Source: Kiloniellaceae bacterium (GTDB lineage: Bacteria; Pseudomonadota; Alphaproteobacteria; Kiloniellales; J153). From it: 64,000 nucleotides of DNA. Below the pieces are notes generated by a model, which did no database searches, was not told the DNA's origin, and saw only the letters and a list, made by a program, of their open reading frames with translations. Positions 1 to 64,000 of the stretch are shown here, one piece after another (position 1 is the stretch's first letter; every line of letters starts with the position of its first letter). The stretch lies in the NCBI GenBank assembly GCA_021776115.1, contig JAJFGN010000007.1, positions 62,001 to 126,000 of the forward strand, given 5' to 3'. The position numbers and the translations under genes were made by a program.

Positions 1-412
1 GCACCGCGGCCGCCGCTTCCGCGATGCGCCGCTCTTCCTCTTCGTGGCGCGAGACCTCAAGAGCCTGAGCGCGTGTCGCACGTTCGCCTGCCGTTAGTTT
101 CCGCGCTTCCGGCGTTAGCGCTTCGGGTTCCACCGGCTGCGCGGGCGTACTGAGCGCCCGCTCGGCCGCCTCGCGGGCCGCCGTGACCTCTGTCATGCGG
201 CCGCCAGCGCCGGGGGCAAAGGTTCGCGAGCGCTTCACCTCGACCGTGACCGCCTTGGAGCGACCATGACTGAAGCTTTGGCGGACCTGTCCGGTCTCGA
301 CCGTTTTCTTAAGCTCCAGCTTACCTGGCCGTGCCAGCTTCAGCGGCTTTTTCTGTTCTTTTTCGTTACTTGTCGTCATATCCAAATCGGAACCGGTGGT
401 TTCTGCGGTCAT
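1..412 (-). CDS. infB: Translation initiation factor IF-2, N-terminal fragment
   Basis: This is the N-terminal ~137 residues of IF-2, the GTPase that places initiator tRNA on the 30S subunit; the gene runs off the left edge. The start MTAETTGSDLDM is followed by KPLKLARPGKLELKKTVETG and the QVRQSFSHGRSKAV stretch typical of alphaproteobacterial IF-2. After that comes the low-complexity, Glu/Ala/Arg-rich linker that precedes the G domain, which is not in the window. The ATG at 410-412 overlaps the stop of ylxR in an ATGA junction, so it is translationally coupled as the last visible gene of the rimP-nusA-ylxR-infB operon. A second in-frame ATG 11 codons on is a possible alternative start. Confidence 0.93.
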   Translation of the reverse strand, partial: MTAETTGSDLDMTTSNEKEQKKPLKLARPGKLELKKTVETGQVRQSFSHGRSKAVTVEVKRSRTFAPGAGGRMTEVTAAREAAERALSTPAQPVEPEALTPEARKLTAGERATRAQALEVSRHEEEERRIAEAAAAV

Positions 413-1146
413 GTGCGTTCTCTGGCCCCCGCGGGCATCTCGCGCAACCCGCTGAGGCGGGCCGCCTCGTCGCAAAGGCGCCGCGCCAGCGCGCCGCGGT
501 CCAGTGCAACATGGACAAAGGGTCGATCGCCAAAAGCCTGCCCCAAATCCCCAGCGTCGAGGCAATCAACGACAGGAAGAACAGGAACCCGCGCGCACGC
601 CATTGTCCGCAACTTGCGCCGGCCGTCCTCAGCCGCGTCGCGCGCCTGTACGAGAACACCCGCAGCGCCACAAGAGATGCGGCCCGCGACCTTTTCGAAG
701 CCGCCAACCGCGATACCCGCGCGCCGCGCCAATCCAAGTATTTCGATGCACCGCCGCACCAGCAGGCGCTCCACCTGATCGGCAAGGTCAGGCGCCGGAT
801 GCAACGGCGCCTTCGCAGCCCTTGCAAAAGCATTTCGAGCGCAAGCCGTATGTATCACATCCCGGCGTGCCGACAACCATAAACCGCGCCCCGGCAACTT
901 CTCGGCGAGGTCGGGAACCACGCGACCGTCGGGCCCGGCGACAAAGCGGACCAGTTCCTTCTTAGATCGTATTTCACCCGATACAATGCAACGGCGCAGA
1001 GACTTTGCCCCGGATTCCGCGCCGCCGGGGTGCATCGGCGCCGCACCTTTGGCCACCGGGTCCTGCGGCTCACGGACACGTCGATCCTCGCCGCGGGACC
1101 GTGAGTCCCGCTGGATCGTTTCGTCGTGGGCCGCCGCAAGCGTCAT
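409..1146 (-). CDS. ylxR: YlxR (DUF448) RNA-binding protein fused to an L7Ae-like domain
   Basis: The predicted protein has 245 residues. The N-terminal part carries the DUF448/YlxR core (LRRCIVSGEIRSKKELVRF, then GRGLWLSARRDV). The C-terminal part (LVRRCIEILGLARRAGIAVGG) looks like an L7Ae/L30e RNA-binding domain, the usual alphaproteobacterial two-domain form. The frame stays open upstream to 1299, but that would run into nusA. The ATG at 1146 has a strong AGGGGAGG ribosome binding site and lies 25 nt after the nusA stop, so I chose it. The stop overlaps the infB start. Its place between nusA and infB fits a role in transcription-translation or RNA metabolism. The exact function is not established from sequence. 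Confidence 0.9.
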   Translation of the reverse strand: MTLAAAHDETIQRDSRSRGEDRRVREPQDPVAKGAAPMHPGGAESGAKSLRRCIVSGEIRSKKELVRFVAGPDGRVVPDLAEKLPGRGLWLSARRDVIHTACARNAFARAAKAPLHPAPDLADQVERLLVRRCIEILGLARRAGIAVGGFEKVAGRISCGAAGVLVQARDAAEDGRRKLRTMACARVPVLPVVDCLDAGDLGQAFGDRPFVHVALDRGALARRLCDEAARLSGLREMPAGARERT

Positions 1147-1171
1147 GACCGTCCTCCCCTGGCCCCGGAGC

Positions 1172-2791
1172 CTAGATCCCGGCCGCCGGGCCTTCGCCCG
1201 CACCCTTGCCTTGGCCGGCGTCGCCCTGGCTGGCATCGTTTTGAGTTGCCTCGCCTCCCGCGGCCTCGGAGTCCGGTGCGACGGCTTCTTCATCGTCAAA
1301 CCAATGGGCCCGGGCCGCCATGATGACAGCGTCTGGATCGGCTATGCTGGGGGCTAGGTCACCTAGCATTTCAACCAACTCGTCGCTGGCTAGATCACCC
1401 AAGTCGTCGAGAGTCTTGATCTCGCTCTCGCCCAACTTGACCACGATCTGGGGTGTAAGGCCGGGGAGCTTCGCAAGCTCGTCCGTCACGCCCAGCGCCT
1501 GTCGGCGCTCCTCGTTCTGGCGATCGAGTTCGGCTAGAAAATTGCGCGCCCGCGCCCGCAACTCCTCCGCGACCTCGTCATCGAAGCCCTCGATGCCGGC
1601 CAATTCCGCGACCGGCACAAAAGCGACTTGCTCCAGGGACCCGAAGCCCTCCGCGACCAGCAGGTGCGCGATCACGTCGTCAACGTCGAGCGCCTCAATG
1701 AACATTTGCGAGCGCTGCCGCATCTCTTCCTGACGCCGACGCGATTCCTCCTCCTCGGTCATGATGTCGATGTCCCATCCCGTGAGCATCGAGGCGAGGC
1801 GTACATTCTGGCCGCGCCGGCCGATCGCCAGCGAGAGTTGCTCGTCCGGAACGACGACTTCTATCCGGCCCTGCTCCTCGTCGAGCACGACCTTGGTCAC
1901 CTCCGCGGGCGCCAGCGCATTGACGACGAAGGTAGCGGGATCGCCCGACCAGGGAATGATATCGATCTTCTCACCTTGCAATTCGCTAACAACCGCTTGA
2001 ACCCGGCTGCCGCGCATGCCGACGCAAGCGCCAACCGGATCGATCGAGGAATCGTGCGAAATGACCGCGATTTTCGCGCGGCTGCCCGGGTCGCGCGCGA
2101 CCGATTTGATCTCGATGATGCTGTCGTAGATCTCGGGCACTTCTTGCGCGAACAGCTTGGCCATGAATTGCGGGTGGCTGCGCGAAACGAAAATCTGCGG
2201 GCCGCGCTGTTCCTCACGCACGTCATAAATATAGGCGCGGACCCTGTCCCCGGTGCGAAAGGATTCGCGCGGGAGCGATTCGTCCCGGCGCATCATCGCC
2301 TCGGCGCGGCCCAGCTCGATCGTGACGTTGCCGAACTCGTTACGCTTGACGATGCCGTTGACGACTTCGCCAACGCGGTCTTTGTATTCACGGAACTGGC
2401 GCTGGCGCTCGGCCTCGCGAACCTTTTGCACAATGACCTGTTTGGCGGTCTGCGCTGCGATCCGGCCTAGATCGATCGGCGGAAGTTCGTCGATGATGTA
2501 TTGGCCGGCCTCGATGCCTGGCTGGCTGGCCTGCGCATTGGCGACCGTGATCTGCGTCGTTTCGTTTTCGATCTCGTCGGTAACTTCGCGATAGCGCTTC
2601 AAACGCACTTCGCCGGTCTTTCGGTCGATCTCGGCCCGGATATCATGCTCGGCGCCATATTTGGCGCGCCCGGCCTTGGAGATAGCTTGCTCCATGGCCT
2701 CGAGCACTTCCTCGCGCTCAATGCTCTTCTCGCGGGCCACGGCATCGGCCACCTGCAACAACTCGGTCCTGGACAGCGCGCTCGTATCCAT
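1172..2791 (-). CDS. nusA: Transcription termination/antitermination factor NusA
   Basis: NusA binds RNA polymerase and nascent RNA and modulates pausing, intrinsic termination and antitermination. The 539 residues show the N-terminal polymerase-binding domain (start [20 protein letters not shown]), an S1 domain ([20 protein letters not shown]), and two KH domains with [15 protein letters not shown] and [14 protein letters not shown]. An acidic C-terminus follows with two helix-hairpin-helix-type repeats ([30 protein letters not shown]). Length and order match the family. It sits 20 nt after rimP and 25 nt before ylxR in one operon. NusA is known in other bacteria to regulate its own operon, which is relevant to the leader terminator at 3401-3428. 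Confidence 0.97.
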
Positions 2792-2811
2792 CGCTTATTC
2801 GATTCCTCGGT

Positions 2812-3375
2812 TCACGTCTGAAGTTGATCCTGCGCCACGCGGGCCGCGGCAAGTAACTCGTCGGTCAGCACCAGTTTAGCCTTGGCAAGATCGCGGAACG
2901 GCACCTCGATCTCGCCCTCCTCGAATTCCAGTCGAACGTTTTCGCCGGAGACCCCTAGCAGGCGGCCGCGCCAACGCCGGCGCCCATCGTGAGACAGCTT
3001 TGTCTCCAGTTTGGCCTCGTGGCCCGCGAAACGGGCGAAATCCGCCAAACGCGTCAAGGGCCGATCCAAACCCGGCGAACTGACCTCCAATTCGTAGGCG
3101 CCCGCGATGGGATCCTCGACCTCGAGAACCGCACTGACCGCACGGCTAAGCTGAGCACAATCGTCAACCTGCATGGCCGCTCCGTCACGCCGCTCAGCCA
3201 TGATTTGCAGGCGAGCCCGGCGATCGCCCGACAGCACGACCCTCACGATGTCGTAACCCATCGCTTCCAAGGTTCCGGCGATCAAGCGCTCGATGTCCGC
3301 GGCCTTACCCGCGCTGGTCTTGGCCAGCGCAAGCACCGCGGTCTCGCTAGCCTGCGGCAACTCGCAGCCCTCCAT
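2812..3375 (-). CDS. rimP: Ribosome maturation factor RimP
   Basis: RimP is needed for 30S subunit maturation. The protein has 187 residues from the chosen start (MEGCELPQASETAV). It contains the alpha/beta N-terminal domain (IERLIAGTLEAMGYDIVRV), the YELEVSSPGLDRPL signature and the C-terminal Sm-like domain (GRLLGVSGENVRLEFEEGEIEV). The frame is open to 3567, but the ATG at 3375 has an AAGGA site 9 nt upstream and gives a normal family length. The longer form would translate through the terminator hairpin at 3401-3428. It is the first gene of rimP-nusA-ylxR-infB. Confidence 0.93.
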   Translation of the reverse strand: MEGCELPQASETAVLALAKTSAGKAADIERLIAGTLEAMGYDIVRVVLSGDRRARLQIMAERRDGAAMQVDDCAQLSRAVSAVLEVEDPIAGAYELEVSSPGLDRPLTRLADFARFAGHEAKLETKLSHDGRRRWRGRLLGVSGENVRLEFEEGEIEVPFRDLAKAKLVLTDELLAAARVAQDQLQT

Positions 3376-3400
3376 GGCCTGGTCCTTGGGAACCCTTAAG

Positions 3401-3428
3401 ATAATAAAAAAGTGGGCCAGAGGCCCAC
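3401..3428 (-). terminator. Intrinsic terminator / attenuator in the rimP-nusA leader
   Basis: On the minus strand a perfect 7-bp stem GTGGGCC/GGCCCAC with a 3-nt TCT loop (3412-3428) is followed at once by TTTTTTATTAT (3411-3401). Only 25 nt separate the U-tract from the rimP start codon, which is too little for a promoter. Transcripts of rimP-nusA-ylxR-infB must therefore pass through this hairpin, whether they begin in trmB or between 3429 and 3567. It could simply end the metK-trmB transcript with partial read-through, or act as an attenuator. Confidence 0.85.
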
Positions 3429-3567
3429 CGGTTAGGCGACCCGACGGGCACCTGCACTCCGGCACCTCGTCTCTATTCGCAGGAAACTCTACCGCCGGAG
3501 GTGCGCTTGCCGCAAGGGCTTTCTCGTGCCTGGACGGCCCTGGCGGCCGGCCGAGACGCCAGCTCAC

Positions 3568-4356
3568 CTAGGCCGCGCGCGGCCGCCGCGTAAAGCTTAA
3601 ATAGATAGGCCGTCGCCCCTGCGCAAGGGCCTTGGCCTCGTAGCGCGTAGGCGGCCAATCGTCCGGGCGCGTCCGCCAATCGGTAGGACTGCGTGCCAAG
3701 CATTCGAAGGCTGGATGGGCGGTTAGACAGGCCAGCATCCAGGCCGCATAGTCCATGTCGTCGGTGGCCAGGCGCAGCTCCGCCCCGTCCCGCATCGCGC
3801 CGGCCAGGCAGTCAAGGGTGTCGCGCCCCACGATGCGCCGCTTGTGGTGCCGTTTCTTAGGCCAAGGGTCGGGAAACAGGATAAACACGCGGGACAAAGC
3901 GGCCAGGGGCAGCGCCGCCAGCAAGTCGCGGGCGTCGCCGCGGTACAGCCTCACGTTTTGGAGTCCGGCGTCCTCGACCCGGCGCAACATCCGGGCCATC
4001 CCCTGGATGAAGATCTCGGCGCCGATTAGCCCGGCGCCGCGCTGCCGCTCGGCCTGCCAAGCCAAGTGCTCGCCCGCTCCGAAGCCGATCTCTAGCCAGA
4101 CCGGGCGTTCTTGCGCGGCATTTGCCGCACCGAAAAGCGCACCGATATCCAGCGTCGTCCCGGGCAGCGGCAGTTCGATCGCAATCCGGGGCAGCAGGGT
4201 TTCGAGCAGCGCCCGAGCGCCCGGGCGTAGCGGCCGGCCGGCCTGGCGGCCATAGAATGCGCGCCGTGGCCGGTCGGGGGCCTGGATGTCGGGGGCCTGG
4301 ACCTTGTTCTCGGGCGGTTTGGGGCCTTCGTCAGACAGGACTGTACGGCCGCTCAT
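3568..4356 (-). CDS. trmB: tRNA (guanine-N7)-methyltransferase TrmB
   Basis: TrmB uses SAM to make m7G46 in the variable loop of tRNAs. The protein has 262 residues. The Rossmann motif is WLEIGFGAGEHLAWQA, and the family-specific FILFPDPWPKKRHHKRRI block is intact. It is followed by LRLATDDMDYAAWML and the C-terminal TRYEAKALAQGRRPIYLSF. The first ~40 residues are Pro/Arg-rich and poorly conserved, so the start is less certain than the rest. It follows metK by 22 nt and reads toward rimP. Confidence 0.95.
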   Translation of the reverse strand: MSGRTVLSDEGPKPPENKVQAPDIQAPDRPRRAFYGRQAGRPLRPGARALLETLLPRIAIELPLPGTTLDIGALFGAANAAQERPVWLEIGFGAGEHLAWQAERQRGAGLIGAEIFIQGMARMLRRVEDAGLQNVRLYRGDARDLLAALPLAALSRVFILFPDPWPKKRHHKRRIVGRDTLDCLAGAMRDGAELRLATDDMDYAAWMLACLTAHPAFECLARSPTDWRTRPDDWPPTRYEAKALAQGRRPIYLSFTRRPRAA

Positions 4357-4378
4357 TTCCTGGCTTTCGGTGCCCGCC

Positions 4379-5551
4379 TCAGCCGTTAAACCTGGACTTG
4401 AGCTCGCCGGCTAGGTCCGTCCGCTCCCACGAGAAACCGCCGTCGGGTTCCGGCGCGCGGCCAAAGTGCCCGTATGCGGCGGTGCGCGCGTATATTGGCC
4501 GGCTTAAGCCCAGATGCTCGCGAATGCCGCGCGGACTGAGGTCAACCATGTCCAGCAAATCCGCGCCCAGGCGCTGCTCATCGACTTGGCCGGTGTCATG
4601 GGTATGGACGAAAATCGACAGGGGCTTGGACACGCCGATGGCATAAGACAACTGAATGGTGCAACTCGTCGCCAAGCCGGCCGCCACCACGTTCTTGGCG
4701 AGGTAGCGCGCGGCGTAGGCGGCCGAGCGGTCAACCTTGGTCGGGTCCTTGCCCGAAAACGCGCCGCCGCCATGTGGCGCGGCACCACCGTAGGTATCGA
4801 CAATAATCTTGCGGCCGGTTAGGCCGGCATCCCCGTCGGGCCCGCCAATCACGAAGCGGCCGGTCGGGTTGACGTAAAAGTCCTTTTCCGCGCACATCCA
4901 GCCTTCGGGCAGGACGTTGACCACGTGCGGGCGCACGATCTCCCGGACGGCGTCCTGATCCAAGTCTTCCGAGTGCTGAGTCGAAACCACGATGGAGGTT
5001 GCGCGCGTCGGTCTGCCGTGGACATATTCCAGCGTCACCTGGCTCTTGGAATCCGGCCCCAAGCCGGGTTCGGCGCCCGAATGGCGTGCTTCGGCAAGGG
5101 AATGCAGGATGCTGTGCGACAGGTGTATCGGCGCCGGCATCAGATGTTCGGTTTCGTCGCAGGCGTATCCGAACATAATGCCCTGATCGCCGGCCCCTTC
5201 GTCCTTGTTGCCGGCCGAGTCCACGCCGCGCGCGATATCGATCGACTGTTCGTGAATGTGGTTTTCCAGGCTTAGGTGCTTCCAATGGAACCCTGCCTGC
5301 TCGTAACCGATATCCTTGACCGCGTGGCGGACGACCTGCTCGATCAGCTCGGGCGTTACCTCAGCCGGCCCCCGCACCTCACCCGCCAGCACGACCCGGT
5401 TCGTGGTGGACAAGGTCTCGACCGCGACTCGCGATTGCGGATCGTGTGAAAGAAAAGTGTCCACGACGGCATCGGAGATGCGGTCGCAAACCTTGTCGGG
5501 ATGGCCCTCCGAGACCGACTCGCTCGTAAAGAGATAGTTATTCTTGCTCAA
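4379..5551 (-). CDS. metK: S-adenosylmethionine synthetase
   Basis: MetK makes SAM from methionine and ATP. From the chosen TTG ([20 protein letters not shown]) the protein has 390 residues, the normal size. Visible motifs are [16 protein letters not shown], the [16 protein letters not shown] loop and the Gly-rich [19 protein letters not shown]. The frame is open to 5695, but the TTG at 5549-5551 has a GGGAGG ribosome binding site and begins exactly where the family begins. The 235-nt leader (5552-5786) contains a CCGGTC-GAT-GACCGG hairpin. I could not recognise a known SAM riboswitch in it. The downstream neighbour trmB is a SAM-dependent enzyme. Confidence 0.96.
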
Positions 5552-5786
5552 GATTCGGTCCCTCCCCGGGGCTGTTCCCGACACCGCGGTCGAAATCGCC
5601 GCCAGCATTCGCGATGACGCACCCAAGTACACGAATAGGGCGCGCCGATTATGGTTAAATGACAGGCTGCCGGTCGATGACCGGTCGGCGGGCATTTGTA
5701 AAGGACCGGATTACATCGTCAAGGACAAACCCGCGTCTGGGGCCGAGGCCGGGGGATCCAAGGCTTAGGCCATTGGGCCCGCCGGC

Positions 5787-6263
5787 TCAGACTTCCTTCG
5801 CGGCCGCGTTGCCGAGCGCCTTCGTCATATCGAAGAGCTTCTTACGAACCGCAGGGTCTTTTATCTTATAGTAGGCCCTAACCAATTCCAGGGTTTCGCG
5901 CCGCGCCATGGGATCGGCCTCATAACTGGCGCGCTCCTCGGCTCCGCCCTGCATGGCGAGCTCGTTTCCGCGCACTTGGGCCGGAGACCGCGACGAGACA
6001 GTGCTGGGCATATCCTCGAAAAAAAATCCCACCGGAACATCCAAGACCCGCGAAAGATCGAACAACCGGCTGGATCCAATCCGGTTAGCGCCGCGCTCGT
6101 ACTTTTGAACCTGTTGAAACGTAAGGCCGATCGCCTCACCCAGCTTTTCCTGACTCAAACCTAGCAAGGTCCGCCTCAGGCGAACCCGCGCCCCGACATG
6201 AATATCGACCGGATTCGGCCCACCTGGCCCAGATCTTCCACTGCGCTCGTAACCGCGCGACAT
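5787..6263 (-). CDS. XRE-family helix-turn-helix transcriptional regulator
   Basis: The protein has 158 residues. An N-terminal Cro/CI-type HTH spans about residues 20-80 (VGARVRLRRTLLGLSQEKLG, then TFQQVQKYERGANRIG), followed by DVPVGFFFEDM. The C-terminal tail is polar and helical, and ends in an ELVRAYYKIKDPAVRKKLFD segment. The ATG at 6263 has an AAAGGAG site. An upstream in-frame extension to 6314 lacks one. It lies between lnt and metK, a placement common in alphaproteobacteria, so control of metK or of itself is plausible; a perfect inverted repeat lies about 54 bp upstream. The target genes are not known from the sequence. Confidence 0.88.
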   Translation of the reverse strand: MSRGYERSGRSGPGGPNPVDIHVGARVRLRRTLLGLSQEKLGEAIGLTFQQVQKYERGANRIGSSRLFDLSRVLDVPVGFFFEDMPSTVSSRSPAQVRGNELAMQGGAEERASYEADPMARRETLELVRAYYKIKDPAVRKKLFDMTKALGNAAAKEV

Positions 6264-6316
6264 AATCTCGACTCCTTTCGATTGAAGTTTCTCACTCGAG
6301 TTGTAAGCATACAATA

Positions 6317-6334
6317 GTATTCAACCATGAATAC
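6317..6334. promoter_or_regulatory. Inverted repeat upstream of the XRE regulator gene (candidate operator)
   Basis: GTATTC-AACCAT-GAATAC is a perfect 6-bp-arm dyad in an AT-rich stretch, between the lnt stop and the XRE start codon. Such spacing suits a dimeric Cro/CI-type repressor. Binding by the neighbouring XRE protein is an inference. Confidence 0.45.
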
Positions 6335-6362
6335 AAATAAACGCCTGGGGTCTTTCCCCTGG
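6334..6362 (-). terminator. Possible weak terminator after lnt
   Basis: On the minus strand CCAGGGG-AAAGA-CCCCAGG (6362-6344; one A:A mismatch in a 7-bp stem) is followed by CGTTTATTT. It would end the olsB-to-lnt transcript just before the XRE gene. The tract is short, so this is tentative. Confidence 0.4.
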
Positions 6363-6377
6363 GTTAACACTTTTACG

Positions 6378-7979
6378 TCACAGGAAGTGTCTTCTCAATA
6401 CGAAAGTAATGAGTGAGGTACAAAGTATAAGGAATGCCACCGACCAATTCCCAATTCGGGCATACAGGGTGATGCCCGGCACAGGGCGTGGCAAGTCTGC
6501 GTCGAGGACGCCGATCTCGTTCAGGCCCAAGCGGCCGATCACACGGCCATAACCATCGACCACGGCGCTGATTCCAGTATTCGCGGCCCGCACCAAGGGC
6601 AGACCTTCCTCGACCGCCCGCAAGCGGGCGCTAGCGAAATGCTGATAAGGCCCTAAGCTGGTTCCGAACCAGGCATCGTTTGTGACATTGAGCAGCCATT
6701 CGGGGCGCGGGCCGGCGGCCACCACCTGTCCCGGAAAAATGATCTCATAGCACACGAGCGGGCTGGCGACCGGCGCGCCGGGGACGGAAAAGCGGGCTGG
6801 GCCGGGGCCGGGGGTAAAATCGATATTGCCGGGCGCAAGTTTTTCGACCGGCAGGAACGAACGGAAGGGCACGTACTCGCCGAAGGGGACGAGGTGATGT
6901 TTGTCGTAGGTCGCCAAGATGCGGCCCCGCGAATCGAGGGCCAAAATACTATTCCACACCTGCGTCGAGGATCCGCGAGGCGCGCCGGTGATCAAGGCCC
7001 CGCCCGGTGGCACGGCCCGTCCGACCAAGCGGCGCAGCACGGCATCCCGATCCAAGAGGAATGGAACGGCTGTCTCCGGCCAAACCACGTGTGTCACTTT
7101 TTCAAAACCCGGGCCGAGCGTCAGGCGGATTTGCCGCATGACGTGCTCGCGGCGCAGGGCCGGGTCCCATTTTAGCGACTGCTGTATGCTCGCCTGGACC
7201 AGACGAAGCCGGACACCCTCAACCACGGCCTCGCCACTGGCCGGCGCGCCGGCCAAGCGCCAGGCCCCACCCAGCCAGGCGGCGATCAAAATGCCGAAAA
7301 CCGCGACCACGAACTTGAGGCGCCGACGTTGGGTTTCGGGAGAGACCGCCGCCTCACCGAGAACGGCCGGCGCGGCGGCGGCGGCAACGGTTATAAGAGA
7401 AAGAACCCAGACGCCGCCCAGCGCGGTGACCTGTATCATCTCCGGTGAGAAGCTCCAGACCGTACCCACCAAGTTCCAGGGAAAGCCGGTCAAAATCCAA
7501 GATCGCAGCCATTCCACAGCCAGCCAAGTGCCGGCCAAGGCCATAACACGCGCGCCGCCGCGCCCCCCCAGATACCAGGTGGCTAAGATCGACAGGGCCG
7601 GAAAGATCGCCATGCCGCCGCCCATGGCGCCGACCGCTATGGGCAGCAAGGCCGCGAAGCGTTCGGCGTCGACCAGGAAGGCCAGCCCGACCCAATACAA
7701 ACCGCTCGCCATGTGACCGAAACCGAAGCACCATCCCAAAGCTAGGGCTTCGCGCGGCCGCCGGGCGCCGTCGAGCAACCAGAGGATGCCGGTGAAGGCG
7801 GGCACCAGCAGCGGAAAGATGAAAGCCGGTGCAAAAGCGGCGGTCGCGCAAGCGCCAAACGCCATCGCCAGCAAATACCGGCGCCAGCCGCGCAACGCGC
7901 CTAGGCGTTGGGCCAAGCGTACAATACCGGCTTGCCAGCCGGTTGAGACAGTCGAAGGGGCTATAGGCTCAGCGGTCAT
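6378..7979 (-). CDS. lnt: Apolipoprotein N-acyltransferase
   Basis: Lnt adds the third acyl chain to the N-terminal cysteine of lipoproteins in the inner membrane. The protein has 533 residues from MTAEPIAPSTV. It has about six N-terminal membrane helices, then the nitrilase-like periplasmic domain. Its catalytic triad is visible: Glu302 in VWPETAVPF, Lys360 in TYDKHHLVPFGEYVPF and Cys410 in SPLVCYEIIFPG. A final hydrophobic segment (NWSVAFLILCTSLITFVL) closes the protein. The chosen ATG overlaps the corC stop by 11 nt; the frame is open further upstream to 8051. Confidence 0.95.
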   Translation of the reverse strand: MTAEPIAPSTVSTGWQAGIVRLAQRLGALRGWRRYLLAMAFGACATAAFAPAFIFPLLVPAFTGILWLLDGARRPREALALGWCFGFGHMASGLYWVGLAFLVDAERFAALLPIAVGAMGGGMAIFPALSILATWYLGGRGGARVMALAGTWLAVEWLRSWILTGFPWNLVGTVWSFSPEMIQVTALGGVWVLSLITVAAAAAPAVLGEAAVSPETQRRRLKFVVAVFGILIAAWLGGAWRLAGAPASGEAVVEGVRLRLVQASIQQSLKWDPALRREHVMRQIRLTLGPGFEKVTHVVWPETAVPFLLDRDAVLRRLVGRAVPPGGALITGAPRGSSTQVWNSILALDSRGRILATYDKHHLVPFGEYVPFRSFLPVEKLAPGNIDFTPGPGPARFSVPGAPVASPLVCYEIIFPGQVVAAGPRPEWLLNVTNDAWFGTSLGPYQHFASARLRAVEEGLPLVRAANTGISAVVDGYGRVIGRLGLNEIGVLDADLPRPVPGITLYARIGNWSVAFLILCTSLITFVLRRHFL

Positions 7980-8907
7980 CCTTGGCCACACCCAGCATTC
8001 GGGGTACGTCGCGCAGGCGTAGCCGTTTGACCCGGCGCGGGTCGGCTTCAAGGACCTCGAACGTCATGCCGGAATTGGGATGGTAGATCAACTCGCCGCG
8101 GGTTGGCACGCGGTCCGCAAGATAGAAAACCAAGCCGCCTAGAGTATCGATGTCTTCGTCACGCTCCTCTTCGGAAAGGACCGCACCGCACCGCGCTTCG
8201 AACTCCGCGATCTCGGTGCGGGCATCGGCGACGACTGAGCCGTCGGGCCGCTCGACCAGTTTCGGGCCCTCGGCCACATCGTGTTCGTCCTCGATCTCTC
8301 CGACGATCTGCTCGACCAGGTCCTCGATCGTGACAAGCCCGTCGATACCACCGAACTCGTCGACGATGACGGCTAGATGCAGGCGCGTCAGGCGCATTTC
8401 CAAAAGCAAATCCAGGGCCCGCATCGAAGGAGCGACGACCGACACGTCGCGTAGAACCTTGGCCAAATCGAATTCGCCCGCCTTGCGGGTAAAAGGCAGC
8501 ACGTCCTTGATATGAACCAAGCCTACGACGTTGTCGAGGTTCTCGCGGTAAACCGGCAGTCGAGAGTGGCCGCCACCGATCAAGGTGTCCAGAACTTCGT
8601 CCAAACCCGCCGTGATATCGATCGAGACAATGTCCGCCCGCGGCACCATCACGTCGTAGGCCGTGACGTGGCGAAGCTTTATAAGGTTGGAAAGCAGAAT
8701 CTTTTCATGACTGCCAATCGGCCCGGCATCGTCCTGCTCGGTCGCTTGGTCCTCGACCTCGCCGATGATTTCCTCGATCGCCTCACGCAGTTGAGAATCG
8801 CCGTTACGCATGCCCAAGAGCGCGCGCAGCTTGTGCCACAACCCGGACAGGGAATATTCCGTGTTCGCGGTTCGGCCGCCGTTTCGGTTGCCCGATATCT
8901 CACTCAT
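7969..8907 (-). CDS. corC: CorC/HlyC-type CBS-domain protein
   Basis: The protein has 312 residues and no membrane segments. It carries a pair of CBS domains (VMVPRADIVSIDITAGLDEV ... GLVHIKDVLPF; VAPSMRALDLLLEMR ... DGLVTIEDLVEQIVGEI) and a C-terminal CorC_HlyC domain (GELIYHPNSGMTFEVLEADP). Proteins of this type are linked to magnesium/cobalt handling, but the biochemical role is not firm. Its ATG overlaps the ybeY stop (ATGA). Placement between ybeY and lnt is the standard proteobacterial order. Confidence 0.92.
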   Translation of the reverse strand: MSEISGNRNGGRTANTEYSLSGLWHKLRALLGMRNGDSQLREAIEEIIGEVEDQATEQDDAGPIGSHEKILLSNLIKLRHVTAYDVMVPRADIVSIDITAGLDEVLDTLIGGGHSRLPVYRENLDNVVGLVHIKDVLPFTRKAGEFDLAKVLRDVSVVAPSMRALDLLLEMRLTRLHLAVIVDEFGGIDGLVTIEDLVEQIVGEIEDEHDVAEGPKLVERPDGSVVADARTEIAEFEARCGAVLSEEERDEDIDTLGGLVFYLADRVPTRGELIYHPNSGMTFEVLEADPRRVKRLRLRDVPRMLGVAKDDR

Positions 8908-9458
8908 TGCGTGCCCTCGGCTTCCATCCCTGCGTGCACGTAGGGATCGGCGATGCCAAGGCCGGCAAGAATGACCGCTTCCAGGCGTTCCATTCGATCC
9001 GCTTCCGCCGCCACGGCATGATCGTAGCCGAGCAGATGCAACACACCATGTACCGAGAGGTGGCTAAGATGATCGGACAGCGGTTTAGATTGTGCCGCGG
9101 CCTCGCGCTGAAGAGTTTCGAAGGCAAGCACCACGTCGCCGAGCAACCGTGCTCCCGTGCCAGGTTCATCCGGCGTGTCTAGACTGTCCCTGTCCTCGGC
9201 CGGAAAGGATAAAACGTTGGTTGGCTTGTCCTGGCCGCGAAAGTCGCGATTTAGCTGCCGGACACGGTCGTCGTCGGCAAGCAGAAAGCTGACCTCGATG
9301 GAACCGGATACCTTAGCCCCGGCAAGCGCGGCGCGCGCGGCCCGCTCCACGATGGCCGGCGCATCTGTCAGGCCCGCGCGCCAAAGCGGACTGAGGGTGC
9401 GCACCGCGATTTCCATATCGGGTGAATTTGAGCGACTAGGGTCAGGGTCGTCGGTCAT
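8904..9458 (-). CDS. ybeY: Endoribonuclease YbeY (16S rRNA maturation)
   Basis: YbeY is a zinc endoribonuclease involved in 16S rRNA 3' processing and ribosome quality control. The zinc motif HLSVHGVLHLLGYDH is intact, and FRGQDKPTNVLSFP and LLGDVVLAFE are typical. From the ATG at 9458 the protein has 184 residues. No strong ribosome binding site is visible there, and an ATG at 9416 (MEIAVRTLSP) is an alternative. The gap to phoH contains the palindrome AGCGCGTTACGCGCT. The stop overlaps the corC start. Confidence 0.93.
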   Translation of the reverse strand: MTDDPDPSRSNSPDMEIAVRTLSPLWRAGLTDAPAIVERAARAALAGAKVSGSIEVSFLLADDDRVRQLNRDFRGQDKPTNVLSFPAEDRDSLDTPDEPGTGARLLGDVVLAFETLQREAAAQSKPLSDHLSHLSVHGVLHLLGYDHAVAAEADRMERLEAVILAGLGIADPYVHAGMEAEGTQ

Positions 9459-9480
9459 GATCGTTAGCGCGTTACGCGCT

Positions 9481-10551
9481 CTAGTCGCTCCCGCTATCGC
9501 CAGGGTTGACACCGTTTCCATTGTCCGCGTTCGAATCGTGCGCCTCGTAGGCCTGAACAATCCGTGTGACCAGAGTATGGCGCATTACATCCACATTCGT
9601 GAAACGCACGAACGCCAGACCGTCCATATGCGACAATAAATCGACGGCGTCGCGAAGACCTGAGCGCTGCTGAGCCGGCAAATCCACCTGTGAGAGGTCG
9701 CCTGTCACCACCATACGGCTATTCTCGCCCAGGCGCGTTAAGAACATCTTCATTTGCACGGGCGTCGTATTCTGCGCTTCATCCAGGATGACAAAGGAAT
9801 TGGAGAGCGTGCGGCCACGCATAAAGGCCAGCGGCGCGACTTCGATTTCGCCGTTTGAAAGCCGGCTCAGGACTTGTTGCGCGGGCAGCATGTCGTAGAG
9901 CGCATCGTAGAGCGGCCTGACGTAGGGGTCCACCTTCTCGCGCAAATCGCCAGGCAGGAACCCCAGACGCTCGCCCGCCTCCACTGCCGGACGCGACAGG
10001 ATTATGCGATCGACCCGGCCTTGCAGCAGCAGCGATATGGCCATAGCCACCGCCAGATAGGTCTTGCCCGTACCCGCCGGTCCGGTCGCGAAGACCAGCT
10101 CATGGCTGTGCAGCGCCCGTATGTAGGCGGCCTGGTTGGGTGAACGCGGCGAAATATGGTGCTTGCGGGATCGAATAGCGATGTCGTCGGCGTGCAGGTC
10201 CGCGACAGCCTCCGCGCCGACCGCCGAATTGGGCGCCTGCACCGCCATGCGCGCGGCCGCGTCGATCTCTCCGTCACCGACCTCCAGCCCTTTGCGCAAG
10301 CGCTCGTAGAGGGCAATGAGAGCCAACTCAGCCGTGTCCACGGCCTCGCGCGGTCCCGAAATCGACAAGCAGTCCCCGCGTGAGGCCAAGCGTACGCCAA
10401 GAAGCTGTTCGAGCCGCGCCAGATGCCGATCGTGCTCGCCAAACAGCAAGGGTTGCAAGGCGTTGTCGTCGAAGCGCAGCTGTCGCGGTGCCTCTTCGGG
10501 ATTCGCGTTGTCGCCGCTTCCGTTCAGCGGCGGCTTTGACACCGACGTCAC
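9481..10551 (-). CDS. phoH: PhoH-like ATPase
   Basis: The protein has 356 residues and the PhoH ATPase core: Walker [31 protein letters not shown] and Walker [11 protein letters not shown], followed by [16 protein letters not shown]-like N-terminal region precedes it. PhoH is a presumed RNA-linked helicase/ATPase that nearly always sits next to ybeY. The start overlaps the miaB stop (ATGA). The C-terminal tail is rich in Asn, Gly and Asp and is probably disordered. Confidence 0.94.
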
Positions 10552-12056
10552 GGATGGACCTCGACCGCCATTGTCCCAGATGCCTCGCTGCGTCCCACGA
10601 CCGGGTCCTCGATCAGGCGGCCGCTCAGGCTCTTAGGCCCGGTGGCGGCAATCCGCACATTCACGATTTGCCCCAGATAGTTAGCCGGCGCTGCGACATG
10701 CACCGCCTGCATATAAGGGCTGCGACCGACCAGTTGCCCAGTCTTGCGCCCCGGCCGTTCCAAGAGCACCGGCATACCTTGTCCTACACTGCCTTGGTTA
10801 AAGCCTTCCTGCTGTGCGTCGAGAAGCGACTGCAAACTGGCCAGACGCTCCACCTTCACGGCCTCGGGCACCTGAGCACTCAGAGTGCCGGCCGGGGTGC
10901 CCGGACGGGCGCTGTACTTGAAGGAATAAGCCTGGGCAAAGCCGATATCGGTGATCAAGCGAAGCGTCTCGGCGAAATCGCTGTCGGTTTCGCCGGGAAA
11001 TCCGACGATGAAATCCGATGAGAGGGCTATGCCGGGCCGGGCCCGGCGCAGACGCTCGACCGCGCGGCGGTAATCGTCGGCGCTATGGCGCCGATTCATG
11101 GCCTCGAGAATGCGGTCGGAGCCGGACTGCACCGGTAAGTGCAAGTACGGCATCAGCTTTTCCACTTGACCATGTACGGCGATCAGTTCGTCATCCATGT
11201 CGCGGGGGTGCGAGGTGGTATAGCGCAAACGGTCCAGCCCCTCGATCTCGGCCAAACGCCGAATCAGGCGGCCCAGACCCCAGGGCCGCGCCCCGGCCGA
11301 ATTTGGCGGGGGAGCGCCATGGTAGGCGTTCACGTTCTGACCCAGAAGCGTGATCTCGCGCGCACCTGCAGCGGCCAGGCGCTCGGCCTCGGCAATTACC
11401 TCGCCGACGGGCCGCGAGAACTCCGCGCCGCGGGTGTAGGGCACAACACAGAATGTGCAAAACTTGTCGCAGCCTTCTTGGATCGACAGGAATGCGCTGG
11501 GCCCCTGCGAAGCTACCGCTTCGGGCAAGTGGTCGAACTTCGATTCGACCGGAAATTCGGTATCGAGAACACCCCGCCCCGGCGCGTTACCGCCCCCGGC
11601 GCGCGCGCGGTGCACCTGGGCGAGCAGCTCCGGCAACCGGTGGTAGGTCTGCGGCCCGAACACCAGATCGACGTGCGGCGCGCGGCGGAGCATTTCCTTA
11701 CCCTCCGCCTGGGCGACGCAGCCCGCAACCGCGATGGTCATGTCCGGCCCGCCGGTGCGCTTGCGCGCACCGCGCAGATCGCGCAGGCGGCCGAGCTCGG
11801 AATAAACCTTCTCCGCCGCTTTCTCCCGAATATGGCAGGTGTTGAGAATGACCAGATCGGCGCCATCCGGATCCTCGACCGGCGCATACCCCAGGGGCGC
11901 CAGAACATCGATCATACGCGCCGAGTCGTAGACGTTCATCTGACAGCCGTAGGTCTTGATATAGAGAGCCTTTGTCAAACCGTTTTCACCTGTCGCTCCT
12001 GGGGCCAAGCGCGCTTGCGCCGGAAATCGCCTTGTCGTGTCAACTCGCCGCGCCAT
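10548..12056 (-). CDS. miaB: tRNA-2-methylthio-N6-dimethylallyladenosine synthase MiaB
   Basis: MiaB is a radical-SAM methylthiotransferase that makes ms2i6A37 in tRNA. The auxiliary-cluster cysteines are in [20 protein letters not shown] and AGCVAQAEG. The radical-SAM CxxxCxxC is in [19 protein letters not shown]-terminal TRAM domain starts near [14 protein letters not shown]. The ATG at 12056 gives 502 residues and overlaps plsC by 17 nt. A TTG at 11978 ([13 protein letters not shown]) has a better AGGTG site and would begin right at the conserved domain, so the first 26 residues are doubtful. Confidence 0.95.
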
Positions 12057-12990
12057 CCAATTGCGGCCGGCACGGCGCGGACGCCTTGCCGGGCCCGGCT
12101 GCGATGCCTTCTTTAGCCACCTCGCTGCGGTTGAGCCGGTCGCCGGCCAGCGCCGCCGCGACGCCCGTAGACACGACCTCTTGGCAGTGCGCACTGAGGG
12201 CCTTGCGGGAACCGAATTCGTTCAAGGTCACCGGCTTATGGAAGTCGACCACGACCGTGACCCGGCCGAGGCTTATCGCGTGCCACAAGTGCCCGACCAA
12301 CTCCATATCGCCGAACCAAGCGAAGAAGGGCCGCAGATACCGGCCCATCGGGACATCGTCAAGGCGTGTATAGGAAATTGAGACCGGCTGTATGCAAAGC
12401 GGCCGGCCCAGGGGCGCCCGCTCCGCGACCGCGAATAATGCGCTTTTGAAGGGCAGGACCCGATTGCCGTCGCTGCTGGTCCCCTCGGGAAACAAGACCA
12501 GATCGCCGCCGGCTTGGAGGCGGGCGGAGATTTCGTCGCGGTTGTTTCCGGCGTCGCGTCCACGCCGGGCCACGAACACGGTGCGTTGCAGTTTTGCCAG
12601 CCAACCGAAGAGTGGCCAAGCCGCGACTTCCGCCTTGGCGACATAGGATCCCCGGATCAAGGAGCCGAGAATCATAACATCGAAGTACGAAACATGATTC
12701 GCAACGTAAAGCGTTGGATGGGCGCGCGATTGTTGCCCGCGCCGCTCAACGCGAAATCCCAAAATTCGGCAGCACCGCCGATGATACCACTGCGGCAAGG
12801 TTTCGCGCAGCGGCAAGGCGAGGCCAAGCGCGGCGGCTTGTACCGGCATCAGCGGCAACGTCAGGCACAGGTACGCAAAAATACGCGCGCCGGCACGCAA
12901 AGCCGATCCCATGCCGGTATCGCCTGGGCGAAAGGCACGCGTCCCGCCAAGCGGCAGGAGCGTGGCTTCAGGCTTTGCTGTTTTCGTCAC
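12040..12990 (-). CDS. 1-acyl-glycerol-3-phosphate / lyso-ornithine lipid acyltransferase (PlsC family)
   Basis: The protein has 316 residues with an N-terminal membrane anchor ([20 protein letters not shown]) and the PlsC acyltransferase motifs NHVSYFD (HX4D), the FVARRGRD block and FPEGTSSDG. PlsC family members acylate lysophosphatidic acid; OlsA members acylate lyso-ornithine lipid. The preceding gene looks like OlsB, and the two overlap by 23 nt, so an ornithine-lipid role (OlsA) is plausible. General phosphatidate synthesis cannot be excluded. Confidence 0.88.
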
Positions 12991-13783
12991 GGGTATAGTG
13001 TCGGAAGTAACGATCGGTCACCAACTCCGTCTTGACGACGACACACACATCGGTCGTGCCGAAATCATAGTCGACGACCGCGCCGTCGCCGACAAATCCA
13101 CCTAAGCGTAAATAGCCTTTAAGGAGCGGCGGCAGCACCTTAAGCGCGCGACGCGGCGCCACCTCGGATGCAGGCAGGCGATCCATTGAGACATAACGTG
13201 CATCGAGCGCGCGGGGCCGAAGCGCCGCCGGCGCAAGATGGCTGTGATACAGATACGACAAAGGCAACGCCAACTCATCGGGATCCGTTCCGGGCAAACT
13301 GGCGCAGCCGAACATGAGCTGGATATCGTGGCCCAGAACATAGTCCGCGATGCCGTGCCACAGGATCTGCATGGTCTTACCCGTGCGGTAAGCCGGATCG
13401 ATGCAGGAGCGGCCAAGCTCCAATATCTCGCCCGGGAAGGAGACAAGCTTGGCGATATCGTACTCGTCGGCCGAATAGAACTGCCCGCGCCGGGCCGCGC
13501 CTGCGCGACGCATCACACGGTATGTCCCCACGACCGCATGCGGCCCGTCGCCGCGCGATTCATCGAAAACCAGAAGATGGTCGCAGAATTCGTCGAAAGA
13601 ATCGAAGTCGCGCTTGACCTCCGCCATGGCGTCATTGGGCTTGGCGTCCATGCCCTCATAAAAAACACGGTAGCGTAAGGCCTGCGCCGCCATAACTTCC
13701 TCGGCAGTTTCAGCCACACGCATGTGAAGGCCTCCGGCCCTAACGTCGACCAGCCGCGCGCGCTTTGCTGCCATCAAGGACAT
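12968..13783 (-). CDS. olsB: OlsB-like GNAT N-acyltransferase (hemolysin-type)
   Basis: The protein has 271 residues of the acyl-ACP-dependent GNAT family. It begins LHMRVAETAEEVMAAQALRYRVFYE and continues through GTYRVMRR, ELGRSCIDPAYRTGKTMQ and LMFGCASLPGTDP. OlsB forms lyso-ornithine lipid from ornithine and 3-hydroxyacyl-ACP, a phosphorus-free membrane lipid. The family assignment is solid. The ornithine substrate is inferred from the downstream acyltransferase and from family knowledge. It follows fur by about 80 nt and starts a run of seven tightly packed genes. Confidence 0.82.
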   Translation of the reverse strand: MSLMAAKRARLVDVRAGGLHMRVAETAEEVMAAQALRYRVFYEGMDAKPNDAMAEVKRDFDSFDEFCDHLLVFDESRGDGPHAVVGTYRVMRRAGAARRGQFYSADEYDIAKLVSFPGEILELGRSCIDPAYRTGKTMQILWHGIADYVLGHDIQLMFGCASLPGTDPDELALPLSYLYHSHLAPAALRPRALDARYVSMDRLPASEVAPRRALKVLPPLLKGYLRLGGFVGDGAVVDYDFGTTDVCVVVKTELVTDRYFRHYTRDENSKA

Positions 13784-13864
13784 GGCCGGAATCCCTTGCG
13801 GCGCCCCTGGCTCAAGCTGGCCAGCAACAACCGATAAGGCGGCAAGTCTCTCACGTCGCGGCCT

Positions 13865-14338
13865 TCAATCGCCCGCGTCCGGTTTGCCGGGCTGGGGCTC
13901 AAACGGCTTGACGCCCCTTTCCTCCACGTCGGGCTCGACCGGCACGCCATAGAGTTCGAGCCGGTGGCCGACCAGCCGATAACCCATGTTCGCCGCCACC
14001 TCGCGCTGGAGGCGTTCAATCTCGTCATTGGTAAACTCTAGAACTTTGCCGGATCGCATGTCGATCAAATGATCGTGGTGTTCCTCGGCGGCTTCCTCGT
14101 AGCGCGCGCGCCCGTCGCCAAAGTCGTGCCTTTCGAGGATATTGGCTTCCTCGAACAACTTGACGGTACGGTAGACGGTCGCAATCGAGATACGCGGGTC
14201 GGCCGCAACCGCCCGGTGATATACCTGATCGACGTCTGGATGATCGTCCGATTCGGATAGGACCCGTGCGATGACACGGCGCTGGTCCGTCATCTTGAGG
14301 CCGCGTATACGGCAGATTCGCTCAAGCTTCGAGGTCAT
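13865..14338 (-). CDS. fur: Fur-family metal-responsive transcriptional regulator
   Basis: The protein has 157 residues. The winged-helix domain includes MTDQRRVIARVLSESDDHPD and ISIATVYRTVKLFEEANIL. The metal-binding domain is seen in EEHHDHLIDMRSGKVLEF. The structural CxxC pair of classical Fur is absent, as in alphaproteobacterial Fur/Mur proteins, so it may sense manganese as well as iron. The ATG at 14338 has a GGAG site and gives the standard N-terminus; the frame is open a further 11 codons. A 155-nt gap without a recognisable gene separates it from mucR. Confidence 0.92.
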   Translation of the reverse strand: MTSKLERICRIRGLKMTDQRRVIARVLSESDDHPDVDQVYHRAVAADPRISIATVYRTVKLFEEANILERHDFGDGRARYEEAAEEHHDHLIDMRSGKVLEFTNDEIERLQREVAANMGYRLVGHRLELYGVPVEPDVEERGVKPFEPQPGKPDAGD

Positions 14339-14493
14339 GTCTCCGAAATCTAGTGCGACGCCACGCAGCATAACCGAAAGGGTACTGACCGCCTACTGGG
14401 ATTGTCGCGCCAGCAACAGCGTTGGCCGCCGGGTACGCCCGAGACAAGGCCCCGCGATTCGATCAATGCTTGAATCCAGGCGGCCGTCCGGCC

Positions 14494-14901
14494 TTAACGC
14501 CGTGCGCGCGTGCCCAGCCCAATCTCCTTGGCCAGCCTGCTGCGCTGTTTCGCGTAGTTGGGCGCCACCATGGGATAGTCGGCGGGCAGGCCCCACCGCT
14601 CGCGGTATTCTTCGGGGGTCATGTTGTAGGCCGTCTTCAAATGGCGCTTGAGCATTTTCAGCTTCTTGCCGTCTTCCAGACAGATAATGAATTCCGGCGT
14701 CACGGAACGGCGAATGGGGACGGCCGGTGTCGGGCGCTCCTGCTCACGCGGCGCGCCGGAGCCAACATTGACCAGGGTGTCATGGACTTCCCGAATCAGG
14801 CGCGGCAAGTCGGACAAGGCAACCGAGTTATTGGCGACATGCGCCGAAACGATGTTAGTTGTTAATGCCAACAGATCGCTGGGTTTAGTTTCTTCTGACA
14901 T
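14494..14901 (-). CDS. MucR/Ros-family zinc-finger transcriptional regulator
   Basis: The 135-residue protein has the MucR core ICLEDGKKLKMLKRHL followed by NMTPEEYRERWGLPADYPMVAPNYA. The N-terminal half is the oligomerisation region. MucR proteins bind AT-rich DNA, silence genes in a nucleoid-protein-like way and control exopolysaccharide and motility genes in alphaproteobacteria. The upstream region (14902-15000) is strikingly AT-rich for this genome, consistent with autoregulation. Direct targets, including the glycan operon at 26-33 kb, are not shown by the sequence. Confidence 0.92.
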   Translation of the reverse strand: MSEETKPSDLLALTTNIVSAHVANNSVALSDLPRLIREVHDTLVNVGSGAPREQERPTPAVPIRRSVTPEFIICLEDGKKLKMLKRHLKTAYNMTPEEYRERWGLPADYPMVAPNYAKQRSRLAKEIGLGTRARR

Positions 14902-15202
14902 TACCGATTTCTTCGCCTTATATTAGAATGAGCCTTTATATAAGTACTTGCCAGAGCAAGTGCAACAAAAGAAATTTGAAAAAACACTTCGTTTTTTCGC
15001 GTTCTCTGGAGAAAGTGGCCCGATACCAGGATTTATGGGGTCTTACCAAGTCGACTGCCAATTGAGGCACTATGGTGGCCTAATAAAGCCGCGATGATAT
15101 GCAGGCCCGGCGAACGGCAATCCCGGCTAAGGAGTATGGCTGCCGGCATGCCCCGGGCCGGATGGCGGTCCTGGCCGGGATCTGGGTTGCTTAGCCGGCC
15201 AA
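14902..15202. promoter_or_regulatory. AT-rich mucR upstream region with two hairpins
   Basis: This 301-nt gap between mucR and rimI holds no convincing gene. The mucR-proximal part is AT-rich and contains ACTTGC-CAGA-GCAAGT (14946-14961) and GAAAAAAC-ACTTC-GTTTTTTC (14978-14998), both perfect dyads. They may be regulator sites or transcription stops. The second has no clear U-tract beyond its own arm. The remainder (15020-15200) is ordinary GC-rich sequence. Confidence 0.5.
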
Positions 15203-15691
15203 TCATGCTACTGGCGCCATCTCCCAGGCCAATACCAGAGCGGAAACAGAACCCGTGGGACGCCGGTAATAACCTGACCGACGGCCCACCTGGGCAAATC
15301 CCGCCGCCCGGTATAACCGCTGGGCCGCAAGGTTATCTTCCGCGACCTCCAAGTAAAGCCGCCGGACCCCGCCAAGTGATCCGTAGGCCACAATTGCGCG
15401 CAAGAGGGCCCGGCCGACACCGCCGCGACGCGCTTCCGGGGTAACGCCAAGCGACAAAATCTCCGCCTCGTCGGCCGCGTTCCGGCATAGGGCGAAACCT
15501 TGCGGCGGGCCCTCCACGGCGGCCCGGGCCCAGGCCATGATTCCATAAGCGCCCGGCAGCGCCAGAATCTTAGCGATCGCCGCCTGGTCCCAGACCTCAC
15601 CACCGGCTCCGCCGGCAAAGCAGCACGCATGCAAAGCGGCGATTACCGGCACATCGAAAGCGGTGGCCTCCCGGATTTTCGGATCTGTCAT
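15203..15691 (-). CDS. rimI: Ribosomal-protein-alanine N-acetyltransferase RimI
   Basis: The protein has 162 residues of GNAT fold. It contains the acetyl-CoA loop VTPEARRGGVGRALLRAIV and the RimI-typical LYLEVAEDNLAAQRLYRAAGFAQVGRRSGYY. RimI acetylates the N-terminus of ribosomal protein S18. The ATG at 15691 (MTDPKIREATAFDV) is chosen because the open frame upstream overlaps tsaB. It is 32 nt downstream of tsaB, the usual pairing. Confidence 0.9.
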   Translation of the reverse strand: MTDPKIREATAFDVPVIAALHACCFAGGAGGEVWDQAAIAKILALPGAYGIMAWARAAVEGPPQGFALCRNAADEAEILSLGVTPEARRGGVGRALLRAIVAYGSLGGVRRLYLEVAEDNLAAQRLYRAAGFAQVGRRSGYYRRPTGSVSALVLAWEMAPVA

Positions 15692-15723
15692 TCTGACGTA
15701 CGCAGCCGACACCGAAACTGGGC

Positions 15724-16458
15724 CTAGATCCGGCCGGAGGCGTAGCCGGGGGCTTGGATCTTGCGCCCATCCGGTAAGGTCACATCGGCGCCCCTTAAGT
15801 AAATCGGACGGGGCAAGCGCGACCCGGCGCCGGGCAAGGGCCGCGCCGCGGCCAAACCGGCGGCGAACGCGGCGATGCAAGGGCCGGGATCGGGGGCCAG
15901 CGCCACTTCCCGTCCGGCAGCGCGCAAGGCCGCGGCGGCGCGCACGGCGCCATCGCCTACGAGCAAAAGCGACCCGGCGGGCAGAATCTCGGCCAAGTCA
16001 TCCTCAGGGACCGCCGCCCCCGGGCCTGTTGCATTGGCTACCTCGCCAGGTTCGGGCGCGTCGAATACCTGGATATAAACTTCCTCCCGCTTGGACTCGA
16101 TCGCGGCCACAAGACGGCATCCCGGCGGGGCTTCGGGCACCGAAGCCGCCAGCGCCTCGAAATTGCTAACCCCGACCAAGGGCCGCGCCAGCGCAATGCT
16201 TAGGCCCTGCGCGGCGGCCAGACCGATGCGTACGCCGGTGAAACCGCCCGGCCCACAGGTCACCGCGATGACATCCACCTGCGCATAGTCCAGGCCGGCC
16301 TCGGCCATGACTTCCTCCATCATGGGAACCAAGCGCTCGGACTGCCCGCGCGCCATGGCTTCGCCGCCTTGGGCCCGAATCGCGCCTTCCTTCCAAACCG
16401 CCACGGAGCAGGAAGCGCCAGCAGCATCCAACGCCAGGATCGTGTTGGTCTTAGACAA
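15724..16458 (-). CDS. tsaB: tRNA threonylcarbamoyladenosine biosynthesis protein TsaB
   Basis: TsaB is the scaffold partner of TsaD in t6A37 formation. The protein has 244 residues from a TTG start ([21 protein letters not shown]). The ASKHA-type features [22 protein letters not shown] and [12 protein letters not shown] are clear. The TTG at 16458 overlaps the stop of the upstream nitroreductase gene by 8 nt and has a GAGG site. The longer open frame to 16578 is antisense-like in composition and unlikely to be used. Confidence 0.93.
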
Positions 16459-17041
16459 TCCGGCAGGCCTCGGCGAAGTCGAATCGCGGCGCGCGCTGGT
16501 GCAACTTCCCAGCGTCTCCGTGGCCGAGATTGCACAAGAAATTCGATTGGACCCGACCGCCGGGGAAAAACGCGGCATCGACTTTGGCTTTGTCGAATCC
16601 CGACATCGGACCGCAGTCGAGGCCCAAAGCCCGGGCCGCCAGAATCAAATAGGCGCCCCCCAGGGAGCCGTTGCGGAACGCGGTTTCCTCGATCAACGCC
16701 TCGTTCCCCGCGAACCAAGATTGCGCATCGGCATGCGGGAACAGCTTGGGCAGATGCTGGTAAAAACGGGTATCGCTGCCAATGATCGCGGTCGCGGGCG
16801 CCGCCATGGTCTTCTCGACATTGCCTTCGGCCAGGGCGGGCCGCAGCCGTTCCTTGGCCTCTTTCGAGCGCACGAAGACCACCCGCATGGGACTGCAGTT
16901 GGCACTGGTTGGCGCCATTTTGGCCAAGTCGTAAACGGCTTCGAGAAGGACGTCGCTGACCTCGCTATCGAGCCAATGAGAGTGAGTCCGCGCGGCGCGG
17001 AAAATTAGATCGAGGCCTTGGTCGCTCAATATTTTGTTCAC
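16451..17041 (-). CDS. rutE: Nitroreductase-family malonic semialdehyde reductase-like protein
   Basis: The protein has 196 residues from a GTG start ([20 protein letters not shown]). It resembles RutE/HadB-type flavin reductases: [49 protein letters not shown], and the C-terminal [16 protein letters not shown]. These reduce malonic semialdehyde to 3-hydroxypropionate in pyrimidine catabolism. No other rut gene is nearby, so the substrate is uncertain. The GTG at 17041 has an AAAGG site and matches the family N-terminus. The frame is open to a TTG at 17086. Confidence 0.82.
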
Positions 17042-17172
17042 CACGTAAACCTTTCTTGACTCTTTTTGCTCCACCATGCGGCTCAACCGACCGGGCAGGC
17101 GACCTAGCCGAATCGGCCCTTGTGTGAAATAAAGTCTTGAGACTGGCTATGCAATACGTGGGAGTGCCGGTC

Positions 17173-18264
17173 ATGGTTCGGCTGTTTTGGACCCGAAACC
17201 TGGCAATTGCCGCCTTTAGGGCTGCCATGGCGACGGCTGCGCTGATTTCTTATACCCTATTCGCGGCGGATACGCGCGCCGCCGAGGTGCCTGTCGACAA
17301 CGGCGCCGCAGTCGTCATGTACCACCGTTTTGGCGAAACCCAGTACCCCTCAACCAATATTCGCATCGATCAGCTTGAGGCTCATATCGCGGAGCTGACA
17401 TCGGGCCCTTACACCGTGCTGCCGCTGCCCGAGATTGTGGCCGCGCTGGCCGAGGGCCGGCCCTTGCCGGAGCGCACCGTCGGGATCAGCGTCGACGATG
17501 CTTTCCTCTCCCTTTACCGGGAGGCTTGGCCACGTCTGCGTGCCGCCGGCCTGCCCATTACCGTTTTCGTTTCGACCCAGGCGCTAGACAGCGCCCTGCC
17601 GGATTACATGACTTGGGATCAACTGCGCGAGATGGTCGCGGGCGGGGGCGTGAGTGTCGGCAACCACGGCGTCACCCATGGGCACATGGTTCGTCAGGGA
17701 CACGAGACGGTGCGGGCGGAAATCGCGGATGGGGCCAGGCGCTTGCGCCAGGAACTTGGCATAACACCGACCGTCTTGGCCTATCCCTATGGTGAGTACG
17801 GCCTGGAGATACGCAACATCGTGCAAGAACAGGGTCTTGTCGCCGCTTTCGGCCAACACTCAGGCGCGATCGGACGCACCCACGATCTGTTCGCCTTGCC
17901 GCGCTATCCCATGAGCGAGAATTACGGCGATATGGAGCGTTTTCGCTTGGCCGTGAATTCGCTGGCCCTGCCGGTTACCGAGTTGACGCCCGCCGACCCT
18001 CTCCTAAGCGCAGCCACCAATCCGCCCTTCTATGGCTTTACCGTGGCCGAGGGGATCACGGGCTTGGGGGCCTTGAATTGCTTTGCCAGCCGCAACGAAC
18101 TGACCTTGGACCGCCTCGGCGAACGGCGTATCGAGATGCGCCTTGGCGAGGCCTTCGGGCCGGGCCGGGCTCGGATCAATTGCACCCTGCCGGGTCCTGA
18201 CGGGCGCTGGCGCTGGCTTGGCCAGCAGTTCTACGTCCCGGTTGAGGCCACCGCCCAACGATAA
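17173..18264 (+). CDS. Secreted polysaccharide deacetylase (NodB-like)
   Basis: The protein has 363 residues with an N-terminal signal sequence (hydrophobic MATAALISYTLFA, likely cut after TRAAE). The NodB fold shows VVMYHRFGE, the first metal/catalytic motif as SVDDAFLS (Asp-Asp kept, usual Gly replaced by Ala) and the HxxxH motif in GNHGVTHGHM, then YPYGEY. It probably removes N-acetyl groups from a periplasmic or surface polysaccharide. The C-terminal ~100 residues are an extra domain I do not recognise. The ATG at 17173 has a GGGAG site; in-frame starts exist at 17137 and 17149. Confidence 0.85.
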   Translation: MVRLFWTRNLAIAAFRAAMATAALISYTLFAADTRAAEVPVDNGAAVVMYHRFGETQYPSTNIRIDQLEAHIAELTSGPYTVLPLPEIVAALAEGRPLPERTVGISVDDAFLSLYREAWPRLRAAGLPITVFVSTQALDSALPDYMTWDQLREMVAGGGVSVGNHGVTHGHMVRQGHETVRAEIADGARRLRQELGITPTVLAYPYGEYGLEIRNIVQEQGLVAAFGQHSGAIGRTHDLFALPRYPMSENYGDMERFRLAVNSLALPVTELTPADPLLSAATNPPFYGFTVAEGITGLGALNCFASRNELTLDRLGERRIEMRLGEAFGPGRARINCTLPGPDGRWRWLGQQFYVPVEATAQR

Positions 18265-18274
18265 TCGGGCGGTT

Positions 18275-18835
18275 TTAAACGACGGCGCGGACCTCGACCA
18301 CCTCGGGAATATAGTGCCGCAGCATGTTTTCGATGCCCATCTTGAGCGTCACGGTCGAACTGGGGCAGCCGGAGCATGCACCCTGCATGGTCAGGAACAC
18401 CACGCCATCCTCGAAACCATGATAAATGATGTCGCCGCCGTCCTGCGCGACCGCTGGGCGGACCCGCGTATCCAGCAGCTCCTTGATTTGCGCCACCACC
18501 TCGGAGTCTTCCTCGCTGTCGGCGGCACCTTCCGGCGCGGCCTGGCTTTGGTCGATCAAGACCGGACGCCCAGCCGTGAAATGCTCCATGACCACACCCA
18601 GGATCGCGGGCTTTAGCAGATACCATTCGCGGTCGTCGCCCTTGGTGACCGTGATGAAGTCGGCGCCGAGGAAAACCCGGGTGACGCCTTCGATCTGAAA
18701 CAGCCGTTGCGCCAACGGCGACGCCCCTGCCTGAGCTGGGTCGGGGAAATCGGCGGTCTGGCCACTTAGAACCTCGCGGCCAGGAAGGAACTTTAGCGTC
18801 GCCGGGTTCGGCGTCTGTTCGGTCTGAATGAACAC
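18275..18835 (-). CDS. NfuA/NifU-type iron-sulfur scaffold protein
   Basis: The protein has 186 residues. The N-terminal Nfu_N domain ([19 protein letters not shown]) and the C-terminal NifU domain with the cluster-binding pair in [14 protein letters not shown] are complete. It carries and donates Fe-S clusters. The start is a GTG with a near-perfect GGAGGTAA site. It converges with the deacetylase gene, ending 11 nt away. Confidence 0.94.
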
Positions 18836-18939
18836 TTTCGATTACCTCCGTCCGGAGTATGGCCTTCATAGGCCATCGCTCCATGAAATGTGCGCCGCCG
18901 CGAACCCAAGTTCAAGCCCGGTGCCGGGACCCACGCGGT

Positions 18940-20082
18940 CTAAAAATGGTGGCCGAAGCGGGCCGCCTTGGTAGCCAGGTAGAATTCGTTGTGCCCATTT
19001 GCCGGGAAGGCATGGGGCACCCGTTCATCGACCGTGATTCCGCACCGGCTCAGCGCGCTTACCTTTTTCGGATTGTTGGTCAAAAGGCGTACGCGGCGCA
19101 GGCCAAGATGCTGGAGCATGCCGGCGGCCGGCAGATAGATCCGCTCGTCCGCGTCGAAGCCGAGCGCCTCGTTGGCCTCGGCGGTGTCGGCGCCGCCGTC
19201 CTGAACCTGATAGGCGCGCAACTTGTTGACTAAACCGATGCCCCGGCCCTCTTGCGATAGATAAAGCAAGACGCCCGATCCGGCCCGCGCGATCGCTTCG
19301 ATGGCGCCACGTAGCTGATCCCCGCAGTCGCAGCGCAGGCTGCCTAAAAGATCGCCGGTAAAACACTCTGAATGAACCCGGACCAAGATACTCTCGTCCG
19401 CCTGGGGCGTGCCGATGACGATCGCAAGGTGGGCCTTGCCGCCATCGCCGGGGCGAAAGGCGACAACCCGGGTATTCTCGGCCCCGGCCAGCGGCAGGCG
19501 CGCTTCCGCGACTTGGGTCAAAACGCCCAGCCCGGCGAAGCGGTACTCCGCGATATCGGCGGTATTTACCGCCAGAAGGTCGTGATCCGCCGCCCAAGCA
19601 CGCCGTGACGCAGCCCCCTTGTCGCCCTCGATCCGAATTGGCGTAATCGCGGCGGCCGGAAGCAGGCGGGCCAGCTTGACAAGATCAACGGCGGACTCGC
19701 CCAACGCCGGGAGCGCGGTAAGGTCCAGCGGCCTCTGCGGCCGGGTTTCGCGCCCCGGATCCGCCAGATCCATGAGCCCGGCAAGATCGAAGCCTTGGGT
19801 GGACAGGGCGACCACACCCCCGCCCCCAGGCGCCAAACCGAGGGCCGCGGCCCGGCGCCCGGTCAGCAGCAGCGACGAGTCCCCGCATCCGGAGGAGCCG
19901 GACATCCATGACAGAGACCCCTCACGCGCCGCCTCAACTGCCAGAACCAGGGCGGCTTCGCCGTTCGGATCGTGCAACAAAACCGGATCGCCCCGGCGCA
20001 GTTCCCCGATCGCCCGCTCGACCGCCCGCAAGGCGGCGGCGTTAGGCTCGGCATTCTGGGCTACTGCTTCAGGTTTCATCAC
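18940..20082 (-). CDS. ribA: GTP cyclohydrolase II with a degenerate DHBP-synthase-like N-terminus
   Basis: The enzyme opens GTP in the first step of riboflavin synthesis. The C-terminal ~190 of 380 residues carry the zinc site (Cys240, Cys251, Cys253 in HSECFTGDLLGSLRCDCGDQL) and LSQEGRGIGLVNKLRAYQVQ, with TNNPKKVSAL near the end. The N-terminal half follows the outline of 3,4-dihydroxy-2-butanone-4-phosphate synthase, but I see none of its acidic active-site signature, so it is probably not active as RibB. It is a single gene here, and no FMN riboswitch is visible in the 97 nt upstream. Confidence 0.9.
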   Translation of the reverse strand: MMKPEAVAQNAEPNAAALRAVERAIGELRRGDPVLLHDPNGEAALVLAVEAAREGSLSWMSGSSGCGDSSLLLTGRRAAALGLAPGGGGVVALSTQGFDLAGLMDLADPGRETRPQRPLDLTALPALGESAVDLVKLARLLPAAAITPIRIEGDKGAASRRAWAADHDLLAVNTADIAEYRFAGLGVLTQVAEARLPLAGAENTRVVAFRPGDGGKAHLAIVIGTPQADESILVRVHSECFTGDLLGSLRCDCGDQLRGAIEAIARAGSGVLLYLSQEGRGIGLVNKLRAYQVQDGGADTAEANEALGFDADERIYLPAAGMLQHLGLRRVRLLTNNPKKVSALSRCGITVDERVPHAFPANGHNEFYLATKAARFGHHF

Positions 20083-20179
20083 AGCCTACTTTACGCCCTT
20101 GGCCACCGCATGTCATCGTCCCCCAAAGTACCCCTAACATGGGGGGCTGGCGGCTGAAAAACAACGCGGGAATAAGGAC

Positions 20180-21052
20180 ATGGCGCAGGTCTTATACCGG
20201 GGCATGGACCGGGCGGAAATCGACCGCCAGCTCAATTTGCGGGCCCGCTGGCCGGATCATGAGGCCCACTTCGCCCGCTGGTCCCGCGAAAGCGCGCAAG
20301 TTCGCGCCCGCTTGGACTGCCGCCTCGATCTGGCTTATGGCCAATCTCCGGGGTGCCGCCTGGATGTCTTTCCGGCGCCCGGAGCCCCGGGACCTCTGCT
20401 GGCGTTCATCCACGGCGGTTACTGGCAGAGCCTCGACAAGGGCGATTTCAGCTATCTGGCGCCGGCCTTTATCGAGGCGGGCATCGCCTTCGCCTCGCTC
20501 AACTACGATCTGGCGCCCAGCGTCCGCTTGAACGAGATCGTGGCCCAGACCCGCCGGGCGCTCGCTTGGCTGCACGGCGAGGCGGCGGACCTGGGGTTCG
20601 ATCCCGCGCACATTTTTGTCGCCGGCCATTCGGCGGGCGGGCACTTGGCCGTCATGGCGGCAAGCCAGGCCGGGATGGGAGCGGCGCCTGAGCTGCCTGC
20701 CGGTTTGATCAAGGGAACCTGCTCGATCTCGGGGGTTTACGATCTGCGGCCGGTGCGCCTCAGCTATCATCAGGACGTTCTCGATTTGAGCCTGGACGAG
20801 GCCGAGACCTTGAGCCCGATGCTTCAGGTTCCAGCCCAAGCGGGGCCCCTGATCTGCGCGGTGGGGTCAGAGGAAACCGAGGAATTCCTGGTTCAGCAGG
20901 ACGAGCTTGTCGAAGCCTGGCGCGCCGGCGGGTTGAGCGCCCGCGCCATAGATCTGCCGGGGCGGCAACATTTTTCCGCCGTCGATGCCTTGGGTGAGAA
21001 AGACCACCCCCTGTTCCGCGCGGTCCGCGCTATGGTTGTGGGTGGGGGGTAG
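20180..21052 (+). CDS. Alpha/beta hydrolase, kynurenine-formamidase-like
   Basis: The protein has 290 residues. The oxyanion motif HGGYWQSLDKGDFSYL and nucleophile elbow VAGHSAGGHLAVM are typical of arylformamidase-type esterases. Later come SGVYDLRPVRLSY and the histidine in GRQHFSAVD. It is cytoplasmic, with no signal peptide. No tryptophan-catabolism genes are nearby, so the substrate is unknown. It is preceded by an AAGGA site. Confidence 0.85.
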   Translation: MAQVLYRGMDRAEIDRQLNLRARWPDHEAHFARWSRESAQVRARLDCRLDLAYGQSPGCRLDVFPAPGAPGPLLAFIHGGYWQSLDKGDFSYLAPAFIEAGIAFASLNYDLAPSVRLNEIVAQTRRALAWLHGEAADLGFDPAHIFVAGHSAGGHLAVMAASQAGMGAAPELPAGLIKGTCSISGVYDLRPVRLSYHQDVLDLSLDEAETLSPMLQVPAQAGPLICAVGSEETEEFLVQQDELVEAWRAGGLSARAIDLPGRQHFSAVDALGEKDHPLFRAVRAMVVGGG

Positions 21053-21176
21053 GAGATTGGCGCGTCGCTTGAACCGCCTGCCGGGCGGTGTTATTTGACA
21101 ACTTGCGGTTTTACGCTGGCACGCCGCGCATGGGGACATCCGTTCCGGAGCGTGGCGGCGGATTAGGTACAGGGAT

Positions 21177-21881
21177 ATGGGGAAGATGAGTTCGACGGCC
21201 GCGAAAAAGATCTTGCTGGTCGACGACGACGAGGCCTTGCGCCAGTCGCTTGGTGAACAGCTTCGCCTGCACGAAGAATTCCAGACCGTCGAAGTCGATT
21301 GCGGTAGCAAGGCGCTGGATGTGACCAAGCAGGAATATTTCGACGCGATCCTGCTCGATGTTGGCTTACCCGACATCGACGGGCGGGAGGTTTGCCGGCT
21401 GCTGCGCCGGAACGGCGTCAAATCGCCGATCATCATGCTGACCGCGCACCAGAGCGACGCCGACCAGATCCTGGGCCTGGATTCGGGCGCCAACGATTAT
21501 GTGGCGAAGCCGTTCCGGCTCTCGGTTCTGCTCGCGCGGCTGCGCGCGCAGTTGCGTCAGCACGAGCAAAGCGAGGACGCGGTCTTCACGATCGGCGCCT
21601 ATACCTTCCGGCCAAGCGCCAAGATACTGATCCATGGCGAGACAAAGAAAAAGGTCCGCCTGACCGAGAAAGAAACCTCGATCCTGAAATACTTGTACCG
21701 CAGCGGCTCGACCGTGGTTGGGCGCGATACGCTGTTGGGCGAGGTCTGGGGCTACAACGCGGGCGTAACCACCCACACGCTGGAAACCCACGTTTACCGC
21801 TTGCGCCAGAAGATCGAAACCGACCCATCGAACGCGGAATTGCTGGTGACCGAACCGGGCGGCTACCGCCTGGCCCCCTAA
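21177..21881 (+). CDS. Orphan OmpR/PhoB-family response regulator
   Basis: The 234-residue protein has an N-terminal receiver domain (ILLVDDDEALRQSL; phospho-acceptor Asp in AILLDVGLPDIDG; Thr/Lys in MLTAH and DYVAKPFR). A winged-helix effector follows (VRLTEKETSILKYLYRSG, then TTHTLETHVYRLRQKIE). No histidine kinase lies next to it. An ATG three codons in (21186) has a GGGGAAG site and may be the true start. Its stop is 3 nt from the convergent MFS gene. Confidence 0.93.
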   Translation: MGKMSSTAAKKILLVDDDEALRQSLGEQLRLHEEFQTVEVDCGSKALDVTKQEYFDAILLDVGLPDIDGREVCRLLRRNGVKSPIIMLTAHQSDADQILGLDSGANDYVAKPFRLSVLLARLRAQLRQHEQSEDAVFTIGAYTFRPSAKILIHGETKKKVRLTEKETSILKYLYRSGSTVVGRDTLLGEVWGYNAGVTTHTLETHVYRLRQKIETDPSNAELLVTEPGGYRLAP

Positions 21882-21883
21882 TA

Positions 21884-23122
21884 TCAACGACCCTTGGTAT
21901 AACTCCTGGCACCGTAACCGAGTCCCCCCAGCCAGAGCGCCAACCAAAGGCCGAGCCCTGCCGCGAGCACCGTGACGGTGCCGAAGATCGGCGCCGAAAT
22001 GTCCCATCCGCCGGTGACCTTAAAGGCCTGGGCCAAGAGCACGGGTCCAACCAGAACGCCCAAGTTGCGCCCGGTCATGATGACGCCGAATGCGCGCACC
22101 GCCGCACCGCCGGGCCCGACGATGACGCTGGGCATGGCGAAGAGGCATGTCGGGCAAATACCGGCGCCAATACCGTAGACAACCAGAGAGGCCACGCCCG
22201 CCATACCCCCGCCGACCAGAGGAATCGACCACCACACCGCGGCCTGGGAGACGAGCCCCACAAAAAGCACGGGGCCAAGCGGAACGCCCGCGCGCAGGAC
22301 CAAGCCGACGGCCAAGTTGGTTAGGATCAGCACAATGACTGGAATGACATAGCCGACCACCGCCAGGGTGGGCGGCAGGCCATGGGCCTCGACCAGGTAC
22401 TGCGGCAACCAGGTCATGTAAGCGAAATACTGACAAGACCACAGGGTGAAGACCGCCGCCGCCAAGGCCAGGCACCGGCGTTGGCGGGTGTCGACATGGG
22501 GGTCCGCGATGCTGCCGGGCGAAGCCGTGCGGCCGCCGGCGATCGAAAGGTCGAGAGCGCCGCGCCGGTGCAAGATCCAGGTCCAGAGCGCCATGGCAAG
22601 CGAGGCCGCGATCGCGACAATCCAAAGCAGCTGCCAGCCGGCCCAAGCGAAAGCCACCGGGGCCAGCGCGGTGGCGGCCAATTGCCCGGCCGGAATCCAG
22701 CTTGCGGTCAAGCCAACGACAATCGGCAAGTGGCGCGCCGAGGCGCCGGCGTTGGCTAGAACCGGACCGGCGATCGCCAGCACTGCGAAGCCCGCGCCCT
22801 CCAACGCGCGGCCGGCAAGGACCGCGATTTGGTTCGCCGGCATGGCCAGAATCAAAATACTGCCGATGATCATCAGGACCAATCCGGCCAAGATCGGCCC
22901 GGCCAATCCGCGCCGCGACAAGGCCCGGCCCAGCGCCCAGGATAAAACCAAGCCCGCGATCGCATAGACCGACATCAAGCCCCCGGCTAGGGTTCGATCG
23001 TAGCGGTAACTTTCCAGCAAGACCGGCAAGACTGGCGGCAGCTTGAACTGCTGGTAAGCCGCCAGGTAGGCCAGGCCCAAGCCGAAGACGATCGCGGTCA
23101 TGTTGCTGCGCGTTGAGGGCAT
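21884..23122 (-). CDS. Major facilitator superfamily transporter
   Basis: The protein has 412 residues and about twelve hydrophobic helices. The MFS A-motif-like loop is WALGRALSRRGLAG, and the sequence resembles CynX/NimT-type carriers. There is no substrate-specific signature I can name. An ATG at 23101 (MTAIVFGLGLAYL) may be the real start. It stands alone, convergent with the response regulator. Confidence 0.83.
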   Translation of the reverse strand: MPSTRSNMTAIVFGLGLAYLAAYQQFKLPPVLPVLLESYRYDRTLAGGLMSVYAIAGLVLSWALGRALSRRGLAGPILAGLVLMIIGSILILAMPANQIAVLAGRALEGAGFAVLAIAGPVLANAGASARHLPIVVGLTASWIPAGQLAATALAPVAFAWAGWQLLWIVAIAASLAMALWTWILHRRGALDLSIAGGRTASPGSIADPHVDTRQRRCLALAAAVFTLWSCQYFAYMTWLPQYLVEAHGLPPTLAVVGYVIPVIVLILTNLAVGLVLRAGVPLGPVLFVGLVSQAAVWWSIPLVGGGMAGVASLVVYGIGAGICPTCLFAMPSVIVGPGGAAVRAFGVIMTGRNLGVLVGPVLLAQAFKVTGGWDISAPIFGTVTVLAAGLGLWLALWLGGLGYGARSYTKGR

Positions 23123-23281
23123 CGCTTGGAAGGGCGGTTGTCGGCAGGGTGGGCCGCAGTCTCACGCATGGAGGCGGCGCGGGGCAACCATAATTCGGCC
23201 ACTTTTCGTTTGGGCCCGGCCTGGACGTCCTCTACATATTAGAAAGGGGGAAACTTTGGCGGCCACAGCCGGCGAGCCAAG

Positions 23282-24136
23282 ATGCGGAAAGCGCCTGGGA
23301 TCGTGAACGAGGGGTCGACCTTTTCGGTAAAATTCTGGGGCGTGCGTGGGTCGATCGCCTGCGCCGGCGACTCGCATAGGCGCTACGGCGGAAATACGCC
23401 CTGCCTGGAAGTGCGCTGCGGCCCCCACCTCCTGATCTTCGATGCCGGTACGGGATTGCGGCGCCTGGGTGAAGCGCTAGCCGCCGAACCGGGCATGGCG
23501 GGCGATCTGTTTCTGACCCACACGCACCTCGACCACATCGTCGGTCTGCCGTTTTTCGCGCCGATGTACGATCCGAAGAACCGCATACGACTTTGGGCCG
23601 GGAACTTACAGCCCAAGCTGACGCTCAATGAAACGCTTGCGAAGTTCATGATGGCGCCCCTCTTTCCGGTGCCGCCAACGGTTTTCTGCTGCAATGTAAG
23701 TTTTCACGATTTCAATGCCGGCGAAACGCTGGCCCCGCGCCCCGATGTCCGGCTGCGCACCGCGCCGCTCAATCATCCCAACGGCGCGACCGGTTACCGG
23801 ATCGAATACGCCGGGCGATCGATCTGCTACGTAACCGACACGGAACATGTCGAGAACCAGCCCGACCAGAACATCCTGGGTCTGATCAAGGACGCCGATA
23901 TCGTGATCTACGATTCGACTTACACGGATGAGGAGTTTCCCAAGTACCGCAACTGGGGCCATTCAACCTGGCAGGAGGGCGTACGCCTTTGCGATCAGGC
24001 GGGGGTTGGCCGCTTGGTGATCTTCCATCACGATCCCGGGCACGACGACGTCTTCATGGATGGGGTCGCCGCGGCGGCGGAAGCCGCGCGTCCCGGCACG
24101 GTGGTCGCGCGCGAAGGTTTGGTCTTAACTCCCTGA
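23282..24136 (+). CDS. Metallo-beta-lactamase-fold hydrolase (phosphodiesterase-like)
   Basis: The 284-residue protein starts with FWGVRGSIACAGDSHRRYGG and has the zinc motif LTHTHLDHIVGLPFF, with further ligands in APLNHPNG, YVTDTEH and FHHDPGHDD. This arrangement is that of RNase Z/PDE-type metallohydrolases. The adenylate cyclase gene starts 116 nt downstream on the same strand, so a cyclic-nucleotide phosphodiesterase role is worth testing. Family assignment is firm; the substrate is not. Confidence 0.87.
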   Translation: MRKAPGIVNEGSTFSVKFWGVRGSIACAGDSHRRYGGNTPCLEVRCGPHLLIFDAGTGLRRLGEALAAEPGMAGDLFLTHTHLDHIVGLPFFAPMYDPKNRIRLWAGNLQPKLTLNETLAKFMMAPLFPVPPTVFCCNVSFHDFNAGETLAPRPDVRLRTAPLNHPNGATGYRIEYAGRSICYVTDTEHVENQPDQNILGLIKDADIVIYDSTYTDEEFPKYRNWGHSTWQEGVRLCDQAGVGRLVIFHHDPGHDDVFMDGVAAAAEAARPGTVVAREGLVLTP

Positions 24137-24252
24137 CGGCCGCAAGTATAACAGCTCGGATTTGCCCCGTTGCGATCTGCCGGGCGACTCACGGCGCCAT
24201 CACGGCAAACTGACAAGCCAGGACAGGGTATTTGGGCTATGCTGATGGCATT

Positions 24253-25674
24253 ATGAACGTCACCGCACCGCATACCCTACCGGCCGGCGCTGAACCCGCC
24301 CGGCCCGAAGAGGCTAAACGCTCTTTATGGCGCCGGATGCGCGGTGAGGACGTTGAGCGACAGTTGCCGGAGCGCGTACGCGAGGCGATCCAGCGACAGG
24401 GGGACGCCACCGAACGGTTGATCGGTTGGATGCAGCTCGCCGTGGTTTCAATATTCGCGACGCTGTATGCCGTTGCGCCCTCGACCGCGCCCATCGGCGG
24501 CGACTTTCAACCGGTGCCTTGGGCGATCGGCGCCTACTTTCTGTTCACCCTGCTGCGCCTTTCCCTGGCCTACAAGATTAGCCTTCCCGGCTGGTTTTTG
24601 CTGGTGTCGATTCTGATCGACATGGGTCTATTGTTCGGCCTGATCTGGAGTTTCCATATCCAGTACATGCAACCGGCGTCGTTCTATCTGAAGGCGCCAA
24701 CCTTGTTGTATGTCTTCATCTTCATCGCCTTGCGCGCCCTGCGTTTCGAGGCGCGCTTCGTGATCGCGGCTGGGGTCGCAGCGGCCCTGGGCTGGCTTGG
24801 GCTGGTCTTCTACGTGATTTCAGTCGATCCCGGCGACAACATGATCACCCGCGACTACGTCGCGTACATGACATCCAACAGCGTCCTTCTGGGCGCCGAG
24901 TTCGACAAGATGGTGTCGATCCTGCTGGTTTCGCTGATCCTGGGGGCCGGGCTGATCAGAGGCCGGCGGCTATTGGTGCGTGCGGTCGCGGAAAGTGCGG
25001 CGGCGCAGGAGCTGTCGCGTTTCTTCGCACCGGAAATCGCCATGAAGATCCGTGGCTCCGACCGGCAGATCGCGGCCGGCAGCGGCGAGGCGCGCGACGC
25101 CGCGATTGTCAATTTCGACATGCGCGGCTTCACCCGCTATGCAGAAAGCCACCCGCCGGACCAGGTCATGGGCCTGCTTGGCGAGTATCAAAGGCTGATC
25201 GTGCCGATCATCCAAAAGCACGGCGGCAGTATCGACAAATTCCTGGGTGACGGCATCATGGCGACTTTCGGCGCGTCTTCGCCGTCCCATACCTACGCCG
25301 CGGACGCGGTGCGCGCACTTGAGGAGGCGATCGAGGCGGCCCAAACCTGGCAGGCTCGTAACGAGACGCAGGGCCTACCCGCGCCACAGGTCAACGCCGC
25401 GGCCGCCACCGGACGTATCGTCTTCGGGGCGGTCGGGGACGATACCCGGCTGGAGTACACCGTGATCGGCGACGCAGTGAACCTCTCCGCCAAGTTGGAG
25501 CAGTTCAACAAGCAGCTAAAGACGATGGCTGTGTGCGATGCGGCAACTTACGACCTGGCCCAGGCTCAGGGCTATGTCACCGGCGTGGCCTCGGCGGGCG
25601 CGCGGCGGCGGGTCGATCGGGCCCAGGTTCCCGGCGTCGGGCATCCGGTCGACGTGGTCGTTCTGGCATCCTAG
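24253..25674 (+). CDS. Membrane-bound class III adenylate cyclase
   Basis: The protein has 473 residues. About five or six membrane helices (residues ~60-240) precede a C-terminal class III cyclase domain. Metal-binding Asp289 lies in NFDMRGFTRYAES and Asp333 in DKFLGDGIMATFG. Lys329 in that loop is the residue expected for adenine recognition. The transition-state region LEYTVIGDAVNLSAKLEQ is intact. It should make cAMP at the membrane. It follows the MBL-fold gene. A cNMP-binding protein is encoded 10 kb further on at 36,032. A TTG at 24232 is an alternative start. Confidence 0.9.
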   Translation: MNVTAPHTLPAGAEPARPEEAKRSLWRRMRGEDVERQLPERVREAIQRQGDATERLIGWMQLAVVSIFATLYAVAPSTAPIGGDFQPVPWAIGAYFLFTLLRLSLAYKISLPGWFLLVSILIDMGLLFGLIWSFHIQYMQPASFYLKAPTLLYVFIFIALRALRFEARFVIAAGVAAALGWLGLVFYVISVDPGDNMITRDYVAYMTSNSVLLGAEFDKMVSILLVSLILGAGLIRGRRLLVRAVAESAAAQELSRFFAPEIAMKIRGSDRQIAAGSGEARDAAIVNFDMRGFTRYAESHPPDQVMGLLGEYQRLIVPIIQKHGGSIDKFLGDGIMATFGASSPSHTYAADAVRALEEAIEAAQTWQARNETQGLPAPQVNAAAATGRIVFGAVGDDTRLEYTVIGDAVNLSAKLEQFNKQLKTMAVCDAATYDLAQAQGYVTGVASAGARRRVDRAQVPGVGHPVDVVVLAS

Positions 25675-25700
25675 AGCATGATCCGATACCGAGCGTGGGC

Positions 25701-25732
25701 AAAAAAAGAGCTCCACAGTCAGGGCGGAGCTC
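25701..25732 (-). terminator. Intrinsic terminator after the small HTH gene
   Basis: On the minus strand GAGCTCC (25732-25726) and GGAGCTC (25714-25708) form a perfect 7-bp stem with an 11-nt loop, followed directly by seven T (25707-25701). It would end transcription of the small HTH gene at 25850-26053. The stretch 25733-25849 between them holds no convincing gene. Confidence 0.85.
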
Positions 25733-25849
25733 GGGTGGTCAATCGGGGAGATCGTAAATGACTGCCCACTTAGGGCGGTTTTAGGCAATTTACGACGGCT
25801 TGACAACCGTTCGTGCCCAGACGATACGGTTTGCAGCAGGTATGTTCGT

Positions 25850-26053
25850 TTATTTCGCCCGGCTGGACGGGGTGGAGGGTATGTTGGCGCTGTCTTCCAG
25901 GAAGGCTTGAAGGTCGCGCTGCCCGACCCGCCACTCCTTGCCGATCTTGAACCCACGCAAATGCCCCTTGCGAAGCCACTGGGTGACGGTGCGCTCGTTT
26001 ACTTGCAAACGTTCCGCCACCTGGGGCGGAGTCCAGAGCTTGTCGTCGATCAT
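25850..26053 (-). CDS. Small excisionase/MerR-like helix-turn-helix DNA-binding protein
   Basis: The protein has 67 residues from MIDDKLWTPPQ. It is almost entirely a winged-HTH of the excisionase/AlpA type (WTPPQVAERLQVNERTVTQWLRKG, then GFKIGKEWRVGQRDLQAFLED). Such proteins can be phage excisionases or solitary regulators. No integrase or attachment site is visible, so a stand-alone regulator is more likely. It is a monocistronic unit: its own terminator lies downstream, and two adjacent AT-rich repeats lie about 55 bp upstream. An ATG at 26086 would extend it. Confidence 0.82.
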   Translation of the reverse strand: MIDDKLWTPPQVAERLQVNERTVTQWLRKGHLRGFKIGKEWRVGQRDLQAFLEDSANIPSTPSSRAK

Positions 26054-26107
26054 AAGACGCTCATGGGTATTTCGGCTAACTATCAAAATGCCGGAAAACG
26101 ATTAAAT

Positions 26108-26146
26108 CGCAGTTAATGGACGGTAAACCGCTTAATAGAACGTAAA
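26108..26146. repeat. Two tandem ~20-bp AT-rich repeats (candidate operator) upstream of the small HTH gene
   Basis: On the minus strand TTTACGTTCTATTAAGCGG (26146-26128) is followed without a gap by TTTACCGTCCATTAACTGCG (26127-26108). The shared frame is TTTAC..GT.C.ATTAA..GCG. A third, weaker ATTTAATCG follows. The tandem arrangement, AT-richness and position between the start codon and the next gene suggest binding sites for the small HTH protein. Confidence 0.5.
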
Positions 26147-26188
26147 GCGGCGTCTAAGCGTGGCAGGATGCAGCAATTGGCGGCGCGT

Positions 26189-26716
26189 TCAATCGCTGGC
26201 CCTTGGGTCAGGCGCCGATTGTTCGACATCTGCATCGACGCCTAAATCCAACAAATTCCCGGCCGAGGTTGGGTCCAGCGACACCCGGTTGTCCCGCGCC
26301 GCCTTGGCCGCCCGCCAGGCTATGTATTCAAAGCCATCGACACTCGATTCGAGCGTGAAGGAAGCGCCGGCACCGCGCAAGGTGAGCTGCATGAAACCTT
26401 CGCCATCGCCCCGGGCGCGCTGACGCCGGCTGCCGTAGTATCTGAGTTTCAAGGTTTCCAGGTCATGCCAAGGCAGAACCTGAGTGCCCAGCCCCTGGCT
26501 GCGGATACCGGTGTCGCCGACCGAGATCTCGGTGACGTGCCGCCTCACCGTCCGCAGCCCGAAAACGCCGAAAACTGCGCTGAGCCCACCGAACACCAAG
26601 AGAATGACGGGGCTAGACGGCACCGAGACCAGAACGCCAAGGCCCACACTCAGGCCGATACCGGCCCGGACGTAATCGCCGAGCACCGACTTGACGGGGT
26701 AGCGGAATACCTTCAT
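26189..26716 (-). CDS. Two-helix membrane protein with a PH-like soluble domain, unknown function
   Basis: The protein has 175 residues. Two hydrophobic segments (IGLSVGLGVLVSV and VILLVFGGLSAVFGVFGL) are followed by a beta-rich region (HVTEISVGDTGIRSQ, LPWHDLETLKLRYYG, MQLTLRGAGASFTLESS) that resembles bacterial PH-type domains of membrane proteins. The tail is acidic. Its ATG overlaps the stop of the deacetylase-like gene (ATGA), so it is the last gene of the glycan operon. I do not recognise a named family. Confidence 0.78.
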   Translation of the reverse strand: MKVFRYPVKSVLGDYVRAGIGLSVGLGVLVSVPSSPVILLVFGGLSAVFGVFGLRTVRRHVTEISVGDTGIRSQGLGTQVLPWHDLETLKLRYYGSRRQRARGDGEGFMQLTLRGAGASFTLESSVDGFEYIAWRAAKAARDNRVSLDPTSAGNLLDLGVDADVEQSAPDPRASD

Positions 26717-27528
26717 GCCGCGCCGCGCGCGCCGGTGTCGGCAGTTGTTGCGGCGGTCTCTTGGCGCCGGGAAAAGACCGCGTGGGGGTTCATGAAATCC
26801 ACTGCCGGGTGAGCCCTAAGGGTATCCAAAAGACGCTCCAAAAAATTCCAGCACGCTGCGTCGTGCGCCAGATGATGAGTCAAAATACCGGTCGGCTCCT
26901 CGCTGTCGGCCTTACCCAACCGGCGATCCCTAAGGTGCGCGAGCAGCCGCTTGAGCGCGCCTTCAACGCCCTGGAACCCGCGCGGCGCGTTCCAACGCAT
27001 GATGTCGGCGTGCGCATTTACCTGAATGACGTCGGGTGTGGCGAAGGCGCGCTCGCGCGCGCCAGCCGCGGACAAGCCACAATACCCCAGGCTTCCCAAG
27101 GCGGCAGCAACCTCGGGCGCGATGCGGTTCCAGGGCGGCACCATGACCGGCAGCCAGGTCTCGGCGAAAAGCGCGTCCATTTGGGCCCGGCCACGCATCA
27201 ATTCCTCCAGCACCTCCGCCAGCGGTCGGTGCGCGCCCAGTTCCCATTTACGCTCGCCAGGCGGGGCATGGCTTACATGCGCGAATCCGTGCTGAACCGG
27301 CACCACATCCGGGTCGGCCTTGGCGATACGGCGCGCCAAGGCCACGGTGGCGCGGGCTGGAATGACCGCCAGCATCAGAGGCACGTCGCGGCGCCGCGCC
27401 AAATCGAGGAGGCGGTCGAGCGCCGCAGTCGGCTCCACGGCATCGTCGTCGCGCCACCACAAGGCGACGCGCCGCCCGTCATTGTGCCAGGCATCCAATT
27501 CCGCCGCTAAGTCGGGCCAATCCTTCAT
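26713..27528 (-). CDS. Polysaccharide deacetylase-like protein of the glycan operon
   Basis: The 271-residue protein has a NodB-like fold: ALWWRDDDAVEPTAALDRLL (Asp triplet for metal and catalysis), MLAVIPARATVALARRI, and an HxxxH motif in VQHGFAHVSH. PPWNRIAPEVAAALGSLGYCGLS follows. There is no signal peptide, unlike the deacetylase at 17173, so it probably acts in the cytoplasm on a nucleotide- or lipid-linked sugar, or is a divergent hydrolase. It lies 12 nt after the upstream glycosyltransferase and is coupled to the gene below. Confidence 0.78.
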   Translation of the reverse strand: MKDWPDLAAELDAWHNDGRRVALWWRDDDAVEPTAALDRLLDLARRRDVPLMLAVIPARATVALARRIAKADPDVVPVQHGFAHVSHAPPGERKWELGAHRPLAEVLEELMRGRAQMDALFAETWLPVMVPPWNRIAPEVAAALGSLGYCGLSAAGARERAFATPDVIQVNAHADIMRWNAPRGFQGVEGALKRLLAHLRDRRLGKADSEEPTGILTHHLAHDAACWNFLERLLDTLRAHPAVDFMNPHAVFSRRQETAATTADTGARGAA

Positions 27529-27540
27529 GATCCGACTATA

Positions 27541-28713
27541 TCAGGATCGCTCATCGTCACCACTCATCGCGCTCAATATCCGCGCCGTTTCCACCGCACC
27601 CGCCGCCTTGAGTCCGCCCAGCCCGCGCGGCGGCGAAGCCAGCGCCGCGCGCACGCCGCCCGCTAGGGCTTCAGCGGTTAGCGGATCGTCCTCGACGACC
27701 TGCAGCAGCCCGCGCGCCGCAAAAACCCGGGCCCGCAGCGCCTGTTCTGTCTCGCCGCGCGTGCTAAAGGGCACGACAACGGCGGGAATCTTCGCGGCCA
27801 AAACATCCATCACGGTGTTGTACCCGCCCTGGCTGATCGAGAGGCGGGCTCGGCCAAGCAAGGTCCGAAAATCCGGCCGCGCCCGCTCCACCGCAACGCC
27901 CTGGGGCGCCCGTGCGACGGCGTCTCGAAAGACGGGCTCAGGGAAATTAGGACCGACCAGGATGCGCCAGCGCGCCGTCGCCAAGGGGCTTAGCGCCCGG
28001 GCCGCCATCGCCGCCGCAATCAGAGGTCCGGCGACCGCGCCGCCGCCGGTCGAGACGATAACCTCGCCCTCGCGATGGTGCGAACGCGCGGCCGGGACAC
28101 CATCGCCCAAAACATATCCGGTATAACGCAAGCGATCGGCGATTTCGGTCGCGCGGGACAGGCTGAGTTGGAGTGGCAGGACATCGGGATCGCCATGCAC
28201 CAGCGCCTGATCGTAGTACTGCGCGAAGGTTTTCAGAATCCAATCCGTCTTGCCGGGTTGCTTATGGGTGGTCAGAACGTCGCGCAGGGAACACAAAATG
28301 CGCGGACGCGGTTGCGCCATACGGGCGCGCTCGATCAAGGGCAGCAGCTCGAAACGCATCTGGCGCCGGCCGAAGGGAAACATTTCCGTCAAGAGAATGC
28401 GTGGACGCAGGGCATCGAACAGGCGCAACAGCTTGTCACGGCGCGCCGCCTTGAAGGCTTCGTCGACGGAATGCCCGTCTCGATCGACCAACTCCGAAAA
28501 CGTCTCGTCACGCGCCCGCACGGGCGGTAGCTGGATAAAGCGCACGCCGCCCACATCGAGGCCTGGCACCGGGACGCCACCGCTGACCAACACCGTCTCG
28601 AGCCCGGCGCCGGCGGAGGCCCGCGCGATTGCCACGGCGCGTTGCAGGTGCCCGGTGCCGAGCAAATGCTGGACATAAAACATGACCTGGGCGGGCTTAG
28701 GCGAATCGTTCAA
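27541..28713 (-). CDS. MurG-like glycosyltransferase (GT28 type)
   Basis: The protein has 390 residues. The N-terminus VMFYVQHLLGTGHLQRAVAIA matches the MurG-like acceptor-domain start. The C-terminal donor domain has VSTGGGAVAGPLIAAAM and the SQGGYNTVMDVLAAKIPAVVVP signature. It probably transfers a sugar from a UDP donor; the acceptor is unknown. The TTG at 28713 overlaps the upstream phosphatase stop by 4 nt (TTGA), the best coupled start. Its fold matches the gene at 31817-33061. Confidence 0.83.
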   Translation of the reverse strand: MNDSPKPAQVMFYVQHLLGTGHLQRAVAIARASAGAGLETVLVSGGVPVPGLDVGGVRFIQLPPVRARDETFSELVDRDGHSVDEAFKAARRDKLLRLFDALRPRILLTEMFPFGRRQMRFELLPLIERARMAQPRPRILCSLRDVLTTHKQPGKTDWILKTFAQYYDQALVHGDPDVLPLQLSLSRATEIADRLRYTGYVLGDGVPAARSHHREGEVIVSTGGGAVAGPLIAAAMAARALSPLATARWRILVGPNFPEPVFRDAVARAPQGVAVERARPDFRTLLGRARLSISQGGYNTVMDVLAAKIPAVVVPFSTRGETEQALRARVFAARGLLQVVEDDPLTAEALAGGVRAALASPPRGLGGLKAAGAVETARILSAMSGDDERS

Positions 28714-29306
28714 GGCGCAAGGTCCAGGTTGAGGCGATCGGCGTGCGGACGGCCACCGGCATCCAGCGTGAATCGATGGGCGCAAGCATCGCGCAGTTTT
28801 ACCGGTGGCCGGCCGGTCATGTCCCAGCCGCTGGCCAAGGCGTAGAGCGCCCGAATAACGCCCTTGTGCGTGACCGCGAGGCTAGGCGCGCCGGCTTCGG
28901 CCAGAGACGCGAGAAACGGGACCAAGCGTGCCTGCACGTCGCGTGGAGATTCCCCGCCCGGCGGCCGAAAGTCTAGCCCGCGCGCTTCCGCCGCCCCCAT
29001 CTCAGGGCCGCCCGCCGTGCGAAGTTCGGCAAGGACGCGGCCCTCCCAATCGCCCCAGTCCATCTCGATCAGCGCCGGGTCTTCGCGCCAGTTGCCTTCC
29101 GGATTGAGCAGACCGGCGGTCTCGCGCGCCCGGCTCAAGGGGCTGCACAGCCAGACCCAACCTGCACCGCCAATCTCGTGCGGCAGACGCCAAGTACGGA
29201 CCGCATCGCGTCCCGTAGGGGAAAGCGGCACGTCGCTGCGCCCCTGGATACGGCCCTCGGCATTCCAGGCGGTCGGCCCGTGGCGGATGACAACGAGCGG
29301 GGTCAT
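28710..29306 (-). CDS. Histidine phosphatase (phosphoglycerate mutase-like)
   Basis: The protein has 198 residues with the histidine-phosphatase signature VVIRHGPTAWNAEGRIQGRSD, the arginine motif CSPLSRARETA, MDWGDWEG and the second histidine in VTHKGVIRALY. In a glycan operon it may remove phosphate from a sugar-phosphate intermediate; that is inference. ATGA/TTGA overlaps with both neighbours show tight coupling. Confidence 0.85.
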   Translation of the reverse strand: MTPLVVIRHGPTAWNAEGRIQGRSDVPLSPTGRDAVRTWRLPHEIGGAGWVWLCSPLSRARETAGLLNPEGNWREDPALIEMDWGDWEGRVLAELRTAGGPEMGAAEARGLDFRPPGGESPRDVQARLVPFLASLAEAGAPSLAVTHKGVIRALYALASGWDMTGRPPVKLRDACAHRFTLDAGGRPHADRLNLDLAP

Positions 29307-30433
29307 GGCGCGGCCACCGCCCGCAGAATTTGGTCGAGGCGCGCCGCCGCCCGGTTCAGGCCGTGGTGCGCGTCGACATGGGCGCGCGCCGCCGCCGCCA
29401 TCGAACGGCGTCGTTCCGGGGCGTCGAGCAGACCGCCTAAAGCCTCAGCGAAGGCCATTGCATCGCCGGGCGGCGCCAGCATGCCGGTACCGCGGTCGCG
29501 CACAATGGCGGAAACACCGCCGCTGGCGCCCGCCACGACCGGCAGGCCCGCCGCCTGCGCCTCCAACAGAGCCATACCATAAGCCTCCTTGATGGCGGGC
29601 CAGACCAGCACGTCGCAAGCGGCATAAAGCCCGGCCAAATCCTCACCGGTCCTCGCACCGAGGAAGTGCGCGCGTCCGGGCGCCGCCCAGGAAAAGGCCT
29701 CTTCGACCTCCCGGCGCGCGGGCCCATCGCCGGCGATGAGTAGGTGCCAGGGCCGTGCCGCCACAAGACTGAGCGCCTCGGCCAGCACCCGGTAGGACGC
29801 GAGCTTATCGCCCGGCCGCATCATCGCCACCGCAAGCAACCAGGGGTGGGCTGGATCGAGGCCGTAGGCGCCCGCGGTTGCGCGGCGGTGCGGCCCGCGC
29901 TTTGCGGCCGCCGCCCGGTAAGGTGCGGTGTCGAGGAAGGGCGCCATCCGATGAAGCGGGGCGCGATCCGCCAGGGCCGGGCTATCGGTGGGATTAAGCG
30001 CGATAATGGCGTTGGCCTGCGCCAGCGCTTGAAGCGTGGCCTCGTGACCCCTGGCCCAAGGGCCCGTGGCCCGTTTCATCGCCAGCGACGCCTCCGCGAC
30101 CACGTAGGGAATGTTCAGGGCCCGGCAGACCGAGGGTCCAATCCAGTCAGGCGCTTTATAATAAAGGTGATAGGTGAACCACGTCTCGGGCCGCAAATCG
30201 GGATACGCCCGGTAACGGCGCAGCAAGCGCTCGGCCAGCCGGCCGCCGAGACCTGCGAGGCGGGCTTGGCGCGCCTCGTTGCCGGCGCCGTCCCAACTGC
30301 GCAAGCGGCTGGCCAGATCGACCCGGTGCCCGGCGTGATCCAAGGCGCTCATGAGCAGACGGGCCATGCGCCGATCGCCCGAGGGCACAGAATGATTCGG
30401 TGGCTTGAGCGGCGCGTAGAACGCGATTCTCAC
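29303..30433 (-). CDS. GT4-family glycosyltransferase
   Basis: The protein has 376 residues of GT-B fold. The donor domain contains LLAVAMMRPGDKLASYRVLAEAL, HLLIAGDGPARREVEEAF and the E-x7-E region KEAYGMALLEAQAAGLPVVAG. The acceptor domain starts MRIAFYAPLKPPNHSVPSGDRRMARLL. The acceptor and sugar are unknown. It is 28 nt after the gene upstream, and its stop overlaps the phosphatase start. Confidence 0.85.
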   Translation of the reverse strand: MRIAFYAPLKPPNHSVPSGDRRMARLLMSALDHAGHRVDLASRLRSWDGAGNEARQARLAGLGGRLAERLLRRYRAYPDLRPETWFTYHLYYKAPDWIGPSVCRALNIPYVVAEASLAMKRATGPWARGHEATLQALAQANAIIALNPTDSPALADRAPLHRMAPFLDTAPYRAAAAKRGPHRRATAGAYGLDPAHPWLLAVAMMRPGDKLASYRVLAEALSLVAARPWHLLIAGDGPARREVEEAFSWAAPGRAHFLGARTGEDLAGLYAACDVLVWPAIKEAYGMALLEAQAAGLPVVAGASGGVSAIVRDRGTGMLAPPGDAMAFAEALGGLLDAPERRRSMAAAARAHVDAHHGLNRAAARLDQILRAVAAP

Positions 30434-30461
30434 ACGCGCCCGCCCTTAGGCCGGGACCCCC

Positions 30462-31748
30462 TCATTGCGCGGCCGCCTGAACCGAGTCAGCTCCGAAATA
30501 GGCTAGGAGAGTGTCAATCCCCACGCCCATCTCGAAGTGGGTGCGCACCCGGTGCGCGCCGGCGTCGCCGAGCTTTGCCCGGGTCTTGGGGTCGCGGATT
30601 AGACGATCCAGCGCGGCAGCGAGCGCCGCCGGATCGCCGGGTGGGATCAGACACCCGGTCGCCCCGTCCTCGATCAATTCGGGAATCGCGGAAACACGGG
30701 TCGAAAGGCACGCCAAGCCCTGACTTTGCGCCTCCATGAGCACGTTGGGCAGGCCGTCACGATCGCCATTTCCGGCGACCCGGCTCGCCAGAACGAAGAG
30801 ATCCGCGCGCCGGTACTCGCTCAGCACGCGCTCTTGCGGTTGCGCTCCAAGCCAATCTATCCGGGATGCGAGCCCTAAGTCTTGCGCCCGCGCCTTCATG
30901 GCTGCGCTCAAATCACCGGCCCCGATGTGGGTCAAATGCCAGTGCAGTTCCGCCGGTAGGCGCGCCAGCGCGGCGAGCAAGTCGTCGGTGCCCTTCTTTT
31001 CGACCAGGCGGCCGACCGATAGCAGGCGAACCGGACGCGTCGGATCGGCGCCGTCGTTGCCGGGGCCGTTCTTGGCGCGCGGCGTTTCTGGCGCGGCAAA
31101 ACGGCGAAAGTCGAGGCCGTGATAAACGAGCCGTACTTTGTCCGGATCCCCGGCCAGTGCGGCCAGATGATCGCGTCCGCTGGCGGTGCAGGTCACGACC
31201 CAGTCGGCATCCACCAGCTTCTCGCGCTTTTCCCACGCGGGCGTGGTCCAGATGTCCTTGGCGTGCGCCGAAACACACCAAGGCAAGCCGGTCATGAGTG
31301 CGGCATAGCGCGCGACGGAGGCGGGGGTGTGCAAGAAGTGGGCATAGAGCCGGCCGACCGAAGCCGGAAGCGCCGCCGCCAGCACACAAGCCTGCCCGAA
31401 GCGGCGCAGGCGATTGGCGCTTCGGTCCCGTGCGAGATCGCGCAAGAAAACACGCCACGCGCCCGGGTAACCGGGCAAGCGCCGGGCCCGACGCCAAGCC
31501 CGCCAGACCCGGCCCGGATCGTCTTTCAAGTACTCCGGCAAATAGGCGACCGGCGCTTCGATTTCGCGGTGGACAGGATGCGTCGCCGGATCGGTTGGGC
31601 GGCGCAGGGAATACAGGCGCAGACGTAAGCCGCGCCGCTCCAGGGCGTGGATCTCCTGTGCGATGAAGGTTTCCGATAGGCGTGGATAGCCCTTGAGGAC
31701 AACGGCGATTTCGCCGCCAGACAACGTATCTGAGTTACCTAAGATCAT
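30462..31748 (-). CDS. GT4-family glycosyltransferase
   Basis: The 428-residue protein has the colanic-acid/WcaL-like start VVLKGYPRLSETFIAQEIHAL and HAKDIWTTPAWEKREKL. The donor domain follows with RLLSVGRLVEKKGTDDLLAAL and GLPNVLMEAQSQGLACLSTRVSAIPELI. It probably adds one sugar in assembly of a surface polysaccharide or glycolipid. The first ~10 residues are uncertain. A 68-nt gap separates it from the MurG-like gene upstream. Confidence 0.86.
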   Translation of the reverse strand: MILGNSDTLSGGEIAVVLKGYPRLSETFIAQEIHALERRGLRLRLYSLRRPTDPATHPVHREIEAPVAYLPEYLKDDPGRVWRAWRRARRLPGYPGAWRVFLRDLARDRSANRLRRFGQACVLAAALPASVGRLYAHFLHTPASVARYAALMTGLPWCVSAHAKDIWTTPAWEKREKLVDADWVVTCTASGRDHLAALAGDPDKVRLVYHGLDFRRFAAPETPRAKNGPGNDGADPTRPVRLLSVGRLVEKKGTDDLLAALARLPAELHWHLTHIGAGDLSAAMKARAQDLGLASRIDWLGAQPQERVLSEYRRADLFVLASRVAGNGDRDGLPNVLMEAQSQGLACLSTRVSAIPELIEDGATGCLIPPGDPAALAAALDRLIRDPKTRAKLGDAGAHRVRTHFEMGVGIDTLLAYFGADSVQAAAQ

Positions 31749-31816
31749 AACCGAGACGTTAGGGACGCGGTGCGCCTGGCGTCAAGGCGCTGTCCCGCGC
31801 GCGAAGGCGGCGCGGA

Positions 31817-33061
31817 TCAATCGCTACCCTGTTGCGCGGCAAGGCGCGGAACCAGGGGCGCGACCGCGAACCGGGTGTCGCCGCGATCCAACCATTGCTG
31901 GGCCAGCTTGATGACATTGGCGCGGCCATCCAGCAGACCGGGCACCACGACACTGGACGGGGCGGCCTGTTGCGGCAGGTTGCGCAAGGCCGTCGCCATG
32001 GTTCGTGGGTCGCGGACACCATCGTCGCTCAGCATCCGCACCAGGCCCAAATCCTGCGCCCGCGACGCCCGAATGTGCTGTTCCAAGCGCGGCGTGGTGC
32101 GCGGCACGACCAGGGCCGGCTTATCGAAGGACAAAACCTCGCAGAAGGTGTTGTAGCCGCCCATGCACACAACCCCCACGGCGCGGGCCATCAGGCTTTC
32201 GATATGCGCGTCGAAGGTGATGGCCTCCACATTAGGCAAATTGCTGGCGCGTTGCAGGAAGTCCGCCTGGTGCTGGGATCCCATAAAGGGACCGAGCACA
32301 ACCAGGGCCGGATAAGGCAAATTGGGATCGGTCTCGTAGGCCGATAACACCCAATCGATGATTTCCTCGCCGTCCCCGCCGCCGCCGACGGTTACCAGAA
32401 TGAAGGGGTCGGCGATTTTCTCAGGCACGAAGAGCGGTGCGGTTTCCGGCACATGGCGGTTCAGATAGCCGGTGAAGGTCGTCTTATGGCGCAAGGAATC
32501 GGGGACTCCCAGGCCCTCCAAAGGATCGCATATCTGCGGCAGGCCATAGACCCAAATGGAATCGTAGTAGGCGGTCAAAGCCGGGATCGCGTTCTTACGT
32601 TTCCATTCGCTCGCCAGCACGCCCGGATCGTCCATAACGTCGCGCAGGCCCAGTACGCAGGGCGTCCCACGCGACTTGAGCATGGCAAGGGTGCTTTTCA
32701 CCTCGCCGCGCAGGCCCAAGGGTTCCTTGTCGACCAGGAAAAGATCGGGATCGAAGATCTTGGCCGTATGCTCGACGATCGAACCGCGGATCGCGAGCGT
32801 ATCCTCGATATCGATGTGCAAATTGAGCGGCGTGTACTCGCCGTTGCGCAACTTGATGACACCGGGAATCCGCACGAAATCGACACGCGATCGAAAATCG
32901 AAACTGCCGATGATCGGCGAGCCCGAGAGGATCAGCACGGTGAGATTGCTGGTCGCGCCAACCAGGCTGTGCGCGATTTCGCGGCACCGCCGCAAATGTC
33001 CCAGGCCAAAGCTGTCGTGGCTATAGATAAGGACGCGCTTGTTCTTGCGGCCCGGTACCAT
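31817..33061 (-). CDS. MurG-like glycosyltransferase, first gene of the glycan operon
   Basis: The protein has 414 residues. RVLIYSHDSFGLGHLRRCREIA is a MurG-type N-terminus; TVGGGGDGEEIIDWVL and VCMGGYNTFCEVLSFDKPALVVP form the donor-binding part. It shares the fold and GGYNT motif with the gene at 27541-28713. The ATG at 33061 has a strong GGAGGGGGAA site; the open frame extends to 33133. It is divergent from the ABC-protein gene, with a 183-nt region between start codons. Confidence 0.85.
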   Translation of the reverse strand: MVPGRKNKRVLIYSHDSFGLGHLRRCREIAHSLVGATSNLTVLILSGSPIIGSFDFRSRVDFVRIPGVIKLRNGEYTPLNLHIDIEDTLAIRGSIVEHTAKIFDPDLFLVDKEPLGLRGEVKSTLAMLKSRGTPCVLGLRDVMDDPGVLASEWKRKNAIPALTAYYDSIWVYGLPQICDPLEGLGVPDSLRHKTTFTGYLNRHVPETAPLFVPEKIADPFILVTVGGGGDGEEIIDWVLSAYETDPNLPYPALVVLGPFMGSQHQADFLQRASNLPNVEAITFDAHIESLMARAVGVVCMGGYNTFCEVLSFDKPALVVPRTTPRLEQHIRASRAQDLGLVRMLSDDGVRDPRTMATALRNLPQQAAPSSVVVPGLLDGRANVIKLAQQWLDRGDTRFAVAPLVPRLAAQQGSD

Positions 33062-33227
33062 ACCGTTCCCCCTCCCCCCGTTTTTGAACCGCAGCCCCAT
33101 TTTGACGAACACTAGGGCACCCGGACCCGTCATAGCAAGTCCCGCACGGTCCGCGCGGCAATTCGGCCCAGGCGGGCCCGTTTACCCCCCGAACGCAATG
33201 GGATAAGGTCAGGCCGCTTTTCCGCGC

Positions 33228-33299
33228 GGCGGCGGCTGGACCCGATGGAGCGGCGACGGCTGGACCCGATGGAGCGGCGGCGACTGGATCCGATGGAAC
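33228..33299. repeat. Three tandem 24-bp repeats over the start of the ABC-protein gene
   Basis: Units 33228-33251, 33252-33275 and 33276-33299 follow GGCGGCGGCTGGACCCGATG plus GAGC. Unit 2 differs at one base and unit 3 at three. Each supplies an ATG (33245, 33269, 33293) in the same frame, and translation gives a repeated RRRLDPME octapeptide. Copy-number change would alter the N-terminus or the available start codons without a frameshift. Confidence 0.9.
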
Positions 33300-36010
33300 C
33301 GAATCTTTTCAAATATATCTGGCACCATTCGAGACGCGATCAGCTGGCGATCTTATTGCTCGTCGTCCTCTCCATGCCGTTTTATTTCCTGTCGCTCGAC
33401 CTGCCCAAAATGATCGTCAATCAGGGCATATTGGGCCAGGGGTTTCCCGATCCCACAGCCAACAAGCCGTTCCTTCCAATCGAGCTGCCGTTCGGTGAGT
33501 TCCTGACGGGCGCTCCGGTTACGCTGTTCGACGGCTTTTCCCTGCGGCAAGAGGAGTTTCTGCTGTCGCTGACCTTTTCGTATGTGATCCTTTACCTGAT
33601 CAATAGCGGGTTCAAGTACACGATTAATACGGGCAAGGGCCGCTTAGGTGAGCGGATGTTGCGGCGCTTGCGGTATGAACTGAGCGACCGGCTTCTGCGC
33701 TTTCCTATTCCGCATATGCGCCGCGTCAAACAAGCCGAAGTGGCGACCATGATCAAGGACGAGGTCGAACCGCTGGGCGGCTTTATCGGCGACGCCTTCG
33801 TTACGCCCGTTTTCCTGGGCGGACAGGCGATCACCGCGATAATCTTCATCCTGGTGCAGAACCACTGGCTCGGCATGGTAGCCGCCATAATTGTAGGCGT
33901 TCAGGCATACCTGGTGCCGAAAATGCGGGTGCCGATCCTGCGCTTGGGCCGACAAAGGCAGCTAACCGCCCGCCAATTGGCGGGACGCGTCGCCGAGGTG
34001 GTGGACGGCGCGGTCGAAATTCACTCGCACGACACCTCGAACCTTGAACGAGCGGACCTTGTCAGCCGCCTGGGCCGGATTTTCGATATTCGCTACGAGA
34101 TCTTTCAGCGCAAGTTCATGGTCAAATTCGTGAACAATTTTTTGGCGCAGTTGACGCCCTTCATCTTTTACGGAGGTGGCGGCATCTTGGCGATCCGCGG
34201 CCACCTGGATGTCGGCGCCTTGGTCGCGGTCATTTTCGCCTACAAGGATCTGCCCAGCCCGATCAAGGAGCTGATCGACTGGGAGCAACAACGGAACGAT
34301 GTCCAGATCAAATACGATCAAGTAATCGAGCAGTTTCAACCTTCGGAGATCTTGGATCCCGCGGTGCAGGACCCGGACCAGGATGCGAGCGAGCCTTTGG
34401 ATGGGCAAGTTACTCTTTCAGCGGTATCGCTGGCCGACGAGTCGGGAAATCGTCTGATCCAGGCGGTTAGCTTTTCCGTCGCCTGCAACGACCACATTGC
34501 GATATTCGGCTCCTCGGACTCGGGTAAGGATCACTTGGCGCTGGTTCTGGCGCGCCTGACGGAGCCGTCGTCGGGCAGCATCAGAGTCGGCGGGCGGGAC
34601 CTGACAAAGCTCCCACAATCGGTCACCGGGCGGCGCATCGGTTATCTGGGGCAGGATACTTATCTTTTCCCTCAATCGGTGCGTGAGAATCTTTTGTACG
34701 GCTTGCGCCACAAGCCGCTGCGTCAACCTACGGAAACGCCGGAGCGGCGCGCGCGCCGTAAAGCCTGGATCGCGGAAAGCCGGCGCGCGGGCAATCCGAT
34801 TTGGGACATCGAAGCCGATTGGACCGATTACGAGGCGGCCGGCGCCACGGGACCTGAAGATATTGACGATCGGGTCGTCGACGTCCTCACTTTGGTCGAG
34901 ATGGATGACGACGTTTACCGTTTTGGCCTTGGCGGCACGATCGACGCCGAAGCCCAGCCCGCGTTCGCCGAAGCCATCCTGCGGGCGCGGGCCGAGTTGC
35001 CCAAACGACTAGCCCAGGACAACGCGGAAAACCTGGTCGTGCGCTTCGACCCCGAATCCTACAACAAGAACGCGACCCTGGCGGAGAACCTGTTGTTCGG
35101 CACCCCGAGAAAGCAGGGGTACAAGCTGCGCGACCTCGCCCTTAACGAGCTGATGACGGACGTGCTGGATGAAATCGGCCTGTTGGATTCGACGGTCGAT
35201 ATGGGGGTCACCATTGCGCGAACCATGGTCGAGATCTTCGCGGATCTGCCGCCGGGCCATCCCTTCTTCGAGCAGTTCAGTTTCATTGACGCCGACGACA
35301 TGCCGGACTTTCGCAACTATGTCGCCAAGGTCGACAAACAAGGCATCGAAGCGCTCGGACCGTCGGATCGCCTGGCGCTGCGCCGTCTGCCCCTGAATTA
35401 CACCGAAGCCCGCCACCGTCTCGGCTTGATCGATGAAGCTATCGAGTCGCGGGCCGTGGCGGCGCGCAAATTGTTTGCGGAGCGGCTGACCAAACTGGAT
35501 CCGGAGGCGGTCGCGATCTATGACCCAGACGCCTACAATTCCGCCGCCTCCCTGCAGGACAATATCCTGTTCGGCCGTATCGCCTACGGCCAGGCCAAGG
35601 CGGAAGAGATCGTCGGGCGCGCCATGACCGATCTTTTGGACGCGCTGGGCCTGCGCAAGACCGTCGTCGAAGCCGGCCTGGATTTTCAAGTCGGCGTCGG
35701 CGGCAAACGCTTGAGCGCGGCACAACGCCAGAAACTCGGCCTCGCGCGCAACTTGTTGAAGCGGCCCGACCTCCTGATCGTGAATGACGGACTAGCGGTT
35801 ATGGATACCGCGACCCAGGACAAACTGCAGCGTCGCGTGCTCGAAAGACGCAAGGGCCGGGGCGTGATCTGGATGTTGCAGCGGCCCCACTCGTGTGAGC
35901 AATTCAGCCGTGTCCTGGTCATGCAGGATGGGCGCATCGTTGAACAAGGCAGTTTTGCCGACCTCAACAAACCGGGTTCGGCCTTGAGTGAATTTTTGGC
36001 CGCCGAGTAG
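33245..36010 (+). CDS. Unusual ABC transporter-like protein with an expanded, degenerate ATPase domain
   Basis: The protein has 921 residues, about 300 more than a normal half-transporter. Residues ~20-370 form an exporter-type membrane domain (LAILLLVVLSMPFYFLSL; FLLSLTFSYVILYLIN; ITAIIFILVQNHWLGMVAAI; PFIFYGGGGILAIRG). The ATPase domain starts near 397. Its Walker A is GSSDSGKD (422-429), with Asp in place of the usual Ser/Thr. A Q-loop (Gln470) with YLFPQSVRENLLYG follows. Two further copies of that segment appear at 606 (YNKNATLAENLLFG) and 764 (YNSAASLQDNILFG). The signature is LSAAQRQK (823), Walker B is LLIVND (843-848; Asn for Asp, Asp for Glu), and the H-loop reads MLQRPHSC (His882 displaced). 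It ends with the normal VLVMQDGRIVEQGSFADL. The start is uncertain among three repeat-borne ATGs. Confidence 0.85.
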   Translation: MERRRLDPMERRRLDPMEPNLFKYIWHHSRRDQLAILLLVVLSMPFYFLSLDLPKMIVNQGILGQGFPDPTANKPFLPIELPFGEFLTGAPVTLFDGFSLRQEEFLLSLTFSYVILYLINSGFKYTINTGKGRLGERMLRRLRYELSDRLLRFPIPHMRRVKQAEVATMIKDEVEPLGGFIGDAFVTPVFLGGQAITAIIFILVQNHWLGMVAAIIVGVQAYLVPKMRVPILRLGRQRQLTARQLAGRVAEVVDGAVEIHSHDTSNLERADLVSRLGRIFDIRYEIFQRKFMVKFVNNFLAQLTPFIFYGGGGILAIRGHLDVGALVAVIFAYKDLPSPIKELIDWEQQRNDVQIKYDQVIEQFQPSEILDPAVQDPDQDASEPLDGQVTLSAVSLADESGNRLIQAVSFSVACNDHIAIFGSSDSGKDHLALVLARLTEPSSGSIRVGGRDLTKLPQSVTGRRIGYLGQDTYLFPQSVRENLLYGLRHKPLRQPTETPERRARRKAWIAESRRAGNPIWDIEADWTDYEAAGATGPEDIDDRVVDVLTLVEMDDDVYRFGLGGTIDAEAQPAFAEAILRARAELPKRLAQDNAENLVVRFDPESYNKNATLAENLLFGTPRKQGYKLRDLALNELMTDVLDEIGLLDSTVDMGVTIARTMVEIFADLPPGHPFFEQFSFIDADDMPDFRNYVAKVDKQGIEALGPSDRLALRRLPLNYTEARHRLGLIDEAIESRAVAARKLFAERLTKLDPEAVAIYDPDAYNSAASLQDNILFGRIAYGQAKAEEIVGRAMTDLLDALGLRKTVVEAGLDFQVGVGGKRLSAAQRQKLGLARNLLKRPDLLIVNDGLAVMDTATQDKLQRRVLERRKGRGVIWMLQRPHSCEQFSRVLVMQDGRIVEQGSFADLNKPGSALSEFLAAE

Positions 36011-36031
36011 CCGGCAGATCGGAGACCTGCA

Positions 36032-36481
36032 ATGAGCATAGACGAGGAAGTGGAGGTCTTACGTAAGATTCCACTGTTCGCAAACATCGAACCGGCGAAG
36101 CTGAAGCTCATGTGTTTCGCCAGTCAGCGGATGACCTTCAAGTCGGGACAGACGCTCTGTGGCCAGGGCGATGCCGGTGACTCCGCTTTCATCATCCTCG
36201 AGGGCGAGGCCGATGTGGTAATCGAAAACGATGGCCCTCTGGTGGTTGCGCAGTTCGGCAAGAACGACATTATCGGCGAGATCGCGATTCTGTGCGATGT
36301 ACCGCGCACGGCCAGCGTTATCGCGACCACAGAATTGACCGCCCTGGAAATCACCAAGGACCTGTTCTTTCGCATGGTCACGGACTTCCCCGAAATGGGC
36401 GTCGAGGTCATGCGGGTCCTGGCGCACCGTCTGGAACATACGACGGCTCTGTTACTAGCGGCGCGCCACGGTGCGAAGTGA
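36032..36481 (+). CDS. Stand-alone cyclic nucleotide-binding domain protein
   Basis: The protein has 149 residues and is a single cNMP-binding domain, with no helix-turn-helix or enzyme domain. The beta-barrel shows MTFKSGQTLCGQGDAGDSAFIILEGEADV. The phosphate-binding cassette is GEIAILCDVPRTASV, with Glu83 and Arg92 both present, so cAMP/cGMP binding looks possible. It lies 21 nt after the ABC-protein stop and overlaps the open frame of the next gene, so it is in one operon. It may act as a sensor subunit for the ABC protein; that is inference. Confidence 0.9.
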   Translation: MSIDEEVEVLRKIPLFANIEPAKLKLMCFASQRMTFKSGQTLCGQGDAGDSAFIILEGEADVVIENDGPLVVAQFGKNDIIGEIAILCDVPRTASVIATTELTALEITKDLFFRMVTDFPEMGVEVMRVLAHRLEHTTALLLAARHGAK

Positions 36482-36518
36482 TCCGGCATGGCGCCCAGAG
36501 GTCGTGGCAGTTCCCCTC

Positions 36519-37031
36519 GTGAGCCGACTCGACATCAATATTCGCCGTCTCAAAGCCCAGCGCGCGTGCCTGAATCTGGCCGCCGAGGCGATCAGCGGCC
36601 TCACCGGCCCGGTCTTCGAATTGGGCCTTGGCAACGGGCGCACCTACGATCACTTGCGTGAGATCTTACCGGCGCGCGAGATCTTCGTGTTTGAACGCGA
36701 GGTCGCCGCGCATCCCGACTGCATCCCGGACGAGGCGCACCTGTTTCGCGGTGACTTTCACGACACCCTGCCGCGCGCGGCCGAGCGGTTCGCGGGACAG
36801 GTCGCGCTCATTCATGCCGACTTCGGCTCCGCGAATCCGGAGCGCGATGCGCGCCTGGCGGCCTTTATCGCCGAATACCTGCCTATCGCCCTGCAAGCAG
36901 GCGGCCTGGCCGCGGCCGATCGCGACGTCGGTTTCGCGCGGAGCGAACCCTTACCCCTTCCCGACAGCGTGGCGCCGGGGGTGTATTTCCTGTACCGCCA
37001 AATGGACCGGCGCCCCGGCGGCGCGCGTTAG
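36519..37031 (+). CDS. Small class I SAM-dependent methyltransferase, paralog 1
   Basis: The protein has 170 residues from a GTG (VSRLDINIRRLKAQRACLNL). The SAM motif is PVFELGLGNGRTYDHLRE. REIFVFEREVAAHPDCIPDE follows, then LIHADFGSANPERDARL. It resembles the small Pfam Methyltransf_17-type proteins (from memory). The GTG at 36519 is chosen because the next gene starts MSRLDSVIRRLQAQRACLDL; the frame is open back to 36471, overlapping the cNMP gene. Substrate unknown. Confidence 0.8.
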   Translation: MSRLDINIRRLKAQRACLNLAAEAISGLTGPVFELGLGNGRTYDHLREILPAREIFVFEREVAAHPDCIPDEAHLFRGDFHDTLPRAAERFAGQVALIHADFGSANPERDARLAAFIAEYLPIALQAGGLAAADRDVGFARSEPLPLPDSVAPGVYFLYRQMDRRPGGAR

Positions 37032-37046
37032 GACTCGGTCCGGGCA

Positions 37047-37535
37047 ATGAGCCGCTTGGATAGCGTGATCCGCCGCTTGCAGGCGCAGCGTGCCTGCCTC
37101 GACCTCGCGGCGGCGCTCATCGCAAATCTACCGGGCCCGGTCCTGGAATTCGGCTTGGGCCAAGGCCGCACCTTTGATCACTTGCGCCGGATTTGCCCAA
37201 CGCGCGAGATCTTCGTTTTCGAGCGCGAGGTCGCGGCATCGGCGGAATGCGTGCCCGATAGCGACCGCTTAATCCTCGGCGATATCCGAAACACCTTAAC
37301 ACCGGCCGCCGGGCGCTTCGCGCGCACGGTACCCCTGGTACATAGCGATATCGGCACGGGTGATACGCGCCTAAACGCGGCGTTAGCCGGTTGCGTCTCG
37401 GCCCACCTTCCGGAGCTGTTATGTACGGGCGGAATCGTGGTGTCCGACCAGGACCTGGCGTATCCCGGCACGGTGGCGATCGATCTTCCCAAAGGGGTTC
37501 GCCCCGGGCGCTACTTCATGTACCGGGCCGGATAG
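37047..37535 (+). CDS. Small class I SAM-dependent methyltransferase, paralog 2
   Basis: The protein has 162 residues, clearly a paralog of the preceding gene: MSRLD..IRRL.AQRACL.LAA, PVLEFGLGQGRTFDHLRR, TREIFVFEREVAAS, HSDIGTGDTRLN, and the C-terminal GVRPGRYFMYR versus GVYFLYRQM. It starts 15 nt after paralog 1 and ends the ABC/cNMP operon. The pair arose by tandem duplication and has diverged well below identity. The substrate is unknown. Confidence 0.82.
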   Translation: MSRLDSVIRRLQAQRACLDLAAALIANLPGPVLEFGLGQGRTFDHLRRICPTREIFVFEREVAASAECVPDSDRLILGDIRNTLTPAAGRFARTVPLVHSDIGTGDTRLNAALAGCVSAHLPELLCTGGIVVSDQDLAYPGTVAIDLPKGVRPGRYFMYRAG

Positions 37536-37579
37536 CCGCCCGCCCCAGCGCAAGCGGTTCAATCTGGGAAGATCGGGCG

Positions 37580-38059
37580 CTAAGCCACGGCCGGTATGGT
37601 GTTTCGCATCGCCAGAACCGACACACAGGCGCGCGCGGCTTCGCGACCCTTTACCTTGAAGTGCTCGAAGAAGAAGCCACGGTGCTCCTTGGTCTCCTGA
37701 AAATGGTGCGGTGTCAGAACGGCGGAAAGAATGGGAACCTCCGTCTCCAGTTGCGCCTGCATCAGGCCGTTCAGGACGGACTGCGCCACAAAATCGTGCC
37801 GGTAGATACCGCCGTCGACGACGAAGGCGGCGCCCACAACGGCCGCATACGCGCCGGTCTTTGCTAGACTTCGCGCCTGGAGTGGGATCTCGAAGGCGCC
37901 CGGCACATCGTAGACCTCTACAATCGCTGTGTCGTCGGTTAGGCGTCCGATCTCTTCGAGGAAGGCGAGACGGCACCGATCGACGATCTCCGCGTGCCAG
38001 CGCGCCTGAACAAAGGCGACGTTCAACCCGGCGGGCTTGTCGAGGGAGCTCTGATTCAT
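37580..38059 (-). CDS. ribH: 6,7-dimethyl-8-ribityllumazine synthase
   Basis: RibH condenses 5-amino-6-ribitylaminouracil with 3,4-dihydroxy-2-butanone 4-phosphate in the penultimate riboflavin step. The protein has 159 residues. Family motifs are NVAFVQARWHAEIVDRC, YDVPGAFEIPLQAR, VGAAFVVDGGIYRHDFVA and the catalytic-region PHHFQETKEHRGFFFEHF. It is monocistronic and controlled by an FMN riboswitch. An AGGAG ribosome binding site lies 6 nt before the ATG. Confidence 0.95.
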   Translation of the reverse strand: MNQSSLDKPAGLNVAFVQARWHAEIVDRCRLAFLEEIGRLTDDTAIVEVYDVPGAFEIPLQARSLAKTGAYAAVVGAAFVVDGGIYRHDFVAQSVLNGLMQAQLETEVPILSAVLTPHHFQETKEHRGFFFEHFKVKGREAARACVSVLAMRNTIPAVA

Positions 38060-38065
38060 GGCATT

Positions 38066-38140
38066 CTCCTGTGGTATCAGGGAGCGGAATCAGGGCGTAC
38101 GAAACAGCGGTTTCCCCGCTCGAAAGCGGAGCTTCCACAG
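38066..38140 (-). promoter_or_regulatory. ribH: Riboswitch expression platform that can mask the ribH ribosome binding site
   Basis: On the minus strand CTGTGG (38140-38135), just after the aptamer, is complementary to CCACAG (38074-38069), which runs into the AGGAG site (38070-38066). Between them sits a 7-bp hairpin with a UUCG loop (CTCCGCT-TTCG-AGCGGGG). No U-tract follows, so translational rather than transcriptional control is likely. Confidence 0.6.
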
Positions 38141-38144
38141 CCTT

Positions 38145-38288
38145 GTTCTCTTCCATCCGGACTATCACCGTCGGCCCCGGAGTCTCACCGGGTCTGCTGA
38201 CCCCTTTGGGCAATGCCCAAAGGGCGCTCGCGGGCTTAAGCGTCGAAAGCTTTCACCGCCGGTGGGGATTTCCACCCCGCCCCGAGAA
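38145..38288 (-). ncRNA. FMN riboswitch (RFN element)
   Basis: Read on the minus strand, the conserved RFN blocks appear in order: GGGGCGGGGTGGAAATCCCC, ACCGGCGGTGAAAG, AGCCCGCGAGCG, a variable stem GCCCTTTGGG/CCCAAAGGG, GTCAGCAGACCCGGTGAGA, CCGGGGCCGACGGTGATAGT and CCGGATGGAAGAGAAC. It binds FMN and represses ribH, whose start codon lies about 85 nt downstream. Confidence 0.97.
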
Positions 38289-38452
38289 CGAGCCCCACCA
38301 ACCGGCAGGACAAACGAAAATCTAGTGCAGCGACACGGGCTTGTCGATGTCCGGGTATGGGGGCCCCTGCGGTTGCCGAGGCCTCGGAGGGCCGCTATAA
38401 CCCGGCCAAATCCTTGAACCCGCAAATCTTATACCTAGAGGAAATCCCCGCC

Positions 38453-38875
38453 ATGGCGATTCAGCGGACTTTTTCGATCATCAAACCGGACGCAACCCGG
38501 CGAAATCTCACCGGCAAGGTTGTCGCGCGTCTGGAGGAAGCCGGGTTGCGCGTGGTCGCCCAGCGCCGGATCCAGATGACTCGGGCCCAGGCCGAGGGCT
38601 TCTATGCCGTGCATAAAGAGCGCCCGTTCTTTTCCAGCCTGTGTGACTTCATGACCTCGGGCCCGGTCGTGGTCCAGGTTTTGGAGGGCGAAAACGCGGT
38701 CGAGAAAAATCGTGAAGTCATGGGCGCGACCGACCCAGCCAAGGCGGCGCCTGGCACAATCCGGGCGGAGTTCGCCGAATCGATTGAAGCCAATTCGGCT
38801 CATGGCTCGGATTCCCAGGAGAACGCGGCAATTGAGATCGCCTATTTCTTCTCCCAAGTCGATATCGTCGGATGA
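38453..38875 (+). CDS. ndk: Nucleoside diphosphate kinase
   Basis: The protein has 140 residues and equilibrates nucleoside di- and triphosphates through a phosphohistidine. [21 protein letters not shown] starts the fold, and the active-site histidine is in [13 protein letters not shown]. The ATG at 38453 has an AGAGGAAA site; the open frame back to 38357 includes poorly coding sequence. It is divergent from ribH. Confidence 0.96.
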
Positions 38876-38924
38876 CAAGCGGGGGGTAACGGGCAGACGC
38901 GGCCTGGTTTGAGGTTCCACCACA

Positions 38925-39047
38925 CTAGGTCAGGAAAATCGCCATTCCCGCCAGGACAACGATCACGAAAGCCGTTGACCAACACATCAACTTGACGAAG
39001 CCGTGCCATTGCCGGCGGTGTGCCTGGAGCATTTGGTCGTCAGCCAT
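38925..39047 (-). CDS. aa3-type cytochrome c oxidase subunit IV (40 residues)
   Basis: The short gene encodes MADDQMLQAHRRQWHGFVKL followed by a single membrane helix (CWSTAFVIVVLAGMAIFL). The HRRxWxGFxKL segment before one helix is the hallmark of the small bacterial aa3 oxidase subunit IV (Pfam COX4_pro_2). The ribosome binding site is AGGGAGAG. It lies alone between ndk and an esterase gene, away from any other oxidase gene. Confidence 0.85.
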   Translation of the reverse strand: MADDQMLQAHRRQWHGFVKLMCWSTAFVIVVLAGMAIFLT

Positions 39048-39195
39048 GGCGTCTTTCTCTCCCTAGTCGCCCGCGGCCCCCGTGGCCCGCGAAATCGTTC
39101 ATCCTCATACTCGATCGGGCGCCGTGCGGGCAAGTCCCGCCTCAGCACCCATTTTCAACTGCTGTTGCATCCAAGTCCGGAAATTGGCCGTATAG

Positions 39196-40215
39196 GTGAC
39201 GATGCTGCATCGATACGCTCTCAAGGCCGCTATCCTAACGGGCTCCGCTATTCTTTCCGCGTGTTCGCCGCTCAAGGCCGTCAATTTCCTGTCTTCAAGC
39301 GGAGAATTCGAGCGTAGCGCAGGCATCGCATACGGCCCCGAAGATCGGCACAAGCTGGATGTCTACCGCCCGATGGTGCCCGAGGCAAAGCGGACAGTCG
39401 TGGTTTTCCTTTATGGCGGCGGTTGGAGGAGCGGCGAGCGGGAAGACTATCGCTTCGCGGCGGAGGCCTTCGCCGCGCGCGGCTATGTCACCGTGGTGCC
39501 CGATTACCGCCTGTATCCACAGGTTCGCTTTCCCACCTTCGTCGAGGATGCGGCGCGGGCCCTGACTTGGGTTCGGCGGAACGTAAGAGAATTCGGCGGA
39601 AATCCGGACCGATTGGTCCTCGTCGGTCACTCGGCAGGCGCGCATTCCGCGGCCCTAGTCGCGCTCGACCGGCGCTACCTCGATACCGCCGGGGTCCCGG
39701 AGGAATCGATCTTGGGAGTCGTCGGTTTGGCGGGACCCTATGGATTCGATCCCACAACCTACCCGACGACCAAAGATATCTTCGCGACCGCGCGCCGTGC
39801 GGACGACACCCGCCCGATCGCCTTTGCGCGCACCGGCGCACCGCCGATGCTCCTCATACACGGCCTGGACGATTCGATCGTCGAGCCACGCAACTCCGAA
39901 TCCCTGGCCATGGCCTTGAGGGACAGGGGCGCGGTGGCGCGCTACCTGCCTCTCGCCAATGTCGGCCACCCGGGCGTTCTCCTAGCCCTGACATCGACTT
40001 TCGAGGACTTGGGACCGGTCATGCCGGAAACGGTGGCTTTCATTCAAGGATTGCAGCCCCGAAAGCTAGTCGGGAGCGCCGTTACCTGCAATTTCGGCTA
40101 TCTCGCCGCGAACGCGGACCCGGCCCTCCGCGATCAGGCGCAAGCAGTGTGGATAGAGCCGGTGCTCAGCTTCCAACACGCGTGCCGCCAGGGTATCGGC
40201 GGTATCGTCCGCTAG
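39196..40215 (+). CDS. Lipoprotein alpha/beta hydrolase (carboxylesterase-like)
   Basis: The protein has 339 residues as read. A lipoprotein signal (AILTGSAILSAC, lipobox LSAC) would anchor it to the envelope. The hydrolase fold shows YGPEDRHKLDVYRP, VVVFLYGGGWRSGE, the nucleophile elbow LVGHSAGAHSAALV, HGLDDSIVEPRNS and a final His in NVGHPGVLLAL. The last ~50 residues run antisense over purN (40066-40215) and look unlike the family. An out-of-frame TAG at 40067 shares the CTAG that ends purN, so a one-base frameshift near the natural end is possible. Confidence 0.82.
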   Translation: MTMLHRYALKAAILTGSAILSACSPLKAVNFLSSSGEFERSAGIAYGPEDRHKLDVYRPMVPEAKRTVVVFLYGGGWRSGEREDYRFAAEAFAARGYVTVVPDYRLYPQVRFPTFVEDAARALTWVRRNVREFGGNPDRLVLVGHSAGAHSAALVALDRRYLDTAGVPEESILGVVGLAGPYGFDPTTYPTTKDIFATARRADDTRPIAFARTGAPPMLLIHGLDDSIVEPRNSESLAMALRDRGAVARYLPLANVGHPGVLLALTSTFEDLGPVMPETVAFIQGLQPRKLVGSAVTCNFGYLAANADPALRDQAQAVWIEPVLSFQHACRQGIGGIVR

Positions 40216-40701
40216 GACCCGCACGACGGCCTGACCGACAATGGGTCCGCTATCCATCTCGTGGCGGACGAAGTGCACGGTGCAACCGTGTTCCTTGGCC
40301 CCGGCGGCCAGTGCACGCCGGTGCGTGTCCAAGCCCTTGAAGGCCGGCAGAAGGGCGGGATGGATATTGATCAGACGATCGCGCCAGTGCTGGACGAACT
40401 CGGCCGACACGAGGCGCATAAAGCCCGCCATGCAAATGAGTTCGGCTTCAACCGCCTCGAAGGCCTCGGTCACGGCGGCGTCGAAGGCTTCGCGGCTGGC
40501 GAAATCGCGGTGCGGCACGACCCGGGTGGCGACTCCGACGGCCTTAGCTCGGGCCAGGCCTTGGGCGTCGGCGCGGTTGGAGACGACAAGCACGATCTCG
40601 GCCGGAAAATCCGGTGCGGCGCAGGCGTCGAGCAGGGCCTGCAAATTGCTGCCCCGGCCGGAGATCATGACCCCAACGCGCAAGCGCCGCATGCCACTCA
40701 T
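40066..40701 (-). CDS. purN: Phosphoribosylglycinamide formyltransferase
   Basis: PurN transfers a formyl group from 10-formyl-THF to GAR in purine synthesis. The protein has 211 residues from [20 protein letters not shown]. Catalytic Asn/His/Asp are in [20 protein letters not shown] and [11 protein letters not shown]. The ATG at 40701 overlaps the purM stop (ATGA). The C-terminal end is overlapped by the convergent hydrolase frame. Confidence 0.95.
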
Positions 40702-41789
40702 CCGTCGCCCAGAAGATCCAGGGCCTCGATCGAGACCGCGGCAGCGCCGGGCGCGCGCGCGGCGATGCGCCCGATTCGATGGACCGTTTCGCCCTGGTCC
40801 CTCAGCACCTGCGCCGCCGCTTCCGCCGCCTCGGGCGCGCAAATCGCCATCATCCCTAGGCCGCAGTTGAAGGTCCGCGCCATGTCGGCCGCCGGCACAC
40901 CGCCGCTGCGCGCCAGCCAGTCGAACACAGGCGGGCACGGCCAGGCGCGGGCGTCGAGTTCGGCGGCGACCCCGGCCGGCAGGACGCGCGGCAGATTCTC
41001 GACTAGGCCACCGCCCGTGATATGGGCCAGGGCCTTGATATGGCCGGCGCGACTCGCGGCCAAGCAGCTCTTAACGTAAAGCCGGGTCGGGGTGAGCAGG
41101 GCGGCGCCCAGGGATTGCGCGGGGTCGAAAGGAGCTGGGCCGGCAAGATTCTGGTCCAGATCGGCCAGGATCCTGCGGACCAAGGAAAACCCGTTCGAGT
41201 GCAGGCCGCTGGAGGCAAGGCCGAGCACGATATCGCCGACCGCGACCGCCGCGCCGGTGAGAGCCTGGCCGCGCTCAACCGCGCCGACCGCGAACCCCGC
41301 CAAATCGTAGTCGCCGGGCGCGTAAAGGCCCGGCATCTCGGCGGTTTCGCCGCCAATCAGGGCGCAATTCGTCTCCCGGCAAGCGGCGGCGATACCGGCG
41401 ACAACCGCGCGCGCGGCCGCCACGTCCAATTTGGCGGTCGCGTAGTAGTCCAAGAAAAACAGCGGCTCGGCGCCTTGGACCACCAAGTCGTTCACGCACA
41501 TGGCGACCAGATCGACCCCGATGGTGTCGTGTTTGTCGGCCTCGATCGCCAGTTTGACCTTGGTGCCGACCCCATCGTTGGCGGCGACCAGCAGGGGATC
41601 CTTGAAGCCAGCCGCCTTCAGGTCGAAAAACCCACCGAACCCGCCCAAGGCAGCCGCCGCGCCGGGGCGCGCCGTCGCCCGGGCGAGCGGCTTGATCGCC
41701 TCGACCAGAGCGTTCCCAGCCTCGATATCGACCCCGGCGTCTTTGTATGTATGCTTGCTGGCGCTAGATATAGCATCCTCCCGCCACAT
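40698..41789 (-). CDS. purM: Phosphoribosylformylglycinamidine cyclo-ligase
   Basis: PurM closes the imidazole ring of AIR using ATP. The protein has 363 residues. The motifs are [65 protein letters not shown] and [16 protein letters not shown]. There is no clear ribosome binding site before the ATG at 41789. It is divergent from the DUF2066 gene and coupled to purN. Confidence 0.95.
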
Positions 41790-41883
41790 GGGGTATGAAG
41801 GCCGCAGCCCGGCCGTGTGCCGGGATGGGATAACGCCGCGCCCGCGGGGCGGGGCGAAGATACTTCATAAAGGGCGCTTTGCA

Positions 41884-43038
41884 ATGCGCTTTCACAGCGC
41901 CGCCTCGGCGGTTCTAGTCGGAATTTTCCTGGTAACCGCCGCGCGCGGGGTGCTCGGCGCCCCTGAAGCTTTCATCGTGCGCGGCATCCTTGTCGACGTG
42001 ACTGCCGAGGCGGCCACCGGCGCGCGCGACGCGGCGCATGCCCAAGGACAGGCTGAGGCGTTCCAGCGTTTGATGGCGCGCTTGTTGCCCCGCGACGAAC
42101 TGGCTGGCATGCAACCCATCGAGCCGGGCCGGGTCGTGGAATTCGTCTCGGATTTCGAGGTCGCCGCCGAGCGCACCTCGGACGTGCGGTATCTGGCCGA
42201 GATCACGGTCCGCTTCAACGAGGAAGCGGTGCGCCGCTTTCTGGCCAGTAATGGCCTCGCCCATGCCGAAACGCAGAGCAAACCGGTCGTTGTCGTGCCG
42301 ATATTCGGCGCCGCGGACTCGCCGCGGTTGTGGGAGGAGGGAAATCCTTGGTGGGCGGCCTGGGCTACCCGGCCTCCGGGTGGGGGATTGGTTCCCCTCG
42401 TCGTTCCGCTCGGAGACCTGGGCGACATCGGCGCGGTCAATGCGAGGCAGGCACTGAGCGGAGAGATGGAACCCTTGAACGGGCTCGCGCGCCGGTATGG
42501 CGCGGATGATGTACTCATCACACAGGCCATCCAGCAAGGCGACCCCGCGCTAGGCCCGGTCACCCTGCAGATAGGCACCAGCCGCTTCGGCCGGCGGCAG
42601 CAAAACACAACCATCGAAACCTTTGTTCAGGCCGAAGGCGAAGACCTGCTGGCGCTGTACGCCCGGGCCGCCGATATCGTATCGGAAGGCGTGCAGGAAG
42701 ACTGGAAGCAGCGCAACCTCCTGCGCCCCGGCCAGGCGCAACGCATCACGGTAGCGGTGCCGTTAAGCGGCCTGAACGAATGGCTAAAAATCAGACGGAG
42801 CCTCGGCGGAGTCGCGGGCGTTCAGCGCAGTGACGTCGTGACCTTGTCGCGAACCCGTAGCGAGGTCGACATCAGCTTTGTCGGGGATGAACAGCAACTC
42901 GTACTCGCGATGGCGCAGAGCGACCTCGATCTCTCCTACGACGAGGCAGAAGGGTGGTTGCTGCGCGTTACCGGCGCCCCCGTGCCTAATACCTCTGCGC
43001 CCAGTGCCCCCGCACCCAATGCCCCGGCCAGCGAGTGA
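41884..43038 (+). CDS. DUF2066-domain protein, exported
   Basis: The protein has 384 residues with a signal peptide (AASAVLVGIFLVTAARGVLGA). AFIVRGILVDVTAEAATGARDAAHAQGQ and QRLMARLLPRDELA form the DUF2066 start. VRFNEEAVRRFLASNGLAHAE and VVVVPIF continue it, and a Pro/Ala-rich tail ends it. The function is unknown in the family. The ATG at 41884 has an AAAGGG site; the frame is open back into purM. It lies between purM and hdaA, the usual alphaproteobacterial place, and its stop overlaps the next gene. Confidence 0.87.
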   Translation: MRFHSAASAVLVGIFLVTAARGVLGAPEAFIVRGILVDVTAEAATGARDAAHAQGQAEAFQRLMARLLPRDELAGMQPIEPGRVVEFVSDFEVAAERTSDVRYLAEITVRFNEEAVRRFLASNGLAHAETQSKPVVVVPIFGAADSPRLWEEGNPWWAAWATRPPGGGLVPLVVPLGDLGDIGAVNARQALSGEMEPLNGLARRYGADDVLITQAIQQGDPALGPVTLQIGTSRFGRRQQNTTIETFVQAEGEDLLALYARAADIVSEGVQEDWKQRNLLRPGQAQRITVAVPLSGLNEWLKIRRSLGGVAGVQRSDVVTLSRTRSEVDISFVGDEQQLVLAMAQSDLDLSYDEAEGWLLRVTGAPVPNTSAPSAPAPNAPASE

Positions 43039-43601
43039 ACGCGCGGGGCGTCCTTTCACTTCTACCCAACATCATCACGCTAGCGCGCTTGTTAGCGGTG
43101 CCGGTCACTGTCTACCTTATTTTGCGCGGCGCGTTCGTTCCCGCGTTCTGGCTGTTCGTCGCGGCCGGTATTTCGGATGCCGTCGACGGTTTTCTCGCCA
43201 AGCGCCTCAACGCGGTGAGCGTGATTGGTGAGTTTCTCGACCCCTTGGCCGACAAGGCGCTCCTGGTCAGTGTCTTCATCGCCCTCGGGTACCTCGATCA
43301 TGTCGCGATGTGGTTGGTTATCCTGATCGTGTTCCGCGACCTACTGATCATCGGGGGCGCGATTCTGTTTCAAACCTTGACCCAATCGCTCGAAGTAAAT
43401 CCGCTGTACATCAGCAAGATAAATACGGCGGCTCAGATTATCTTGGCCTGCGCCGTCCTGGCGCAGCTGGCTTCCGGCTGGAATGCGGCGGACGCGACGC
43501 TGGTCCTAACTTACTTTGTCGGAGCGACAACCTTTCTGTCGGGCGCGGCCTATGTCATTAAGTGGGGCTGGATGGCGGTGGTGATGGAGCGGGAGAAGTA
43601 A
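43035..43601 (+). CDS. CDP-alcohol phosphatidyltransferase
   Basis: The protein has 188 residues and about five membrane helices. It carries the family motif SDAVDGFLAKRLNAVSVIGEFLDPLADK, whose spaced Asp residues bind metal. It should move a phosphatidyl group from CDP-diacylglycerol to an alcohol (glycerol-3-phosphate or phosphatidylglycerol). It starts with a GTG that overlaps the DUF2066 stop by 4 nt. Confidence 0.88.
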   Translation: MNARGVLSLLPNIITLARLLAVPVTVYLILRGAFVPAFWLFVAAGISDAVDGFLAKRLNAVSVIGEFLDPLADKALLVSVFIALGYLDHVAMWLVILIVFRDLLIIGGAILFQTLTQSLEVNPLYISKINTAAQIILACAVLAQLASGWNAADATLVLTYFVGATTFLSGAAYVIKWGWMAVVMEREK

Positions 43602-43635
43602 TCTCTTGGGCAAGACTCGCGCGCAAGGGGCAGGG

Positions 43636-44745
43636 ATGACGATCGAACGGCAGGTCCGTTTTTGGCTGATCGGCTTCGCAATTTTCGGAATCGCCGTGTT
43701 TTTCCTGCGCGACGTCTTGCTTCCCTTCGTCGCCGGTATGGCGATCGCATATCTGCTCGATCCGATCTGCGACCGGCTGGAAGGCTGGCGCTTATCGCGA
43801 ACCCTATCGACGGCCATTCTAACCGCAGTGTTCGTACTCGTGGCCGTGAGCGCGGCCTTGGTTCTGGTGCCGGTCGTGGCCGGACAATTGGTCAATCTGA
43901 TCAAGAACGCGCCCGACTATGTGGACTCACTACGCACCACGGCCGCCAATTTAGTCACGGTCATCGAGGCGCGGGTCGACCCGACCGTCATTGAAAAAAT
44001 TCGCGGCGCGTTAGCCGGGTCGGCCGAGCGTCTGGTCGAGTGGGCGACCGGTCTGCTTGGCGGCCTGATTAGCGGCGGGGTGGCGCTGGCCAATCTGCTG
44101 TCCTTGCTGATCATCACCCCAATCGTCACCTTCTACCTGCTGCGCGACTGGGATCGGATCGTGACATCGATCGATTCTTGGATGCCGCGCGATCACGCGC
44201 CGACGATTCGCCGCCTGCTGCACGATGTGGACGAGCGTTTGGCCGGATTCCTGCGCGGCCAGGGCTTGGTTTGCCTGACCTTGGGCATCTTCTACGCCAT
44301 CGCCCTGTCCCTGGCCGATCTACAGTTCGGCCTGATCGTCGGCCTGGTCGCCGGCCTGGCCTCCTTCATTCCCTTCGTGGGCACGATCATCGGTTTGCTG
44401 CTGTCGGTCGGATTGGCCCTGGTTCAGTTCGACGACTGGATACGTATCGCCATTATCGCCGGAATTTTCGTTTTCGGTCAGATGGTCGAGGGCAACATCC
44501 TGACGCCGCGATTGGTCGGCGGCCGGGTTGGCCTGCATCCGGTGTGGATCATGTTCGGGCTCTTGGCCGGGGGCGCGTTGTTTGGCTTTGTCGGCATGCT
44601 TTTGGCAGTGCCGATGACGGCCGCCATAGGTGTCGGTGTGCGTTTCGCGCTCGAACAATACAAAGACAGCACGATCTATCGGGGTAGTAACCAAGACGAT
44701 GACACCGATAGCGATGCCGATGACGAAGCCGCTTTAAAGACATGA
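43636..44745 (+). CDS. AI-2E family membrane permease
   Basis: The protein has 369 residues of the PerM/TqsA (AI-2E transporter) type. An N-terminal helix group (FWLIGFAIFGIAVFFLRDV) and central TPIVTFYLLRDWDRI are present. The C-terminal GLASFIPFVGTIIGLLLSV and GQMVEGNILTPRLVGGRVGLHPVW are highly typical. Family members exchange small molecules or ions; the substrate is unknown. The tail is acidic. A TTG at 43606 is an alternative start. The stop overlaps hdaA (ATGA). Confidence 0.9.
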   Translation: MTIERQVRFWLIGFAIFGIAVFFLRDVLLPFVAGMAIAYLLDPICDRLEGWRLSRTLSTAILTAVFVLVAVSAALVLVPVVAGQLVNLIKNAPDYVDSLRTTAANLVTVIEARVDPTVIEKIRGALAGSAERLVEWATGLLGGLISGGVALANLLSLLIITPIVTFYLLRDWDRIVTSIDSWMPRDHAPTIRRLLHDVDERLAGFLRGQGLVCLTLGIFYAIALSLADLQFGLIVGLVAGLASFIPFVGTIIGLLLSVGLALVQFDDWIRIAIIAGIFVFGQMVEGNILTPRLVGGRVGLHPVWIMFGLLAGGALFGFVGMLLAVPMTAAIGVGVRFALEQYKDSTIYRGSNQDDDTDSDADDEAALKT

Positions 44746-45443
44746 GCAGCGCCGCACAGTTAACTTTCGATCTAGGTCACCGCCCGGCGCTGGGCCGCGA
44801 GGATTTCCTGGTCGCACCGAGCAACGAGGTAGCGGTCGCCTGGATCGATCGATGGCCGGCGTGGCCGGACCCGGTACTCGCGCTCCATGGCCCCGCCGGT
44901 TGCGGCAAAAGCCATCTGTGCGAGGTGTGGCGCGCGGCCAGCGGGGCGGTACGGATCGACGGCGCCAAGCTGGCCGCTGCCGATCCGCCGGCGCTTTTAG
45001 GCGCGGCAACCGCCTGCGCCCTCGACGATGTCGAGGATGCCCTCGCCGGAAGCGGCGAGAGCGCCGGACGGCTACTTCACCTCTACAATATGCTCGCGGA
45101 GCGCGGTGGCCATATGCTCTTGATCGGCCGGGCCGCACCGGCCCGCTGGCGTGTGGCGTCGCGCGACCTAAAGACCCGCTTGGCCTCGGTGCCGGCGGTC
45201 GCGCTGACCGCACCCGGCGACGCCTTGATCGAGGCAGTTATGATCAAGCTGTTCGCCGACCGGCAGTTGCGCGTTGGGGCCGATGTCGTGCGTTTCTTGA
45301 TGCCGCGCATGGAGCGGTCCTTCACCGCCGCGCGGACCTTGGTCGGCGCACTGGACCGCGCGGCGCTGGCGGGCCGCAGGGAGATCACCGTGCCCCTCGC
45401 GCGCGCCGTCTTGGCGGACCTGGACGGAGCCGACGAAAACTAA
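44742..45443 (+). CDS. hdaA: DnaA regulatory inactivator Hda/HdaA
   Basis: The protein has 233 residues. The N-terminal QLTFDL (residues 6-11) is a beta-clamp binding motif. A DnaA-like AAA+ domain follows (LALHGPAGCGKSHLCEVW; CALDDVE in the Walker B position). HdaA with the DNA-loaded clamp stimulates ATP hydrolysis by DnaA, limiting re-initiation. It has no DNA-binding domain IV, unlike DnaA. It is coupled to the AI-2E gene. Confidence 0.91.
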   Translation: MSSAAQLTFDLGHRPALGREDFLVAPSNEVAVAWIDRWPAWPDPVLALHGPAGCGKSHLCEVWRAASGAVRIDGAKLAAADPPALLGAATACALDDVEDALAGSGESAGRLLHLYNMLAERGGHMLLIGRAAPARWRVASRDLKTRLASVPAVALTAPGDALIEAVMIKLFADRQLRVGADVVRFLMPRMERSFTAARTLVGALDRAALAGRREITVPLARAVLADLDGADEN

Positions 45444-45464
45444 ACGGGGCAGGAGGAGGCGATA

Positions 45465-46244
45465 ATGGATTTGGGTTTAAAGGGCAAAACGGCGCTGGTT
45501 TGCGCGTCCAGCAAGGGATTGGGCCGGGCCTGCGCCCTGGCGCTGGGGCGTGAGGGCGTCGAACTGACAATTGTCGCGCGCACCGCCGAGACGCTGGAGA
45601 CGACGGCCAAGGAGATTGAGCGCGAGACCGGTGTCCGGGTCGTGGCCGTGGCCGCTGATATCACCAGCGCCGCGGGCCGCCAAGCGGCGCTGGCCGCCTG
45701 TCCGGAGCCCGACATCCTGGTCAATAACGCAGGTGGCCCGCCGCCCGGCGATTTTCACGATTGGGAACGCGACGATTGGATCAAGGCGCTCGACGCGAAC
45801 ATGTTGACCCCGATCGAGTTGATCAAGGCAACGGTCGATTCCATGATTGCCAAGCGATTTGGGCGGATCGTCAATATCACCTCCTCGGCGGTCAAGGCGC
45901 CGATCGATATTCTGGGCCTCTCGAACGGCGCGCGCGCCGGCCTGACCGGTTTCGTCGCCGGGATCGCCCGCAAGACGGTGCGCCACAACGTGACCATCAA
46001 CAATCTCTTGCCCGGCCCGTTCGAGACCGACCGTTTGCGCCAAAATATGCAAGTGCAGGCCGACAAGGCGGGCCGGCCGGTCGAGGAGGTCACCAAGGAG
46101 CGCATGGCGGGCAATCCGGCGGGACGCTTCGGCGATCCGGAAGAATTCGGCGCCGCCTGCGCGTATCTCTGCGGCCAAAAGAGCGGCTTTATCACCGGCC
46201 AGAACCTGCTTCTCGACGGCGGCGCTTTTCCGGGCACGCTTTAA
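45465..46244 (+). CDS. Atypical short-chain dehydrogenase/reductase lacking the catalytic Tyr-Lys pair
   Basis: The protein has 259 residues. The cofactor-binding start LKGKTALVCASSKGLGRACA and the NNAGGPPPGDF loop are clear, and the C-terminal ITGQNLLLDGGAFPG is typical of SDRs. The usual YxxxK is read as SNGAR (LGLSNGARAGLTGF), replacing Tyr by Ser and Lys by Arg; the NITSS serine is kept. It may be a binding-only or differently catalysing SDR. It sits between hdaA and the CYTH-CHAD gene. Confidence 0.86.
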   Translation: MDLGLKGKTALVCASSKGLGRACALALGREGVELTIVARTAETLETTAKEIERETGVRVVAVAADITSAAGRQAALAACPEPDILVNNAGGPPPGDFHDWERDDWIKALDANMLTPIELIKATVDSMIAKRFGRIVNITSSAVKAPIDILGLSNGARAGLTGFVAGIARKTVRHNVTINNLLPGPFETDRLRQNMQVQADKAGRPVEEVTKERMAGNPAGRFGDPEEFGAACAYLCGQKSGFITGQNLLLDGGAFPGTL

Positions 46245-46426
46245 GCTGGTGGGCCCAGCCGGCGGCGGCTGTTACAAGTATTTAACAAAACGGTAGCATT
46301 GGCCGGGTCGCGGTGCGTTATCAATGGCCTAGGGAAGGGCGTTCGCCGGTCGGCGCCTCGCAGGGTCAGGGAAGGGTTATCGGGCGATGGCCCTGGAGTA
46401 TATCCGGGGGCATTGTCACTACTGCC

Positions 46427-47986
46427 ATGCACGAAGAGTACGAACTGAAACTGGCGCTATCGCCGGAACAGCTCGAGAAACTCCCGCGCAACCCTTTGCT
46501 GCGCGCCCTGACGCACGACCGTAAGGCGCCCATTCGCCTTTTCAGCACCTATTACGATACGCCCGCCGGTCTCTTGCACAAGCGCGCCATGGCGCTTCGG
46601 GTCCGCCGCGCTGGGCGCACCCGGACCCAAACCCTGAAGGTCAAGGCCAATGGAACCAGCGGTCTACAGCACTTTCAGGAGTACGAATCGCCCTTGCCCG
46701 GCGATGGGCCCGACTTGAACCGCGTCGATTCCCCGCAACTCAAAGCCATGTTCGAGGAAACCGGACTGGCGGCTCAGATCGGCCCGGTCTTCACGACCGA
46801 TTTCGCCCGGCGGAAAATCCGTGTGCGCTTGTCAGACAGTGAGATCGAAGTCGCGCTCGATCGCGGAACGATCCGCTCGGGCGACAACTCCATGCCGATT
46901 TGCGAGGCGGAGCTGGAACTCGTCTCAGGCAATCCCGCGCGCATTTACGAATTGGCCCTGGCCTTGCGGGACAGCGTGGCGTTTCGCCTTGAGTTTCGGA
47001 CCAAGGCCGGACGCGGATACGCGTTGGCCATGAACGCGCCGGCACGGCCGGTCACGGGCGCGAAACCGGCCCTGACTCACGATTTGACGGCAAGCCGGGC
47101 ATGGGCCGCCATCGCCCACGCTTGCCGCGACCAGATTCAAGGCAACGAACCTGCAGTCCTGAACGGCCCCGGTGGCGACCCCGAGGGCGTGCATCAGATG
47201 CGGGTGGGCATTCGCCGCCTGCGCGCCGCAATTCGGACTTTTCAGCCGATCCTCGACGCCGAGTCCGTGGCTTACCTGAAGGCGGAACTGAGTTGGATGC
47301 AGGGCGAATTGGGCCCGGCCCGCGATTGGGACGTCTTCGCGACCGAGACCTTGCCGCCGGTTCAAGCCGCCCTTCCCGACGAAGCCGCTTTCAGCGCCCT
47401 GGTCAGCGCGTCGGAGGCGGCCCGGCGTCAGGCTTATGACCGGGCTCATACGGCGATCGCCGATCCACGTTATGTGCGCCTGCTGCTGCGCCTAAACCTC
47501 TGGTTGCAAGAGGGAACGCTTGTCGCCGGCCGCGGGGAAGACGTGGCACCGGGCGGGACCGAGCCGGTGACGGAATTTGCGGCGCGAGCCCTGCGTCACT
47601 ACGGAAAAAAGCTACGCAAGGCGGGGCGAAACCATACGGTTTTGAGCGCGGAAGAACTTCACGATTTGAGAATCAAGACCAAGAAACTTAGATACGCGAT
47701 CGAGTTTTTCCGGGGCTTGCACTCGGATCGGGCGGTGAAGAAGACCTTGAGTGCCCTGATTGGGGTCCAGGATGCGCTCGGTGCCATGAACGATTCAGTG
47801 ACCTGCCATCGGCTTTTGAAGGACTTGCGCGTGCGCGCCGCGCTGAGCGGCAACTTCGGTAAACCGCTGACCGAACGTGCCCTCGGCCTTGTCGCCGGCT
47901 GGCAGGCCGCCACGCTCGCGCATCGCACCCACAATTTCGCGGACCTTTGGTCGGCCTACCGCAAATCCAAGGTTTTCTGGTCGTAA
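46427..47986 (+). CDS. CYTH-CHAD domain protein (triphosphatase / polyphosphate-binding)
   Basis: The protein has 519 residues. The N-terminal CYTH domain begins HEEYELKLALSPEQL (ExExK-type) and contains STYYDTPAGLLHKRAMALRVRR and the SEIEVALDRG block. The C-terminal CHAD domain has GVHQMRVGIRRLRAAIRTF and ELHDLRIKTKKLRYAIEFFRG, with the conserved His and basic residues thought to bind polyphosphate. CYTH domains hydrolyse inorganic triphosphate. It precedes sixA, ppk and ppx. The ribosome binding site is weak, and the frame is open back to 46313. Confidence 0.92.
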   Translation: MHEEYELKLALSPEQLEKLPRNPLLRALTHDRKAPIRLFSTYYDTPAGLLHKRAMALRVRRAGRTRTQTLKVKANGTSGLQHFQEYESPLPGDGPDLNRVDSPQLKAMFEETGLAAQIGPVFTTDFARRKIRVRLSDSEIEVALDRGTIRSGDNSMPICEAELELVSGNPARIYELALALRDSVAFRLEFRTKAGRGYALAMNAPARPVTGAKPALTHDLTASRAWAAIAHACRDQIQGNEPAVLNGPGGDPEGVHQMRVGIRRLRAAIRTFQPILDAESVAYLKAELSWMQGELGPARDWDVFATETLPPVQAALPDEAAFSALVSASEAARRQAYDRAHTAIADPRYVRLLLRLNLWLQEGTLVAGRGEDVAPGGTEPVTEFAARALRHYGKKLRKAGRNHTVLSAEELHDLRIKTKKLRYAIEFFRGLHSDRAVKKTLSALIGVQDALGAMNDSVTCHRLLKDLRVRAALSGNFGKPLTERALGLVAGWQAATLAHRTHNFADLWSAYRKSKVFWS

Positions 47987-48035
47987 TCGCCTCGGCGCAC
48001 TAGGGTGTGGCGGCGGAGACGACGGGAGGACGCGC

Positions 48036-48335
48036 ATGCTTTTCATGGTGATCGAACGCTTCAAGGACCGTGACGCGCTGGCGGTTTATCGCCGTTTCCG
48101 CGACCAGGGCCGTATGACGCCCGAGGGCCTGTCTTTCGTCGGCAGCTGGGTCGAGGCCAATTGCGACCGCTGTTTTCAGCTCATGGAATGCGAGGACGTC
48201 CGTCTACTGCAGGTCTGGGCGGCGCATTGGCGCGATCTCGTGACCTTTGAGTTCGTCCCCGTGGCGCCGGGCAAGGAAACGGCGGCCGCGCTGGCGCCCT
48301 ATTTGGATTTGGCGCCCGGCGATGCCGGCGCCTAG
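48036..48335 (+). CDS. DUF3303-type small protein
   Basis: The protein has 99 residues, with MLFMVIERFKDRDALAVYRR, FVGSWVEANCDRCFQLMECED and LVTFEFVPV. This resembles the DUF3303/ferredoxin-like small proteins of unknown function. The ATG at 48036 has a very good GGGAGGA site; the upstream open frame to 47877 is inside the CYTH-CHAD gene. Its stop is 4 nt from the convergent sixA. Confidence 0.8.
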   Translation: MLFMVIERFKDRDALAVYRRFRDQGRMTPEGLSFVGSWVEANCDRCFQLMECEDVRLLQVWAAHWRDLVTFEFVPVAPGKETAAALAPYLDLAPGDAGA

Positions 48336-48339
48336 CGTT

Positions 48340-48855
48340 TTATCCGAGGTCTCCCGGCCGCAGAAAATGGGTCAAGCGGCCTTTGCCACGCTCGACATCC
48401 CGCCAGAGCGCGATCTCAAAGGTGAGCACGGCGAGCGCGGCGGTCGGATACTTTTCCGACAAGGTTCGCACAGCACCGGGATCGGATCCCGGTCCGCGCA
48501 ACGCCGCCGCCAGCCATTCCAGGCCCGGGTTGTGGCCGATCATCAGCACAAGGTCGGCCGCCTCGATACTTCGCACCGTATCCAGCAAGACCTGCGGCGC
48601 GGCAAGATAAAGGCCGCGGCGGATCTGCACCTGCGGTTCGCAACCCAGCTCCGGCGCGACCAGATCCCAGGTTTCGCGCGCGCGCCGGGCTTGGGAGCAC
48701 AAGATGAGGTCAGGGCTCAAACCAAGGCCGCGCATGGCGCGGCCGATGCGCGGCGCGGCCTCGATTCCGCGCGGAGCCAGGGGCCGGTCGAAATCGCCCA
48801 GACCGCGGCCGCCCCGATCCGCCTTAGCATGTCGCAGCAAAGCAAGGGTCTTCAT
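48340..48855 (-). CDS. sixA: SixA-type phosphohistidine phosphatase
   Basis: The protein has 171 residues. The catalytic RHG-equivalent motif is LALLRHAKADRGG; LCSQARRARETWDLV and the second histidine in LMIGHNPGLEWLA follow. SixA removes phosphate from histidine in phosphorelay or phosphotransferase proteins. Its placement between a CHAD protein and ppk is a recurring association. It reads opposite to its neighbours. Confidence 0.9.
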   Translation of the reverse strand: MKTLALLRHAKADRGGRGLGDFDRPLAPRGIEAAPRIGRAMRGLGLSPDLILCSQARRARETWDLVAPELGCEPQVQIRRGLYLAAPQVLLDTVRSIEAADLVLMIGHNPGLEWLAAALRGPGSDPGAVRTLSEKYPTAALAVLTFEIALWRDVERGKGRLTHFLRPGDLG

Positions 48856-48996
48856 GGCACATCCGTCGAGAGTTTGCCTAGGGGATTGGCGGGCGCTAAT
48901 TTCGTAACGATATCTTTCTAGGATATCACGTCACCGTGGCAGACGTGCGCACGATTGCGCGCGCAATGGTGGATTTGATCGAAGGAGCGATCGGGC

Positions 48997-51198
48997 ATGG
49001 TTGAATTGGCCGGGCAGCGCGGCAAAAAGGCTGAAACCGAAGTGGACGGCGTTTCGAGCGCGCCGGAGCCGGGTCCGGAGCCGGGTATTGCGACCGACGC
49101 CCCGGAGCGCCTGATCAACCGTGAACTCTCGTGGTTGAAATTCAACGAGCGTGTGCTCGACGAGGCCGCCAACCCCGGTCACCCGATACTCGAGCGAGTC
49201 CGCTTCCTATCGATCTCCTTCAGCAACCTCGACGAATTTTACATGGTGCGTATCGCCGGCCTGAAAGGGCAGGTCGGTGCCGGCGTTAAAGCCCCCAGTC
49301 CCGACGGGCTGACGCCGGAGCAACAACTCAGTGAGATTACCAAGAACGTGACGGTCTTAATGCAGCGTCAGCAAGTTATCTGGCGCGGCTTGCGCGAGGA
49401 ATTATCGGCTAGCGGCGTCGGGGTGCTGCGGACAGAAGACCTGAACGACGACGATCGAGCCTGGCTGGACACTTACTTTAACGACCAGATTTTTCCGGTT
49501 TTGACACCGATCGCGATTTCGGCGGCGCACCCGTTTCCCTTCATCCCGAACGGCGGCTTCTCGATGGCGCTGGAAATGATCAACCCGGACAATCAGGAAA
49601 AGCTTGTGGGATTGATTCCCATGCCGTCGCAGGTAGAGCGCTTTGTCCGCTTGCCCGGGAAGAACGTGCGCTTCATTCGCTTGGAGCAAATTATCCGGCT
49701 TTTTATCGATACTTTGTTTCCTGACATAGAAGTGGCCGGGTTGGGGTTTTTCCGGGTCTTGCGCGACAGCGATATCGAAATCGAGGAAGAGGCCGAAGAC
49801 CTTGTGCGGGTGTTCGAATCGGCCTTGAAACGGCGCCGCCGCGGTATCGTGATCCGTCTGACCATCGATTCGGACATGCCCGAATACCTGCGCGACTTCG
49901 TACGCGAAGAGCTAGACGTCGCGCCCGAGGATATGGTCGAGCTCGACGGCCTACTCGGCTTGTCGGACACCAGCCAACTGATCGTCGGCGACCGGCCGGA
50001 CCTGGTCTTTTCGCCGTATAACGCGCGCTTTCCCGAAAGAGTGCGCGATTTCGGCGGCGATTGCTTCGCGGCGATCCGCACCAAGGACATCATCGTCCAT
50101 CACCCCTACGAAAGCTTCGACGTGGTCGCGCAATTCATCCGCCAGGCCGCGGCCGATCCGGCGGTCGTCGCGATCAAACAAACGCTGTACCGAACCAGTG
50201 AGAATTCGCCGGTGGTCAAGGCCCTCACCGAAGCGGCGGAAGCCGGTAAATCGGTCACGGCGCTGGTCGAACTCAAGGCGCGTTTCGATGAGGAGCGCAA
50301 CATCCGCTGGGCGCGCAATATGGAACGCGCGGGCGTGCACGTCGTATACGGATTCATATCCCTGAAGACGCACGCGAAAGTGTCCCTGGTGGTGCGGCGC
50401 GAGGGCGACGCTTTGCGTTCCTACGTGCATTACGGGACAGGAAACTATCATCCGGTCACGGCCAAGATTTATACCGACCTATCGTTTTTTACCTGCACCC
50501 CCGCCTACTGCCGGGATGCCGCCCGTTTGTTCAACTATATGACCGGTTACGCCAAGCCGAAGCCGATGGAGAAGATCGCGATCGCGCCGCTGACCCTGCG
50601 CGCCCGGCTCTTGACTCTGATCGAGGAGGAAGCCACGCACGCGAAGGCCGGCCGCCCGGCGGCCATTTGGGCGAAGATGAACTCCCTGGTCGATCCGGCG
50701 ATCATCGACGCGCTTTATCGCGCTTCGCGGGCCGGGGTGCCGATCGAACTCGTCGTGCGCGGTATTTGCTGTTTGCGGCCCGGTGTGAAAGGCCTGTCCG
50801 ACAATATTCGCGTTAAGAGCATCGTCGGCCGGTTCTTGGAGCACAGCCGCATTGTCTGTTTCGGGTCGGGCAAAGGCCTGCCCTCGCCGGAAGCCAAGGT
50901 ATTCATCTCTTCGGCGGATTGGATGCCGCGAAACCTGGACCGCAGGGTCGAGGTTCTGCTACCCATCGAGAACCCGACCGTGCATCAGCAGATACTCGAG
51001 CAAATCATGGTCGCCAATTTGAACGACGAGGCTCAAAGCTGGATCCTGGATCCCGATGGGGAATACAGACGCGTTCAGGCTGGCGAAAATGCCTTTAGCG
51101 CCCACACCTTCTTCATGACCAATCCCAGTTTGTCCGGACGGGGCAGCGCCCTGAAGAAGTCGAAGAAGGTGCCGCGGCTGGTTCTTAGAAAGCATTGA
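48997..51198 (+). CDS. ppk: Polyphosphate kinase 1
   Basis: Ppk1 makes inorganic polyphosphate from ATP reversibly. The 733 residues include the N-domain ([18 protein letters not shown]), the head domain, and the C1/C2 catalytic domains with [20 protein letters not shown], the phospho-histidine region [20 protein letters not shown] and [12 protein letters not shown]. The first ~40 residues are a variable extension. It is followed by ppx after 7 nt. Confidence 0.96.
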
Positions 51199-51205
51199 GC
51201 GTCTC

Positions 51206-52720
51206 GTGACTTCGGGCCCGATAGCGCTCCCCGTGTGCGCGCCGGCGCGTCCCGGCACCTTGGCCGTGATCGACATCGGATCCAACTCGATCCGCCTGGT
51301 CGTTTACGATCCCCAGCACCGCGGCGCCGTGACGCTTTTCAACGAGAAGGTCCTTTGCGGCTTGGGGCGCGGCTTGGCCAAGACCGGCAAGCTCAATCCC
51401 GAAGGGGCCGCGCTGGCGCTCGATAACCTGGTCCGCTTCACCCGCCTGGCGCATGCCATGGGCGTTTCCAGGGTCGATCTGCTGGCCACGGCCGCCGTGC
51501 GCGATGCCGAGGACGGTCCCGCGTTCAAGGCGGAAGTCGAAGCCTTGAGCGGCCATCGGGTCCGGGTGCTTAGCGGTCAGGAGGAAGGCCGCCTTTCGGC
51601 GCTGGGAGTCGTCGCGGGATTTCCCGGCGCGCACGGCGTCATGGGCGATTTGGGCGGTGGCAGCCTGGAACTGGTGGAATTGGTCGAGGGCCGGCCCGGG
51701 CGATCCGTCACCCTGCCGCTGGGTCCTTTCAAGTTGATGGACACCTGCGCGGGAAAAGAAGCCGAGATCGCGCGCGAGGTCGATCGGTGCCTGGCGAAGG
51801 TCGATTGGCTGGACCAGTTGCGCGGGACCGGCGACTTCTTCGCGGTCGGCGGCGCGTGGCGCAACCTGGCGCGGATTGGCATGGCGCAACGCGGATACCC
51901 CCTGCGTGTGATCCACGGCTATGTCATGGGGCGCGACGAACTGGTCAAGCTCGCCGCCGTCATCGGCCGTCAGAGTAAGCGGTCGCTCGCGCGAATTGGG
52001 GGTGTGACCAAGGCGCGGCTAGAAATACTACCGACCTCTTCCGTGGTCCTAAGCCGGGTCATACGCGCCCTGAAGTGCGACACGGTGCGGTTCTCGGCCT
52101 TCGGCCTGCGCGAAGGACATGCCTTCGATCTCTTGTCTCCGGGAGAACAGGCACTCGACCCGCTTCTGACGACCTGCATCGAAATCGCCCGGCGGGATGC
52201 ACGCTTCGACCACATAGGCGATCCCTTAGCCGCCTGGACCGACCCCTTGTTCCCCAAGGAGACGCCCGAAGCCCGGCGCTTGCGCCAGGCATCCTGCCTG
52301 CTCTCCGATCTCGCCTGGCGCGAGCATCCCGATTACCGCGCCAAGCAGGCCCTGTTCCGGATCCTGCATTTCCCCTTCATCGGATTGAGCCATGCGGAGC
52401 GCGTGTTCCTGGGTCTGGCGGCGTATTTGCGCTATGGCGGGCGGGCGGAAAGCGCGGACTTCAGGCCGTACCGAAGCTTGCTCTCGGCCGAAGAGGTGCG
52501 CGCCGCCCGCGTCCTGGGCCTGGCGCAGCGCCTCGCCTATCAGCTCTCGGGCGCGACGCGGGAGGTCCTGGCCCAATGCGCTCTGGACTTCGACGACAAG
52601 CGCACACTGCATCTTATTTTGCCCGAGGACGGCACAGTCCCGGCCGGCGAGGCGGTCGAGCGCCGCCTGGTGGCCCTGGCCGAGGCGTTGGAGGCCAAGG
52701 CCTATACCATTGGCGGCTAG
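51206..52720 (+). CDS. ppx: Exopolyphosphatase / guanosine pentaphosphatase
   Basis: Ppx degrades polyphosphate from its ends and may hydrolyse pppGpp. The 504 residues show the ASKHA motifs LAVIDIGSNSIRLVVYD, ATAAVRDAEDG, LSGQEEGRLSALGVV and GDLGGGSLELVEL, with the C-terminal HD-like helical domain. It starts with GTG, 7 nt after ppk, so both are co-expressed. It ends directly against the convergent cupin gene. Confidence 0.95.
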   Translation: MTSGPIALPVCAPARPGTLAVIDIGSNSIRLVVYDPQHRGAVTLFNEKVLCGLGRGLAKTGKLNPEGAALALDNLVRFTRLAHAMGVSRVDLLATAAVRDAEDGPAFKAEVEALSGHRVRVLSGQEEGRLSALGVVAGFPGAHGVMGDLGGGSLELVELVEGRPGRSVTLPLGPFKLMDTCAGKEAEIAREVDRCLAKVDWLDQLRGTGDFFAVGGAWRNLARIGMAQRGYPLRVIHGYVMGRDELVKLAAVIGRQSKRSLARIGGVTKARLEILPTSSVVLSRVIRALKCDTVRFSAFGLREGHAFDLLSPGEQALDPLLTTCIEIARRDARFDHIGDPLAAWTDPLFPKETPEARRLRQASCLLSDLAWREHPDYRAKQALFRILHFPFIGLSHAERVFLGLAAYLRYGGRAESADFRPYRSLLSAEEVRAARVLGLAQRLAYQLSGATREVLAQCALDFDDKRTLHLILPEDGTVPAGEAVERRLVALAEALEAKAYTIGG

Positions 52721-53281
52721 TTAACCCGCTCGGGCGAAAAGAGCGTTGGCTTCCTCGAAGCGGCGCATTGAGCGCTCGGCGTCGAAATCTTGCTCCTCGA
52801 GGGTCTCCGGGTCCCATTCGCTGCGCCCCGGGGCGAAGAAATCGCCGCCATAGATATGGATCGCGCCGGTCAGGCGCGGAATCGGATTGGTCACCGAGTG
52901 GATGATATCGCGCCCGAGCGGCGCGACGTCGCCCCGGCCCAAGGCTTTGGCGCCCGCGGCCTCGATCCGCCCGCCCCGGCTGCCGGGCACACGGCGCCAG
53001 AAAATGTTGTCCTCGCGCCCGCTATAAATCCCAATGACGGCCCAAATATTGTGGTTGTGCGGCAGGAGCGTCATGTACGGCGCCCAAACGATGTTCAAGA
53101 TAGTCAGATCCGGGGTGTGGTGGAGCTTTTGAAGTTCGGCGCGCTTAGGCTCGCCCAAGGCCTTCACCACGGCGGCGGGATCGCTGACCGCCCGCCGCGC
53201 GACTTCCCGCACCGCCTTGGTGCCCGGATCCTCGGCCAGGGCCACCCGGCAATCTTCGGTAAAGCGCTCAACATCGAACAC
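52721..53281 (-). CDS. Cysteine-dioxygenase-like cupin (thiol dioxygenase family)
   Basis: The protein has 186 residues from a GTG with a strong GGGAGGA site. The cupin metal motif is TLLPHNHNIWAVIGIYSGRED, with a later histidine in GRDIIHSVTNP and HIYGG. This fits iron-dependent thiol dioxygenases such as cysteine or 3-mercaptopropionate dioxygenase; which thiol cannot be told. The frame is open to 53353. Confidence 0.8.
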   Translation of the reverse strand: MFDVERFTEDCRVALAEDPGTKAVREVARRAVSDPAAVVKALGEPKRAELQKLHHTPDLTILNIVWAPYMTLLPHNHNIWAVIGIYSGREDNIFWRRVPGSRGGRIEAAGAKALGRGDVAPLGRDIIHSVTNPIPRLTGAIHIYGGDFFAPGRSEWDPETLEEQDFDAERSMRRFEEANALFARAG

Positions 53282-53501
53282 GGCATCGTCCTCCCTCGCG
53301 CGATCATGGAAAGGATCACCTGGAGGGTCAAGGCTTGCGCGGTGCGGCCGCATGACCGACCCCGCCTCAGCAAAGCGCTCTGCCCTGGACTCCCCGCCTA
53401 AGGTTGTGGCGCGTGACAGGTGTGGTCTATCTAGGGATAGGAAGTCTCGAAACCGGGGTACGGCCCCTTAGCGCCATCCTCCGAAGGAGAACGCGCCCCG
53501 C

Positions 53502-53957
53502 ATGCTGCTTGCCTGGTTCATCGCCCTCGCGCTGGTCGTCTTGACGGTCGTGATTCACTACGAATCCTTGCGGCTGTTATCCGGGCATTTGGATGCCCTG
53601 AAGCTCCCCCTGCGGGTGCGGGTGCGTATGATTCTGGTTATGCTGGCTATCTTCTTGACCCATATCGTCGAGGTGCTGATCTTCGCCGTCGGGTTCATGG
53701 TTGCCTCGCGTGGGCTGGGGCTCGGCACGCTGGTCGGCGAGGCGGGGACCTCGTTCCGCGACTTCGTCTACTATTCGATGGTCAGCTATACCTCGCTCGG
53801 CCTGGGCGATATCTTCCCGACCGGCGGCCTGCGCCTGATCACCGGCATCGAGGCGCTGGTCGGTCTCTTGATGATCACCTGGTCGGCCTCCTTCACCTTC
53901 CTTTACATGCAGCGTTTCTGGAAGCTGGGCCGCAAGGGACCGGGCGGCGAGGGCTAA
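53502..53957 (+). CDS. Two-helix potassium channel-like protein
   Basis: The protein has 151 residues. Hydrophobic segments (LLAWFIALALVVLTVVIHY; MILVMLAIFLTHIVEVLIFAVGFM) precede a pore loop with the filter-like SYTSLGLGD and a final helix (ALVGLLMITWSASFTFLYM). The filter differs from the classic TVGYGD, as in many short Ion_trans_2 proteins, so ion selectivity is uncertain. It overlaps the convergent M23 gene by 4 nt. Confidence 0.87.
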   Translation: MLLAWFIALALVVLTVVIHYESLRLLSGHLDALKLPLRVRVRMILVMLAIFLTHIVEVLIFAVGFMVASRGLGLGTLVGEAGTSFRDFVYYSMVSYTSLGLGDIFPTGGLRLITGIEALVGLLMITWSASFTFLYMQRFWKLGRKGPGGEG

Positions 53958-54955
53958 GGCATGGCTATCTCGCGTACGGTCTCGACCACGCTGTTTGTGC
54001 GGCTGCCCTCTTGCCGCGTTACTGTGTACTCACCCCGGTAGGCTCCAGGCGGCCAGGCATCGCCGCGCCGTTTACGGCCGGCGTAGCGCATCGACTGGGC
54101 CTTGGGACTGTCGAGGCGGCCCGACCATTCCGCCAGAACTTCGCCGTTTGGGCCGGTCAGGCGAATCTCCTCACGGTCCCCGGCGCGCAGGCCCCAGGCC
54201 GCGGCCCAGAATACCAGGGCGGGGGAGTCGGTTTCGGGCGCGGGCGGCGGCGTTTCGCCCAGCGCGACCGCAAGGTCGAGCGGCCCGCTGGCGAAACCCG
54301 CGTCCAAAAGGCCGCCGGCCCGATACGCCAGGGCGGTTTGCGCCGCGGCAGTCCACAAGGACGACCCGCTTTGTCCGCAGCCGCCTTCGGGCGCCCGGCC
54401 GGTGAAGGGGTCGAGCGTTCGTTCATTCTGGGTCACGCCGAAATGCAGGTGCGGGAATTCGGTCCTGCCCGACAGTCCGATCAAGCCGAGGCGGGTTCCG
54501 GTCTCGACCTGCTGACCCGGTTCGACCGCGATGCTGCCGTTACGCATGTGGCTGTATTGGCTCCGCCAGCCGCCGCCGTGATCGATCACCACGCCGTTGC
54601 CGGCTTCGCGCCCGCGCACCGTGTCTTCGCCGCGCTTGCGGAAAGAGATATCGGGCTCACCATCTCGCACGCGAAGCACCACGCCCGGCGCGGCAGCTAG
54701 GACCGCGACCCCCGCGGTCATGACCCGTAAACTGGACACGCGGATATCGACGCCCCGGTGGCCGTCGTAGGTGAGCGGACCGCAAGCTTGGTCTTTGGCA
54801 TCCGGTCCCGGCGCGTGGTCGAGGTAATTCTGGACCACGCAGACGGCGCCGATTTGGCAATCGACGGGCAGGGCGAAGCGCGGATCTTCTGCGGCTGCGA
54901 AGGCCGGCGCCATAAGAACAGCCAGAAAAACCAGGCCTTGCCTCACGGCAATCAT
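53954..54955 (-). CDS. Exported M23-family metallopeptidase
   Basis: The protein has 333 residues with a signal peptide (GLVFLAVLMAPAFAAAE). The LytM/M23 zinc site is seen in DGHRGVDIRV and HLHFGV, with GNGVVIDHGGGWRSQYSHM between them. It should cut, or as a degenerate form help cut, peptidoglycan cross-links in the periplasm. A C-terminal beta-rich ~120-residue extension is not recognised. It lies 11 nt before rnd. Confidence 0.9.
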   Translation of the reverse strand: MIAVRQGLVFLAVLMAPAFAAAEDPRFALPVDCQIGAVCVVQNYLDHAPGPDAKDQACGPLTYDGHRGVDIRVSSLRVMTAGVAVLAAAPGVVLRVRDGEPDISFRKRGEDTVRGREAGNGVVIDHGGGWRSQYSHMRNGSIAVEPGQQVETGTRLGLIGLSGRTEFPHLHFGVTQNERTLDPFTGRAPEGGCGQSGSSLWTAAAQTALAYRAGGLLDAGFASGPLDLAVALGETPPPAPETDSPALVFWAAAWGLRAGDREEIRLTGPNGEVLAEWSGRLDSPKAQSMRYAGRKRRGDAWPPGAYRGEYTVTRQEGSRTNSVVETVREIAMP

Positions 54956-54966
54956 CGGAACCGGCT

Positions 54967-56139
54967 CTAAGAGGCCTTCGCCTGTTTGCCGGGGACCGAC
55001 ACCAGACGGACCTTGCGGCCCTCGGCCGCCAGGGCCAACTCACCGCGCTTGAGGGCCAGCGCATCCTGGCCGAAAACCTCCAGGCGCCAGCCGGTCAGGG
55101 CCGGGACCGGTGCGTTATCGTCGGCCGCGATCGCCTCCAAGTCGGCCGTGTTGGCGACCAGTTTTTGCGCGACCTCGTGGTCTTCGCACTTCATCTTCAG
55201 TAAGACTTTCAAAAGATCGACCATCGGCCCCAGACCGGCCGGGCGCTCGGCGCGCGGCGGCGAGGCCGGGCGGTCGGCCTCCGGCACGGCCAGCCCCTCG
55301 GCAATCGCCCTCAGGATCGCCTGGCCGATTCGGCCCTGCGCAACCTCGCGCGACAGGCCGCGCGTGCGGGCCAGATCGTCGACCCCGGTCGGATGGTGGG
55401 CCGCGATATCGAAGAGCTGCTCGTCGCGCAAGACGCGGTTGCGCGGCACATCGCGGCGCTGCGCCTCGTTCTCGCGCCAGGCCGCGAGGGCCCGCAAAAT
55501 CGCCAGGTAGCGAGGGTCGGCCGAGCGGGTCTTGAGTCGTAGCCAAGCGGTTTCCGGCAAAAGCTGATACGTTTTGGGCGCGGTCAGGACCGCCATTTCC
55601 TCGTCCAGCCAAGCAGTTCGGCCGCTCTTTTCCAGGAGCCGGCGCAGCTTTTCGTATACTGGCCGCAGGTGGATGACATCGGAGAGCGCGTAGTCGACCT
55701 GACGCTTTTTCAAAGGCCGGTGCGCCCAGTCGGCGAACCGCGACGACTTATCGATCTTGGCCCCGCTCAGCTTGCGCGCCAGGGTATCGTAACCCACCGA
55801 CTCGCCGAACCCGCACACCATGGCCGCCACCTGGGTATCGAAGATCGGCGCCGGCAGGGCGTCCATGAGCAGATAGAAAATCTCCATGTCCTGACGGGCG
55901 GAATGAAAAACCTTCAGAATTTTGTCGTTTTTCATCAGCTCGAACATCGGCGTGAGATCCATCCCCGGCGCCAGGGGATCGATCGCGACCGCGTCATCCG
56001 GGGCGCCGATCTGGGCCAGGCACAGCTTTGGCCAATAGGTCGAATCGCGCATGAACTCGGTGTCCACGGCCAGGAATTCGGCCTTGGAATGGCGGGCGCA
56101 GAAGGCGGCGAGGGCATTCGATTCGGCGATCAGGGTCAT
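54967..56139 (-). CDS. rnd: Ribonuclease D
   Basis: The protein has 390 residues. The DEDD exonuclease motifs are FLAVDTEFMRDST (Exo I), KVFHSARQDMEIFYLL (Exo II) and RQVDYALSDVIHLRPVYEKL (Exo III with Tyr). One or two HRDC domains follow (ILRALAAWRENEAQRRDVPR). It trims the 3' ends of tRNA precursors. The ATG at 56139 (MTLIAESNALAAF) gives the standard start; the longer open frame runs over the marR promoter. Confidence 0.95.
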   Translation of the reverse strand: MTLIAESNALAAFCARHSKAEFLAVDTEFMRDSTYWPKLCLAQIGAPDDAVAIDPLAPGMDLTPMFELMKNDKILKVFHSARQDMEIFYLLMDALPAPIFDTQVAAMVCGFGESVGYDTLARKLSGAKIDKSSRFADWAHRPLKKRQVDYALSDVIHLRPVYEKLRRLLEKSGRTAWLDEEMAVLTAPKTYQLLPETAWLRLKTRSADPRYLAILRALAAWRENEAQRRDVPRNRVLRDEQLFDIAAHHPTGVDDLARTRGLSREVAQGRIGQAILRAIAEGLAVPEADRPASPPRAERPAGLGPMVDLLKVLLKMKCEDHEVAQKLVANTADLEAIAADDNAPVPALTGWRLEVFGQDALALKRGELALAAEGRKVRLVSVPGKQAKAS

Positions 56140-56206
56140 GGCTGCGGTATACACGCAAAGCGGAGGCCGTGAAAGCGACGGCGTCGCGGCCCGCGAAACG
56201 GCTCCC

Positions 56207-56238
56207 TTGACAAGCCGAAACAAAGAGTGCATATACAC
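56207..56238 (+). promoter_or_regulatory. marR promoter with overlapping operator
   Basis: TTGACA (56207-56212), a 17-nt spacer and CATATA (56230-56235) form a near-consensus sigma-70 promoter. The near-palindrome GTGCATATACAC (56227-56238) covers the -10 box. The same 12 bases recur before the next membrane-protein gene (56722-56733), pointing to MarR binding. Expected transcription start is at about the ATG (56242). Confidence 0.75.
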
Positions 56239-56241
56239 CTT

Positions 56242-56703
56242 ATGAACAAAGACAGACCCTTGAGCGATCCTCACAACCCCCTGGACCCGGCGGCGTGCAC
56301 CTGCGCGAACCTGCGCAAGGCGGCACGTACGGTCACCCAGGTTTACGACGATGCCTTGCGGCCGCGCGGCATCAAAGCAACGCAATTCACCGTGCTAGCC
56401 GTGCTGGCAATGCATGAAGGCCTGCCGCTGACCAAGCTGGCAGAGGCCCTGGTCATGGACCGCACGACCTTGACCCGGAATCTGAAACCCCTGCTTGGAA
56501 AGGGCTGGGTCGACGCCACCCAGGACGAAGATCAAAGAGTGCGCCGGATCGGTCTGACCGACGCCGGTAGGCAAATCTTCGATACCGCGCTTCCGCTTTG
56601 GCGCACGGCGCAGTCCAGGCTGGTCGAGAGACTTGGGCCCGAACGCTGGTCCGGTTTCCTCGACGATCTATCCGAAACGGTCGCCGCCGCCCAAGGCCGC
56701 TGA
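56242..56703 (+). CDS. MarR-family transcriptional regulator
   Basis: The protein has 153 residues. CTCANLRKAARTVTQVYDDAL begins the dimer helices; TKLAEALVMDRTTLTRNLKPL is the recognition HTH and DQRVRRIGLTDAGR the wing. The Cys residues in the N-terminal ACTCANL could sense oxidants or metals, which is speculative. No ribosome binding site is visible, and the promoter would start transcription at the ATG, so the mRNA is probably leaderless. It likely represses itself and the two downstream membrane-protein genes. Confidence 0.9.
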   Translation: MNKDRPLSDPHNPLDPAACTCANLRKAARTVTQVYDDALRPRGIKATQFTVLAVLAMHEGLPLTKLAEALVMDRTTLTRNLKPLLGKGWVDATQDEDQRVRRIGLTDAGRQIFDTALPLWRTAQSRLVERLGPERWSGFLDDLSETVAAAQGR

Positions 56704-56721
56704 CTTTTTTTCGCCAATAAA

Positions 56722-56733
56722 GTGCATATACAC
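56722..56733 (+). promoter_or_regulatory. Second copy of the MarR-type operator
   Basis: AAAGTGCATATACACTTATAAACAG around this site matches the marR operator, including the flanking TTAT.AACA. With flanks it forms AAGTG-CATATA-CACTT, with 5-bp arms. It lies 22 nt before the ATG of the membrane-protein gene. Confidence 0.75.
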
Positions 56734-56754
56734 TTATAAACAGGAGTCCACAAC

Positions 56755-57423
56755 ATGCCTACCGCCAACAACAAGATTGAATTGAGCTGGAGGTTTTGGA
56801 CCGGGCTGGCCACGCTCTTACTCGTGTGGTTCGGCGCCGCCGCCGTCATAGGGTCCCAGCAACTCCTGGTCAACGAGAGCCAAACCTTCATGGCGCCGAT
56901 CGCCATGACAGCGGTTATCCCGGTCGTGGCCTTTCTGTTGCTCTACGCGCTTTCGTCCCGGTTCCGGCGCTTTGTACTGGCGCTGGATATACGGACCTTG
57001 ACCATGCTTCAGCACTGGCGGGTTATCGGTTTCGCCTTTTTGCCGCTCGGTTTCTTCGCCGTCTTGCCCGGGTGGTTCACCTGGTCGGCCGGACTGGGCG
57101 ACGTCGCGATCGGCCTGGCCGCGCCCTTTGTCGTGGCCCGGATCGGCCGTGACGCGGATGCCGCGGCCTCATCGGAGCTGGTGCGCTATCACCTCTTGGG
57201 ATTGCTCGACTTCGCGGTCGCCATCGGGACGGCGGGCCTCGCGTCGGGCGCGTTCCCAAGCGTGATCGCCAACGGCGTTACCAGCGCCCCCCTGGACGTC
57301 TGGCCGCTCAACTTGTTCCCGAGCTTCATCGTGCCGGCCTTCATCATCTTGCATCTGAGCGTGCTGCTGAAGCTGCGTCACCTTCGCCGCACGGCGCGGC
57401 AACCCCTGCAGGCCGTGGCCTGA
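56755..57423 (+). CDS. Membrane protein of unknown function, MarR-linked
   Basis: The protein has 222 residues and about six membrane helices (e.g. GLATLLLVWFGAAAVIG, AMTAVIPVVAFLLLYAL, VIGFAFLPLGFFAVLPGWF, FIVPAFIILHLSVLL). Charged loops include SSRFRRFVLALDIRTL. I do not recognise a family. It has a good CAGGAG site and its own copy of the MarR operator, so expression is probably relieved by whatever ligand MarR senses. Confidence 0.8.
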   Translation: MPTANNKIELSWRFWTGLATLLLVWFGAAAVIGSQQLLVNESQTFMAPIAMTAVIPVVAFLLLYALSSRFRRFVLALDIRTLTMLQHWRVIGFAFLPLGFFAVLPGWFTWSAGLGDVAIGLAAPFVVARIGRDADAAASSELVRYHLLGLLDFAVAIGTAGLASGAFPSVIANGVTSAPLDVWPLNLFPSFIVPAFIILHLSVLLKLRHLRRTARQPLQAVA

Positions 57424-57485
57424 GCCGCCTAATCGCCGACCCTACCCAGCCAACCCCAACAACCGCGCCGTGAGGAGACGATCCG

Positions 57486-58022
57486 ATGACCGACACCGCC
57501 AGATTTGTAGATATCAACACGAAGCCATCCGGCCTGCGGACCTTATGGCCACATCTGAACGGCGGCGTGCTGCGCCGCGCGTCGCTGGTCGCCTTGATCC
57601 TGGGCAGCGTCCTGACGCTGACCAACCAAGCGGGCGCCGTCTTCGGTGAAGCCGAATTCCAGCTGCTGCCTATGATCCAAGTCTGTTTGACGCCGTTCGT
57701 GGTGGTGGCGATTTCGCAGCTTCTCGGCGCCCGCCAGGCGGGCGTCGAGGCCCACGGGGCGAGGTCCGGTAAGTGGGCCGCTGAAACCTTCCTGTCGACG
57801 GTGATTTCCCATGGCATTCCATTAAGGGCGACGCTGCTGGCATTGCTGGCCGGCGGCACAAACGCCGCAACGGCTGCGGCAGTCGCGCTTCTGGATCGGG
57901 GGAACCTGAACGACCTGCCGCTCCCGCTGCTCGCTCAGGCGTTCAGCCTGCCCTTGGTCTTCGGCGCGCTATCGCAAGCCCTTGCCTATCGGCGCGCCGC
58001 CAGGGCCTTCGCGTTCCGGTGA
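57486..58022 (+). CDS. Membrane protein with an NrtS-like N-terminal half
   Basis: The protein has 178 residues. GVLRRASLVALILGSVLTLTNQ followed by MIQVCLTPFVVVAISQLLGA resembles the two-helix NrtS nitrate/nitrite permease-type proteins. The C-terminal half adds two or three more hydrophobic helices (IPLRATLLALLAGGTNAATAAAVALL). The resemblance is by eye and moderate. It follows the unknown membrane gene by 62 nt with a GAGGAG site, probably in the same MarR-controlled unit. Confidence 0.72.
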   Translation: MTDTARFVDINTKPSGLRTLWPHLNGGVLRRASLVALILGSVLTLTNQAGAVFGEAEFQLLPMIQVCLTPFVVVAISQLLGARQAGVEAHGARSGKWAAETFLSTVISHGIPLRATLLALLAGGTNAATAAAVALLDRGNLNDLPLPLLAQAFSLPLVFGALSQALAYRRAARAFAFR

Positions 58023-58098
58023 AAGCGTCGCCCTCGCTTGACAAATCCGGTGCTTCGGTGCCTTTTGCGCGCGAGCTAAGATTCCGAGGTTTTCTCCC

Positions 58099-59907
58099 GT
58101 GCCGAACGATCAGACTGGCGCCCCGGGCGCCCTTCATCCCTATCGCAGCCACACCTGTGGCGTCTTGCGCGCGGCCGACGCGGGCCAGATCGCGCGCCTA
58201 TCGGGGTGGATCCATCGCAAGCGCGATCATGGCCAGCTTTTGTTCGTGGACCTGCGCGATAGCTTCGGCCAGACCCAATGCGTGATCGATATCTCCAGCC
58301 CTTTGTTCAAGGAGTTGGAGGCCGCACGGGTCGAGAGCGTGATTACGGTGACCGGGCCGGTCGTCGAGCGGTCGGCGGATACGATAAACCCGCAAGTTCC
58401 GACCGGAGAAATCGAAGTCCGCGTCGAGTCGCTTGAGATTCAATCGCGCGCGGAGATCTTGCCCCTGCAAGTCAACTCGGATGAGGACGCGGGTGAGGAT
58501 ATTCGTCTGCGCTACCGCTACCTGGATCTCAGGCGCGAGAAGATGCAGGCGAAGATATTGCTGCGCAGCCAGGTTATCGCGTCGATCCGCCGGCGCATGA
58601 TCGAACAGGGCTTCACCGAATTTCAAACACCGATCCTGACCGCAAGCAGCCCGGAAGGCGCGCGCGACTACCTGGTGCCAAGCCGTATTCACCCCGGCAA
58701 GTTCTACGCCTTGCCGCAGGCGCCGCAGATGTTCAAGCAGCTCATCATGATCGCGGGCTTCGACAAATATTTCCAGATCGCGCCCTGCTTCCGGGACGAA
58801 GACAGCCGCGCCGACCGCTCACCGGGCGAGTTCTATCAGCTCGACTTCGAAATGAGCTTCGTCACCCAGGACGATGTTTTCGCGGCCATCGAGCCGGTTA
58901 TGGCCGGCGTGTTCGAGGAGTTCGCCCGCGGCCGCGCGGTGACCGCGCCGCCGTTCCCGCGCATCCCTTACGCCGAAGCCATGCTGAAGTACGGCAGCGA
59001 CAAGCCGGATTTGCGCAATCCGATCGAAATTCGCGATGTGAGCGAGGCCTTTCGCGGCTCCGGGTTCGGCATTTTCGCCAAGGCGGTCGAGAAGGGCGCG
59101 GTGGTGCGGGCGATACCGGCACCCGGGGCTGGCGCCCGCCCGCGCAGCTTCTTCGACAAGATGAACGACTGGGCCCGCGCCGAGGGCGCCGCCGGCCTGG
59201 GCTATATCGTCTTCGCGGAGGGCGAGGCCAAGGGGCCGATCGCGAAGAACCTGGACGCCGAGCGCATCGCGAATATCAAGGCGGCAGCCGGGCTGAGCGA
59301 CGGCGACGCGGTCTTTTTCGCCTGCGACAAGGTGCGGGGCGCGGAGCGGTTGGCCGGCGCGGCCCGGTCCAAGCTGGGCCAGGATTTGGATATATTGGCG
59401 CCCGATTGCTTCAAGTTCTGTTGGATCGTCGATTATCCCATGTACGAGTTCGACGAACAGACCGGCAAGATCGAGTTCAGCCACAATCCCTTCTCCATGC
59501 CGCAAGGCGGGTTGGAAGCCTTGGAGAAACAGGACCCGCTGGAGGTCATGGCCTATCAGTACGACATCGTGTGCAATGGCATCGAATTATCCTCGGGCGC
59601 GATCCGGAACCACTTGCCGGAGGTCATGTACAAGGCCTTCGCGATTGCCGGTTACGCGCGGGAGGAGGTCGAGTCGCGCTTCAGCGGCCTGGTCTCGGCG
59701 CTCAAGTTCGGCGCACCGCCCCATGGCGGCTCGGCCCCGGGGATCGACAGGATTGTTATGATGTTGGCCGACGAGCCGAATATTCGCGAGGTCGTGACCT
59801 TCCCTATGAATCAAAAGGCCGAGGATCTGATGATGCACGCGCCGGCCAATATCCCGCCGGAGCGCTTGAAGGAACTCTGCATCAAGCTGGACCTGCCGCC
59901 GGCGTGA
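58099..59907 (+). CDS. aspS: Aspartyl-tRNA synthetase
   Basis: The protein has 602 residues, class II. The N-terminal OB-fold includes [24 protein letters not shown]. Motif 2 is [24 protein letters not shown] and motif 3 [14 protein letters not shown]; the bacterial GAD insertion domain lies between them. The start is GTG with an AGGT site. AspRS of this long bacterial type is often non-discriminating where GatCAB is present; that cannot be judged here. Confidence 0.96.
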
Positions 59908-60094
59908 CCGGCCTAGCGTCGCGGGTTATTATCAGCAATCCTTGGTATAAATTGCTTCTTCTTACACCAATTATTTATTAGCGCTGGCCAGCACTGCGCG
60001 CGGCGGGTTAACTTTGAATTAATCTAGGGGGCTCTAATCTTAATATTGCCGAGATGTTTGGACTGGCGTCGGCCGGTTCGCGCGGGGGGGTAGT
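59908..60094. other. AT-rich gap between aspS and the lipoprotein gene
   Basis: This 187-nt stretch is markedly AT-rich (TATAAATTGCTTC, AATTATTTATTAGCG, TTTGAATTAATC) compared with its surroundings and probably carries the promoter of the next gene. I see no terminator hairpin or small gene. Confidence 0.5.
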
Positions 60095-60598
60095 TTGCCG
60101 GTGAGGTCACGAAAATTTCTTGGGCGTCTAGCCACCGTCGCCACGCTTGCGATTTTCGTCTCCGGCTGCGCCTTGCCGCCTATCGTCACCGCCTTCACGG
60201 TCGGCGCGGATATTTTCAGTTTGGCCGGAACCGGCAAAACGATCACCGACAACGGCATCTCCCTGGTCATGCGGCAAGATTGTGCGTTGTTGCGGGCTCT
60301 CGAGGGCAGCGTTTGCAAGGACTACGCGGCCGGTGAAGATACGCCCGAAGGCGCGTTGATCGCCTTGACGCCCTTGGCCGACCCGGCCCTGAACCCCTCG
60401 GCGGCCGATCCCATGGCCGTACCGCATAGTTTGGCGTATCTGGACGACGCCCTAGGCCTCGCCGTCGCCAGCGGGCCGGCGTCCGAACGCGACCTTCCCG
60501 TCGTGGCCTTTGCGAGCCTCCGCGACGACCTGCGGATCAGTGGCGATTTTGCCAATCGCGACAGCTTCATATACTTGGCAGCCGGCATAGACGGCTAA
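60095..60598 (+). CDS. Small lipoprotein of unknown function
   Basis: The protein has 167 residues with a lipoprotein signal (LATVATLAIFVSGC; Cys of the VSGC lipobox). VTAFTVGADIFSLAGTGKTI and SLVMRQDCALLRALEGSVCKDY follow, with two Cys that could form a disulfide. I do not recognise a function. It uses a TTG start behind a G-rich site. It stands alone between aspS and the agmatine deiminase gene. Confidence 0.78.
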   Translation: MPVRSRKFLGRLATVATLAIFVSGCALPPIVTAFTVGADIFSLAGTGKTITDNGISLVMRQDCALLRALEGSVCKDYAAGEDTPEGALIALTPLADPALNPSAADPMAVPHSLAYLDDALGLAVASGPASERDLPVVAFASLRDDLRISGDFANRDSFIYLAAGIDG

Positions 60599-60768
60599 AA
60601 TCTGCCGCTGCTTTCCTTTAGGCATATTCCGGGCGGGCGTTGGCGCCACCAATCGTAGCCAGCGGCACCGTTTGCCAAAACCCGGCCAGGTAACCTAAGG
60701 TTGCATCGCTACGGGTGCGTTTTTTCGATGGCCGGCCAAGAGAGGGCGGCCAAGGGGGAGGCCAAATT

Positions 60769-61803
60769 ATGCGTCGTCCGGTCGAAGACGGATTCTTCAT
60801 GCCCGCCGAATGGCACCCCCACAAGCGTTGCTGGATGGCCTGGCCGTGCCGCGTGGATTTGTGGGGCGACCGCCTGGATGCGGCCCGCGAAGCCTACGCG
60901 GAAGTCGCCAAGACCATTGCCGAATTCGAGCCGGTCACCATGATCGCGAACCCCGAAGACGTGGCCGAGGTCTCGCTGCGCTGCGGTTCCCGGGTCGGCG
61001 CTCTGCCGTTGGACCTGGACGATTCCTGGGCCCGCGATATCGGCCCAAGCTTCCTGATCGACGGAAAGGGCGGCCTGGCGGGTGTCGATTGGCGCTTCAA
61101 TGCCTGGGGCGGCAAGTATAGCGACTACGCCAACGACGACGCCTTGGCGCAAGCCTTGCTCAGCCGTCTGGAAGTACCCCGTTATGAGGCCCCGCTGGTT
61201 CTGGAAGGTGGATCGATCCACGTCGACGGCGAGGGAACCCTGCTGACCAGCGAGCAGTGCCTGCTCAATCCGAATCGCAACCCGAATCTGACCCCCAAGG
61301 AAATCGAATCCCTCCTAGGCGACTACCTGGGCGTCCGCAGCGTCGTTTGGCTGGGCCAGGGCCTGGAGAACGACGAGACCGACGGTCATATCGACAATCT
61401 CGCCTGCTTCGTGAAACCGGGCGTGGTCTTGGCGCTAACGACCCAGGATTCCGAAGATGCCAACTACGCGGCGCTGCAGGACAACCTGGCGCGTCTGCGC
61501 GCCGCGCGCGATGCCAAGGGCCGGGCGCTTGAGATCGTCGAGCTTGAGCAGCCGGCGCGCGCGCTCGACGACGAGGGACGGCGCCTGTCGCGCTCCTACA
61601 TAAATTTCTATATCGCTAACGGTGGAATCGTGATGCCGTCGTTCGAAGACCCGAAGGACACCGCCGCTTTCGGCACGGTCGCGAAATGCTTCCCGGACCG
61701 CGAGGTGCGGCAAATGCCCGCCGGCGACATCGTGCACGGCGGCGGCGGCATCCACTGCATCACCCAGCAAGAGCCGAGCGTCGAAAGCCCCAACGACGCT
61801 TAG
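60769..61803 (+). CDS. aguA: Agmatine deiminase
   Basis: The enzyme converts agmatine to N-carbamoylputrescine and ammonia in putrescine synthesis. The protein has 344 residues. The guanidino-modifying fold shows MPAEWHPHKRCWMAWPCR, DDSWARDIGPSFLI, ENDETDGHIDNLACFV and the catalytic Cys in GDIVHGGGGIHCITQQEP. The ATG at 60769 has a GGGGGAGG site; the open frame upstream to 60715 is less likely. No aguB follows, so the pathway is completed elsewhere. Confidence 0.93.
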   Translation: MRRPVEDGFFMPAEWHPHKRCWMAWPCRVDLWGDRLDAAREAYAEVAKTIAEFEPVTMIANPEDVAEVSLRCGSRVGALPLDLDDSWARDIGPSFLIDGKGGLAGVDWRFNAWGGKYSDYANDDALAQALLSRLEVPRYEAPLVLEGGSIHVDGEGTLLTSEQCLLNPNRNPNLTPKEIESLLGDYLGVRSVVWLGQGLENDETDGHIDNLACFVKPGVVLALTTQDSEDANYAALQDNLARLRAARDAKGRALEIVELEQPARALDDEGRRLSRSYINFYIANGGIVMPSFEDPKDTAAFGTVAKCFPDREVRQMPAGDIVHGGGGIHCITQQEPSVESPNDA

Positions 61804-61813
61804 AAAGAGTCGG

Positions 61814-62605
61814 TCAAGCCAGGTCCAAAATGACTGGCACGTGGTCCGAGGGCTGGTCCCAAGACCGAGTATCCTTGAAGACCCGGCAGTCCACGATCTC
61901 GTCGCCAAGGGCCGGAGTGACCAGGATATGGTCCAGGCGCCAGCCGTAATCTCTCTGAAAAGCTTCGCGGAACCGGTAACCCCACCAAGAATAGAGCGGC
62001 TGGTCTGGAGGCACGAAGCGGCGCGGCGCATCGATCAGATCGGCGGCGGCGTGCAGTCGGGCCATGCGCTCGCTTTCCCCCGGCGTGTGGCCGACACTGC
62101 GTACCAGGCGCTTATGGTTCCAGACATCGGTTTCCAGCGGCGCCACATTGAGGTCGCCGACCAGCACCGCCCGGCGGCCCACCAGGTGGGTCTTGGCCCA
62201 ATCCGCCATTTCGTCCAAAAACTGTATCTTATGCGCGAACTTATCGTTCGCCTCGGGGTCCGGCGTATTGCCGCCGGCCGGGACGTAGAAATTGTGAATT
62301 TCAAGGCCTCCGGCCAGCCGCACACTGGCGTGGCGGCAATCGTCGCGCCCGCAAAAGGTCAGCATCTCCTCCGCCTCGAAGGCTTGGCGCGAGAATATGG
62401 CGACGCCGTTGGTGCCTTTCTGGCCATGGCGTAAAACGTGGGGGAAGCCGAGCGCGCTGACCGCCTCGCCGGGAAATTCCTCATTCCTGACTTTGGTTTC
62501 CTGCAGACAAATAACGTCCGGCTGCTCGGTGGCGCAGAATTGGGCGAGATGATCCAGGCGCCGGCGCAGGGAATTCACGTTCCAGGTGGCGATGCGCAGG
62601 CTCAT
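61814..62605 (-). CDS. xthA: Exodeoxyribonuclease III
   Basis: XthA is an AP endonuclease and 3' exonuclease in base-excision repair. The protein has 263 residues: RIATWNVNSLRRRLDHL, ICLQETKV (metal Glu), HNFYVPAGG, VLVGDLNVAP and the terminal SWDQPSDHVPVIL with the catalytic His. It converges with aguA, 10 nt apart. Confidence 0.96.
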   Translation of the reverse strand: MSLRIATWNVNSLRRRLDHLAQFCATEQPDVICLQETKVRNEEFPGEAVSALGFPHVLRHGQKGTNGVAIFSRQAFEAEEMLTFCGRDDCRHASVRLAGGLEIHNFYVPAGGNTPDPEANDKFAHKIQFLDEMADWAKTHLVGRRAVLVGDLNVAPLETDVWNHKRLVRSVGHTPGESERMARLHAAADLIDAPRRFVPPDQPLYSWWGYRFREAFQRDYGWRLDHILVTPALGDEIVDCRVFKDTRSWDQPSDHVPVILDLA

Positions 62606-62872
62606 GCGCCGGTTCCACGCGCCGCTGGGCAGATCGCGCCGGACGCGAACGCGGAACGCCCGGTCGGGGGGAGCCGGGCGTTCCTCGCTCGTTCGAGCGA
62701 CGGAAGGTAGGCAGGGGAAACTGCCCTTCCGCTTGGCCGGACGTTGGAGCTGTCCGGCCCGTGATTTTGAATCTAGGGTCGATTTCTCCGGTTACAATCC
62801 TCGCCCCGACACGCGGCCGGGCGAGTCGCGTTTCCGGCGCGATACGTTTGAACGGAGCGCGGGTTATGGGAT
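62606..62872. other. Intergenic region with adjacent strong hairpins
   Basis: In the 267-nt gap between xthA and the amidotransferase-fold gene, GGAACGCCCGG/CCGGGCGTTCC (62653-62684) is a perfect 11-bp dyad with a 10-nt loop. Immediately after it comes TCGCTCG-TT-CGAGCGA (62685-62700). No U-tract follows on either strand, so it is not a standard intrinsic terminator. No gene is supported. Confidence 0.6.
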
Positions 62873-63670
62873 CTACTCGGCGGCCCGCGCCGAACCGGCG
62901 GCGGCGGCCGGCCGGCCGCCTGCGCGGGCCCGCGCCGCGGCGCCGAAGGCGGCGAACAGGCGAGTCGATTGCGGATTCTCGAGCGCCTTGTACTCGGGAT
63001 GCCACTGCACCCCCAGGGCGAAACCGGCGGCGTTCTTGACCCTGACCGCCTCGACGGTGCCGTCCTCCGCCACCGCCTCCACGAACAACCGCTCGGCGAC
63101 CCGATCCAGACCTTGGTTGTGCAAGGAATTCACCACGATCTGCGATTGACCGAACAGATCCTCGAAGGCGCCGCCCGGGGTCAAACGGATCGGGTGTTGG
63201 GGGCCGTACTGCACGTCGAGATCGGGGTCTTGCGGCCGGCGATGATCGTGCCGCCCCGGCAATTCGTGGACCTCGGCATGCAAGGTGCCGCCCAGCGCGA
63301 CGTTAAGCTCTTGAAAACCCCGGCATATCGCAAGCATCGGCAGGCCCGCGTCGAGCGCCATGTGAATGAGCGGTAAGGTCGTCGCGTCGCGTTCCTGGTC
63401 GTGCGGCTCGGCCTCGGGATGGGCTTCGCGCCCATAGCGGGCCGGATGCACGTTCGAGGGACTGCCGGTCAGCATCAGCCCGTCCAGCATCTCGACCAAG
63501 CGGGCCGGTTCCGTCTCGTCGCCATAGGCCGGAATCACCAGGGGCAGCCCGCCCGCCGCCTCGACCACGGCGCGCAGATACTTGTCCTGGACCGCGTGGT
63601 AGGGCATGCCGTCGAGATGCTTGATGCAGGCCGGAAGACCGATCAGAGGTTTGGCGGCAACTTGGCTCAT
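62873..63670 (-). CDS. Gamma-glutamyl-gamma-aminobutyrate hydrolase-like (class I amidotransferase fold)
   Basis: The protein has 265 residues. GLPACIKHLDGMPYHAVQDKYL, MLTGSPSNVHPARYG, the nucleophile in LAICRGFQELNVALGGTLH and the catalytic His/Glu in GVQWHPEY match PuuD/peptidase C26 enzymes. PuuD releases GABA from gamma-glutamyl-GABA in putrescine catabolism; the nearby agmatine deiminase fits polyamine metabolism. The Ala/Arg-rich tail is extra. The ATG at 63670 has only a weak site. Confidence 0.88.
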   Translation of the reverse strand: MSQVAAKPLIGLPACIKHLDGMPYHAVQDKYLRAVVEAAGGLPLVIPAYGDETEPARLVEMLDGLMLTGSPSNVHPARYGREAHPEAEPHDQERDATTLPLIHMALDAGLPMLAICRGFQELNVALGGTLHAEVHELPGRHDHRRPQDPDLDVQYGPQHPIRLTPGGAFEDLFGQSQIVVNSLHNQGLDRVAERLFVEAVAEDGTVEAVRVKNAAGFALGVQWHPEYKALENPQSTRLFAAFGAAARARAGGRPAAAAGSARAAE

Positions 63671-63872
63671 AGCCCAAAAGCTAAGCGTGGCACGACCCCT
63701 ACGCAAGGGGCGACCCGCCCTGAAACGGGCGATTCTCGTGCCGGATTTTACCGGATTCGTGCAAGGCCCGTATAAGATTCGGGCAAAGAATGTACTGGCG
63801 GCCGTGCAGGAATGTCCTATCTGTATGCCACTCGCGCTCTTAGCGGGACATCTTTGGCGAGCGGCTTGGACT

Positions 63873-64000
63873 ATGGAGCTTGGGTTAGAGATTCTTCTGC
63901 CTTGGAAGGCGGCCGCGGTGGCGATTTGGCTGGCGCTTTTTTTCGTGGCCGAGCGTCTGCGCCCGGCGGCGGTGGAGCCGGAAACCCGGCGCGAGCGGGG
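63873..64000 (+). CDS. Sterol desaturase/fatty acid hydroxylase family protein, N-terminal fragment
   Basis: Forty-two residues are visible before the right edge: MELGLEILLPWKAAAVAIWL with a membrane helix and ALFFVAERLRPAA. This start is typical of bacterial sterol-desaturase-family membrane proteins, but the histidine boxes lie outside the window, so the call is tentative. The 166-nt region upstream (63707-63872) is shared with the divergent amidotransferase gene. Confidence 0.55.
   Translation, partial: MELGLEILLPWKAAAVAIWLALFFVAERLRPAAVEPETRRER

Follow-up and report, generated by a model that had tools for sequence, protein, structure and literature searches.

A conserved ATP engine is the defining feature of ABC transporters, and the protein analysed here has its membrane domain and nucleotide-binding domain (NBD) fold in common with type IV exporters, as represented by MsbA, TM287/288 and the NBD of ComA. 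The exporter fold can be put to other uses: in CFTR and SUR, an ABCC channel and channel regulator, it has been repurposed from pumping and carries a degenerate ATP site, with ATP binding retained and used. MlaFB, an ABC complex with a small regulatory protein, has an active ATPase. HetC is a cyanobacterial peptidase-containing ABC exporter with an N-terminal cyclic-nucleotide-binding (CNB) domain and a C39 peptidase; according to the available text of its description, the CNB domain is required for function and bound ppGpp, not cAMP, and an ATPase residue is essential in vivo (PMC10986499). In the family described below the ATP engine has decayed, whereas an added helical subdomain and an apparent cyclic-nucleotide sensor have been kept.

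The window, a stretch of 64,000 nucleotides from a Kiloniellaceae bacterium (GenBank assembly GCA_021776115.1, contig JAJFGN010000007.1, positions 62,001 to 126,000), encodes an ABC exporter-like protein and apparent pseudo-ATPase at 33245..36010 (window coordinates; forward strand here and below unless noted). The open reading frame comprises 921 aa as called, but the true start is probably M17 (base 33293), where the family alignment begins, giving 905 aa. The layout is that of a type IV exporter, with membrane domain and NBD in one chain, and the model aligns over both domains. The transmembrane domain (about aa 30-360, 33332..34324, boundaries approximate) has the highest mean conservation. 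Pfam returned ABC_tran at 63.5 bits, in two stretches, and ABC_membrane at 27.5 bits, just below the cut-off of 28; ABC_membrane reached 86.9 and 71 bits in two relatives (L136 and L151, respectively).

The motif set of a canonical exporter (GKS/T, DE, H-loop His and LSGGQ) was not found in this protein, which instead has GKD, ND, Q and LSAAQ. Walker A (aa 422-429, 34508..34531) reads GSSDSGKD, with Asp for Ser/Thr. Walker B (aa 843-848, 35771..35788) reads LLIVND, placing Asn (N847) at the Mg-binding Asp and Asp (D848) at the catalytic Glu, and the H-loop column (aa 879, 35879..35881) holds Gln, with a His three residues downstream. The first-pass annotation had picked out the same deviations, and its open reading frame length, motifs and motif positions all stood when the sequence was re-read; the alignment adds that the loss is family-wide.

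Motifs were counted on 96 rows that still include one near-duplicate pair (an earlier set of 108 rows held 12 proteins twice). In a separate motif scan of control proteins, the patterns failed to pick up Walker A in L009 and the H-loop in L010. The Walker A Lys (Lys428) was present in 52 of the 96 rows and was accompanied by Ser/Thr in five; the Walker B Asp was retained in 17, the catalytic Glu in 35, the Q-loop Gln in 23 and the H-loop His in 10, and SGGQ occurred in 0/96. Lys, Ser/Thr, Asp and Glu came together in three of the 96 rows, all from lineage f60. The full set of five, including the His, was found in none of the 108 rows, as against all three canonical exporters of the same genome. 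Within the insert, R582, N615, N773 and G777 were present in 96/96 rows, F618 in 95/96 and G654 in 93/96. Ranked by column information over 85 rows, the H-loop column lies at the 5th percentile, the catalytic Glu at the 21st, the Q-loop Gln at the 25th, the Walker A Lys at the 45th and the Walker B Asp column, where Asn predominates, at the 60th. Strong conservation of the D-loop Asp (84th percentile) and the Walker A glycines (93rd-94th) speaks against simple loss.

Compared with two same-genus relatives, at high dS, dN/dS was 0.05-0.25 in all regions with a finite dS, which shows purifying selection. Because the catalytic columns vary while the insert residues are invariant and dN/dS is low, the protein appears to be maintained with its ATPase chemistry largely free to drift. 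Some members of the family, at least, may still bind nucleotide, given the conserved Walker A glycines and D-loop Asp, the Lys in 52 rows and the f60 rows that keep four of the residues. The initial proposal was that ATPase activity is either lost or altered, or that the repeats form a regulatory lid. The loss of catalytic motifs is borne out, and since catalytic positions vary so widely across the family, an altered activity seems less likely than a lost one.

That the ATPase domain is some 300 residues too long was also correctly recognised at first pass, and hhalign confirmed internal repeats within it. Judged by these profile comparisons, the extra residues are made of repeated Q-loop and helical-subdomain segments. 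Copy 1 (about aa 462-575, 34628..34969) contains the canonical Q-loop strand and ENLLYG, followed by a diverged helical segment. Copy 2 (about aa 576-735, 34970..35449), with NATLAENLLFG and the family-specific ADLPPGHPFFEQFSFI, is read from hhalign and the insert fold as an extra helical subdomain, and copy 3 (about aa 736-850, 35450..35794) runs from AASLQDNILFG through a signature-like LSAAQRQK to Walker B as the canonical helical subdomain.

Copies 2 and 3 matched with an hhalign probability of 98.1-98.3% (E 8.6e-14 to 2.7e-14, 78 columns, 33% identity) using 57 rows and of 98.6% (E 8.4e-16) using 85. Copy 1 matched copy 3 at 93.8% (E 1.7e-7, 56 columns) with 85 rows and at 28.3% with 57, or 13.2% with a longer segment; against copy 2 it gave 66.8% with 57 rows (56.5% with the longer segment). 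Control pairs from membrane-domain and C-terminal segments stayed at or below 2.0% with 57 rows and 1.5% with 85, while 27.5% was obtained between copy 2 and the NBD core segment, in which the copy 1 Q-loop and ENLLYG lie. Three values (copy 1/copy 2 95.7%, copy 1 tail/copy 2 96.2%, copy 2 tail/copy 3 82.9%) were discarded, as the segments overlapped. Against a canonical profile built from seven NBDs with intact motifs from the same genome, core plus copy 1 scored 99.8%, copy 3 scored 99.1% (107 columns, spanning Q-loop strand to Walker B), and copy 2 scored 48.2%. The tails of copy 1 (aa 505-600) and copy 2 each gave 0.1% against this profile, which counts against a triplication, as does the 45.7% between the copy 1 tail and copy 3.

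With strong matches between copies 2 and 3, uneven ones for the pairs involving copy 1 and low controls, these comparisons make two copies firm and a third probable, though more distant. The earlier claim of three repeated segments thus stands for copies 2 and 3 (98%, E ~1e-14), a significant internal repeat in profile-profile self-alignment, and for copy 1 is only probable. Rather than as triplicated, the domain is better viewed as a complete ABC fold into which one more helical subdomain is inserted, after the Q-loop of copy 1 and before the canonical signature half in copy 3. The putative order along the chain is core, copy 1 Q-loop, copy 2 extra helical subdomain, copy 3 canonical subdomain and Walker B half.

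The predicted structure is consistent with this arrangement. An AlphaFold2 model of the 905-aa protein had a mean pLDDT of 84.9 and a pTM of 0.78; pLDDT in the NBD and the insert was mostly close to 90. Its NBD superposed on that of ComA (3vx4) with Z 28.7, a value tied with many other exporters, and rmsd 1.8. Because all 239 of 239 residues superpose across model residues 367 to 903, the NBD is predicted to be a whole ABC domain from which some 300 residues loop out. Folded alone, the insert (290 aa) reached a pLDDT of 87.6, and the first 16 second-look rows were all ABC NBDs (Z 4.6-6.2), with unrelated rows from Z 3.3 down. The best was CFTR NBD1 (Z 6.2, rmsd 2.3, 72 residues, model 119-261 on CFTR 494-565); model 119-261 corresponds to aa 604-746 of the window protein, and the comparison hardly probes aa 485-603. 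We read CFTR 494-565 as the Q-loop-to-signature stretch, but the Z score is modest and weak on its own, because helical models reach such values by chance, as the tool itself warns. Foldseek with the insert alone gave 0/152 matches at E <=0.001. An unrelated fused domain, which had been raised as an explanation for the insert, was rejected for copy 2 on both sequence repeats and fold, and homologs keep the repeat.

Immediately downstream lies a gene that the first-pass annotation had passed over and that provides the main clue to function. It encodes a 149-aa single-domain cyclic-nucleotide-binding protein (36032..36481; PF00027, E 4.5e-19) with the phosphate-binding cassette GEIAILCDVPRTA. 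Of 524 candidate stretches from a collection scan, 480 were confirmed, and 80 of the 480 were retained as a locus set, for which counts rest on our own ORF calling and clustering. The partner sits directly 3' of the ABC gene in 77 of these 80 loci, at a median offset of 24 bases; the other three (L093, L094 and L108) have no called partner. Across 98 near genomes, own included, the insert was found in 59, the partner in 59 (E <=1e-25) and both in 58. The cut-off was chosen after seeing the results, and at 1e-12 the partner was found in 62/98, of which 58 have the insert. One genome, 86% complete, has the partner without the insert (G085), another insert genome has a fused, divergent cyclic-nucleotide-binding domain below the partner cut-off (G082), and a partner copy in a third has a stop inside the match (G038). 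G002 and G008, two genomes from the family to which the window belongs, have neither insert nor partner.

The two genes can also be joined. Among 20 divergent loci, 10 carry the partner as a C-terminal fusion to the ABC protein and nine have it as a separate, adjacent gene, and in one (L208) it was not found; as these loci were hand-chosen, favouring long open frames, 10/20 is not a frequency. Sinorhizobium meliloti and Rhizobium leguminosarum have the partner as a separate gene, while in Azospirillum oryzae it is fused, and a 1074-aa Azospirillum fusion matches PF00027 with E 4.4e-13. In a 45-row tree with several long branches, 11 fused rows formed one group with support of 93/94 within the family (its 100/100 support is against the outgroup only), a grouping fitting a single fusion or fission. 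The partner belongs to PF00027 by both match and cassette residues: the pocket Gly and Arg are present in 83/83 sequences and the Glu in 76/83, with Asp in the other seven. The partner looks able to sense cyclic nucleotides, and the genome has nine class III cyclase matches, one inside the window.

More broadly, the insert was found in 132/385 genomes of the class (one match, G744, is weak at E 4.5e-4) and in 31/398 of the phylum, own genome included in both; among the phylum matches listed, all are of the window's class. Some locus records (e.g., L078, L081, L087) are labelled Betaproteobacteria, by record label alone. Plasmids contributed 334 matching records, of which 262 cover at least 80% of the protein; 224 are from Rhizobium or Sinorhizobium, with S. 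meliloti and Rhizobium among the carriers. For S. meliloti, SMb20813 may be a candidate tag, but it could not be linked to the pSymB locus (L151), where the record is without annotation. This tag is called an msbA homolog in the accessible part of one study (PMC10945364).

The window gene is flanked by a divergent GT28-C-type glycosyltransferase (31817..33133, reverse strand; cluster in 56/80 loci) and a GT4-type glycosyltransferase (30462..31748, reverse strand; cluster 2, 59/80 loci). Beyond the partner lies a tandem pair of SAM methyltransferases assigned to PF12692 by Pfam (36471..37031, 46/80 loci, and 37047..37535). An importer-type ABC ATPase cluster occurs near 44/80 loci; we read these ATPases as Opp/Dpp-type from motifs and record annotation. 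The R. leguminosarum and R. johnstonii loci again have glycosyltransferases and an importer, while glycosyltransferase neighbours are missing from part of the 80 loci.

What kind of machine this might be was weighed against several alternatives. Many exporters are heterodimers with one degenerate site, and the genome encodes several exporters with intact motifs, so the protein could be the degenerate half of a heterodimer such as TAP or TmrAB, with an ATPase-competent half elsewhere and the cyclic-nucleotide-binding protein only modulating it. We regard this as rather unlikely: no second half-exporter was found in the sequence flanking the 80 loci (as much as 10 kb, less where contigs are small), additional profile matches there starting at profile position 371 or later and hence comprising the ATPase domain only, although one of the 20 divergent loci (L205) has a possible candidate and a half encoded outside these flanks may exist. 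Moreover, the decay within this one chain touches both halves of an ATP site, the Walker A and B motifs and the signature. An active but atypical exporter, binding ATP and hydrolysing it slowly with altered residues under an extra subdomain that serves as a regulatory lid, would suit the K428 and signature-like LSxxQ retained in the window's own lineage, the conserved Walker A glycines and D-loop Asp, and purifying selection over the whole domain. It is nevertheless doubtful, as the catalytic columns of a working ATPase would be expected near the top of the conservation range, not at the 5th to 60th percentile, and no row among 108 has all five residues.

Alternatively, the protein may not transport at all, its membrane domain acting as an anchor or as a sensor platform through which the cyclic-nucleotide signal is passed on, for example to the neighbouring glycosyltransferases. 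The high conservation of the membrane domain, those neighbours, and matches confined to it are in keeping with such a role: 72 of the 334 plasmid records cover less than 80% of the protein, and 13 of 60 plasmid rows listed (Roseobacter-group) match the membrane domain only, among them a separate protein in Ruegeria pomeroyi (SPO_RS21695). Yet membrane-domain conservation fits transport equally well and the neighbours vary between loci, and this too we consider unlikely. A frameshift or sequencing artefact in one genome, or a decaying pseudogene, would be suggested by the odd motifs alone, but can hardly be credited; no listed ABC match in the 59/98 or 132/385 genomes has an internal stop codon, and the many open matches and purifying selection led us to reject it.

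On balance we lean towards a pseudo-ATPase protein of exporter fold, gated by a cyclic-nucleotide sensor and perhaps tied to glycan genes. It would be a type IV membrane protein with a vestigial ATP engine, in which the NBD fold is kept, residues required for hydrolysis have been lost and duplication of the Q-loop and helical-subdomain segment has put at least one additional helical subdomain on the NBD. We infer a physical complex in which the cyclic-nucleotide-binding protein is a constitutive subunit, mostly as a separate gene and in one group as a C-terminal domain. In ordinary exporters the helical subdomains touch the membrane domain at its coupling helices. Here, a nucleotide, judged by pocket type to be cAMP or cGMP, would bind the subunit and thereby move the enlarged helical subdomains, so that the exporter-type homodimer opens, closes or tilts and the membrane part acts as a gated carrier, flippase, channel or regulator. 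The substrate may be a glycan or glycolipid made by the neighbouring glycosyltransferases and methyltransferases. By analogy with the HetC CNB domain, which in the available text took ppGpp and not cAMP, other ligands are possible for the partner (PMC10986499). More tentatively, the pseudo-ATPase could be an ATP-independent, cyclic-nucleotide-gated ABC-fold channel, carrier or flippase, in which the cyclic-nucleotide subunit has replaced the ATP switch and the duplicated helical subdomain transmits its signal. A signal, and not ATP, may then operate such a pump; the family provides a case in which the use of an ABC fold without ATP turnover can be tested, and it may tie cyclic-nucleotide signalling in bacteria directly to transport across the membrane.

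The first-pass annotation knew of no described ABC family with such a layout, and our search of the openly searchable literature likewise found no description of a family with an extra helical subdomain and a CNB partner. A repurposed exporter fold and a degenerate ATP site are common to CFTR/SUR and the window protein; to our knowledge, CFTR and SUR lack both an extra helical subdomain and a CNB subunit. HetC, as far as the available text of its description goes, resembles the window protein in combining an exporter with a CNB domain, but here that domain has its own gene or lies at the C-terminus, the catalytic set has been lost, and Pfam found neither an N-terminal CNB domain nor a C39 peptidase in the window protein. 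MlaFB is similar in that a small cytoplasmic protein regulates an ABC complex, but its regulator has a STAS fold, according to the part of the report available (PMC7367683). Unlike MsbA, TM287/288 and ComA, the window protein has some 300 extra residues with a predicted second helical subdomain, has lost its catalytic residues and has a fixed cyclic-nucleotide-binding partner.

In the f46 members of the pseudo-ATPase ABC exporter-like family (loci L140, L143-L146 and L208), the signature and Walker B motifs are gone and the ENxLFG repeats are retained; at L208, the cNMP partner was not found nearby. The fused lineage f60 (L136, L137 and L139/L203) is without the H-loop histidine and SGGQ, retains the ATP-site Lys, Ser, Asp and Glu and may still bind ATP.

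Some relatives match the membrane domain only. The one on the Ruegeria pomeroyi megaplasmid (L154:5758-6996), which is adjoined by copper-resistance genes, is too short to accommodate an ATPase domain, and comparable matches lie on plasmids of Phaeobacter, Sulfitobacter and Pseudosulfitobacter.

Within the window, an imperfect 24-base tandem repeat (33200-33310) spans the start-codon region of the ABC gene. As it encodes MERRRLDP twice, upstream of the conserved MEPNLF start, the annotated start is ambiguous. Further downstream, two PF12692 methyltransferases lie in tandem (36471-37535), possibly through local duplication. A class III adenylate/guanylate cyclase domain protein is encoded approximately 8 kb upstream of the ABC gene (24232-25674), one of nine class III cyclase matches in the source genome.

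An importer-type ABC system and glycosyltransferases are repeatedly linked to the family (neighbourhoods of L043-L122, L152 and L155), a linkage that ranges from Kiloniellales to Rhizobium.
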